Shown here: piece by piece, positions 1 through 26,865 of the stretch
How positions within the stretch are numbered: position 1 is the first letter of the stretch
Layout: every line of letters begins with the position of its first letter
Source of the DNA: a virus
Direction: 5' to 3' (one strand)
Virus record (IMG/VR): IMGVR_UViG_3300009551_000110
Coordinates: 1 to 26,865 of that record
DNA: 26,865 nucleotides
Position numbers and translations under genes: made by a program
Notes under the pieces: model-generated
The model's input: only the letters and a program-made list of their open reading frames with translations
What the model was told of the DNA's origin: nothing
The model's database searches: none

Positions 1-1
1 T

Positions 2-601
2 CCTAACGATCTTGGAAATCGCAACCTTGCTTTGTACGTTGACCGCTTTCTCAGTGGCTCCGACTCAGTAAGGTTCACTCCCGATCCCTTCAGCACTACC
101 GCAGACGTGGTATGGGCTAACACTGCGAACGTAGCAACTACCGGAAACAGCATTCAAAAGAATGCCGGCACTGACGGGGCGGCAGACGCGGGCGGTTTCT
201 CAACCAAGGCTGTTGGCCGCGCCCCTTGGCTTGTCAGTATGAAGATTACCGAGACAAACAAAACCAGAGTCTTTGGTGTCTCCAGTACAAGTACGGGAAT
301 CAACATCGCCAATATCTTGTACGGCTTTAATATCTTTTCTACTGGCGCACTGTTGCTATGGGAAAACGGCACGGGCTATGAATCAGGCGGACAAGCGTAT
401 TCAGCCAATGATGTTTACCAAGTAAGATCACCCGATGGCGTAAACGTTTATTTTGTGCGGATTCGCAGTGGAGTAGTAACAGTATTGCGCAAGGCTTCGA
501 TTCCAATCACGCCTTCAATGTATCCTCTTTTCGTTCAAGCAAACATCTTAGGATCAACAGGAACGATCACGGACGCTAAGATTCATGGGCTCTTGCAGTA
601 A
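2..601 (+). CDS. Tail/fibre-type beta-sandwich protein, C-terminal part (5' end outside window)
   Basis: The reading frame is open from base 2, so the protein begins upstream; 199 residues are visible. The pattern (a conserved GNSIQK turn, alternating beta-strand segments, then ENGTGYES and a late hydrophobic strand ending in HGLLQ) matches my memory of a Gly/Asn-rich jelly-roll module found in large bacterial and phage surface or tail proteins. By inference it is a receptor-binding or decoration domain at the end of a virion structural protein. There is no signal peptide in the visible part. Its TAA stop directly abuts the stop of the convergent gene at 602. The structural assignment is moderate and the exact role is unknown. 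Confidence 0.6.
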   Translation, partial: PNDLGNRNLALYVDRFLSGSDSVRFTPDPFSTTADVVWANTANVATTGNSIQKNAGTDGAADAGGFSTKAVGRAPWLVSMKITETNKTRVFGVSSTSTGINIANILYGFNIFSTGALLLWENGTGYESGGQAYSANDVYQVRSPDGVNVYFVRIRSGVVTVLRKASIPITPSMYPLFVQANILGSTGTITDAKIHGLLQ

Positions 602-790
602 TTACACACCGCCGTCCATTTCTTCTGCATCTTCAACCGTGTAGCACTCGCAGCGAAGGTGATCCGCGTAGCCCATCAAGCACTCGCCCGGATAAGCGCA
701 TTCCCAGTCTTCGTTATCTTCGTCTTCGAACTCGTAGTATTCGTCAGCTTCATCAACGAACGGGTCAATGTAGTCTTCACAGTAGCTCAT
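602..790 (-). CDS. Extremely acidic Cys-containing small protein
   Basis: 62 residues. The start chosen is the ATG at 790 because a GAGA/GAAAAG purine stretch lies just upstream; longer in-frame versions would run back inside the neighbouring gene. It has 23 Asp/Glu against one Arg (net about -22), mostly in residues 5-30, followed by C31-x5-C37 and C47-x-C49. It overlaps the end of the upstream gene by 14 nt. The family is not recognised. The charge would fit a DNA-mimic inhibitor, and the cysteines would fit a small metal site; both are inference only. Confidence 0.6.
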   Translation of the reverse strand: MSYCEDYIDPFVDEADEYYEFEDEDNEDWECAYPGECLMGYADHLRCECYTVEDAEEMDGGV

Positions 791-1157
791 CTTTTCTCGG
801 CTCTCTCCGTGCGTCTCGATACATCCACCAGCGGCCCTCTGCCCATCGCACACGTCCGTTGTAAATCCAAAAACTATCGTCGCCATAAGTGACCACAGAA
901 CCGTGATGCAGTCTGGTTTCAACCCGATCCCATTCTTCGTACATGCTACCCGGCGGCGAGGCCTTCCGCTTCCCATTGCAATCCCAGAAGTGATGCCACG
1001 GTCTAACAACGTAAGGCCGCAGATAGAAGATCACGGTGTTGGCGTAGCAGCAATATGGCTGTGCTTTATCAGGGCACGGAGCTTTAGTTAGAAGCGGTTC
1101 CCTAACTTCGATTAAATGCTCGAACTCAGTCGGCAGGATGAGAATGTCGTTATTCAT
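777..1157 (-). CDS. Hypothetical phage protein, Trp/Cys-rich
   Basis: 126 residues from an ATG at 1157. It is rich in aromatic residues (PWHHFWDCNGK around residues 53-63, RWWMYRD near residue 110) with a charged C-terminus. There is no signal peptide or membrane segment. The C-terminal half reads like a small beta-rich module (SVVTYGDDSFWIYNGRVRW). It lies between a small membrane peptide gene, with which it overlaps by 8 nt, and the acidic protein gene, all leftward, so it is probably co-transcribed. Not recognised. Confidence 0.55.
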   Translation of the reverse strand: MNNDILILPTEFEHLIEVREPLLTKAPCPDKAQPYCCYANTVIFYLRPYVVRPWHHFWDCNGKRKASPPGSMYEEWDRVETRLHHGSVVTYGDDSFWIYNGRVRWAEGRWWMYRDARREPRKDELL

Positions 1158-1329
1158 TGGTTAGACGCGGTTTCCGAGCAGCTTCTTTACGCGACCGCAC
1201 AGACTGAGCAAGATTGACCACCTTAGGCTTTGTTTGCTCAATGGGAACTTGCCGACAGTTACAAGTAGTTGTTCCATCTGCGTACATGAACAGAAAACAC
1301 ATAACAGTAATGGTAAGAAAGTCAATCAT
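1150..1329 (-). CDS. Small single-pass membrane peptide with ADGTTxCxC motif
   Basis: 59 residues starting at the ATG at 1329, preceded by a strong AAGGAG SD. Residues 1-16 form one hydrophobic segment, followed immediately by ADGTTTCNC and then a basic tail with RSRKEAARK. The same hydrophobic-ADGTTxCxC arrangement occurs in the opposite-strand gene at 1924-2115, so the two are probably diverged paralogues. Two closely spaced cysteines just outside the membrane could form a disulfide or be lipidated, although a normal lipobox is not evident. Function unknown; lysis-related or envelope-associated roles are guesses. Confidence 0.65.
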   Translation of the reverse strand: MIDFLTITVMCFLFMYADGTTTCNCRQVPIEQTKPKVVNLAQSVRSRKEAARKPRLTNE

Positions 1330-1391
1330 TCCTTTGCTCCTTGTTTGTATCGGTAGGAAGTGGACCCAGCCCACTTCCCTTTCGTTGAGTT

Positions 1392-1781
1392 TCAAAAGAT
1401 AACGAAGACCGGGCATCCCCACGCCGCCATACAGCCGTTATAGATCTGGTTGCTTCTATCCATACAACTAGACCAATGTTGATTCCCTTCAATCAGTAAG
1501 CAAGACTTCAGGTAAGCGGCTTCTTGCGCCTGACAGTCCTTGTCAGCCGTTACATAGTCTGGACACGTTGCGCATTCTCCGGTTGGGGCGACTATCTCAA
1601 GCGTTGACCCAATAGGCGTGAAGCTAACCTGTTGTTGCGCTGCGCTGTTTCGTGATTTGTTGAGGCCAGCGACCGTCTGTTTTCCCTGTTGGCGCGCGGG
1701 AATGGCCGCCACGGCCAGCAAAGCTAACAGGCCCAGCGATAATAAAATTACACGTAGGTTCCGGGTTGATATAAACTTCAT
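1392..1781 (-). CDS. Exported cysteine-rich protein with C-x10-C framework
   Basis: 129 residues. The ATG at 1781 has an AAGGAAA SD about 9 nt upstream. The N-terminus is a typical signal peptide: K2/R7/R10, a hydrophobic core at residues 11-27, then AIPA. The mature part has seven cysteines (70, 73, 83, 94, 106, 117, 123), spaced C83-x10-C94-x11-C106-x10-C117-x5-C123. This suggests a disulfide-linked helical hairpin in the periplasm or outside the cell. The protein at 26470-26727 has nearly the same framework. It sits between the two ADGTTxCxC peptide genes. Family unknown. Confidence 0.7.
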   Translation of the reverse strand: MKFISTRNLRVILLSLGLLALLAVAAIPARQQGKQTVAGLNKSRNSAAQQQVSFTPIGSTLEIVAPTGECATCPDYVTADKDCQAQEAAYLKSCLLIEGNQHWSSCMDRSNQIYNGCMAAWGCPVFVIF

Positions 1782-1854
1782 TTCGTGAGTTTCCTTTCTC
1801 TGAGTTTAAGGGTTTCGGATTAAAGGAGCCGGGCGCAACCGCACTCCTGTGAAC

Positions 1855-1883
1855 TTTCCTTCCAAGTGAACTGTAGTTATAAT
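1855..1883 (+). promoter_or_regulatory. Candidate sigma-70 promoter for the 1924 gene
   Basis: A perfect TATAAT -10 box lies at 1878-1883 and a partial -35 (TTTCCT, 1855-1860) at 17 bp spacing. The predicted start near 1890 leaves a leader of about 34 nt before the ATG at 1924. This is the only plus-strand gene within a leftward block, so it needs its own promoter. The -35 match is weak. Confidence 0.45.
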
Positions 1884-1923
1884 CCGCATCGCTTTCCCAA
1901 ATAATTTCAGGAAACAAAGTTAA

Positions 1924-2115
1924 ATGTTTGGTAAACCCGTAATCATTCTCTCAGGAATACTCACTGTACTCTGCTACTTGATCATGTTCGCGGATGGTAC
2001 GACCATCTGCTATTGCAGCACTGAACCGCCAGTTATACCGCCCAGTGCGGTCATCATCGAAGTGCAGCCGGGACCATCTCCAACTCCAATCCCTCCAGTA
2101 GATGATCCGCAATAG
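1924..2115 (+). CDS. Small membrane peptide with ADGTTxCxC motif and Pro-rich tail
   Basis: 63 residues; the ATG has an AGGAAA SD. Residues 6-21 are hydrophobic, followed by FADGTTICYC and a proline-rich acidic tail (PSPTPIPPVDDPQ). It is a clear relative of the peptide at 1150-1329 in the opposite orientation, but the tails differ (basic there, proline-rich here). A short membrane/Cys segment plus a Pro-rich tail recalls Rz1-type outer-membrane spanins, but no standard lipobox precedes the cysteines, so that comparison is weak. It ends 17 nt from the convergent phosphoesterase gene. Confidence 0.6.
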   Translation: MFGKPVIILSGILTVLCYLIMFADGTTICYCSTEPPVIPPSAVIIEVQPGPSPTPIPPVDDPQ

Positions 2116-2132
2116 ATCAATAAACCGGGCAC

Positions 2133-2762
2133 TCATATTTCAAACACGATCGGGTGATTCACCGGACTATAAGACTCGTCACAGATTGAAGCGTTAATGA
2201 ATCTTGTGCCGTTCAATTGCCACTCACCATAGCCGCCGTGAATGTGGCCGAAGACATGAAAGCGCGGCTTTGTGCGCCCGACCGCTTTCAACAATTCTTC
2301 ACAGCCTAAGTGCGGCTCGCCAAGTTTCACGTAATCAAGAATGCCCCACGGTGGACCATGTGTGATCAACACGTCGCAAGGCGGTATGCGGTCCCAATAG
2401 CGTCTGATTGCGGCACCGCGATCCATATTGAAGGCCCAATCACAGAAGCGCGGCTGCCACGGGGAACCGTAGAATTTAACGCCTTCGATTTCAACCATCG
2501 AGTCCTTTAGGTAATGCCCGAAGTCCGTAATTAGCGGCTCTGCCAATTCAGGCGAGCGCGAGAAGTCAAATAGCCAGTCATGGTTTCCAGCAACAAAGAT
2601 CTTATGCCGATGTGGCTGTGATTGGAACCACTCGGCAAAGGTCGCTACCTCGAAGTAGTCTCCGCTTATAGTCGCATCGCCCGCGTGAATCAACACATCG
2701 CCATCAGGGACCGCAATCCGATCTTCAAACGTATGCGTGTCACTAATTGCCACCACTCTCAC
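2133..2762 (-). CDS. Calcineurin-like metallophosphoesterase
   Basis: 209 residues with the full set of family metal-binding motifs: D8-x-H10 (ISDTH), GD28-29 (HAGD), GNHD 59-62, H135 (ITHGPP) and GHIH 172-175. This matches the small MPPED/239AB-like branch of the dimetal phosphoesterase superfamily, which hydrolyses phosphomono- or diester substrates. Phage copies may act on nucleotides, RNA or DNA ends; the substrate cannot be read from sequence. It is cytosolic, with no signal peptide. It lies downstream of the small zinc-protein genes in the leftward arm. Confidence 0.93.
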   Translation of the reverse strand: MRVVAISDTHTFEDRIAVPDGDVLIHAGDATISGDYFEVATFAEWFQSQPHRHKIFVAGNHDWLFDFSRSPELAEPLITDFGHYLKDSMVEIEGVKFYGSPWQPRFCDWAFNMDRGAAIRRYWDRIPPCDVLITHGPPWGILDYVKLGEPHLGCEELLKAVGRTKPRFHVFGHIHGGYGEWQLNGTRFINASICDESYSPVNHPIVFEI

Positions 2763-2784
2763 GGTTGTAACTCCTTGCTCTCAA

Positions 2785-2916
2785 TTACCAGATAGACCAC
2801 GCCCTTCTTCTCACCTTTGGCAGTGGTTCAAAAGTAGTAGGAACATCGACATATTCATACCCGATATACCACGTACAAAGCTCACGACCATCACGGTAGG
2901 TTATTGATCCGCCCAT
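2785..2916 (-). CDS. Small hypothetical protein
   Basis: 43 residues from the ATG at 2916, chosen because AAGGAA lies about 8 nt upstream; a longer in-frame version would run inside the zinc-protein gene. It is rich in aromatic and charged residues (CTWYIGYEYVDV, then KVRRRAWSIW at the C-terminus). It overlaps the 3' end of the preceding gene by 26 nt, suggesting coupled translation. Not recognised. Confidence 0.5.
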   Translation of the reverse strand: MGGSITYRDGRELCTWYIGYEYVDVPTTFEPLPKVRRRAWSIW

Positions 2917-3094
2917 TTGGTTTTCCTTTCTTGTAAGTGAAGTTAGGACATCTGCCACAGCCGCATCCCATTCCTCGTGACTCGTTATGTCTGGCATGGG
3001 CCCATCTTGGACACCCACAAAGACCACAGGGGATACGCCATCGAGGTTGATTGGCGAGATACTCATAGAACTGTGTCTCTGATTCAGTGATCAC
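2891..3094 (-). CDS. Small zinc-binding protein (CxxC...HxxH...CP-F)
   Basis: 67 residues from a GTG at 3094 that overlaps the previous stop as GTGA. Central region: C23-x2-C26, then HARH, then GCGCGRCPNF. This Cys/His layout is common in small phage proteins that end the motif with CP-[FY]; the protein at 24319-24624 shows a related layout. It probably binds one or two zinc ions, and no enzymatic residues are evident. Its likely role is protein or nucleic-acid contact, but unproven. Confidence 0.6.
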   Translation of the reverse strand: MITESETQFYEYLANQPRWRIPCGLCGCPRWAHARHNESRGMGCGCGRCPNFTYKKGKPNGRINNLP

Positions 3095-3309
3095 GAGCCT
3101 TTGATGAACTTATTATGCCCGACATGCCACGGGTTCTCTCGACATGTTCTGGCTATGCAGTAGTAAACGACCATTGGCAATCCATCTTTGAAATCCGGTT
3201 TATAATCCTTTGCCTTTTCCAGCCCTCGCAAGTGTGCTTCTGCCGCTCCGCGTGATCTGTGTCCGCGTTTGTGGCAGTGCTTTCCTATGCGTTCAATGGC
3301 TGGCATCAT
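3091..3309 (-). CDS. Small basic zinc-ribbon-like phage protein
   Basis: 72 residues, ATG at 3309 (ATGA overlap with the upstream gene). It resembles the frequent small phage/actinobacterial proteins with a GKxxxxSRxxAxxHLxxL helix followed by a YYC...C...W-H knuckle. Here these are HRSRGAAEAHLRGL and YYCIARTC...NPWHVGH. Basic and cytosolic. Function is not established for the family. Part of a coupled run of genes from 3662 to 2785. Confidence 0.6.
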   Translation of the reverse strand: MMPAIERIGKHCHKRGHRSRGAAEAHLRGLEKAKDYKPDFKDGLPMVVYYCIARTCRENPWHVGHNKFIKGS

Positions 3310-3662
3310 CTAGTGTCCATCCGCAAGCACCGTTTTGGTAACCACGTTAAGAATGCTCGCCTGTAACCCTCAGATCCATAGATAACCAAACACAAGTAAC
3401 GAGAGCCAACACGTTGAGCAATCCATATTTCATCATGCGGAAAGACTGCTCGTTGATAAGAACCGAGAGCAACGCACGGCATACCAAAGGTATCGCGTAA
3501 TCGGGCTGCTTTTAAGTCGTAACTCATTTGTGTAGCCATCTTGAAAGAGTTTGCGCGGGCATGTGATGCCCCATACTGTATGTGTCCGTATGCGACTGAG
3601 CTAGCCGCATCACTACCCAAGCCAGAAGCGTTACCGACTAGCTCGCCTTCGTGTTGGCTCAA
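3306..3662 (-). CDS. Hypothetical protein (start uncertain)
   Basis: 118 residues if it begins at the TTG at 3662; ATGs at 3539 (78 residues) or 3527 are alternatives. None has a convincing SD, so the start is undecided. The conserved-looking core is the C-terminal half, beta-rich with GMPCVALGSYQ and RYLCLVIYGSEGYRR. It ends in an ATGA overlap with the next gene, which supports it being expressed. Its upstream flank is the structured non-coding block 3719-3930. No domain recognised. Confidence 0.45.
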   Translation of the reverse strand: MSQHEGELVGNASGLGSDAASSVAYGHIQYGASHARANSFKMATQMSYDLKAARLRDTFGMPCVALGSYQRAVFPHDEIWIAQRVGSRYLCLVIYGSEGYRRAFLTWLPKRCLRMDTR

Positions 3663-3718
3663 ACGCTTTCGGTCTTATCCGCTGGCCTATCCCGACGATC
3701 ACCCGCGCAAACATTTGA

Positions 3719-3790
3719 TATACGGGACTTCTTCAAGGTCAATCCGATTGAACCTTCGCAAAGCGTTGCCGACAGTGCGAGTCCCGTATA
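3719..3790. ncRNA. Putative structured RNA element A (Y-shaped)
   Basis: An 11-bp perfect inverted repeat (TATACGGGACT at 3719-3729 with AGTCCCGTATA at 3780-3790) encloses two smaller helices. One is a hairpin at 3735-3756 (AAGGT+CAAT paired with ATTG+ACCTT, loop CCG, one bulged A). The other is TCGCA/TGCGA (3756-3760 with 3775-3779), which competes for base 3756. No gene occupies this interval. Strand, transcription and function are unknown. Confidence 0.5.
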
Positions 3791-3814
3791 AGTTGAAAAC
3801 CCCGTGAAATACCC

Positions 3815-3930
3815 TGCGCGGCGGACCCCGTTTTGGCGTCAAAGCGGTCGCGAACCGCTAGGCCCGACTCCTAGAAAGCCGTTGGATATCTGAGGACTGC
3901 TACGTCAATCTCCCTCAGCCCCGCCGCGCA
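3815..3930. ncRNA. Putative structured RNA element B (multi-helix junction)
   Basis: A 10-bp perfect closing helix (TGCGCGGCGG 3815-3824 with CCGCCGCGCA 3921-3930) surrounds three internal hairpins: AGCGG/CCGCT (3843-3847 with 3855-3859), CTAGG/CCTAG (3858-3862 with 3870-3874, 7-nt loop) and CTGAGG/CCTCAG (3890-3895 with 3913-3918). The overall plan is a cloverleaf of about 116 nt. It is not a tRNA: no T33, no acceptor CCA and no standard T-loop. It matches no RNA class I can name. Confidence 0.5.
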
Positions 3931-3956
3931 AGCCTTCAAATATCAGTTACAGTGAA

Positions 3957-4391
3957 TTACGCTGCTTCCTTAAACTCATGGAAGCCGGGCGTACTTGATA
4001 AATGATGAATGTTGTCGTCTGCCGATTTAACGCACTGCACACATGATCCAGACTGAATCTCTTGCGCCTTCTTCACACCCTCTGCGATGTTGCTCTTTAC
4101 GGCTTCAGGTAAAACCTTCTTAGCCCTAGACTTTCTTACCTGAAACTTGTGCCCGTGATCGTCGCCGCCGTGTATTGGATCACCTTCTGCCGCCCCGCAG
4201 ACTTCGCTATCTGTGAGCGGGAACTTACAAGGACGAACCTCCGCTTCGCTGGTGTTTGCCGGCGCAGGTTGAGATCCTTCTGCAAGTGGGACAAACTCAT
4301 CCAAGACGAGGTCTAACACGTCTTTGTTCTTTCGTAACTCTGTGATTAACTCTTTAGCGCGATTTTGGATTAGTGGGATTCTGCTTCTCAT
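3957..4391 (-). CDS. Phage protein with zinc-knuckle CKFP...CG...H...HxF
   Basis: 144 residues, ATG at 4391 with a GGAAGG SD. The N-terminal 35 residues form a charged helix. The middle holds a Cys/His motif: C54, C65, then DPIHGGDDHGHKF. This resembles the small zinc-binding stretch often seen in phage proteins as CxxP...CG...H.G..H.F. The C-terminal half is basic and helical with a C-x2-C pair (SCVQC) and two histidines near the end. The zinc ligands suggest a structural metal site. Role unknown; likely cytosolic. Confidence 0.6.
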   Translation of the reverse strand: MRSRIPLIQNRAKELITELRKNKDVLDLVLDEFVPLAEGSQPAPANTSEAEVRPCKFPLTDSEVCGAAEGDPIHGGDDHGHKFQVRKSRAKKVLPEAVKSNIAEGVKKAQEIQSGSCVQCVKSADDNIHHLSSTPGFHEFKEAA

Positions 4392-4415
4392 AAAGTCCTT
4401 CCTGAATGAAAGATA

Positions 4416-4757
4416 TTAACAACCGTGCTTTGTCTTCATGTGCCGCTCTAGCGCTTTGAATGAGCGGTTGCACTTCGGACAAACACCCCTCTTCACGCGG
4501 TTCAGTTCTCGTTGGAGTTTCTCGCGTTGTTCGCGCTCCATGCGTGTTTGATTTTGCTCTGCTGTGAGTCGCTTACGGAGTTTGTCTTCCTCGGTTTCCC
4601 CGCCGTAGACGTTCGAATGCCCGTTCGGACAAGTGAATGCTCGGTGATCCGCACGCCGCCGCTGCTCAAAGTCAGGCGTAACGCCGAACGGCATCCCGCA
4701 GTTCGCGCAATCAATAGCGTTGAATTCGTATTCAAATTTGATGGCTTTCAAACCCAT
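4416..4757 (-). CDS. Zinc finger - coiled coil - C2H2 zinc finger protein
   Basis: 113 residues, ATG at 4757 with a GAGGGG SD. Three parts are visible: an N-terminal metal knuckle (CANCGMPFG at 17-25, then CPNGH near 43-47), a long Gln/Glu/Arg coiled coil (about residues 55-90), and a C-terminal C2H2 finger (CPKCNRSFKALERHMKTKH). This architecture recurs in phage genomes, but its role is unknown. The coiled coil suggests a dimer, with the C2H2 unit binding nucleic acid or protein. Confidence 0.75.
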   Translation of the reverse strand: MGLKAIKFEYEFNAIDCANCGMPFGVTPDFEQRRRADHRAFTCPNGHSNVYGGETEEDKLRKRLTAEQNQTRMEREQREKLQRELNRVKRGVCPKCNRSFKALERHMKTKHGC

Positions 4758-4890
4758 AACAAACCCCTCTCAGTTTTTAGAAAACAATGGGCGATGCAGT
4801 TCCCCCCAAACACCGCCCATCTCAAAATAACGTCTCAATGGTTTGTCACCGCCCCAAGACGCTATCAAGAGATCTATTCCTTTTCACGCG

Positions 4891-5385
4891 CTACTCATTA
4901 ACTACCAGTTTTGGTTTTGGCAACGATTTAACCGGAGCCAAATCAATTGCAAGATCGCGTTTTGCGTCACGCCCGGCTGTGACTAGCTTCGCCGCTACTG
5001 CTAATTGATGGTCATAGCGTTGTTGCCCTACTGCGTCCAGTCGTTCACGAGGCGTGATTGCTAATCTTCGGAACGCGCGTGATGTCTTGCAGATGCCATG
5101 CTTAATATTCCCCTCAGAAACTTTCAGACGATCCGCTGGGTTGAGAATCTTTACACCAACGCCCTGAATCCACTCACTATCAATGTTCCGTTCATTGCGT
5201 AGTCGTCGCCGCCAAGCGTTGATCACGCCATAGAAGCGTGGCGTCTTTTGTTCGACACGGATGGTTTTCTCGAATTCATCATGTGTGATGATCTGATCTT
5301 CTGTCGGACTCGGATACGCTTCTTCTAACTTGCGCACGTCCGGCCCGTAAGGGATGCCAGCCACAACTACAGGTAACTTAGACAA
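4891..5385 (-). CDS. Conserved phage protein, probable winged-helix-like DNA-binding
   Basis: 164 residues from a TTG at 5385, selected because AAGG lies exactly 7 nt upstream. The central segment ITHDEFEKTIRVEQKTPRFY...AWRRRLRNERNID...GVGVKIL matches a recurrent phage pattern (a helix-turn-helix-like module ending in a wing with GVGxxVL). The C-terminus is basic and helical (RAFRRLAITPRERLD). DNA binding is therefore an inference. It overlaps the end of the 5367-5519 mini-gene by 19 nt. Confidence 0.6.
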   Translation of the reverse strand: MSKLPVVVAGIPYGPDVRKLEEAYPSPTEDQIITHDEFEKTIRVEQKTPRFYGVINAWRRRLRNERNIDSEWIQGVGVKILNPADRLKVSEGNIKHGICKTSRAFRRLAITPRERLDAVGQQRYDHQLAVAAKLVTAGRDAKRDLAIDLAPVKSLPKPKLVVNE

Positions 5386-5519
5386 TAGATCACCTTCTTT
5401 CTACGCCAATGGCGTCCTTGCTCGGCCTTACTACGTGCTACCGCGCGCAGCCGAGCTCTGCCGGGCGCAGGCTGGCCGTGCTCTACCCAGAACTTTATGA
5501 TTTCAATAAAATGAGCCAT
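5367..5519 (-). CDS. Small Arg-rich protein, 50 aa
   Basis: ATG at 5519 with a GAGG(GAG) SD just upstream. It reads MAHFIEIIKFWVEHGQP, then an Arg-rich helix (RARLRAVARSKAEQG) and WRRKK, ending inside the next gene. The ATG lies in the near-palindrome GAGCCATTGGCTC (5513-5525), which could be an operator or a hairpin over the start. The tail resembles the neighbouring 27-residue peptide. Function unknown; the basic composition suggests nucleic-acid binding. Confidence 0.5.
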   Translation of the reverse strand: MAHFIEIIKFWVEHGQPAPGRARLRAVARSKAEQGRHWRRKKVIYCLSYL

Positions 5520-5546
5520 TGGCTCCCTCACGTTGCGCTGCGGCGG

Positions 5547-5630
5547 CTAGCGGCGCTCGGCCCTACGGCGTTTTGCAGTGCCCCGCTGTTCCGAGCACAG
5601 CTCTGCCATGCGGAGGCGAGCAGAACTCAT
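5547..5630 (-). CDS. Arg-rich mini-protein, 27 aa, coupled to upstream gene
   Basis: Its ATG (5628-5630) overlaps the TGA of the 5627-6286 gene as ATGA, so it would be translated by reinitiation. The peptide is highly basic (SARLRMAELCSEQRG, then KRRRAERR). Similarity to the tail of the next small protein (ARLR...EQ-G...RR) hints at a local duplication, though short GC-rich sequence makes chance similarity possible. Confidence 0.35.
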   Translation of the reverse strand: MSSARLRMAELCSEQRGTAKRRRAERR

Positions 5631-6286
5631 TGAGAAACCGTAGCTTCAAACATTCCGAACTGGCCGGGGGTAGGGCATCCCGGTCGCCAGTTACCCAGCC
5701 CCTTATAGCGCCCCGCAAGTTCCAGAATTTGCTTTAGAACTTGGGGCGAAATTTCCTCGTCCATGATTGCAATTCGGCCCTCGGTGGCCCATTGCTCAAA
5801 ACGCGGGCGCACTCGTATGTGCTTGCTTTGACCTACCCGAACTCGTTTCACGAATAGGGAAAATCCTAACTTGCGCGCACCCTCGGAGTGTTCGACAAAA
5901 TGCTGCTTGTCTTTCAGGGCGTTAATGTCGTCCATCGAGATCGTTGCCGCTGATCCGTTCAGTTGTAACGGCCAGTGAAACTCAGGACACAACAAACCGC
6001 TCTGAGATTGGGCCTTAAATGTTTTCTTGCCCTTGCCAGTGGGCACGAGTGCGCCGCCCTCCATCAAACACCGCATGATGTACTCGCTTGGTATTGTGAC
6101 GATCTTTCCGTCAGTGTTTAGCGCCCCCATCCAGCGAAAGGCTGGCGTTCGATCATCGCCCGCCTTGGATTTGGCTCTGTTCTCTGGTTCCTTCCGCCAC
6201 TCTTCCATCGCATCCGACCACTCAATGTTATCTGCGTGCATCAATAGCGGCGTTAAGCCTTTAATCTTTACATGTACGTTTTGCAT
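5627..6286 (-). CDS. Conserved phage protein starting IKGLTPLLMH (unknown function, possible RAMP-like fold)
   Basis: 219 residues, ATG at 6286 with AAAGG upstream. The family signature I recognise has two parts: an N-terminal strand with KGLTPLLMH (9-17), and a C-terminal GLGNWRP...GQFGMF (196-212), with VKRVRV and RVRPRF near 146-163. Such proteins occur in many phages beside recombination or regulatory genes, without an assigned activity. The first strand recalls RAMP/Cas7-type ferredoxin-like proteins, which would suggest RNA or ssDNA binding; that is inference. It is the second gene of the leftward operon, 18 nt after the RHH gene. Confidence 0.7.
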   Translation of the reverse strand: MQNVHVKIKGLTPLLMHADNIEWSDAMEEWRKEPENRAKSKAGDDRTPAFRWMGALNTDGKIVTIPSEYIMRCLMEGGALVPTGKGKKTFKAQSQSGLLCPEFHWPLQLNGSAATISMDDINALKDKQHFVEHSEGARKLGFSLFVKRVRVGQSKHIRVRPRFEQWATEGRIAIMDEEISPQVLKQILELAGRYKGLGNWRPGCPTPGQFGMFEATVSQ

Positions 6287-6304
6287 AAAGTGCCTTTCTT
6301 GCGG

Positions 6305-6481
6305 TTATCTCATTGCTCGTAGTTCCGCCTTAACACGCGGCGATTCGGCCAACAGGATTGCTATAGCTTGTGATTCTGTATGCTTACCCTGCGCGGCCAG
6401 TTTTACAATAGCCCGCTTTATGGACGAATCCACTCGGGCGCTGATCTGCTCTTTTGATGTTGGAAGCTTAGGTCTGCTCAT
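6305..6481 (-). CDS. Ribbon-helix-helix type regulator, 58 aa
   Basis: Starts MSRPKLPTSKEQISARVDSS. A short strand (about residues 11-17, QISARVD) is followed by two helices (18-31 and 35-46, the second beginning TESQAIAILL), the size and pattern of MetJ/Arc-type DNA-binding dimers. No SD is visible, and the consensus promoter upstream predicts transcription starting 0-3 nt before the ATG, so the mRNA is probably leaderless. The adjacent CTTGTC/GACAAG repeats are likely operator half-sites, which would make this an autorepressor of the divergent early region. Assignment rests on pattern only. Confidence 0.7.
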   Translation of the reverse strand: MSRPKLPTSKEQISARVDSSIKRAIVKLAAQGKHTESQAIAILLAESPRVKAELRAMR

Positions 6482-6489
6482 GTCCGTTC

Positions 6490-6517
6490 ATTATAGGGAC
6501 AAAAAAATACTTGTCAA
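6490..6517 (-). promoter_or_regulatory. Consensus sigma-70 promoter, leftward
   Basis: Read leftward: TTGACA (6517-6512), a 16-bp spacer containing a T7 run, then TATAAT (6495-6490). Both hexamers are perfect. The predicted start is about 6483, two nucleotides before the ATG of the RHH gene. It probably drives the whole leftward arm. Confidence 0.85.
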
Positions 6518-6542
6518 GAACGAAATAGTTGTAGACAAGAAT
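6507..6542. promoter_or_regulatory. Operator-like inverted repeats in the divergent control region
   Basis: ATACTTGTC (6507-6515) and GACAAGAAT (6534-6542) are inverted copies (8 of 9), centres 27 bp apart. CTTGTCAAG (6510-6518) and TTGTAGACAA are additional smaller dyads, and ACAAGTC recurs near 6557. The sites overlap the leftward -35 box, as expected for repression by the adjacent RHH protein. Confidence 0.5.
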
Positions 6543-6574
6543 TATCCAGTGTGATACAAGTCTCGGTGTGGGGC

Positions 6575-6661
6575 GCTTCCCGAGGGCAGAGCGAAAGCAG
6601 CACATAGGGGGCAAGCTACCAAGTAGCGGACCCAGATTCGCCGCGCTGCCCTTTGGGAGGC
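6575..6661 (+). ncRNA. Long structured leader hairpin upstream of the rightward operon
   Basis: An almost continuous 18-bp stem: 6575-6581 with 6655-6661 (one G-U), 6582-6589 with 6646-6653 (one G-U), an A/G mismatch, and 6591-6593 with 6642-6644. A single T (6654) bulges. The apical part contains another perfect hairpin, GCTAC-CAA-GTAGC (6615-6627). It lies 43 nt before the first rightward start codon, so it could act as a cis-regulatory leader or a separate small RNA. Plus strand is assumed from context. Confidence 0.5.
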
Positions 6662-6703
6662 TGAAAAGTTCTAGGCTTGAATGAATGGGAGGGATTGGAA
6701 AGG

Positions 6704-7000
6704 ATGAAGAAACCAACCGTGAAACAGCTTGAGGGGCGAATTAAAGATCTTGAGGCCGCTAATTCACGCCTTGCCAGTGACCGCGCACGGATGGCGTTGA
6801 CCATGCGCGAAGCCGTGCATAATGGCAATGAGTGGCGAGAGAAGTTTTGGTTGGTTCTCAAGCTTGTGGATGCTTACGTGCAGAGAGTCCCTGATTTGTC
6901 CAAAGGTGATCCGGTTGCACAGGCCAAAATGATCGCCAGTATCGATCCCGAAAACAAAAAGTGGAGCATCTTTTGGGACTCGCCAACAGACAACGGGTAA
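6704..7000 (+). CDS. Coiled-coil early protein
   Basis: 98 residues from the ATG at 6704, with GGAGGG about 12 nt upstream and AAAGG directly adjacent; a TTG at 6677 is a less likely start. The N-terminal third is a coiled coil (KQLEGRIKDLEAANSRLASDR); the remainder is helical, ending in an acidic/aromatic tail (KKWSIFWDS). It is the first gene of the rightward operon, a position often used for regulators, but no DNA-binding motif is evident. Not recognised. Confidence 0.6.
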   Translation: MKKPTVKQLEGRIKDLEAANSRLASDRARMALTMREAVHNGNEWREKFWLVLKLVDAYVQRVPDLSKGDPVAQAKMIASIDPENKKWSIFWDSPTDNG

Positions 7001-7034
7001 CAGTGGCTTACTGACAGTGAAGGGGGTTGAAACG

Positions 7035-7139
7035 ATGGATCGCAACGCAACAATTCGACTGACAGCAAAAGATAAACAGGCCGCGAAGCGTGCGACGCTG
7101 GGAACGCATGGCACGATTCAGCGAGACGGTACTCTTTGA
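7035..7139 (+). CDS. 34-aa protein resembling the front half of an RHH domain
   Basis: ATG at 7035 with AAGGGGG about 9 nt upstream. It begins MDRNATIRLTAKDKQAAKRA, i.e. the beta-strand and first helix typical of ribbon-helix-helix proteins, but stops before a second helix. It may be a truncated regulator or a dimerising decoy; function unknown. Confidence 0.4.
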   Translation: MDRNATIRLTAKDKQAAKRATLGTHGTIQRDGTL

Positions 7140-7145
7140 ATCATC

Positions 7146-7328
7146 ATGACAGTGGTGCGGTCGCACTATGGAGACAGTCCTAAGCACCTGAACGATCGAG
7201 AGAAGATTTATCGCGTCGGAAACGCAGTCGCGGACTGGTTAGGGTTGAGTGGTTGGATTGATATCCCGCTTATGCAATACCCCGAAAGAGTGGCAGAGTT
7301 TCACGGGATGATCCAATCAGCGGATTAA
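7146..7328 (+). CDS. Small hypothetical protein
   Basis: 60 residues, ATG seven bases after the previous stop, with no clear SD (coupling likely). It is mostly helical and contains a conserved-looking WLGLSGWIDIPLMQYPERV segment. No cysteines, membrane segment or recognised domain. Confidence 0.5.
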   Translation: MTVVRSHYGDSPKHLNDREKIYRVGNAVADWLGLSGWIDIPLMQYPERVAEFHGMIQSAD

Positions 7329-7341
7329 CAAAGGTTCAACC

Positions 7342-7446
7342 ATGAGCAGTAAATCACCAATAGCCATCCGCATCGGGCTCGCGGTCTTGTTCTTTGCTCT
7401 GTGGATCTTTGTGTTTCTATTTGGGTTGATGAGTGGGAGTAAATAA
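7342..7446 (+). CDS. 34-aa single-pass membrane peptide
   Basis: ATG at 7342, after AAAGG about 9 nt upstream. Residues 8-30 are almost entirely hydrophobic (GLAVLFFALWIFVFLFGLM) between a basic N-terminus and SGSK. It ends exactly where the GTG of the next gene begins. Function unknown; such peptides can be holin-like or membrane anchors. Confidence 0.5.
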   Translation: MSSKSPIAIRIGLAVLFFALWIFVFLFGLMSGSK

Positions 7447-7665
7447 GTGATCAACGTTTTAGGGCTCGCTAAGATTCCCGCTGGCAGGCAATTGTCTTTT
7501 ATTCGCTACATGAAGGCTCGCTTAGGTGAGTCTGCGGAGCGCGGTGGAGAGAGGATCGTACGTGGCGAAAGCGCCAAGGATGAGGAAGAGGCAATGAATG
7601 TTTACAGAAAACTTCTGGCCATTGTGGGTAAAGATTATCGCGATCCGTTTAACCGCCATTGGTAA
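7447..7665 (+). CDS. Small basic hypothetical protein
   Basis: 72 residues from a GTG abutting the previous TAA; GGGAG lies 7 nt upstream. A short N-terminal helix with FIRYMKARLGE is followed by a charged segment (GERIVRGESAKDEEEA) and a C-terminal helix with VGKDYRDPF. Not recognised. Confidence 0.5.
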   Translation: MINVLGLAKIPAGRQLSFIRYMKARLGESAERGGERIVRGESAKDEEEAMNVYRKLLAIVGKDYRDPFNRHW

Positions 7666-7681
7666 CGAAAGGATCTGAATC

Positions 7682-7879
7682 ATGAGCATTAAAGCGGCTG
7701 ACAGAAGTTTGTGGTTCGCCCTCAATGCCGTTTGTGCCGGGATATTTCTGGCTCTCGCTATAACGATGTTGCATCCGGTCGCGCGAGGTATGGCGATCTT
7801 TGCTTCTACTTTGTTCGGCTTCTGCGCGTTCTACGAAGCACTAATGCGGGCAGCGGAGATAATTCATGACCGACGATAA
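7682..7879 (+). CDS. Two-helix membrane protein
   Basis: 65 residues, ATG with AAAGGA upstream. Two hydrophobic segments (about residues 10-29 and 34-52) are separated by a short loop with HPVARG. The small size and two transmembrane helices fit holin-like or other small phage inner-membrane proteins, but the position in the early operon argues against a lysis role. It overlaps the next gene by 14 nt. Confidence 0.55.
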   Translation: MSIKAADRSLWFALNAVCAGIFLALAITMLHPVARGMAIFASTLFGFCAFYEALMRAAEIIHDRR

Positions 7880-8264
7880 ACCCTACCCCAACGCAATTTT
7901 AGGACGCTCAGAACGTAAAGCGGCTGAGATTAACTTAGATGATCGAGGGCAGCCCTTTGCCGGCGTGGCAACGATTAGAGCGGCTCTCTTTGACGTAATG
8001 GACCGATTTAACCCGCTCATCATGGATCGCAATCTCATTCCCGATAAAGTCAAATCAGAAGACCGAGAAAACTTTGAACGCTCTACATTTGTTGATGTCG
8101 TGATCGCTCGTATCGCTGAACTCCAACAGGCTCCGCACGACGGGATTAAGATTGAGAATCTCTGCGATAAACACAAGCGGGCAATCCTACCACTTCCAAC
8201 CGCAAGCGTATGCCCTGAATGCGCTATCGAGCGTCGCTCAACACGGAGGCCGAAGCAATCATGA
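7866..8264 (+). CDS. Hypothetical protein with C-terminal Cys/His knuckle
   Basis: 132 residues starting inside the end of the membrane-protein gene. The first 95 residues are mixed helix with no known motif. The C-terminus has CDKHKRAIL and CPEC, a likely treble-clef or ribbon zinc site, then a basic tail (RRSTRRPK). It stops in an ATGA overlap with the next gene. Role unknown. Confidence 0.55.
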   Translation: MTDDKPYPNAILGRSERKAAEINLDDRGQPFAGVATIRAALFDVMDRFNPLIMDRNLIPDKVKSEDRENFERSTFVDVVIARIAELQQAPHDGIKIENLCDKHKRAILPLPTASVCPECAIERRSTRRPKQS

Positions 8265-8479
8265 GTGAACGAATCAACCAACAGAACAGCCGAGACTACA
8301 CGGTCAACTTATCCATCAAAAGAGTGAGTAAGTTTGGGATCAAGTGGGAGCGTTTGGGTGAGTTTCGGTTCTGTGCGCTCGCCAACTCACATGAAGCCTC
8401 ATGTATTGCCGCTGGTAATGCAAAGGTTAAAAGTTCAGAAGAGTTCTATACGCAGGTGGTTAATGTGCTGCCATGCTAA
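8261..8479 (+). CDS. Small hypothetical protein
   Basis: 72 residues from the ATG at 8261 (ATGA overlap; GGAGG 12 nt upstream). It is predicted beta-rich at the start (YTVNLSIKRV) with KWERLGEFRF, then a helix containing HEASCIAAGNA. No clear metal site. Not recognised. Confidence 0.5.
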   Translation: MSERINQQNSRDYTVNLSIKRVSKFGIKWERLGEFRFCALANSHEASCIAAGNAKVKSSEEFYTQVVNVLPC

Positions 8480-8491
8480 TTGGAGGGAAAG

Positions 8492-8812
8492 ATGGACCAA
8501 CGAATTAAGGAACTTTGGGTTGAGGCGTTGCGAAGTGGAAAGTATAGGCAGTGCCAGTCTCGGCTCAAGATGTTCGGCGATGATGCTAAGCCATATCACT
8601 GTTGCCTTGGTGTGCTTGAAGAACTGGCCATGAGTGAGGGGGTGATTACTGGTTATGATCCGGCAGGTCTAGTACTTGATACAGCAACCAAGCAGTGGGC
8701 CGGGCTGGATGACACTGACCCGCGCATAAACAACGGTAGTACCTTGACCGCGTTAAATGACCGCGGAAACAGTTTTAGTTTCATCGCAAATAAAATTGAG
8801 CGGTACCTCTGA
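8492..8812 (+). CDS. Conserved phage protein (WVEALRSGKYxQ family, unknown function)
   Basis: 106 residues, ATG at 8492 just behind GGAGGGAAAG. It matches a family very common in phages: LWVEALRSGKYRQ at the start, YHCCLGVLEEL near residues 34-45, a central LVLDTATKQWAGL, and LNDRGNSFSFIANKIE at the end. No activity has been established that I know of. The double cysteine in CCLGVL is characteristic. Confidence 0.75.
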   Translation: MDQRIKELWVEALRSGKYRQCQSRLKMFGDDAKPYHCCLGVLEELAMSEGVITGYDPAGLVLDTATKQWAGLDDTDPRINNGSTLTALNDRGNSFSFIANKIERYL

Positions 8813-8815
8813 CCT

Positions 8816-9121
8816 ATGCTGAACTCAATCCCGGTCAAAGACTTTATAGATCCACTCCGAGGCAGTAGGGCTTGGAATGCAATCTGCCGCGCAATAAAAC
8901 TCAAGCCTAAAGTAGTTTTGATTGGTACCTTTGAGGGCGAGAGATGGTTCCGAGTTCAGAGCGAAGACCGAGATCCTCATTGTGTGCGAATCTGGACAGA
9001 GGATCTAAGTCAGGAGCAAATGGGGAAGTGTGATTGCCCGGCAGCAACGATTCCGCACGAGACAGGGCATTGTCTACATCTTGCGGCAGCACTGATTTAC
9101 GATGCAGGGAAAGGGGAATAG
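8816..9121 (+). CDS. SWIM-type zinc-finger protein
   Basis: 101 residues. The C-terminus carries C72-x-C74-x11-C86-x-H88 followed by a helix (LAAALIYDAG), the layout of the SWIM zinc finger (CxC...CxH), a motif linked to DNA- or protein-binding in MuDR, SWI2/SNF2 and Shu2/SWS1 proteins. The front part is a beta-rich lead-in with GTFEGERWFRVQSED. A second SWIM-like protein is encoded at 9620-9955. Function here is unknown; a link to recombination is only suggested by the SWS1/Shu2 parallel. Confidence 0.65.
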   Translation: MLNSIPVKDFIDPLRGSRAWNAICRAIKLKPKVVLIGTFEGERWFRVQSEDRDPHCVRIWTEDLSQEQMGKCDCPAATIPHETGHCLHLAAALIYDAGKGE

Positions 9122-9322
9122 ATGGCTGAAGCGAAGGATCAAACGCCTTGTCCCGATTGTGGCTGTCCTGTCTGGTGTCATAACGCCGTCAATCGCACCG
9201 TCAGCGGCCCGCATCCGGGAACAATCACCGCCCATTGCGGCGGTTGCGGAACATGCTGGAAATCGACGGCGGCATTCATAGAACTCGTAATGAAAGCATT
9301 AACACAGGAGCAACCCCAATGA
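9122..9322 (+). CDS. Zinc-ribbon protein
   Basis: 66 residues; the ATG directly follows the previous stop, with GGGGAA upstream. Two knuckles: CPDCGCPVWCH (residues 10-20) and CGGCGTCW (39-46). It would bind one or two zincs. It ends in a helix with IELVMKALTQE and an ATGA overlap with the next gene. Function unknown. Confidence 0.6.
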   Translation: MAEAKDQTPCPDCGCPVWCHNAVNRTVSGPHPGTITAHCGGCGTCWKSTAAFIELVMKALTQEQPQ

Positions 9323-9633
9323 GCAATAGACAGGCGACAGCGGCGCTTAACAGTCTTGCTACCGACATCGAATACATCCGCCACAACGGTGTATATAAAT
9401 CTGCTACCGAGGCACTGCTTACGATTCGCAACGAACGTGATGGGCTACTCGCAGAGAGGGATCGACTGCGGGAGGCGCTGAACTTCTACGCCAAGACTGA
9501 GAACTTGGAGCGGTTTGTTGGAACGGTCTCTAACGACATCAAGGGAACGTCGTGGGGTGAACTTGATCCTGACATTTCAAACACCGCTCGCGCCGCACTA
9601 AGCGGGGAAGGTACAACGGATGGCAGTGCTTGA
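9319..9633 (+). CDS. Coiled-coil hypothetical protein
   Basis: 104 residues from the ATG at 9319 with AGGAG 8 nt upstream. Residues about 35-60 form a heptad-like coiled coil (NERDGLLAERDRLREAL) followed by NFYAK, and the C-terminus has NTARAALSG, a combination frequent in short phage proteins. Role unknown. Confidence 0.6.
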   Translation: MSNRQATAALNSLATDIEYIRHNGVYKSATEALLTIRNERDGLLAERDRLREALNFYAKTENLERFVGTVSNDIKGTSWGELDPDISNTARAALSGEGTTDGSA

Positions 9634-9955
9634 ACTAGATCTCTCGGACGCGCTGAAGGATGACAATCTCACGTTGATCTTTCAGCCAGACTGGTCAGCG
9701 ATGCGTTCAGCACACAGCGAGCGCGAGGTGTTTGCTTATTCGGTTAAGAGCGATTCGGGTAACGTCTATGAGACGGAACTGTTTCTTAGCGACCTGAACA
9801 CGATCTGTTCTTACTGTTCATGCGTCGGTTCGGAGCTCGGAAAAAAGAAATGCAGACATGTTCGCGCTGTACTTGCAGACGTTCTAGATCGTGATCCTGA
9901 GTTTGGAAAGATGAAGGAAGTTCAAGATGCACACGAATATAACCCCTCCAAATAA
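9620..9955 (+). CDS. Second SWIM-type zinc-finger protein
   Basis: 111 residues; GGGGAAGG lies upstream. Its zinc motif is C66-x-C68-x9-C78-x-H80 with an extra C63, followed by a helix (VRAVLADVL). Spacing and the helix mirror the protein at 8816-9121, while the rest of the sequence has diverged. The N-terminal half is beta-rich with SVKSDSGNVYETEL. Function unknown. Confidence 0.65.
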   Translation: MAVLELDLSDALKDDNLTLIFQPDWSAMRSAHSEREVFAYSVKSDSGNVYETELFLSDLNTICSYCSCVGSELGKKKCRHVRAVLADVLDRDPEFGKMKEVQDAHEYNPSK

Positions 9956-10295
9956 AGTGCTGTACGCAGAGCGCGTCAAATCTGCCCGTGACTGTTTCAA
10001 GCACGGCGATATCATGCCGCCTTTTCTCGTCACCTATATGTGTTACTCGGTGATGTACCGTGCGCTGGGCGGGGACGTAAAGATTCTCCATTATGTGCTG
10101 TATCAGATCTTCTCAAAAGTCTGGAGCGACTACCGCAACCGTCTCTGGTGGACGTGGCACTTGTACATCCGCTGTCGCAGTCGCGGTGAGATTCAGGAGT
10201 TGATTGATCAACGACTAGAAGAGTTGACAGGCGAAGACGAGCGCGAGTGGCCGAACGTCATAACAGTGAATGAGGAGCAGATCAGTGGACACTAA
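9927..10295 (+). CDS. Hypothetical helical protein
   Basis: 122 residues, ATG inside the previous gene's 3' end. It is rich in aromatic residues (YMCYSVMYRAL, LWWTWHLYIRCRSRGE) with an acidic C-terminus (LTGEDEREWP). Weakly hydrophobic stretches are interrupted by charges, so it is probably soluble. No domain recognised. Confidence 0.5.
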   Translation: MHTNITPPNKVLYAERVKSARDCFKHGDIMPPFLVTYMCYSVMYRALGGDVKILHYVLYQIFSKVWSDYRNRLWWTWHLYIRCRSRGEIQELIDQRLEELTGEDEREWPNVITVNEEQISGH

Positions 10296-10551
10296 AATAG
10301 AGAAGTCTCCACGAGAGATAGCCGGGGAGATTGTGCTTACCTTTAGGGAACAGATAGTAACGACGGGTTTTGATGTAGCCGAAGCAATCAACGCTATTGA
10401 AAAGGCTCTCCGCGACAGAGACGAACGTGCCGCAAAGAAGTGCGATCTCCGCATTGCTGAAATCAGTAACTACCAGACACGCCCATACAGAATTGCACGT
10501 CGCGAACTTGAATCTATCGCGTCGGCTATTAGGGGTAAATCAAATGTCTAA
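10285..10551 (+). CDS. Hypothetical helical protein
   Basis: 88 residues from a GTG at 10285 placed 7 nt after GAGGAG; an ATG at 10270 lacks an SD. Helical throughout, with DVAEAINAIEKALRDRDERAAKK in the middle and RRELESIASAIRG at the end. It overlaps its neighbours on both sides. Not recognised. Confidence 0.55.
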   Translation: MDTKIEKSPREIAGEIVLTFREQIVTTGFDVAEAINAIEKALRDRDERAAKKCDLRIAEISNYQTRPYRIARRELESIASAIRGKSNV

Positions 10552-10762
10552 TTCAAAAACAGTGGAATTGAAGCCGTGTCCATTTTGTGGCGGTCGTAAT
10601 CTTGACAGTACGTGTCAGGACCGTGAAGAAACTGGCGCACGTCGCGGATTCTATTTTGTTTACTGCAATCTGTGTGAGGCATGTGGGCCAACTGATTTCG
10701 ATCATGAGGGAGCGATTGAAGAATGGAACATACGGGCCATGTTTGGAGATGAAACAATATGA
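10544..10762 (+). CDS. Lar-like restriction-alleviation zinc protein
   Basis: 72 residues. It begins LKPCPFCGG (C12, C15), continues FVYCNLCEACGP (C41, C44) and ends AIEEWNIR, matching the Lar family signature (CPFCGG ... C..C ... A...WN.R). Lar of the Rac prophage modulates type I restriction; phage homologues are assumed to act similarly, but many are uncharacterised. It directly precedes the ERF gene and overlaps its start. Confidence 0.8.
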   Translation: MSNSKTVELKPCPFCGGRNLDSTCQDREETGARRGFYFVYCNLCEACGPTDFDHEGAIEEWNIRAMFGDETI

Positions 10763-11721
10763 CAACTAATTCAGAACTAGCGATCGACCGCCCACAAGAG
10801 CAGGACGAATTTCTTGCACTCATTGAAAAGGTCGTGCTGAATCCAGAGATTGACGCCGAAAAGCTGAAGGTAATCGTCGGCCTAAAACTCCAGTTGGAGG
10901 ACCGGGCGGCAGAGAAGGGCTTTGACGCAGCCATGCAAGAAGCACAGAAAGAAGTACAGGCGCTTAGCTGGGACAAGGTTAATAAGGAATCTAATAACAG
11001 TCGGTGGGTTAGTTTTCCGAAGATCGATGAGATGCTGAAACCCATCCGTGAGAAGTTCGGTTTTAGCGAATCGTTCGGCGTTGAGCCAGAATTACCAGCA
11101 CCTACCCTGATGATGATGTATTCCGATGTAACCTACAGAGGGCCAGAGGGAACCCATCGGCGCCGCTTTCATCTACCAATGTCAATTAGTGGCGAAGGGC
11201 CAAAGGGAGGCGGCGTCATGACGGCCGCACAGGCGGTTGGCAACGGTAGCAGTCTCGGTATGCGTTACCTCGAAAAACTCATTTGGAAAATCCCCATGTT
11301 AGTCGATAAAGATGACAACGATGGGAACGCTATCAGACCAACAGTCAGCGAAGGTCAGGCAAGGATACTCCGTGATCTCTTCGATCGATTAAGCGAACCA
11401 ACGCGACTGAAAGCACTGGAGTACATGAGCAATACCTACAAACAGGAGATAAAGTCAGTTGAGGGTATTCCTTCTGGAAGATATAAACACGCTGAAACTA
11501 CACTTGCTAGAGCACTCAATAGCGAAGGCAAAGAGAAGGCAGAGCAGAAGGACTTCGTCAACAATATCCAAGTCTCCACACTCCAAGAAGTGATCGAAGG
11601 CATAGGTAAGAACTGCAAAGCAGAGTTTCTAGCAGCATTCAAGATAAAGAAGATCGGGGATTTGCCTGCTAGTAAATATCCTGAATCGTTGAAATGGCTG
11701 GAGCAGCAACGGAGGAAGTGA
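10759..11721 (+). CDS. erf: ERF-family single-strand annealing recombinase
   Basis: 320 residues. The family core is clear: FDAAMQEAQKEVQ (55-67), SNNSRWVSFPKIDEMLKPIREKFGF in pieces at 78-102, a beta-rich middle with HRRRFHLPM, and MTAAQAVGNGSSLGMRYLEK (154-173). ERF proteins (P22 Erf type) form rings that anneal complementary ssDNA during phage recombination. The C-terminal ~60 residues (FKIKKIGDLP...LKWLEQ) are a typical tail. It is followed, one small gene later, by the YqaJ exonuclease, forming a resection/annealing pair. It ends in a TGATG overlap. Confidence 0.92.
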   Translation: MTTNSELAIDRPQEQDEFLALIEKVVLNPEIDAEKLKVIVGLKLQLEDRAAEKGFDAAMQEAQKEVQALSWDKVNKESNNSRWVSFPKIDEMLKPIREKFGFSESFGVEPELPAPTLMMMYSDVTYRGPEGTHRRRFHLPMSISGEGPKGGGVMTAAQAVGNGSSLGMRYLEKLIWKIPMLVDKDDNDGNAIRPTVSEGQARILRDLFDRLSEPTRLKALEYMSNTYKQEIKSVEGIPSGRYKHAETTLARALNSEGKEKAEQKDFVNNIQVSTLQEVIEGIGKNCKAEFLAAFKIKKIGDLPASKYPESLKWLEQQRRK

Positions 11722-11960
11722 TGAGAAAAATTATTTGCGATTGGTGTGGCGGGGATATCCCGCAAATTGTTCTGAATAATAAGTTGCAGAGGCGCATCGC
11801 TTTAACCTCGGACGGGGATACGCACAAGATGAACATAGTTTTTCAGATAGAGCCGTTAGAGACCAATGGAACACAAGATGTATGTAAGGAGTGCTTGAGC
11901 AATCTAGTCTCTAGAGCCGCCGCGGCTCTACTAACAGAGAAGGAGTTTGACGACTTCTAA
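11721..11960 (+). CDS. Small zinc-ribbon protein between ERF and exonuclease genes
   Basis: 79 residues, ATG at 11721 with GGAGGAAG upstream. One zinc ribbon is visible: CDWCGG (residues 6-11) and CKECLSNL near residue 55, then an acidic C-terminus. It overlaps both neighbours (TGATG before, TAATG after), so it is co-translated with the recombination pair. Role unknown; it may be an accessory factor. Confidence 0.6.
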   Translation: MRKIICDWCGGDIPQIVLNNKLQRRIALTSDGDTHKMNIVFQIEPLETNGTQDVCKECLSNLVSRAAAALLTEKEFDDF

Positions 11961-12796
11961 TGCACTGCGGCTGCAAAGAAAACGAAGACGGACTCACAGT
12001 TGAATTTTGCCGTGAGTGCGCCATGAAACTTGAGCAGAACTCAGATGAATGGAGACGCGCTCGACTTGGCTGTCTCACATCAAGCCGCATGAATGACGCT
12101 CTCGCTAAGAATCGACAAGGAACAGGTCCGGGCATTACGCGCCTGAACTATCAAGCGGAGTTGATTTGCGAACGTCTGAACGGCATCGCTTACGAAGGTT
12201 TTAATAACGTTTGGATGGACCGCGGCAGAGAAGAGGAAGACGCGGCAGTCAAGGCTTACGACCTGTTTGCTGTGCGCCGTGACCTTGAGATAAAGCCGAT
12301 CGGTTTTGTTCAGCACTCATCAATCCCTAGCTTTGGCGCGTCGCCGGACAGAGCGATCGGGAAAGTCGGATTGCTTGAAGTAAAGAACCGCAAGACAAAC
12401 ATTCACTTCGACCTATTGAGAAGCTTGAAGGTTCCTACTGGCGATGTTGACCAGGTGTTAACAGAGTTAGCTTGTGCAGAGTGGGCAGAATTTTGTGATT
12501 ACGTTAGCTACGATTCACGTGCGCCAGCAGGAATGGATCTCTTTGTGAGACGGTTTTACCGCGAGGATTATCAGCAACGGATAGCAGAGATTGAGCAGCG
12601 CGGACAAGAGTTTCTTTTTGAGGTCGAAAAGCTAGCCGCAGACCTTCAAGAGCGGGCCTTATCAGGATTCATCTTTTTAGATCGTGAGGTTCAACCGAAC
12701 GGGTTAGCAAAGCAGCTTGAGGAATCAATCGCACTCGCTAGAAAGAGTGGTGTAGTGCATGCACGAAAAGGGAAAGTAATTCAGTTAGTGAAGTGA
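11960..12796 (+). CDS. YqaJ-like viral recombinase / lambda-type exonuclease
   Basis: 278 residues. Diagnostic elements of the PD-(D/E)xK fold: DEWRRARLGCLTSSR (29-43), GREEEDAAVKAYD (89-101), SPD130, then E140-x-K142 (LLEVKNRK) and Q165. It should digest one strand of dsDNA ends so that ERF can anneal the other. The first 20 residues contain C3, C5, C17 and C20, an extra zinc-knuckle-like extension that most YqaJ proteins lack. An alternative start at 12023 would remove it. Confidence 0.88.
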   Translation: MHCGCKENEDGLTVEFCRECAMKLEQNSDEWRRARLGCLTSSRMNDALAKNRQGTGPGITRLNYQAELICERLNGIAYEGFNNVWMDRGREEEDAAVKAYDLFAVRRDLEIKPIGFVQHSSIPSFGASPDRAIGKVGLLEVKNRKTNIHFDLLRSLKVPTGDVDQVLTELACAEWAEFCDYVSYDSRAPAGMDLFVRRFYREDYQQRIAEIEQRGQEFLFEVEKLAADLQERALSGFIFLDREVQPNGLAKQLEESIALARKSGVVHARKGKVIQLVK

Positions 12797-12806
12797 GGAA
12801 ACGAAT

Positions 12807-13070
12807 ATGAAAATTGTGCCCATCGTTGACGTTGAACGCTTTTTGAGGCGCTTTGATCCAATAGCTTTAGGCTTTGAGCAATTCACTGTTGACTGGATTG
12901 AGGAGTCGTTGGATCGAATCGAAGAAATTCTCGGAGGGGAAGACATTAGCACCGATGACGAGACTTACTGCGGGGCGCTCGCATATCGCGTTGATAACAT
13001 CTTAGAGATCATGCGGACTGACGTGGTCGGTCGTAAGTTGTTCATTGATCTGAGAGATCTTCTGAAATGA
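12807..13070 (+). CDS. Hypothetical protein
   Basis: 87 residues, ATG with a GAGGAAACG SD. All-helical prediction with DWIEESLDRIEEILGGED in the middle and KLFIDLRDLL at the end; no cysteine cluster beyond one Cys. Acidic and soluble. ATGA overlap with the next gene. Not recognised. Confidence 0.5.
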   Translation: MKIVPIVDVERFLRRFDPIALGFEQFTVDWIEESLDRIEEILGGEDISTDDETYCGALAYRVDNILEIMRTDVVGRKLFIDLRDLLK

Positions 13071-13303
13071 ACATCGACCTAACAGTGAAAGATAACCGAC
13101 CAATTACGAGCCTCGTGATCGACTACAACCAACGGGCGCACCGATTTGTAACCACGGTCGGCTGCGATGGCGTTACAGAGATCGAGGGCTACCACGAATT
13201 CGGAGAAAGCGATGCCGTGTTGTGGTTTGCGATCTACGTCAACGAGGAAATTGTTTGGAGAGTGAATGGGAGATATGTTGTGGAGGTGGGATACGCAAAA
13301 TGA
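13067..13303 (+). CDS. Hypothetical beta-rich protein
   Basis: 78 residues, ATGA-coupled to the upstream gene. Predicted beta-strands: TSLVIDYN, HRFVTTVG, AVLWFAIYVNEEIVWRV, YVVEVGY. No catalytic pattern is visible. Coupled again by ATGA to the next gene. Not recognised. Confidence 0.5.
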   Translation: MNIDLTVKDNRPITSLVIDYNQRAHRFVTTVGCDGVTEIEGYHEFGESDAVLWFAIYVNEEIVWRVNGRYVVEVGYAK

Positions 13304-13689
13304 GCACAACAGCAGAATCAGTCTTAGTTGATTTCGCACTTGCGGATTTGAAGCTTTGGATTGAGGGCGGGCTTAGCAGACTGAAAGGCCGAACTGTTTA
13401 CGATGAACACGGGCATCCGACTAACCACTACGCCTGCGCGGAGTTTCCTGATTGGGATTTAAGGCAAAAGGTTGACCTGATTGAATCTGCAAATAACGAC
13501 GCGATCCGCATCCTGGATCTCAACCATCGCCTTATCGAATGTCTTAAACAGGCATTAGCGCAAACCGGATGCGACGGTGATCTCTGTCTCTACAAGTGGC
13601 ATGAAGAAGCCCGATCCTTGATTACTGAAGTTGATGAGGCAATTGCCGCACAAGAGAACACGTGCATTCGTGAAAGTGAAACGCCATGA
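13300..13689 (+). CDS. Hypothetical protein
   Basis: 129 residues from the ATG at 13300. The N-terminal half includes DFALADLKLWIEGGLSR and a Cys/His-containing turn (NHYACAEFPDWD); the second half is helical with a CDGDLCLYKW pair. No family recognised. It ends in an ATGA overlap. Confidence 0.5.
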   Translation: MSTTAESVLVDFALADLKLWIEGGLSRLKGRTVYDEHGHPTNHYACAEFPDWDLRQKVDLIESANNDAIRILDLNHRLIECLKQALAQTGCDGDLCLYKWHEEARSLITEVDEAIAAQENTCIRESETP

Positions 13690-13781
13690 GATACGACTGG
13701 ATAACCTACGTCCCTCCTCCGAAGCGCAAGCCATTATGGCGGCGGTTCCTGAGAGCGATTCAGAGAATGATCCCGTGGTAG
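13686..13781 (+). CDS. 31-aa basic peptide
   Basis: It starts in an ATGA overlap with the previous stop. Proline- then Arg/Trp-rich: WITYVPPPKRKPLWRRF, then RAIQRMIPW. It is amphipathic and strongly basic, so it could bind membranes or nucleic acid. Coupling supports expression; length makes it uncertain. Confidence 0.35.
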   Translation: MRYDWITYVPPPKRKPLWRRFLRAIQRMIPW

Positions 13782-13831
13782 TGAACAATCCCGCTCTCAG
13801 ATCACATTAAGAGAGCAGGAGGATTGAAACC

Positions 13832-14026
13832 ATGAACATATGCAGCCAATGCGGCAAAGATACGGACGCCAAGCGGAAGACCTATTACATCGTGGCCGAC
13901 CATCGCGGGTTTATCACTTACGTTCAGTGCAAAGGGATTCTTGACCCGAAGGATTCAGTTATAGGGCAGGAGAGCAACGAGACTAAAGCGAGAGAGATCG
14001 TGGCTCTGATTTCAAAGCATTACTAA
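13832..14026 (+). CDS. Small zinc-finger-like protein
   Basis: 64 residues, ATG with AGGAGG about 8 nt upstream. It begins MNICSQCGKDTDAK (C4-x2-C7) with only one further Cys (in VQCKG), so the metal site would be incomplete or shared. A C-terminal helix (KAREIVALISKHY) follows. Not recognised. Confidence 0.5.
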   Translation: MNICSQCGKDTDAKRKTYYIVADHRGFITYVQCKGILDPKDSVIGQESNETKAREIVALISKHY

Positions 14027-14371
14027 CTTGCGGTATCGGGAACGCCGCTGAGCCAAGAGGTAAACATGCTAGGCGTGACACCTCGGAGAGACGAGGCATT
14101 TGAAAAACAATGAAGCAGACACGACAAAGCCGCTAAATCCATTAAGGAAGTGACAGGAATAGTTCTTTGAATGATTTTGCAGATGGCTTATACTGCAACT
14201 GCTTTTTGATATCTCAGATTTGACGCGCCGTTGGCCCGGCGTTATGATTTCCACCGAGCGGCTTTTCACAGCCGCGTTTCGCAACGACTTCTATCCTTCG
14301 GTGGAGGGACAAGCAAGGCGGGCCAAACGCGAGCGCGGCGGTGAAAGGCCGTTTTTGTTTCTACTCTCAAG
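14027..14371 (+). other. 345-nt non-coding leader of the replication gene
   Basis: No gene of normal size. The interval holds a CCTCG/CGAGG hairpin (14081-14096), very short coupled reading frames (14066-14113, 14110-14136, 14170-14208), the multi-helix element 14224-14331, and a weak CGGC/GCCG stem followed by TTTTTGTTT (about 14337-14360). It resembles a regulatory leader rather than empty spacer. Confidence 0.5.
14224..14331 (+). ncRNA. Putative structured RNA leader with nested three-way junction
   Basis: Outer helix: CGCG+TTGGCCCG (14224-14227, 14231-14238) with CGGGCCAA+CGCG (14319-14326, 14328-14331). Middle helix: CCACCGA (14251-14257) with TCGGTGG (14298-14304), a perfect 7 bp. It encloses two hairpins side by side: GCGGCT/AGCCGC (14258-14275, 6-nt loop) and CGTT/AACG (14275-14286, TCGC loop). 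It ends 41 nt before an ATG with no SD, consistent with a cis-regulatory role, or it may be part of an origin. Confidence 0.5.
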
Positions 14372-15142
14372 ATGTCAATCAAATTGATGCAGATGGTGTG
14401 GGACAGTGCGCCCTGCCGTGAGAACCCTCTTCTTGTTTTGCTAGCTCTTGCTGATTGGTCCAATGAGGCCGGTATTTGCTGGCCATCAATAAACAGGTTG
14501 GCGCATAAGACACGTGTTGACCGACGTAGCGCCCAAAGGATCATCCGCAAGTTGATTAAAGACGGCCTGATATCGATTGAGGAAGGCGGCGGGAGAGCTA
14601 AGCAGCATAAGTATAAAATAGAAACGGCGGCGTTGTGTCGCCCTTTAGAAAACAGCGGCGCTGGAGACATAGAAACGGCGGCGTTGGAGACAGAAAGGGC
14701 GACTTTCCCTGCACAAAGGGTGACACCAGTGTCGCCCGATCCGTTAGAAGAACCGTTATTAAAGCAACCGTCAATAGATCCGCCATATGGTGGTGCAGAC
14801 TTTTTAAGCGCTTTGTCAGCCTTCGAGAGACAGCGGACGGCAATGAAGAAACCGCTTACTAACGAGGCGCTAAGGTTTTTGTATCGGAAACTGTCAGGAT
14901 GGGACGAGCCAACCGCAACACAGGCGCTCGAAGACGCGGTAATTAATCGATGGCAAGGGGTATTTGAACCAAGAGAGGAAAGACAGAATGGATCGGGTCA
15001 ATCCAGACCAAATCAGACGGCTTCTGAACGAAGAAACGCCGAGGTCATCAGAATCCAACAACGTGCAGCCGAGCTACGCAGCCTCGGTGATGAACGAATT
15101 GAATCGATACTTCGCCGGGAACCCGGCTCGTCCGGTCGGTGA
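14372..15142 (+). CDS. O-like phage replication initiator (winged HTH)
   Basis: 256 residues. The N-terminal domain matches helix-turn-helix replication proteins: VLLALADWSN, then PSINRLAHKTRVDRRSAQRI and KLIKDGLISIEEGGGR (38-74). The middle is a low-complexity linker containing IETAAL twice (83-88, 100-105); the DNA there carries repeat units that may be origin iterons. A C-terminal helical domain (LRFLYRKLSGWD...) probably recruits helicase or loader. No SD precedes the ATG, and the structured leader may control it. The 3' 155 nt overlap the next gene in another frame. Confidence 0.75.
   Translation: MSIKLMQMVWDSAPCRENPLLVLLALADWSNEAGICWPSINRLAHKTRVDRRSAQRIIRKLIKDGLISIEEGGGRAKQHKYKIETAALCRPLENSGAGDIETAALETERATFPAQRVTPVSPDPLEEPLLKQPSIDPPYGGADFLSALSAFERQRTAMKKPLTNEALRFLYRKLSGWDEPTATQALEDAVINRWQGVFEPREERQNGSGQSRPNQTASERRNAEVIRIQQRAAELRSLGDERIESILRREPGSSGR
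14618..14735 (+). repeat. Iteron-like repeats inside the initiator gene (candidate origin)
   Basis: An exact 18-bp repeat lies at 14618-14635 and 14669-14686. A second unit GCGGCG[CT]TGGAGACA occurs at 14655-14669 and 14678-14692. Four AGAAA-started units begin at 14620, 14647, 14671 and 14692. An imperfect dyad GGGTGACAC/GTGTCGCCC follows near 14718-14737. Repeats within the initiator's linker, as in lambdoid O genes, suggest ori. Spacing is 27, 24 and 21 bp. Confidence 0.5.
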
Positions 15143-15461
15143 AGAGTTCGATCTAATGATCGAGGCATGGACTCTTGCGCTGCAAGATGCAGTACCAGAG
15201 CGGCGACTCGGTGAAGCGGTGACGCACGCACGGCAGTCTCGAAGCTCGAACTTCGTCCTAGACGTGTCCGAGGTCTGCTCTGCGTGGCAGAGGATCAAGG
15301 GAGCAGAGCGAACCGTCCCGCCTGTCGGAACCTATGACTGGCGATCTAAAAATGTTTGTCCGCATTGCCACAACACTGGAACACGATTAGTAGTGAGGCG
15401 CGACCCGCTCTTACAACGTGACTACACTTACGGCGAACCTTGCGAAATACTGCGGGATTAA
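14988..15461 (+). CDS. Replication-associated protein with C-terminal zinc ribbon
   Basis: 157 residues; the ATG at 14988 has GAGGAAAG upstream. The core FDLMIEAWTLALQDAVPERRLGEAVTHARQ resembles the helical domain found in phage proteins beside O-like initiators (LxxALxDxPxxxLxxA). CPHCHNTG (124-131) and a late PCE (151-153) make a zinc ribbon. It may be a helicase-loader-like partner, but that is inference. It begins 155 nt before the initiator gene ends, in a different frame. Confidence 0.6.
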   Translation: MDRVNPDQIRRLLNEETPRSSESNNVQPSYAASVMNELNRYFAGNPARPVGEEFDLMIEAWTLALQDAVPERRLGEAVTHARQSRSSNFVLDVSEVCSAWQRIKGAERTVPPVGTYDWRSKNVCPHCHNTGTRLVVRRDPLLQRDYTYGEPCEILRD

Positions 15462-15466
15462 ATCAG

Positions 15467-15874
15467 ATGAAAGAATGCGGCGACAAGCTATGCAGACGTT
15501 TGGGAAAGAGGCTCCGAGCGAGCGCGTTTCCGGTCAACAACAGGCGTGTCGATAAACTTGGTCCTTACTGTCGAGAGTGCTCAGTCAGACGTGTTCACGA
15601 ATATCGAGCAAGAAAGAAAATTACAAGGCTAGCGCAGAAAGAAGCCCGGTTGAGACTACAAGTAGAGCTGCCGCGCAAGCCAAACATCACCGCTACTGAG
15701 AGAGTCAAGCAAGCAATTGAGAGAGGCGCAACAACAATCGAATTAATTAAACAAGAGACGAAATTTAATTACGACCTCTTAGGTGATTTGCTGGTAGAGA
15801 TGGTTTGGGAATCAAAGACGGTAAAGATTGAAAGAAGACCTGAGGGCAAGAGAGAATTTCACATCGCTGCCTGA
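15467..15874 (+). CDS. Zinc-binding protein with C-terminal winged-helix-like domain
   Basis: 135 residues, ATG at 15467 shortly after the previous gene. The N-terminus has C4-x4-C9 ... C35-x2-C38 with a basic helix (VRRVHEYRARKK), as in small phage zinc proteins. The C-terminal 65 residues (TATERVKQAIERGATTIELI...LVEMVWESKTVKIERR) look like a winged helix. Probably DNA-binding; specific role unknown. Confidence 0.6.
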   Translation: MKECGDKLCRRLGKRLRASAFPVNNRRVDKLGPYCRECSVRRVHEYRARKKITRLAQKEARLRLQVELPRKPNITATERVKQAIERGATTIELIKQETKFNYDLLGDLLVEMVWESKTVKIERRPEGKREFHIAA

Positions 15875-15896
15875 TAGAGTTTTTCTGAGGGAGAGA

Positions 15897-16826
15897 ATGG
15901 CGACAATAGGTCTTTATGATGTTGATAGCGCGATCCCTAATCTTGCCTTGATGAGGTTGTCGGCATTTCACAAAGAGCGTGGGGATACGGTCGAATTTTT
16001 CATCCCCCTGATGGACGCTACTAGGTTTGATAAGGTTTATGCCTCAGCCGTTTTTAAGGACCAACCGGACGATGATCTTTCCGACCACTCATATCTCAAT
16101 CCTGAGCAGATGGAAATAGGCGGGAGTGGATGGGATCTTAATAAGAATTTACCGCCGCTAGTTGAATGCCTCGCGCCGGATTACTCGCTCTACGGCTACA
16201 GGCACAATATAGGCTTCGCTATGCGGGGCTGTCGCTTTCGCTGCTCATTCTGCGACGTTCCAAAGAAAGAAGGAAGACCAAAGGCGAGCAACACAATCGA
16301 AGAGATCTGGACCCAGCGGACCTCTAACTTCATCGTACTACTTGATAACGATTTTTTCGGCAATCCTGAATGGCGCGAGCGCATCGCAGAGATCCGAGAA
16401 CTGAACCTCAAGGTCTGTTTTAGCCAAGGGCTCAATATCCGCATCATCACAGATGAACAGTGTAAGGCGCTTGCCTCCGTAAGGTTTTGGAACTTACACA
16501 AGACGCGACGGCAAGTTTATTTCGCGTGGGATCGCTTTAGGGATGAGAAACTGATCGATGCGGGGATAGAGCGTGTTCGCGCGGCGGGTATCAAAGCGTG
16601 GCAGATGGCATTCTTTATTCTGATCGGGTACGACACGTCGCCAGAGCAGGATTATTACCGCGTGATGAAGATAAGCAAGCTTGGTTGCGATCCGTTTGCA
16701 ATGCCGTACAGCAAGAATGATCCATATCAAAAAGCGTTTGCGCGATGGGTGAATCATCGGGCAATTTTTAAGACAGTTGAATGGAAAGACTATAGAAGCG
16801 GCATCAAAAGGGGAGAGATCATCTGA
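15897..16826 (+). CDS. Phage radical SAM protein
   Basis: 309 residues from the ATG at 15897, preceded by GAGGGAG. The 4Fe-4S motif is C112-RFR-C116-SF-C119, followed by a TIM-barrel-like region with FIVLLDNDFFGNPEW and HKTRRQVYFAWDR. The first ~60 residues (IGLYDVDSAIPNLALMRLS) resemble a Rossmann-like, cobalamin-binding-type lead domain without the His of true B12 sites. Related proteins occur in many phages with unknown substrates. Activity (radical methylation or nucleotide modification) is inference. It sits beside two methyltransferase genes. Confidence 0.82.
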   Translation: MATIGLYDVDSAIPNLALMRLSAFHKERGDTVEFFIPLMDATRFDKVYASAVFKDQPDDDLSDHSYLNPEQMEIGGSGWDLNKNLPPLVECLAPDYSLYGYRHNIGFAMRGCRFRCSFCDVPKKEGRPKASNTIEEIWTQRTSNFIVLLDNDFFGNPEWRERIAEIRELNLKVCFSQGLNIRIITDEQCKALASVRFWNLHKTRRQVYFAWDRFRDEKLIDAGIERVRAAGIKAWQMAFFILIGYDTSPEQDYYRVMKISKLGCDPFAMPYSKNDPYQKAFARWVNHRAIFKTVEWKDYRSGIKRGEII

Positions 16827-16827
16827 A

Positions 16828-16995
16828 ATGGAAACTCATTTAGTCTGTGACACTCAACCTCTTTGTCTCTGTCTCGGTGATGACACTGATAAATTCTCAA
16901 AGTACGAATGCGAATGTACTGGAAACATCGTAGGCTTCAGCAAAGAGAAGTGTGAGAACTGCGGAGCGCCAATGGTGGAGACGGTAGACGAATGA
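16828..16995 (+). CDS. Small Cys-rich zinc protein
   Basis: 55 residues, ATG at 16828 with GGGGAGAG upstream. Eight cysteines: LVCDTQPLCLCLG, ECECTG and CENCGAP. The spacing suggests one or two structural zinc sites, and it is acidic otherwise. ATGA overlap with the methyltransferase gene. Not recognised. Confidence 0.55.
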   Translation: METHLVCDTQPLCLCLGDDTDKFSKYECECTGNIVGFSKEKCENCGAPMVETVDE

Positions 16996-17821
16996 AGCCG
17001 TATTACGAGTCTGATGGAATTACGTTGTACTTGGGAGATTGCCGCTCAGTGTTGCCGACTCTCGAGCGCGTCGACGTCATCATCACCGATCCGCCTTACT
17101 CTGATTACGTTCACTCGAAGTCGCGACGTGGTGGCGCAAGTGCGCCGAAGTTAGACGGAAGCGGGCGCAATGTAGCGTGCTCATTCGCACGAGAAAAGGA
17201 ATTCGGATTCGAATCGCTATCAGCCAAGCTGAGGGCATTCTGTGCTCAAGAGTTTGCGCGGTTAGCGCGTCGCTGGGTGCTGGCGTTTTCAGACGTTGAG
17301 AGTTGTCATCTATGGCGTGATGATGTGGTTGAGTGCGGACTCGAGTACGTCCGAACGGGCGCATGGGTGAAGATTGGCGCGACGCCACAATTTACCGGCG
17401 ATAGACCGGCGCAAGGGTTTGAAGCAATAACGATCGCGCATCCCAAGGGCCGCAAGCATTGGAATGGCGGCGGGCGTCACGCGATCTGGCGCGAAGCTGA
17501 AGAGCGCGATCTTGTCTATGAAGTACCAATAGTTCTGAATCGCAGTCACACCGATCCCCGACTGCACACAACACAAAAGCCATTGCCGCTCATGCTTGAT
17601 CTCGTGGGCGACTTCTCAGACGAAGGCGACACGATCCTCGATCCGTTTGCGGGCTCAGGAACGACACTTGTTGCGGCGAAAAATTAGGCCGCAAAGCAAT
17701 CGGTATTGAGCTTGACGAGGTTAATTGCGAGGTAGCCGCAAGGCGTCTCGAGCGCGAGTCGGCACAGACTTCACTTGAATTCAAAGCAACACAGGAAGGG
17801 CTCTTCGCAAATGCCGGATGA
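16992..17821 (+). CDS. DNA methyltransferase (DPPY type), interrupted by a one-base frameshift
   Basis: The first frame gives 231 residues: LYLGDCRSVLP (12-22), the catalytic ITDPPYSDY (31-39), a central TPQFTGDRPAQGFE, HTTQKPLPLMLDLV, and the SAM-binding DPFAGSGTT at the end. Motif order (DPPY before DPFAGSGTT) is that of beta-class N6-adenine/N4-cytosine methylases. It stops at a TAG (17685-17687), but the -1 frame continues with LGRKAIGIELDEVNCEVAARRLE, the normal family C-terminus, to 17821. One base appears missing at the A5 run 17679-17683. It may protect phage DNA from host restriction. Confidence 0.85.
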
Positions 17822-17954
17822 AGACAATCAGACGAAAGAAGACGATCCGTGCAACTGTAACGATTGTCTGGATGAGCGCAACCCCACCCGACAACGCTAC
17901 GGAGAATGGGCAGGCACAGGCATCATGAGCAACGATATCGGACCACTGCCATGA
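17811..17954 (+). CDS. Small acidic protein with CNCNDC
   Basis: 47 residues, ATG inside the end of the shifted methyltransferase frame with AGGAAGGG about 10 nt upstream. An acidic N-terminus (DEDNQTKEDD) is followed by CNCNDC and a Gly-rich tail. The cysteines suggest metal binding. It overlaps the next gene by ATGA. Function unknown. Confidence 0.45.
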   Translation: MPDEDNQTKEDDPCNCNDCLDERNPTRQRYGEWAGTGIMSNDIGPLP

Positions 17955-18151
17955 AAAGGTATCTACTAGTAATTTCGCCACAACGTTACCCGACACACAC
18001 GGGTGAACGCCCATTATCGTTTGCGATCTGGCTCATTCGACCGTGGCGGCGCAAACAGATAGTTGCCTATTCTTGGAGTCTCGAGAGAGCGTGGTTGGCC
18101 CCCCTTCAGTTCATCAAGCAGAGCACGAGGAAGGCACGGAGGACAGGATGA
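17951..18151 (+). CDS. Small basic protein with amphipathic N-terminus
   Basis: 66 residues, ATGA-coupled on both sides. It starts MKRYLLVISPQRYPTHT, then LSFAIWLIRPWRRKQI and a basic C-terminus (KQSTRKARRTG). Weakly hydrophobic with many Arg/Trp residues; it may associate with membranes or nucleic acid. Not recognised. Confidence 0.45.
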   Translation: MKRYLLVISPQRYPTHTGERPLSFAIWLIRPWRRKQIVAYSWSLERAWLAPLQFIKQSTRKARRTG

Positions 18152-18732
18152 GCGCGGTTGAGCAGATTGAATACGTGAGCGTAGAGCGTGCTATCCCGAT
18201 GCGGCGTGTTTGGGCGATGCCGGATAGCTGCACGTTTAACATTCCCCCAATTCGCTCATTGGTTAGATCCTATCTCCACAAAGCAACGGTCAGCGTTGAT
18301 CCATTTGCCCGAAACAAACAATGGGCTACGTACACGAACGATTTGAATCCAGAAACCGCTGCTGAATACCACGTAGACGCAGGAGACTTTCTGCAAACGC
18401 TAGTAGGGCGAGAAGTAAAGGCGGATCTGGTGATCTTCGATCCGCCCTATTCGCTCCACCAAGCAAAGGAGTGTTACGCCGATGTGGGCCGCAAGTTCAT
18501 GATGGCCGATGCGCAAAATGTAGGTAGGTGGACTCGCGAGCGCGAATTGATTGCGCGTCTCTGTAGACCTGGCGGGATTGTAATTACATGCGGATGGAAC
18601 TCTCAAGGCGTGGGATTGCAGCACGATTTCGAGCAAGTCGAAATCTTACTCGTATGCCACGGCGGGGCGCATAACGACACCATCGTCACAGTCGAGCGAA
18701 AGATAGAAAGCAAGCAAATCAGCCTACTATGA
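18148..18732 (+). CDS. Phage adenine-methyltransferase-like protein
   Basis: 194 residues, ATG at 18148 (ATGA overlap). It carries DPFARN (51-56) as motif I and FDPPYS (97-102) as the catalytic motif. It ends with CGWNSQGVG and the family ending ILLVCHGGAHNDTIVTVERK. Phage proteins of this type are annotated as small adenine DNA methylases; true activity has rarely been tested. It differs from the methylase at 16992 and precedes the NinG gene, which it overlaps. Confidence 0.8.
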   Translation: MSAVEQIEYVSVERAIPMRRVWAMPDSCTFNIPPIRSLVRSYLHKATVSVDPFARNKQWATYTNDLNPETAAEYHVDAGDFLQTLVGREVKADLVIFDPPYSLHQAKECYADVGRKFMMADAQNVGRWTRERELIARLCRPGGIVITCGWNSQGVGLQHDFEQVEILLVCHGGAHNDTIVTVERKIESKQISLL

Positions 18733-19295
18733 AACGCTCTCGCATAGGACCAAAGACTTACGAACTCGCCCTTGCTTCTAGAATCGCTCAGGACGCACGA
18801 AGGCGGGAGAAGGTGGCTCACAGAAAGCCTCGCCAATCTGGAATCTCCCGTAAGACGCCGCTAAAACGTAAGCAGGGACTATTACAGCGCCGTAGCAAGC
18901 CGTTGAAACGAGTCTCGGGAGCGGCCACGCTAAAGAATCGGGCTTGGAGGGAGTTCTCGATCTTCATTCGGCGGCGCGATGCGGCAGACGGATATGTGGT
19001 TTGTGTGACTTGTTGGATAGAACTTCACTGGAAGGCCGCTCACGCCGGTCATTTTGTCGCGGGCCGTGGCAACTCAATTCTATTCGATGAAAGAAACTGC
19101 CATCCGCAATGCTACCACTGCAATATCACGTTAGCAGGAAACCCCTCGGCGTATGAAGAATTCATGCTGAAACGGTATGGTCAGAATGTCATTGACGAAC
19201 TAAAAGCCAAAAGAGATAAAACAGTAAAGTGGCTACCTGGTGAGCTAAAGAGCATCGAAGCGCATTATCGCCGGACCAATCGGGGTGAAAAATAA
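18729..19295 (+). CDS. ninG: Recombination protein NinG (Rap-type endonuclease)
   Basis: 188 residues. A very basic N-terminus (residues 20-65) is followed by the HNH-like zinc core: C92-x2-C95, H105/H108 (AHAGHF), an RGNSILFDERNCHPQCYHCN stretch ending at C131-N132, then LAGNPSAYEEFMLKRYG. This matches NinG/Rap, which in lambda acts on D-loops and branched DNA during recombination. It lies near the ERF/YqaJ/RusA genes, as in other phages. Confidence 0.9.
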   Translation: MKRSRIGPKTYELALASRIAQDARRREKVAHRKPRQSGISRKTPLKRKQGLLQRRSKPLKRVSGAATLKNRAWREFSIFIRRRDAADGYVVCVTCWIELHWKAAHAGHFVAGRGNSILFDERNCHPQCYHCNITLAGNPSAYEEFMLKRYGQNVIDELKAKRDKTVKWLPGELKSIEAHYRRTNRGEK

Positions 19296-19310
19296 TTCTA
19301 AATAACCGCA

Positions 19311-19362
19311 TTGACTATGGACACGGGTATATAGTTATGTTATCTTGTCCCTCTTGGAGGGA
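19311..19362 (+). promoter_or_regulatory. Promoter-like sequence and SD-sequestering hairpin
   Basis: A TTGACT -35 (19311-19316) precedes TTATGT (19335-19340) at 18 bp: a moderate promoter. It is followed by TCCCTC-TTG-GAGGGA (19348-19362), a perfect 6-bp hairpin whose 3' arm contains the GGAGG SD of the gene starting at 19372. The ribosome site would be hidden when folded. Confidence 0.5.
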
Positions 19363-19371
19363 GATAAATAA

Positions 19372-20067
19372 ATGCTGCACAACGAACCATACAAACTTGA
19401 TAAGACGCTCAGCCCAGAGAGACCATTCGCACATGTCCTGAAACAGACCTACAAACGATTGGACGGCATGGACAATAAGCTGCGCGAGTCTATCGCGGAG
19501 GGTATAGCCCGAATTACCGCCGATCCGACTGACGGGATTTCATGGCGCGGTGAAGGGCTTATCGAAGACCAAACTACGCTGTCCGTCTTAATCGAAGCTA
19601 GTTACACGCTGGCACAGGCTCCGAACTTAGAAGATGTTTTACCCGCATTTGAGAACTTCTGCGAACGATATAGGGGCTATGTCATTTCATGGGCGCATCA
19701 AGGGGAGACATCTTCGTCCGCGATGTCTAATATCGCTAGTCGCGCAACGCTGGCGGCGACGGCGAAGATGTTCGGATCGTGGGGCTTCGCGCAGGAAGTG
19801 GAGCGGGAAATAAAGAACGACATAGAGGAAAGCAAAAAGCGGATAGTGGTTGCTCAGTTTGTCGACCTAAAGGTTGAGGAATGGTTCCGAGCCTCGCCTG
19901 ACCCGTCTTCTATGGCCTACCGCAAGTTGTCGCCCCGCAAAGCAATTGAAGGCGTCTGGCCCGTCGAGAAAGCGCAGAAGCGAGCGTTTAGTCCGCGCGA
20001 TCGTGTGTACATCTTCCGCGTTCCCCTGGAATCCGATGTGCTTTATACGGAGGAAGCGGCAGCATGA
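19372..20067 (+). CDS. Hypothetical protein with regulated-looking start
   Basis: 231 residues, largely helical. It includes DNKLRESIAEGIARI, EASYTLAQAPNLEDVLPAFENFCERY, and a Ser/Ala-rich helix around SSSAMSNIASRATLAATAK. The C-terminal part has RDRVYIFRVPLES and an acidic end. No catalytic motif, cysteine cluster or membrane segment. It begins a new transcription unit after NinG, with its SD in a hairpin. Not recognised. Confidence 0.6.
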   Translation: MLHNEPYKLDKTLSPERPFAHVLKQTYKRLDGMDNKLRESIAEGIARITADPTDGISWRGEGLIEDQTTLSVLIEASYTLAQAPNLEDVLPAFENFCERYRGYVISWAHQGETSSSAMSNIASRATLAATAKMFGSWGFAQEVEREIKNDIEESKKRIVVAQFVDLKVEEWFRASPDPSSMAYRKLSPRKAIEGVWPVEKAQKRAFSPRDRVYIFRVPLESDVLYTEEAAA

Positions 20068-20231
20068 GCCCGTCGCTGAAACAACTTCTCTGCCTTCGTT
20101 GCGGCTATCAATGGTGGCCTAAATTGCCAAGCAAGCCAAAGACATGTGCTAACAAGAAATGCAAGTCACCTTATTGGTCGAAACCTCGTGGAGCAAAGCA
20201 GGGCAGGCCAAGCATGCTAAAAGGGACATGA
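20064..20231 (+). CDS. Small zinc-ribbon protein
   Basis: 55 residues, ATGA-coupled to the previous gene. CLRCGYQWWPK near the start and CANKKCKSPYW at 28-38 form a classic C-x2-C ... C-x4-C ribbon, common in small phage proteins of unknown role. The tail is basic (KPRGAKQGRP). ATGA overlap with the next gene. Confidence 0.6.
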   Translation: MSPSLKQLLCLRCGYQWWPKLPSKPKTCANKKCKSPYWSKPRGAKQGRPSMLKGT

Positions 20232-20443
20232 GCGCCAAGATTGTCACTATCACAAATCCTGTTGAGTTGCTCTTAGCGCAATTGCATGAGATCCGCACAG
20301 GCAATGCCGACACGCTAAAAGAGATTGAGCGACTAACAAAACTGTTGCGTGGTGGTCAGAAAGCAGAAGCGCAACTAGAGGCAGAGCTAAATGAGTTACT
20401 GGCAAAGCACAAATGCGACGAGGGAAGAAACCATGAGCGATAA
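20228..20443 (+). CDS. Coiled-coil protein
   Basis: 71 residues from the ATG at 20228. It has a continuous heptad-like helix (LLLAQLHEIRTGNADTLKEI, then LTKLLRGGQKAEAQLEAELNELLAK). No other motif. It likely self-associates; function unknown. Confidence 0.55.
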   Translation: MSAKIVTITNPVELLLAQLHEIRTGNADTLKEIERLTKLLRGGQKAEAQLEAELNELLAKHKCDEGRNHER

Positions 20444-20482
20444 CTGGTTTGGCAGCACAGAAGCGAAAGGAGGGGATCTAAG

Positions 20483-20704
20483 ATGTGGTTATGGTTGTTT
20501 CTTGGTATCGGCATCGGATTTATTGCGGGCCGCATCTACGGCGAAAACAGAGGATGGAATCTCGGTCTACAACTAGCCCGCGGTTGGGAGTCAATTGCTC
20601 TCGATTGGCGTATGAGGTGGTCCGTCGAAATGGCTGATACCGAACACGAGAAAAGGACAATCCGCGAGGTGCGTGAGTTAGAGCGGATGCACAACGGGAT
20701 CTAA
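20483..20704 (+). CDS. Single-pass membrane protein
   Basis: 73 residues, ATG with a very strong AAAGGAGGGG SD. The first 20 residues are hydrophobic (WLWLFLGIGIGFIAGRIYG), an uncleaved anchor or signal, followed by a charged helical domain (HEKRTIREVRELERM). A second frame starting at 20433 overlaps it and is judged less likely. Not recognised. Confidence 0.6.
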   Translation: MWLWLFLGIGIGFIAGRIYGENRGWNLGLQLARGWESIALDWRMRWSVEMADTEHEKRTIREVRELERMHNGI

Positions 20705-20721
20705 TCGCCAGGGATTTAGCA

Positions 20722-21405
20722 ATGGCCCAACGTTGGACAGAAGACGATCTCGACAACTACCTAGCCAAGCAGGCTATGCAGCAAGATCGTGTGCAGAATC
20801 TTGTGCAACCAATTGAGCACACTCCAGAAGTCTCAACAGGAAAGAGTTATAGCTTTACTGTGTTTGGTGAGCCGATTCCGGCCGGATCGAAACAGGCTTA
20901 TGTCCCACTCGACAAGCGAAAGATTTGTACTTGTGACGGAACACCTGTCCATCCGCCTTACCGCAGGCCAAATGGTGGAGTAATGATCCAAGTCACGAAT
21001 GACAACAAAAGAGTCCGCGCATGGATGAATCACATTTCAAGGACCGCCCGAGAAGAATACTCGGGACCATTATTGACTGGCTTTGTATCGCTAGAGTGTG
21101 TGTTTTATTTGCCGCGGCCAAAAGGCCACTTTGGAACTGGAGCGAATGAGCATCGGATTAAGCCATCAGCACAGGCGTTGCCGGGAGTAAAGCCAGACGT
21201 TGATAAGCTTCTGAGAGCCGTCTCGGATGGATTGACGCAAGCGAAAAACGTATACGCTGATGACGCGCTCATTGTCGATAGTATTGGCCGAAAGCGTTAT
21301 GGCAATCCACGGGTAGAAATAGTCATTCAAGAGATCATGTGTGAGCCAAACGAGAATCAACCAGAATTGTTCCAAGTGGAGGGCAGGCCTCCGTGGGAAG
21401 CTTAG
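20722..21405 (+). CDS. rusA: RusA-type Holliday junction resolvase
   Basis: 227 residues. After an N-terminal extension of about 40 residues comes the RusA domain: FTVFGEPIPAGSKQAY (45-60), YLPRPKGHFGTG (129-140), the catalytic KPDVDKLLRAVSDGLT (157-172; D159, D161, D169) and VYADDALIVDSIGRKRYG (177-194; D180, D181). RusA dimers cut four-way junctions symmetrically, which would resolve recombination intermediates made by ERF/YqaJ. The extension (residues 1-40, WTEDDLDNYLAKQ) is longer than in E. coli RusA. Confidence 0.92.
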   Translation: MAQRWTEDDLDNYLAKQAMQQDRVQNLVQPIEHTPEVSTGKSYSFTVFGEPIPAGSKQAYVPLDKRKICTCDGTPVHPPYRRPNGGVMIQVTNDNKRVRAWMNHISRTAREEYSGPLLTGFVSLECVFYLPRPKGHFGTGANEHRIKPSAQALPGVKPDVDKLLRAVSDGLTQAKNVYADDALIVDSIGRKRYGNPRVEIVIQEIMCEPNENQPELFQVEGRPPWEA

Positions 21406-21427
21406 AATCAGTATGAAGGATTAAAGC

Positions 21428-21523
21428 GTGTGCCTGAGTAGTTTAAGTGGAAAAACAACCGTGCGGGTGGTGCACACATGCACGAATGAGTTGCCAGACT
21501 CGGCTGCTGGCCTCGGGCCATTC
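21428..21523 (+). ncRNA. Putative structured RNA / leader with alternative helices
   Basis: Complementary arms: GTGTGC (21428-21433) with GCACAC (21472-21477), and CGTGC (21460-21464) with GCACG (21480-21484), which together would form a pseudoknot. GAATG (21484-21488) with CATTC (21519-21523) encloses either GCCAG/CTGGC (21493-21511) or TGGCC-TCG-GGCCA (21508-21520). It lies before the SD of the next gene. It has a D-loop-like stretch but no T-arm, so it is not a tRNA. Confidence 0.4.
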
Positions 21524-21541
21524 CAACACAGGAGTTGAACT

Positions 21542-21781
21542 ATGACGTATCCATTAGAAGTAGTCGCGCAATATGAAGCGCAATACGCAGTTCCTTCCGC
21601 AGATCAGATCATTGCCGATGCAAACGCGGCGATTGACGAAGCTGTAAAACTATTTCCCGGTGCTGAGACATATGAACACGCCATAGCAGATCGAGAATCA
21701 GCCTTGTGCTACTTACTGCGATCAACCTATCGCGCGGGCATGATGGCGGAGGCACTTCGGCAGCAGTTGAAGCGGCGTTGA
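21542..21781 (+). CDS. Small helical hypothetical protein
   Basis: 79 residues, ATG with AGGAG upstream. Helical, with DQIIADANAAIDEAVKLFPG and a C-terminal helix ending RQQLKRR. Acidic middle, basic end. No motif recognised. Confidence 0.5.
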   Translation: MTYPLEVVAQYEAQYAVPSADQIIADANAAIDEAVKLFPGAETYEHAIADRESALCYLLRSTYRAGMMAEALRQQLKRR

Positions 21782-21795
21782 AAGAGTTGCGGAAG

Positions 21796-22002
21796 ATGTT
21801 TTCGCGAGCGGAATGGATAGAAACCGGGCTCTACTGGGACGACGACAACGGACCTGTCTACGAAGTTGAGATTGGAGACTTTGATCTTACCAAGCAAAGG
21901 ACGATGAAGCGGAAGTTCCAGCATGGCACGCTACCCGATTGCATGAATCAAGTCCGCGCTTGGGCCAAGTCCCGTGGTGAGAGGGAAGGAGAGAGGGCGT
22001 GA
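21796..22002 (+). CDS. Hypothetical protein
   Basis: 68 residues from the ATG at 21796; a TTG at 21778 overlapping the previous stop is an alternative. Reads MFSRAEWIETGLYWDDDNGP, then a beta-rich EVEIGDFDLTKQ and a basic helix (WAKSRGEREGERA). It ends in a GTGA overlap. Not recognised. Confidence 0.45.
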   Translation: MFSRAEWIETGLYWDDDNGPVYEVEIGDFDLTKQRTMKRKFQHGTLPDCMNQVRAWAKSRGEREGERA

Positions 22003-22242
22003 GCGAGCAGGTTCACTACCGCCTCGTGTCTACGCCTGCGGCGTCGGCAACCAGTATTCGTCTCAAGACATTTCCAGTGTCGGGAGATAAGCGTCGGCGT
22101 AACTTGCGGCAACTGTAAACGGCTACTGGAAACCGGACGCGTTTACCCCTGTGATAGATGCGGCAAGCTTAGATCGAAAGCTGAAGGCGGTACGACATTT
22201 ACAGTCTGCGAAGAGTGTTGGGACGCGACGAGCGCGAAGTGA
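21999..22242 (+). pseudogene. Zinc-ribbon protein gene broken by two one-base shifts
   Basis: A GTG at 21999 with an AAGGAG SD starts VHYRLVSTP in one frame. ACGVGNQYSSQDISSVG (about 22034-22084) lies in the -1 frame. CGNCKRLLETG ... PCDRCGKL ... CEECWD (22105-22239) lies in a further -1 frame. Joined, they give the usual phage pattern: a strand and TP-CG segment, then a VTCxxCxRLL knuckle and a second ribbon. No start codon serves the last part alone. Either decay or two missing bases in the assembly. Confidence 0.55.
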
Positions 22243-22255
22243 AAGGCGGTGAACA

Positions 22256-22375
22256 ATGAACTGGGATAACTGGCTGGCAGGATTCTTTACGGGCCTTGGT
22301 TTTGGCGGAATACTTGGCGTTGTACTAATGGAAGTGATCCGCCATGTGCAAAGAAAGGGCGGGAAATCATCGTGA
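22256..22375 (+). CDS. 39-aa membrane peptide
   Basis: ATG at 22256 with AAAGGCGG upstream. Hydrophobic Gly-rich segment (LAGFFTGLGFGGILGVVL) followed by a basic tail (IRHVQRKGGKSS): a one-pass, N-out/C-in membrane peptide by charge. Function unknown. Confidence 0.5.
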   Translation: MNWDNWLAGFFTGLGFGGILGVVLMEVIRHVQRKGGKSS

Positions 22376-22399
22376 GAACGCGAAGGCTGAAAGGCAAAC

Positions 22400-22561
22400 A
22401 TGAAACCGGATCTCAGACAATCGTTACCACTCTTAATGGGTATAATTCTAATCACGCTGGTGCTGTTCATCGTAGCCAGTGGCCCCAAACCGCAAACAGT
22501 TTTGAGGATCAACACCACAGAGCAGGTGAAGTGCAAAGGCGTGAAGTGTCCAAATGAGTAG
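22400..22561 (+). CDS. 53-aa membrane-anchored protein with two C-terminal cysteines
   Basis: ATG at 22400 with AAAGG 4 nt upstream. Residues 9-27 are hydrophobic (LPLLMGIILITLVLFIVAS), then an extramembrane tail ending VKCKGVKCPNE. The C-x4-C pair could be disulfide-bonded outside the cell. A basic alternative frame in this region has no good SD. Function unknown. Confidence 0.5.
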   Translation: MKPDLRQSLPLLMGIILITLVLFIVASGPKPQTVLRINTTEQVKCKGVKCPNE

Positions 22562-22571
22562 GGAGTTTGAA

Positions 22572-22748
22572 ATGAGCAGGATTAATGAGATTAGAGAGCG
22601 ATGGTCTAAGGTACGCTTTGAGTGCGACGCGGCGGATGAAAACGCATACGCGGATGACGTTGGCTACCTTCTCTCACTAGTAAAAGACGGTGGAGTAGAG
22701 GAACGGCAGTTAATTCAGGATCTAGCTCATTCCCGTTCGATGTATTGA
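22572..22748 (+). CDS. Small phage protein (IRERW type)
   Basis: 58 residues from the ATG at 22572, chosen because GGGAG lies 7 nt upstream; an ATG at 22554 is possible. Begins MSRINEIRERWSKV and contains DDVGYLLSLV, a pattern frequent in short phage proteins without known role. Its TGA overlaps the next ATG as TGATG. Confidence 0.5.
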   Translation: MSRINEIRERWSKVRFECDAADENAYADDVGYLLSLVKDGGVEERQLIQDLAHSRSMY

Positions 22749-23071
22749 TGGATGAGAACGCGCTGCGCGTAGTGGTGATTGGTTCAGTATCTATCTTGCG
22801 CCACATGCAAGCGCGAGCGCAGGAGATCATCGCCACCGCCCCCACCGAGACGAGCGCAAGGTGCGTGCTGTGTGGACACGAACCTCTGTGGTTCGACTAC
22901 GACAGTGGCACATGCCAAAAGTTGGTGATACCACCGAAGTGCGCCGGATTAGGCATGGCCTTTTGCTGTTGCAAGTGCATATTCCCTGAATCAACCGGGC
23001 GAGCACGTGAGGTATTCGACGCAGGATTCACCATCCCTGCATCAACTGAAGTGGCGGGGGAGCAGAAGTGA
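22748..23071 (+). CDS. Protein with novel-looking CxxCxH-DY-CxK zinc module (copy 1)
   Basis: 107 residues. C39-x2-C42-x-H44-x5-D50-Y51-x4-C56-x-K58 is followed by a Cys-rich end (FCCCKCIFP, 72-80). The first part is a hydrophobic-leaning helix (VVVIGSVSILRHM). The same motif with identical spacing is at residues 89-108 of the protein at 23406, indicating shared ancestry. Zinc binding is likely; function unknown. Confidence 0.6.
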   Translation: MDENALRVVVIGSVSILRHMQARAQEIIATAPTETSARCVLCGHEPLWFDYDSGTCQKLVIPPKCAGLGMAFCCCKCIFPESTGRAREVFDAGFTIPASTEVAGEQK

Positions 23072-23457
23072 GTGACGTACTAATCTGTCGTCGATGCGGA
23101 ATGGAAAGCACCGACCCGGCCTTATTCATCAAGCCGAAGGGCCGTCCTTTTTGCCGCAAGTGTCAAAACAAGGAGCAGCGAGAACTAAGAGCACGACAAC
23201 CTAAGCGCCTCCGGAACTTAAAGAAGGCCCGCGAGGCGGCAAGGCGCTATGCCAGTCGAAATCCTGAAAAGCGGAGAGCGTGGAATCGCGTCTTCCATGC
23301 GGTCGAGCGGGGCCACATGCAGAAACCGGATCGCTGCTCAGAATGCGGCAAGACAGGCAGGTTGGAAGCTCATCATGAAGACTACTCAAAACCACTGGAG
23401 GTGGAATGGCTATGCAGAAAGTGTCATCAGATAAAAGACGGGCGAGTGGCGGCGTAG
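23068..23457 (+). CDS. HNH-like zinc protein
   Basis: 129 residues from a GTG (GTGA overlap). An N-terminal knuckle (CRRCGMES and FCRKCQNK) and a basic linker precede the HNH-type segment CSECGKTGRLEAHHEDYSKPLEVEWLC in pieces (91-117), CRKCH. The HH-x-DY-x-KPL pattern is typical of phage HNH-like proteins, but the last histidine expected after the final CxxCH is absent (CHQIKDG). It may be a nicking endonuclease or an inactive relative. Confidence 0.65.
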   Translation: MSDVLICRRCGMESTDPALFIKPKGRPFCRKCQNKEQRELRARQPKRLRNLKKAREAARRYASRNPEKRRAWNRVFHAVERGHMQKPDRCSECGKTGRLEAHHEDYSKPLEVEWLCRKCHQIKDGRVAA

Positions 23458-24296
23458 ACCCTACTCCAGTAGCGCAACCAGAAGCCAATCCGTGCCCTCC
23501 ACATTCGCTTTGCGGTCAAGCTTGGCACGATTGGTTTGAACGTGTTGGCGAGCACGCGACCATTGATGTTGTAAACGCGACCGCGAATCTCGTCATCACG
23601 GAGCGAGACATCCACGCGAGCACTACTACACCAACCACTACAGCAGTAGAGGCAGCAAAGGAACAATTCTGCGTCATCTGCAAACACTCATCGTTAACTT
23701 ATGACTACTTCCTGCGAAGGTGCAACAAAATTATAAGCGGTATATCGATCTGCGGCTGTAATTGTGGATGGCCCAATGGGTCTGTTTCGGCTCCCGCACG
23801 ACGGACAATAGAAGCGTTGATTTCCGAGTTTGATGATTACCTAGTGCGGGATTTTAGGCCGACGCTTACAGGTACTGACCGGGAGGTGCTTACCACGATC
23901 ATCGCTAAGTACTTACCAGCACAGCAACCAAAAGTTGAGCCGCATGGTGATATGACACTGGAAGAAGAGATCGCGTGGCGGCGTGAACGCGATGTATCAA
24001 TACTTGCTTCGATGAAGGCTCAAGGCGAATGGATCGAGCGCCTTAAAGGTGAGGTAAAGCGACTTCAATTGTCCCTCGCTGAATGGGAATCTCACCGCGA
24101 CGGAATAATCGAAGCTGTTCAGACAGCAGAGAACGCAGTCGTCACCGCCCGCGCTGATGCTATTAACGAGTGCATAGATCGAGTCCAAGGTGAACGCCTA
24201 CACGAGAATCTCGACAACGAGTCTGACCGAGGCTATCAAAACGCTTTAGGGCATATCGTGGGCGCTCTTGAGGAACTAAAGGTGTCCAACCCTTGA
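23406..24296 (+). CDS. Large protein with CxxCxH-DY-CxK module (copy 2) and coiled-coil C-terminus
   Basis: 296 residues; the ATG at 23406 has GGAGGTGGA upstream, within the HNH-like gene. The zinc module (C89-x2-C92-x-H94-x5-D100-Y101-x4-C106-x-K108) is followed by CGCNCGWP. The C-terminal half is a long helix/coiled coil (EWIERLKGEVKRLQLSLAEWE) and ends in a helical repeat-like tail (NALGHIVGALEELK) common in phage proteins. The first ~80 residues are Pro/Thr-rich and look poorly conserved. Function unknown. Confidence 0.6.
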   Translation: MAMQKVSSDKRRASGGVDPTPVAQPEANPCPPHSLCGQAWHDWFERVGEHATIDVVNATANLVITERDIHASTTTPTTTAVEAAKEQFCVICKHSSLTYDYFLRRCNKIISGISICGCNCGWPNGSVSAPARRTIEALISEFDDYLVRDFRPTLTGTDREVLTTIIAKYLPAQQPKVEPHGDMTLEEEIAWRRERDVSILASMKAQGEWIERLKGEVKRLQLSLAEWESHRDGIIEAVQTAENAVVTARADAINECIDRVQGERLHENLDNESDRGYQNALGHIVGALEELKVSNP

Positions 24297-24318
24297 AGTC
24301 AGGAGAGATTTTAAGGAA

Positions 24319-24624
24319 GTGAGAATACTTCTACCATGTGGCGCGTCAGCGAATGTCTCTCCCAATGTGTCACCTGAGACTGTCAACACCTTGGACGCAA
24401 TGATGCGTGCGGTTAAGAAGCAATTTGCGAGAGAAAACATGGAGCCAAACCCTGATCCAAAGCCCTGTGGCGATCCCACTTGCCGGCACTCCAGAACAAA
24501 GCACAAGCATAAGACCCAAGAGGGAATGAAACCCCATTGGCACTACGGACCCTGTAGAATGAGAGGCTGCCGATGTCCGAGTTATCAAGAGCCACGCAAT
24601 CAAATCTATGCGCCACAAGCCTAA
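24319..24624 (+). CDS. Zinc-binding protein with CRCP-SY ending
   Basis: 101 residues from a GTG; an ATG at 24400 (74 residues) is equally possible because neither start has a well-spaced SD. The C-terminal half has CGDPTCRHSRTKHKHKT, then GPCRMRGCRCPSY, a Cys/His cluster like that of the protein at 2891-3094. The N-terminal part is unremarkable. Role unknown. Confidence 0.55.
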   Translation: MRILLPCGASANVSPNVSPETVNTLDAMMRAVKKQFARENMEPNPDPKPCGDPTCRHSRTKHKHKTQEGMKPHWHYGPCRMRGCRCPSYQEPRNQIYAPQA

Positions 24625-24678
24625 CTGTGATAATGTGCAGGCCCAAGAGCAGATCCCTTTTCACCCTGAGGACACTGT

Positions 24679-25185
24679 ATGAATCGCAGAACACTATTAA
24701 AAACAGGCAGCGTAGGAGCAGTTGGCTTTCTAACGCTTGGCGCAAAGGGTTGTGGTAAGAACCTCTCGACCTATGTGAATGTGGTTATTGGCACGCTACA
24801 AGAGTTAAGCCCTCTTTTGCCCGGTCAGGCCCAGTTTATCTCCAAGGCAGTCGGTATAGCTAAAACATTTGACGATGCCTATCGGGCCGGGAAGTTCATG
24901 GATGCGACTGCGTTGTTTGAGAATCTCGCTGGAGTAATTAGCCAGATTGCAGACTCAGCTGGACTATCCAGCCCTTCAGTGAAAGTTGCGATTGCGGTCG
25001 TTGGTATTGCAATGAGAGGGATTGCAGTGTTGCTAAAAGACCAGACATCAGATCCGACTATCGCAGCGATTGTGAGTGAAAGCGCGAGTAAGAATCCGGT
25101 CGTGAGGCGCCAGAAGTCGTTGGTTGAAAAACTCGCAGACGAGAAAGAGATCAATGCTCTGTTTGCGGAGGCGGTACCGCGATGA
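24679..25185 (+). CDS. Exported protein with twin-arginine-like signal
   Basis: 168 residues, ATG with a GAGGAC SD. The N-terminus MNRRTLLKTGSVGAVGFLTL resembles a Tat signal (RR at 3-4), with C25 near the end of the hydrophobic part, but the lipobox (AKGC) is poor. The mature part is Ala/Ile-rich and helical (VKVAIAVVGIAMRGIAVLL) with a basic end. It would act in the envelope. Its role in the phage is unknown. Confidence 0.6.
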   Translation: MNRRTLLKTGSVGAVGFLTLGAKGCGKNLSTYVNVVIGTLQELSPLLPGQAQFISKAVGIAKTFDDAYRAGKFMDATALFENLAGVISQIADSAGLSSPSVKVAIAVVGIAMRGIAVLLKDQTSDPTIAAIVSESASKNPVVRRQKSLVEKLADEKEINALFAEAVPR

Positions 25186-25580
25186 TAGCACTGCTTCTCT
25201 TTCTAATCTTCTCAGTTCCACAGGAACCAAAGATCGTCATTTGCACGGTAGTAGCACCACGCGAGGCAATTACTTGTGATGGCCGAAGACCTTTGGATGT
25301 AACTGTGCTCTCTGCGGAACAGTTAGACGAGTGGGAGTTAGTCGCTCCTATGCAGGGGGAATCTCCGAACTCTGACGCGCCCTTATCAAAGCATTCGCTT
25401 AAAAGAGGCGACAAGGTTAAGCTGTTAGTCGAGCCGGACGGTATGACACCCATTGCGAACTGCAAGGTAAGAGTGTGGCGCAAGCTAAAGGATTACACCT
25501 CAAGTCATCCCGGCGATCACGTACCGTTTACGCTGCGAACTGAGCCCGATGATTGTCAGCCTTCGTATGGGAAGAATTGA
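25182..25580 (+). CDS. Small secreted protein
   Basis: 132 residues, ATGA-coupled. A short hydrophobic signal (MIALLLFLIFSVP) precedes a beta-rich domain with four cysteines (VICTVVAP, AITCDGRRP, ANCKVRVWRK, DDCQPS), probably two disulfides. The centre contains LKRGDKVKLLVEPDG, an Ig/SH3-like turn. Exported. Not recognised. Confidence 0.55.
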   Translation: MIALLLFLIFSVPQEPKIVICTVVAPREAITCDGRRPLDVTVLSAEQLDEWELVAPMQGESPNSDAPLSKHSLKRGDKVKLLVEPDGMTPIANCKVRVWRKLKDYTSSHPGDHVPFTLRTEPDDCQPSYGKN

Positions 25581-25652
25581 TTTTGAGGCGTCTCGGAGGC
25601 CAGCAACAGGCCGCAGACTGAAGGGCAATTTGACAGGAGCGACATAGAAGCT

Positions 25653-25682
25653 ATGGCAACTAAAAAAGGTGGAAAGAAGTAG
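25653..25682 (+). other. Nine-residue frame MATKKGGKK ahead of the Ig-like gene
   Basis: ATG at 25653 with an AGGAG about 13 nt upstream, stopping at TAG after nine residues. The next codons in the +1 frame read straight into the Ig-like protein. Either a leader peptide or evidence of one extra A in the A6 run (25662-25667). Confidence 0.3.
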
Positions 25683-25707
25683 TAACAAGGCACGAGACGC
25701 TTCAAAC

Positions 25708-26379
25708 ATGAGACAAGTCCACAACGTAGAGCACCAAGGCACGCTGATAGAATTCCTTAACAAGTGCCTCAAAGCTTACGAGGAGCGCACCAAAGCACTG
25801 AAAGGTACGCCGCCAATAGGCGAGACATCGATCGCGCAGAAGTTAGAGGCAATTATTGACATGCTGAAACCTCTCGGCTCTGTACCGGGTGACCTCGGAT
25901 TCGCAAGAGAGGAAATCAGTTTAATTCACGGGTTGCTTGCCAACCCTCCACAACCAGAACTAGAACCCTTCACCCCGTTTCGCATAGAGCCGGATTCAGG
26001 GTTCGTTGAAATAGGAGACATTGAATCCATGCAGATAACAGACACACAGCAGTTCAAGATTACTTTTCCGGCTCCAGTTGATAAGAAAGGGTTTCCCGCC
26101 AAGGTGCAGGATGGCTCAGTTTCTATAACGGTAGGCAACGATACCGCGACGGTAGAACCTAACCCTGATGATCCTTCGAACGTGTTCAGCGCGTTAGTTA
26201 AAGGCAACCGCCCCGGCGCTGACGATGGCTCAGAGGTCACGGCGGTGTCTATCAGTGCTGATGCTGACCTTGGCGAGGGCGTCAAGACCATTAGCAAGGC
26301 AGTTGAGCTCATGGTGACAAGCGGTGAAGCCACAGGATTTGGTGAACCCACTGTAAGCACTCCTGAGGAGCAGGCGTAA
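25708..26379 (+). CDS. Ig-like domain protein (start uncertain)
   Basis: 223 residues from the ATG at 25708; a GTG at 25669 gives 236, and a one-base change would extend it to the ATG at 25653. The first ~75 residues are helical (FLNKCLKAYEERTKAL); the rest is an Ig-like beta-sandwich (FRIEPDSGFVEIGDIESMQI ... VSISADADLGEG ... VELMVTSG), the kind of domain often decorating virions or tails. The acidic Thr/Glu-rich end may be flexible. It may be a structural or head-decoration protein, by inference. Confidence 0.6.
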   Translation: MRQVHNVEHQGTLIEFLNKCLKAYEERTKALKGTPPIGETSIAQKLEAIIDMLKPLGSVPGDLGFAREEISLIHGLLANPPQPELEPFTPFRIEPDSGFVEIGDIESMQITDTQQFKITFPAPVDKKGFPAKVQDGSVSITVGNDTATVEPNPDDPSNVFSALVKGNRPGADDGSEVTAVSISADADLGEGVKTISKAVELMVTSGEATGFGEPTVSTPEEQA

Positions 26380-26384
26380 TTACT

Positions 26385-26443
26385 TTTCGCCCTTCGGCTA
26401 TTGGGGGAAACTTGTTTGGTAAGGCGATGGCTGGAGGGCGAAA
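26385..26443 (+). terminator. 9-bp inverted repeat between genes (hairpin; terminator or regulatory)
   Basis: TTTCGCCCT (26385-26393) and AGGGCGAAA (26435-26443) are perfect complements around a 41-nt interior with an AAAC/GTTT inner stem. There is no T-run after it, so a rho-independent terminator is not clear; it could be an RNA leader for the secreted protein at 26470. Confidence 0.35.
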
Positions 26444-26469
26444 TCACCATTTAAGGAAACCGCCGCAGC

Positions 26470-26727
26470 ATGAAAAGACTAATTACCTTCGCAGTATCCG
26501 CGTTGATAGTCTTAAGCGTCGTGATCGGCACGCCAAAGAATGCGCGATGCTTCGATAGATTCTGTATGACTTGTGAGCAGCAATGTATACAGGATTACGC
26601 CCAGTTGGTTGTAGACTGCTCCGCAGACGGCACACCTGTTTCCGTCTGTGAGACGCGCAATAAGGATTTCATGCGCACCTGCGGAGTGGTTATGTGCCCG
26701 GTCTGCTCGTGGTATGAGAACTATTAA
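26470..26727 (+). CDS. Exported cysteine-rich protein with C-x10-C framework (paralogue of 1392 gene)
   Basis: 85 residues; AAGGAA lies about 11 nt before the ATG. A signal peptide (KRLITFAVSALIVLSVV) is followed by nine cysteines: C27, C32, C35, C39-x10-C50-x9-C60-x10-C71-x4-C76, C79. The C-x10-C-x9-C-x10-C-x4-C run mirrors that of the protein at 1392-1781 on the opposite strand. It is likely a disulfide-rich helical hairpin outside the cytoplasm. Function unknown. Confidence 0.65.
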   Translation: MKRLITFAVSALIVLSVVIGTPKNARCFDRFCMTCEQQCIQDYAQLVVDCSADGTPVSVCETRNKDFMRTCGVVMCPVCSWYENY

Positions 26728-26755
26728 GGCTCTTATCTGACTGGAGACAACGTGT

Positions 26756-26865
26756 TTGGCCGAACAGCGCACAGGGATGGGCGTAGACGCGATGGGCGGT
26801 CCTGTGATCGACCCGACAAAGAACGTCCTCGATCTAACCAACGCGGCCAACAAGCGGCAAGACGA
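26756..26865 (+). CDS. Start of a further phage protein (incomplete)
   Basis: A TTG at 26756 with TGGAGA about 8 nt upstream opens a frame to the window edge, beginning MAEQRTGMGVDAMGG and continuing VLDLTNAANKRQDD. A VLDLxxAANxRxDD-type start is seen in small membrane-associated phage proteins, but too little is visible to assign it. Confidence 0.5.
   Translation, partial: MAEQRTGMGVDAMGGPVIDPTKNVLDLTNAANKRQD

Follow-up and report, generated by a model that had tools for sequence, protein, structure and literature searches.

Twin CX9C (CHCH) proteins are imported into mitochondria and oxidized there by MIA40/ERV1; COX17, COA6 and MIA40 use Cys sites on such a stapled scaffold for redox or metal functions. 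The plant alpha-hairpinins, in turn, are short, cationic, secreted hairpins built on two C-x3-C motifs. Within the twin-CX9C proteins, some carry CX9C-CX10C plus an extra Cys motif upstream (PMC7909247). Among phage proteins, the T4 antiholin RI has a signal peptide that is cleaved, and it acts in the periplasm (PMC8385771).

Two small genes of a soil phage, termed A and B in the following, encode presumably exported proteins in which a CX10C motif occurs twice. The initial annotation had proposed that they represent one family of disulfide-rich helical hairpins, used twice by the phage. The analysis reported here points in the same direction: it is fairly probable that A and B are paralogues and that both form an antiparallel two-helix hairpin with a ladder of disulfides.

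The parent phage genome

The window, i.e. the entire stretch of 26,865 bases that was analysed, is record IMGVR_UViG_3300009551_000110 of IMG/VR and represents a fragment of the phage, not a whole genome. Since it encodes Erf, a RecE-like exonuclease, an O-like replication protein, methyltransferases and RusA, it is assigned to a tailed phage. The window is collinear with the 65,410-base record IMGVR_UViG_3300005366_000001 (G001), the aligned stretches being ~70-99% identical. The 120 bases at the start of G001 are repeated directly at its end and contig G005 spans the end-to-start junction, so that a circular map of ~65.3 kb is obtained. About 33.7 kb of this map are absent from the window; the absent part holds the terminase, portal, major capsid and tail genes.

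The host is probably a diderm of the Acidobacteriota, as judged by sequence comparison. This assignment rests on one terminase match, the sole relative among cultured phages being the distant one of Tunturi_4, a phage of the acidobacterium Tunturiibacter, and on one domain shared with Acidobacteriota proteins (see below); the argument for a periplasmic location of A and B depends on it. The large subunit of the terminase (L014:17001-18395, plus strand) matches PHROGs weakly at best (E 0.0012); its relatives occupy 59 loci in IMG/VR, indicative of a sizeable uncultured phage clade. These 59 loci were gathered, and 35 of their records were searched with the A and B profiles.

Several further genes may be mentioned: a radical SAM protein in the replication region of the window (15828-16826, plus strand; phrog_9298, E 3e-67), a transposase of the DDE type that contains a SWIM zinc finger and lies within a phage genome (L016:3980-5320, plus strand), next to a gene whose product is HTH plus IrrE-like, and a protein of 400 residues in which a sigma-70 region 4 domain is recognized (L016:8652-9854, plus strand), possibly a phage sigma factor.

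Two exported proteins with a twin CX10C framework

Gene A (1392-1781, minus strand) encodes a protein of 129 residues with cysteines at positions 70, 73, 83, 94, 106, 117 and 123, which corresponds to the framework C-x2-C-x9-C-x10-C-x11-C-x10-C-x5-C; the putative hairpin domain comprises residues 67-129 (1395-1583, minus strand). Gene B (26470-26727, plus strand) encodes 85 residues with cysteines at positions 27, 32, 35, 39, 50, 60, 71, 76 and 79 and the framework C-x2-C-x3-C-x10-C-x9-C-x10-C-x4-C-x2-C, its putative hairpin domain spanning residues 31-85 (26560-26724, plus strand). The five-Cys spacings with which the pair had first been described are exact; to these have to be added a CxxC upstream of the framework (70/73 in A, 32/35 in B) and, in B, a second CxxC following it (76/79), both of which had been omitted. 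Inspection also agrees with the signal peptides that had been proposed: both N-termini comprise a basic start, a hydrophobic stretch and a small-residue cleavage region, which suggests that A and B are exported. Both ORFs have a good ribosome-binding site. The two genes had been placed at the ends of the window, 25 kb apart and on opposite strands, which is correct for this fragment but not for the layout of the genome: in G001, the distance is ~35 kb in one direction of the circular map and 30 kb in the other, again with the genes on opposite strands.

Both are real genes under purifying selection. The G001 homologue of A is 82% identical and keeps seven of seven cysteines; residues 83-129 are tightly constrained (dN 0.018, dS 0.214), residues 1-66 more loosely (dN 0.138, dS 0.293). 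The homologue of B is 99% identical over the aligned positions (dN 0.005, dS 0.304) and lacks four residues, C27 among them. When pairs of random chains are drawn with the number of cysteines held fixed, 0.34% of trials yield a common five-Cys framework of this kind and 0.003% yield twin CX10C in both chains, figures that are post hoc and thus indicative only. A scan of G001 for exported twin-CX10C frames returned, besides A and B, a single frame of 52 residues, which lies on the other strand; this frame has no proper signal peptide and no ladder, looks spurious and was rejected as a third copy. A and B are therefore the only credible exported twin-CX10C proteins of the circular 65.3-kb phage, in keeping with the view that the family is used twice.

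Homologues in other phages

Further copies are found in related phages, both as a tandem pair and fused to other modules. The 69,380-base record IMGVR_UViG_3300025913_000032 (G014) contains two adjacent exported genes on one strand, separated by 30 bases. Of these, the first (L207:1041-1325) is of B type, with the framework C-x2-C-x3-C-x10-C-x9-C-x10-C-x4-C followed by a further Cys after five residues (two in B), and is matched by the B profile with E 2.6e-6. The second (L207:1356-1613) is of A type, C-x2-C-x9-C-x10-C-x9-C-x10-C-x5-C, and is matched by both the A profile (5.7e-5) and the B profile (0.0012). The framework cysteines of this tandem pair are in register with those of A and B.

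In phage G006, an exported protein of 143 residues (L228:5640-6071, minus strand) starts with an unrelated Cys module, after which comes C-x2-C-x10-C-x11-C-x10-C-x4-C. The additional module, C-x2/3-C-x6-C-x3-C-x5-C-x3-C-x5-CC-x3-C-x4-C, is likewise exported and differs from twin CX10C; it stands alone in phage G029 at 41109-41369 (L213:1109-1369, minus strand). G029 also encodes a 410-residue frame (L214:4200-5429, minus strand) composed of a signal-like segment, C-x3-C-x6-C-x10-C-x9-C-x10-C-x5-C-x2-C and a C-terminal domain; the signal-like N-terminus was recognized by inspection of the frame, whose start codon is uncertain. Near-identical copies of this fusion protein occur in further viral contigs. 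Its C-terminal domain has DRNGNGVIDDGSELFG-type motifs, common to proteins of Acidobacteriota and Pseudomonadota, and its best matches in genome contigs are mostly from Acidobacteriota; the Cys domain was absent from the N-terminal parts of the inspected loci, some of which are incomplete. A 72-residue exported protein of phage G013 (L235:9652-9870, minus strand) ends in the CNY-G-CNLPT tail of the G014 B-type protein, with a much shorter middle part, and is possibly a trimmed relative.

A hydrophobic, signal-like N-terminal stretch is seen in A and B as well as in the two proteins of G014 and the one of G006. The proposed members have in common C-x10-C-x(9-11)-C-x10-C-x(4-5)-C, preceded at a short distance by one or two cysteines, and both C-x10-C motifs occur in six of six distinct domains. 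All framework cysteines are retained down to 34% identity; among the cysteines of B and its homologue, only the extra C27 is not conserved. The distribution among related phages is patchy.

Searches beyond these phages yielded little. Viral contigs scanned with profiles A3 and A4 added no member to those already known, and genome contigs contained no close relatives of A. Profile A5, run on 162 genomes from a single acidobacterial class and on 396 from the phylum, gave three borderline matches and no convincing exported gene, a weak negative since no cellular positive control exists. A seven-Cys DNA pattern of the B framework, finally, occurred in at least 120 stretches of viral contigs; the open ones among the matches listed are low-complexity Cys-rich frames and were discarded. 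No match to the family was obtained in Pfam, NCBIfam, PHROGs or the PDB sequences. Against cultured phages, A and B gave nothing better than E ~7, and the G014 B-type, G029 and G006 homologues gave nothing. The phrase 'twin CX10C' did not occur in the papers searched. The proteins thus constitute a small, previously unlisted family, the structural principle itself being known.

Predicted disulfide ladder and fold

When the cysteines are paired outward from the turn, the sum of the two residue numbers (i+j) is nearly constant in all six distinct domains. For the inner two rungs it is exactly equal in six of six domains; the offset is -4 to +2 for the third rung and, in domains that have one, -2 to +4 for the fourth. 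B comes closest to an ideal ladder: its four predicted rungs (50-60, 39-71, 35-76 and 32-79) all agree within one residue, a regularity matched in 0.23% of trials when eight cysteines are placed at random in a 60-residue chain. Cysteines eleven residues apart lie on one face of a helix, and the pattern therefore fits an antiparallel hairpin with cross-helix disulfides. The constancy of i+j would accordingly predict a disulfide ladder: C-x10-C / C-x10-C would form two invariant inner rungs, and the upstream CxxC, together with the one or two cysteines directly behind the second helix, would form one or two outer ones. For A, the predicted rungs are 94-106, 83-117 and 73-123. One Cys of the A type (C70) has no partner in this scheme and is kept in three of three known sequences.

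Structure prediction, based on two-sequence alignments, supports the hairpin to different degrees. AlphaFold2 modelled A as a helical hairpin with helices 76-98 and 100-120 (pLDDT 86-90). For B, it gave a helix-turn-helix (25-52 / 57-73) of low confidence (pLDDT ~70), which suggests a hairpin rather weakly. The helical hairpin that had been postulated for both chains is hence supported by the model of A and tentatively by that of B, the disulfides being predicted from the Cys pattern; different folds were not seen. In VIA-align comparisons, the model of A superimposes on two disulfide-linked hairpins, toxin B-IV (Z 5.1, 3.7 A, 55 aligned residues) and acrorhagin I (Z 5.0, 2.6 A, 49 aligned). 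Plain hairpins such as Rop tie with them, so that the result indicates a common arrangement only. The model of B, compared with five chains, had no useful match (6nkn_H, a cytochrome oxidase subunit: Z 2.5, 5.3 A, 48 aligned), and Foldseek searches of the PDB and of viral models returned nothing at E 0.001 or better.

Genomic setting and possible functions

The likeliest reading of A and B is that of periplasmic binding scaffolds. Both would be made in the infected cell and exported by Sec to the oxidizing periplasm of a diderm host, where oxidation would convert them into protease-resistant scaffolds that may bind an envelope partner via their helix faces. Through the odd Cys conserved in A, the protein might dimerize via a disulfide or bond to its target. 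The domains are acidic, which argues against a membrane-active cationic peptide. Since A and B occupy different genomic settings, a common function is not implied, and the specific roles that these settings suggest by analogy, lysis tuning for one and exclusion for the other, are each proposed tentatively and are individually rather unlikely.

B lies downstream of three genes on the same strand (24679-26379): 24679-25185, with a twin-arginine/lipoprotein-like product, 25182-25580, with an exported-looking product, and 25669-26379. In G001, the row extends beyond B and reaches a spanin-like gene (G001 6655-7098) and a gene for a beta-helix spike. B may thus tune lysis or envelope access. More specifically, the B type could comprise antiholin-like lysis regulators that work from the periplasm, in the manner of T4 RI on the holin T; antiholins of the RI type delay lysis by binding to the periplasmic domain of the holin. 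Small size, export and predicted helices would suit this role, as would the company of lipoprotein-like and spanin-like genes, and in G014 a gene for a coiled-coil protein of membrane type faces the A/B-type pair in convergent orientation; T4 RI provides the periplasmic precedent (PMC8385771). No holin or endolysin was found beside B, however, the spanin-like gene is a weak Rz-like match (phrog_2466, E 5e-4), A is distant from the row, and there is no sequence link to RI, all of which leaves an antiholin a doubtful candidate.

A belongs to an opposite-strand block that comes after the tail genes and in which its neighbours are likewise small and exported. Directly downstream, and at the same position in G001, is the gene for a small exported peptide (MIDFLTITVMCFLFMYADGTTTCNC...; 1150-1326, minus strand). 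A paralogous peptide is encoded at 1924-2115 (plus strand); the two share ..ADGTT-x-C-x-C and flank A on opposite strands, and only the one at 1150-1326 is present in G001. Between the stop codon of A and the next gene is the inverted repeat GGAAGTGG-ACCCAGC-CCACTTCC (1356-1378), which could be a terminator or a processing hairpin; no inverted DNA repeat flanking A was found. An opposite-strand block of this kind is typical of morons, and A might have a moron-like action, e.g. against superinfection. The corresponding alternative is that the hairpins are superinfection-exclusion or envelope-masking morons, which bind a host receptor or entry channel and thereby bar related phages. The patchy distribution in related phages would be in line with it, as would a compact conserved scaffold behind a looser N-terminal part. 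Against it, a promoter search of the A block gave nothing above chance level, and of genes that would point to lysogeny an HTH repressor-like one is present but no integrase was found; exclusion is thus as tentative a proposal as lysis control. In G006, the twin-CX10C gene is located between spike and terminase.

Common descent or convergence

The binding-scaffold reading leaves the relationship of A and B to be considered. Eleven-residue Cys spacing suits helices as such, and unrelated proteins could each have arrived at a Cys-stapled hairpin. The window pair taken by itself would allow this: BLASTP found no similarity between A and B, hhalign of the two-row, window-only profiles gave P = 0.15, and the loop and outer-rung spacings differ. 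Addition of one homologue each lowered the hhalign value to P = 2.7e-4; the relationship becomes detectable because the G014 intermediates are added, the window pair being insufficient. Comparison with Cys-fixed shuffles gives a graded picture. An HMM built from A-type sequences only scores window B above 1994 of 2000 shuffles (6 do better) and the G029 domain above all 2000. The cross-score on the G014 B-type protein is modest (equalled by 51 of 2000), and the B profile does not separate the G029 domain from shuffles (230 of 2000 reach its score); that several cross-scores are matched by a few percent of shuffles favours convergence. The adjacency of both types in G014, where the A-type protein is matched by both profiles, speaks for common descent. 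Taken together, sequence comparison makes A and B likely paralogues of one small, phage-borne exported family, as the initial annotation had assumed, and independent origin appears unlikely, marginally more so than either of the specific roles above.

Less probable still is a thiol-active or metal-binding periplasmic protein, in which the CxxC and the odd Cys of A form a redox or metal site on the stapled scaffold. A and B, like the two proteins of G014, do have a CxxC ahead of the framework, and the known A-type sequences all keep the odd Cys. The outer cysteines of B and G029 fit as ordinary rungs, however, G029 has C-x3-C instead of CxxC, and the residues between the cysteines vary (AT, AD, MT, RQ). 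A stricter version, a counterpart of MIA40 or COA6 with the N-terminal CxxC and the odd Cys of the A type as redox or mixed-disulfide site, is very improbable; if true, the phage would rewire the disulfide chemistry of the host periplasm or link covalently to an envelope protein. A chance pattern in spurious ORFs, to which short frames and a pattern picked after the fact might lend themselves, is refuted by dN/dS and by the homologues with their retained framework cysteines, and 1.09 Mb of related phage DNA contain seven twin-CX10C frames behind a hydrophobic segment, compared to one in reversed DNA and one in five codon shuffles together (0.2 per genome set).

Comparison with known disulfide-stapled hairpins

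As small phage proteins with a signal peptide and a presumed periplasmic site, A and B resemble T4 RI, from which they differ in their cysteines and in the lack of any sequence link; no PHROG was matched. Cerebratulus B-IV, acrorhagin I and the alpha-hairpinins are, like the predicted phage domains, secreted helical hairpins with disulfides. In contrast to these toxins and defence peptides, the phage domains are acidic (net charge -1 to -7) rather than cationic, no sequence similarity to them was found among the PDB sequences, and the Z scores of ~5 of A with B-IV and acrorhagin I are of the size that unrelated hairpins, e.g. Rop, also give. Plant alpha-hairpinins in particular are ruled out by the C-x10-C spacing and the negative net charge.

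The closest parallel is with the mitochondrial twin CX9C (CHCH) proteins, such as COX17, COX6B1/COX12, COA6 and MIA40, which also consist of two antiparallel helices with Cys pairs about ten residues apart and are stapled in an oxidizing compartment, the setting proposed here for the phage hairpins. Membership in this group is supported neither by spacing nor by profile, the CHCH, COX6B and COX17 profiles of Pfam giving no match up to E = 1. The phage proteins have CX10C in both helices, up to four predicted rungs and a bacterial-type signal peptide, and the likeness is probably one of convergence. The predicted disulfide ladder of these uncultured soil phages is a regular design that lends itself to testing, and the family provides candidate periplasm-acting factors in a host phylum whose phages have barely been studied. 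A fold principle best known from mitochondria would thus recur in phage proteins that are predicted to be sent to the bacterial envelope.

Follow-up and report, generated by a model that had tools for sequence, protein, structure and literature searches.

The noncoding gap at positions 3540-3956 of the window, by which we mean the whole 26,865-nt stretch of the virus record analysed here, very probably harbours a genuine structured RNA of ~380 nt that has not been named to date. Element B, the cloverleaf described in an earlier note, is the outer part of this RNA, and the other end carries a near-identical 33-nt core. We consider it fairly probable that this is a multidomain structured noncoding RNA of phages, co-transcribed with the leftward early operon, in which domain C would be the functional unit and domains B and A′ lineage-specific accessories. 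The observations behind this reading are the following: (I) closed domains lie in tandem in the gap; (II) the core is kept across three lineages; (III) helix P3, which surrounds the core, covaries; (IV) helix P1, which encloses it, is replaced from lineage to lineage; and (V) the element runs in the same direction as the genes.

The window contains replication and recombination genes (O-like, Erf-like, YqaJ/RecE-like, NinG and RusA), and the gap (415-417 nt) sits in a leftward operon of small genes, between two minus-strand genes as the earlier note had stated. It is filled from end to end by three closed domains (Table 1). In total, five inverted repeats of at least 10 bp with a span of 40-200 nt were observed in the window, versus 2.7 expected at its composition, and three of the five sit head to tail in the gap as the closing helices of these domains. 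Only 0.03 closing repeats are expected there and three were reached in 0 of 3000 randomisations; the cluster is far beyond chance. When the folds were matched to boundaries picked from the closing helices themselves, domain A′ (z −4.04) and domain C (z −3.40) were each equalled in stability by 0 of 200 shuffles, and the whole region (z −2.4) by 1 of 100. A fixed-step 120-nt z-scan of the window did not single out the gap region, probably because the scanned pieces mismatch the domain boundaries. The strongest piece in that scan, starting at 26341 (z −4.5), contains a very stable hairpin at 26385-26443 on the plus strand, with arms TTTCGCCCTTCGGCTATT.../...GATGGCTGGAGGGCGAAA.

Table 1. Coordinates of the structured region, its parts and the neighbouring genes in the window.
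Feature	Position	Strand	Remarks
Whole structured RNA region	3549..3930	−	in the order B, A′, C from the 5′ end; three tandem closing helices of 10-11 bp, all perfect
Domain B (first-described element)	3815..3930	−	10-bp closing helix and internal hairpins
Domain A′	3719..3790	−	72 nt; 11-bp closing helix, two internal hairpins
Domain C, conserved domain	3549..3712	−	homologues in L008/L009/L130/L132 and L134
P1 5′ strand GUUUGCGCGGG	3702..3712	−	11 bp with 3549-3559
P1 3′ strand CCCGCGCAAAC	3549..3559	−	ends 9 nt ahead of the next ATG
Conserved motif UCGUCGGG	3691..3698	−	all three lineages
Conserved UUGGGUAG (UGGGYRG)	3613..3620	−	directly ahead of P3; from alignment
P3 5′ strand GUGAUGC	3607..3613	−	covariation
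P3 3′ strand GCAUCAC	3563..3569	−	covariation
Core AGCUCAGUCGCAUACGGACACAUACAGUAUGGGG	3569..3602	−	includes hairpin P4, CAUAC 3588-3592 / GUAUG 3572-3576
P5 5′ strand GAGCUAG, possible pseudoknot	3638..3644	−	partner CUAGCUC 3598-3604
Upstream gene	3957..4391	−	144 aa; relatives L002-L005 84-85% identical, without the RNA
Downstream gene	3306..3539	−	77 aa from ATG 3539; TTG 3662 start judged wrong

Domain B has the closing helix and internal hairpins that had been claimed for it. A perfect inverted repeat (10/10 bp; TGCGCGGCGG at 3815-3824 and CCGCCGCGCA at 3921-3930) coincides exactly with its ends, and the hairpins are predicted on either strand, with an MFE of −46.1 kcal/mol on the plus and −51.8 kcal/mol on the minus strand. 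Taken alone, its stability is just modestly above chance: against 200 dinucleotide shuffles, z is −1.99 (+) and −1.92 (−), with 9/200 and 6/200 shuffles equally stable, respectively. Two arms of the minus strand can be sketched with stems of 5 bp and loops of 7 nt, but the tRNA-like cloverleaf proposed earlier is unsupported, given that the element lacks a T-loop consensus, has a 10-bp closing helix that is separated from the T-like arm by an extra segment, is negative in ARAGORN, and matches nothing in Rfam at E <= 10. Its closing-helix frame (GCGCGGCGG..CCGCCGCGC) is common elsewhere, with at least 120 stretches found in an IMG/VR pattern scan. These were taken as chance frames; among the matches listed, BLAST showed neither a B-like interior nor an alignment with the gap. 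No homologue of domain B was detected by BLAST against isolate phages either, and none was found for domain A′. As domain B has no detectable homologue, it may be a lineage-specific accessory; since both domains are without homologues, it is their adjacency that suggests they belong to the same RNA. We regard domain B as a real predicted fold that would serve as an accessory 5′ domain of a trans-acting RNA. It should also be noted that the closing helices of B and C (3549-3559/3702-3712) have TTGCGCGG/CCGCGCAA in common, and that an alternative nested fold is possible, in which the 5′ strand of B pairs with the 3′ strand of C and the 3′ strand of B with the 5′ strand of C.

The proposal of an undescribed structured RNA is supported by comparative evidence on the neighbouring domain C, not by element B itself; the conserved part lies outside 3815-3930. 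Besides the window, IMG/VR holds two further phage lineages with the domain C core. The first (L008/L009; phages of 75-93 kb), which surfaced through a protein-pattern search using a wrongly extended ORF, has 34 nt identical to window positions 3569-3602. The second (L134; 28.8 kb), found by a pattern scan of IMG/VR, has the same core plus a single inserted A, located in a loop. Additional IMG/VR pattern scans added no further lineages. No orthologous proteins were detected between any two of the window, L008 and L134 in the stretches compared. What the protein comparison did yield was limited to frames that run over the core and two local matches to L008, both marginal; hence, the core is common to the three lineages and the remaining compared sequence is not. 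At all three loci, the RNA starts 1-27 nt after the upstream stop, on the same strand as the genes, and the next ATG follows after 9 nt (window), ~68 nt (L008) or ~28 nt (L134). A model built from the three members gives them scores of 82-89 bits, which are high by construction, while nothing else in 0.7 Mb scores above 16. Other candidates were rejected. L136-L141, which carry the core pattern with a free P4 stem, look protein-coding, and their matches presumably represent a metallophosphatase-type GHTH motif; L131, L133 and L135 have just the 17-nt pattern in common; L142 and L143 match the pattern without the flanking motifs, with a model score of 15.9 bits for L142 and none at E <= 5 for L143. 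Separately, the second gene upstream of the L008 homologue (4798-5253) encodes a Macro-domain-like protein that matches DarG (PADLOC E 8e-15). DarG is the antitoxin of a DNA ADP-ribosylation system.

The structural comparison rests on only three independent members, in which P3, the 7-bp helix around the core, is 100% paired, with standard pairs in 21 of 21 pair cells and both sides changed in five of its seven pairs (GUGAUGC/GCAUCAC in the window; GUAUAAC/GUUAUAC and GCAUGAU/GUCAUGC in the others). One G-U pair is kept. The covariation score of P3 and P4 combined is 0.667; shuffles give 0.29 (1/500), and sliding the helices gives no more than 0.167. P4 itself, a putative hairpin, shows zero variation in the three lineages, as does most of the core. 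P1 consists of 11, 9 and 13 Watson-Crick bp in the window, L008 and L134, respectively, with sequences unrelated between lineages; helices of these lengths arise in 0%, 2.3% and 0% of randomised flanks. The stretch between P1 and P3 repeatedly contains both UCGUCGGG, which all three lineages have, and UGGGYRG. A near-invariant 33-nt core inside a covarying 7-bp P3 is found in 3/3 lineages, and P1 encloses the core together with both motifs. P5 comprises 7 Watson-Crick bp in the window and recurs in L134 as GAGCUGA/UCAGCUC with two compensated changes (consensus GAGCURR with YYAGCUC), while no such pairing was found in L008; it would either form a pseudoknot with P3 or take the place of other pairings. 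The unconstrained MFE structure excludes P3 in the window (by 3.1 kcal/mol) and in L134 (by 2.2 kcal/mol), and that of L008 includes both P1 and P3.

At all three loci, one and the same reading frame runs open across the core; it reads SSVAYGHIQYG in the window and L008, which raises the question of whether the core is a peptide motif of a small protein. However, every third codon position is identical between these two, L134 has its +1 insertion inside the motif with the nucleotides on both sides unchanged, and the flanking letters covary as helix P3. Given that the inserted A shifts the frame while the adjacent letters stay identical, conservation is at the level of RNA and not of protein; wobble identity, frameshift and covarying flanks together argue for nucleotide-level selection. 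Between them, the frameshift and the covariation already leave little of the coding explanation, and we give it almost no credence.

The closest relatives of the upstream gene are in L002-L005. No counterpart of the gap was found there, and the L002 homologue of the 144-aa gene is followed by another gene only ~27 nt past its stop. Therefore, having the RNA region at this position is particular to the lineage of the window. The possibility of an intron in the upstream gene was rejected, the gene being full length with the same end as in L002. On the other side, the called ORF 3306-3662 (TTG start) overlaps domain C, and ATG 3539 is the preferred start because the core of a relative accommodates an insertion that breaks the frame. 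The downstream gene from this ATG has no padloc match; for the longer ORF, Pfam gave no match and PHROG none that was significant. Three flanking proteins had zero tblastn matches in isolate phages. Elsewhere in the window, 1735-1874, 7337-7431 and 8254-8495 are 94-99% identical to L002/L003, phages that are otherwise diverged, in a mosaic pattern. The adjacent plus-strand ORFs 16992-17687 and 18043-18732 match parts of DNA methyltransferase families (phrog_67 and phrog_11619) and are perhaps a split or broken gene. Within the O-like gene (14372-15142), a 22-23-nt repeat (~2.4 copies) and an inverted repeat of 10 bp occur at 14637-14703 (+), reminiscent of the iterons in lambda-type origins. 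Just upstream of the start of this gene, at 14126-14340, lies an inverted repeat with a fold that is very stable on both strands (z −3.7 on the plus strand).

The element might act as single-stranded DNA instead, as a folded site for replication, nicking, primase loading or packaging. Covariation shows single-strand pairing only and not RNA as such, the closing inverted repeats are perfect, and the gene after the 144-aa gene in L002-L005 looks like one for a terminase small subunit, which is our assumption from its resemblance. Nevertheless, the element is on the strand of the transcribed genes in 3/3 loci and keeps a G-U pair in P3, and the replication genes differ between the phages, being O-like in the window, DnaB/primase in the phage of L008 and O/DnaD-like in that of L134. 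RNA is favoured because of the coding strand and the position right after the upstream stop in all three loci, and we judge the DNA explanation to be improbable.

If the element is an RNA, it could be cis-acting, i.e. a riboswitch, a leader of the ribosomal-protein type or a translation switch, whose core senses a ligand or protein and in which exchange between P1/P3 and P5 controls the start codon 9 nt downstream. The 3′ strand of P1 indeed ends 9 nt ahead of ATG 3539, and the pairings of the GCUC strand (with P5 or with UGGGY) are mutually exclusive, as in a switch. An invariant core with covarying flanking stems, as seen here, is typical of aptamers. However, the genes downstream are unrelated across the three phages, the distance to the next ATG varies, and no intrinsic terminator was found near the gap, so that we hold cis action to be unlikely. 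Because neither the upstream nor the downstream genes are conserved among the three phages, a trans-acting structured noncoding RNA seems the most likely from the sequences at hand; possible alternatives are, in this order, a cis-regulatory aptamer, a single-stranded DNA element and a ribozyme. For the last of these, in which the invariant 33 nt would form the catalytic core of a self-cleaving or other ribozyme, one can point to the core, which is invariant, sits at a helical junction where a pseudoknot is possible, and recurs in unrelated phages. Known small ribozymes likewise recur in unrelated phages. Yet there were zero matches to Rfam ribozymes even at E <= 10, and a cleavage site cannot be told from the sequence; a ribozyme appears quite improbable to us.

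The Rfam scan proposed earlier as a check of novelty gave zero matches. Against Rfam 15 (4227 models), neither the window nor L008 matched at the gathering threshold, nothing was found for the gap or L008 even at E <= 10, and L134 gave just sub-threshold snoRNA/lncRNA chance matches far below gathering. ARAGORN found 0 tRNA or tmRNA genes in the window, L008, L130, L151 and L152. Searches of isolate phages gave no DNA match to the gap or the core, nor to the window at the megablast level. When domain C and the L008 region were compared with phages by BLAST, the only matches had E of 3-7 and were judged to be chance, and plasmids gave zero core matches. In ~85,000 species-level prokaryote genomes, a 21-base core pattern had 0 matches and a 19-base pattern one (L143), which was judged to be chance. 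The core was not found printed in the literature searched.

Two large phage RNAs invite comparison. GOLLD is a large, ornate noncoding RNA of phages and prophages with a conserved 3′ region and a less conserved 5′ part, and its members are often >800 nt and often close to tRNA islands; ROOL is an intricately folded phage RNA with pseudoknots (659 nt in ROOL env-120). The function of both is unknown, and both are in Rfam (PMC12286853). The window RNA resembles them in its conserved 3′ part, its variable 5′ part and its intergenic location in phages. It differs from GOLLD in its length (~380 nt or less), in having no Rfam match and in having no tRNAs nearby, and from ROOL in lacking both an Rfam match and a tRNA island. 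No GOLLD or ROOL model matched the window, the gap, L008 or L134 in Rfam, and the tRNA neighbourhood that is frequent, but not universal, for these RNAs is absent, as neither the 26.9-kb window nor the 12-19 kb around the homologues contains a tRNA. A homo-oligomeric RNA cage is another trait by which GOLLD and ROOL are recognised. By analogy, the window RNA would be architecturally most like GOLLD and ROOL, yet it is neither.

Taken together, our results suggest an RNA that would be transcribed as part of a leftward early phage operon. In domain C, P1 would enclose the junction strands (UCGUCGGG and UGGGYRG) and the covarying hairpin P3, which would present the near-invariant core; the 5′ domains B and A′ would be lineage-specific accessories. 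Acting in trans, the RNA could dock a protein of either the host or the phage, an RNA or a small ligand through its core, and recognition of a conserved partner is favoured because the core is rigid inside replaceable helices. We raise more tentatively the prospect of a wholly undescribed class of phage RNA, with a compact pseudoknotted domain whose invariant 33-nt core is catalytic or binds a ligand or protein, exchanged between unrelated phages and fitted with lineage-specific 5′ domains (B and A′); this may be a new ribozyme or host-takeover RNA.

To our knowledge, few RNA families have an equally rigid 33-nt core amid fully replaced surroundings, closing helices included. Such a core marks a site of molecular recognition or catalysis. 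It is common to unrelated phages, yet nothing matching it is present in Rfam, in isolate phages or in plasmids, nor, by pattern, in species-level prokaryote genomes. Three sequences already yield a testable structure, comprising P1, P3, P4 and possibly P5, and the function of this RNA is thus directly approachable.
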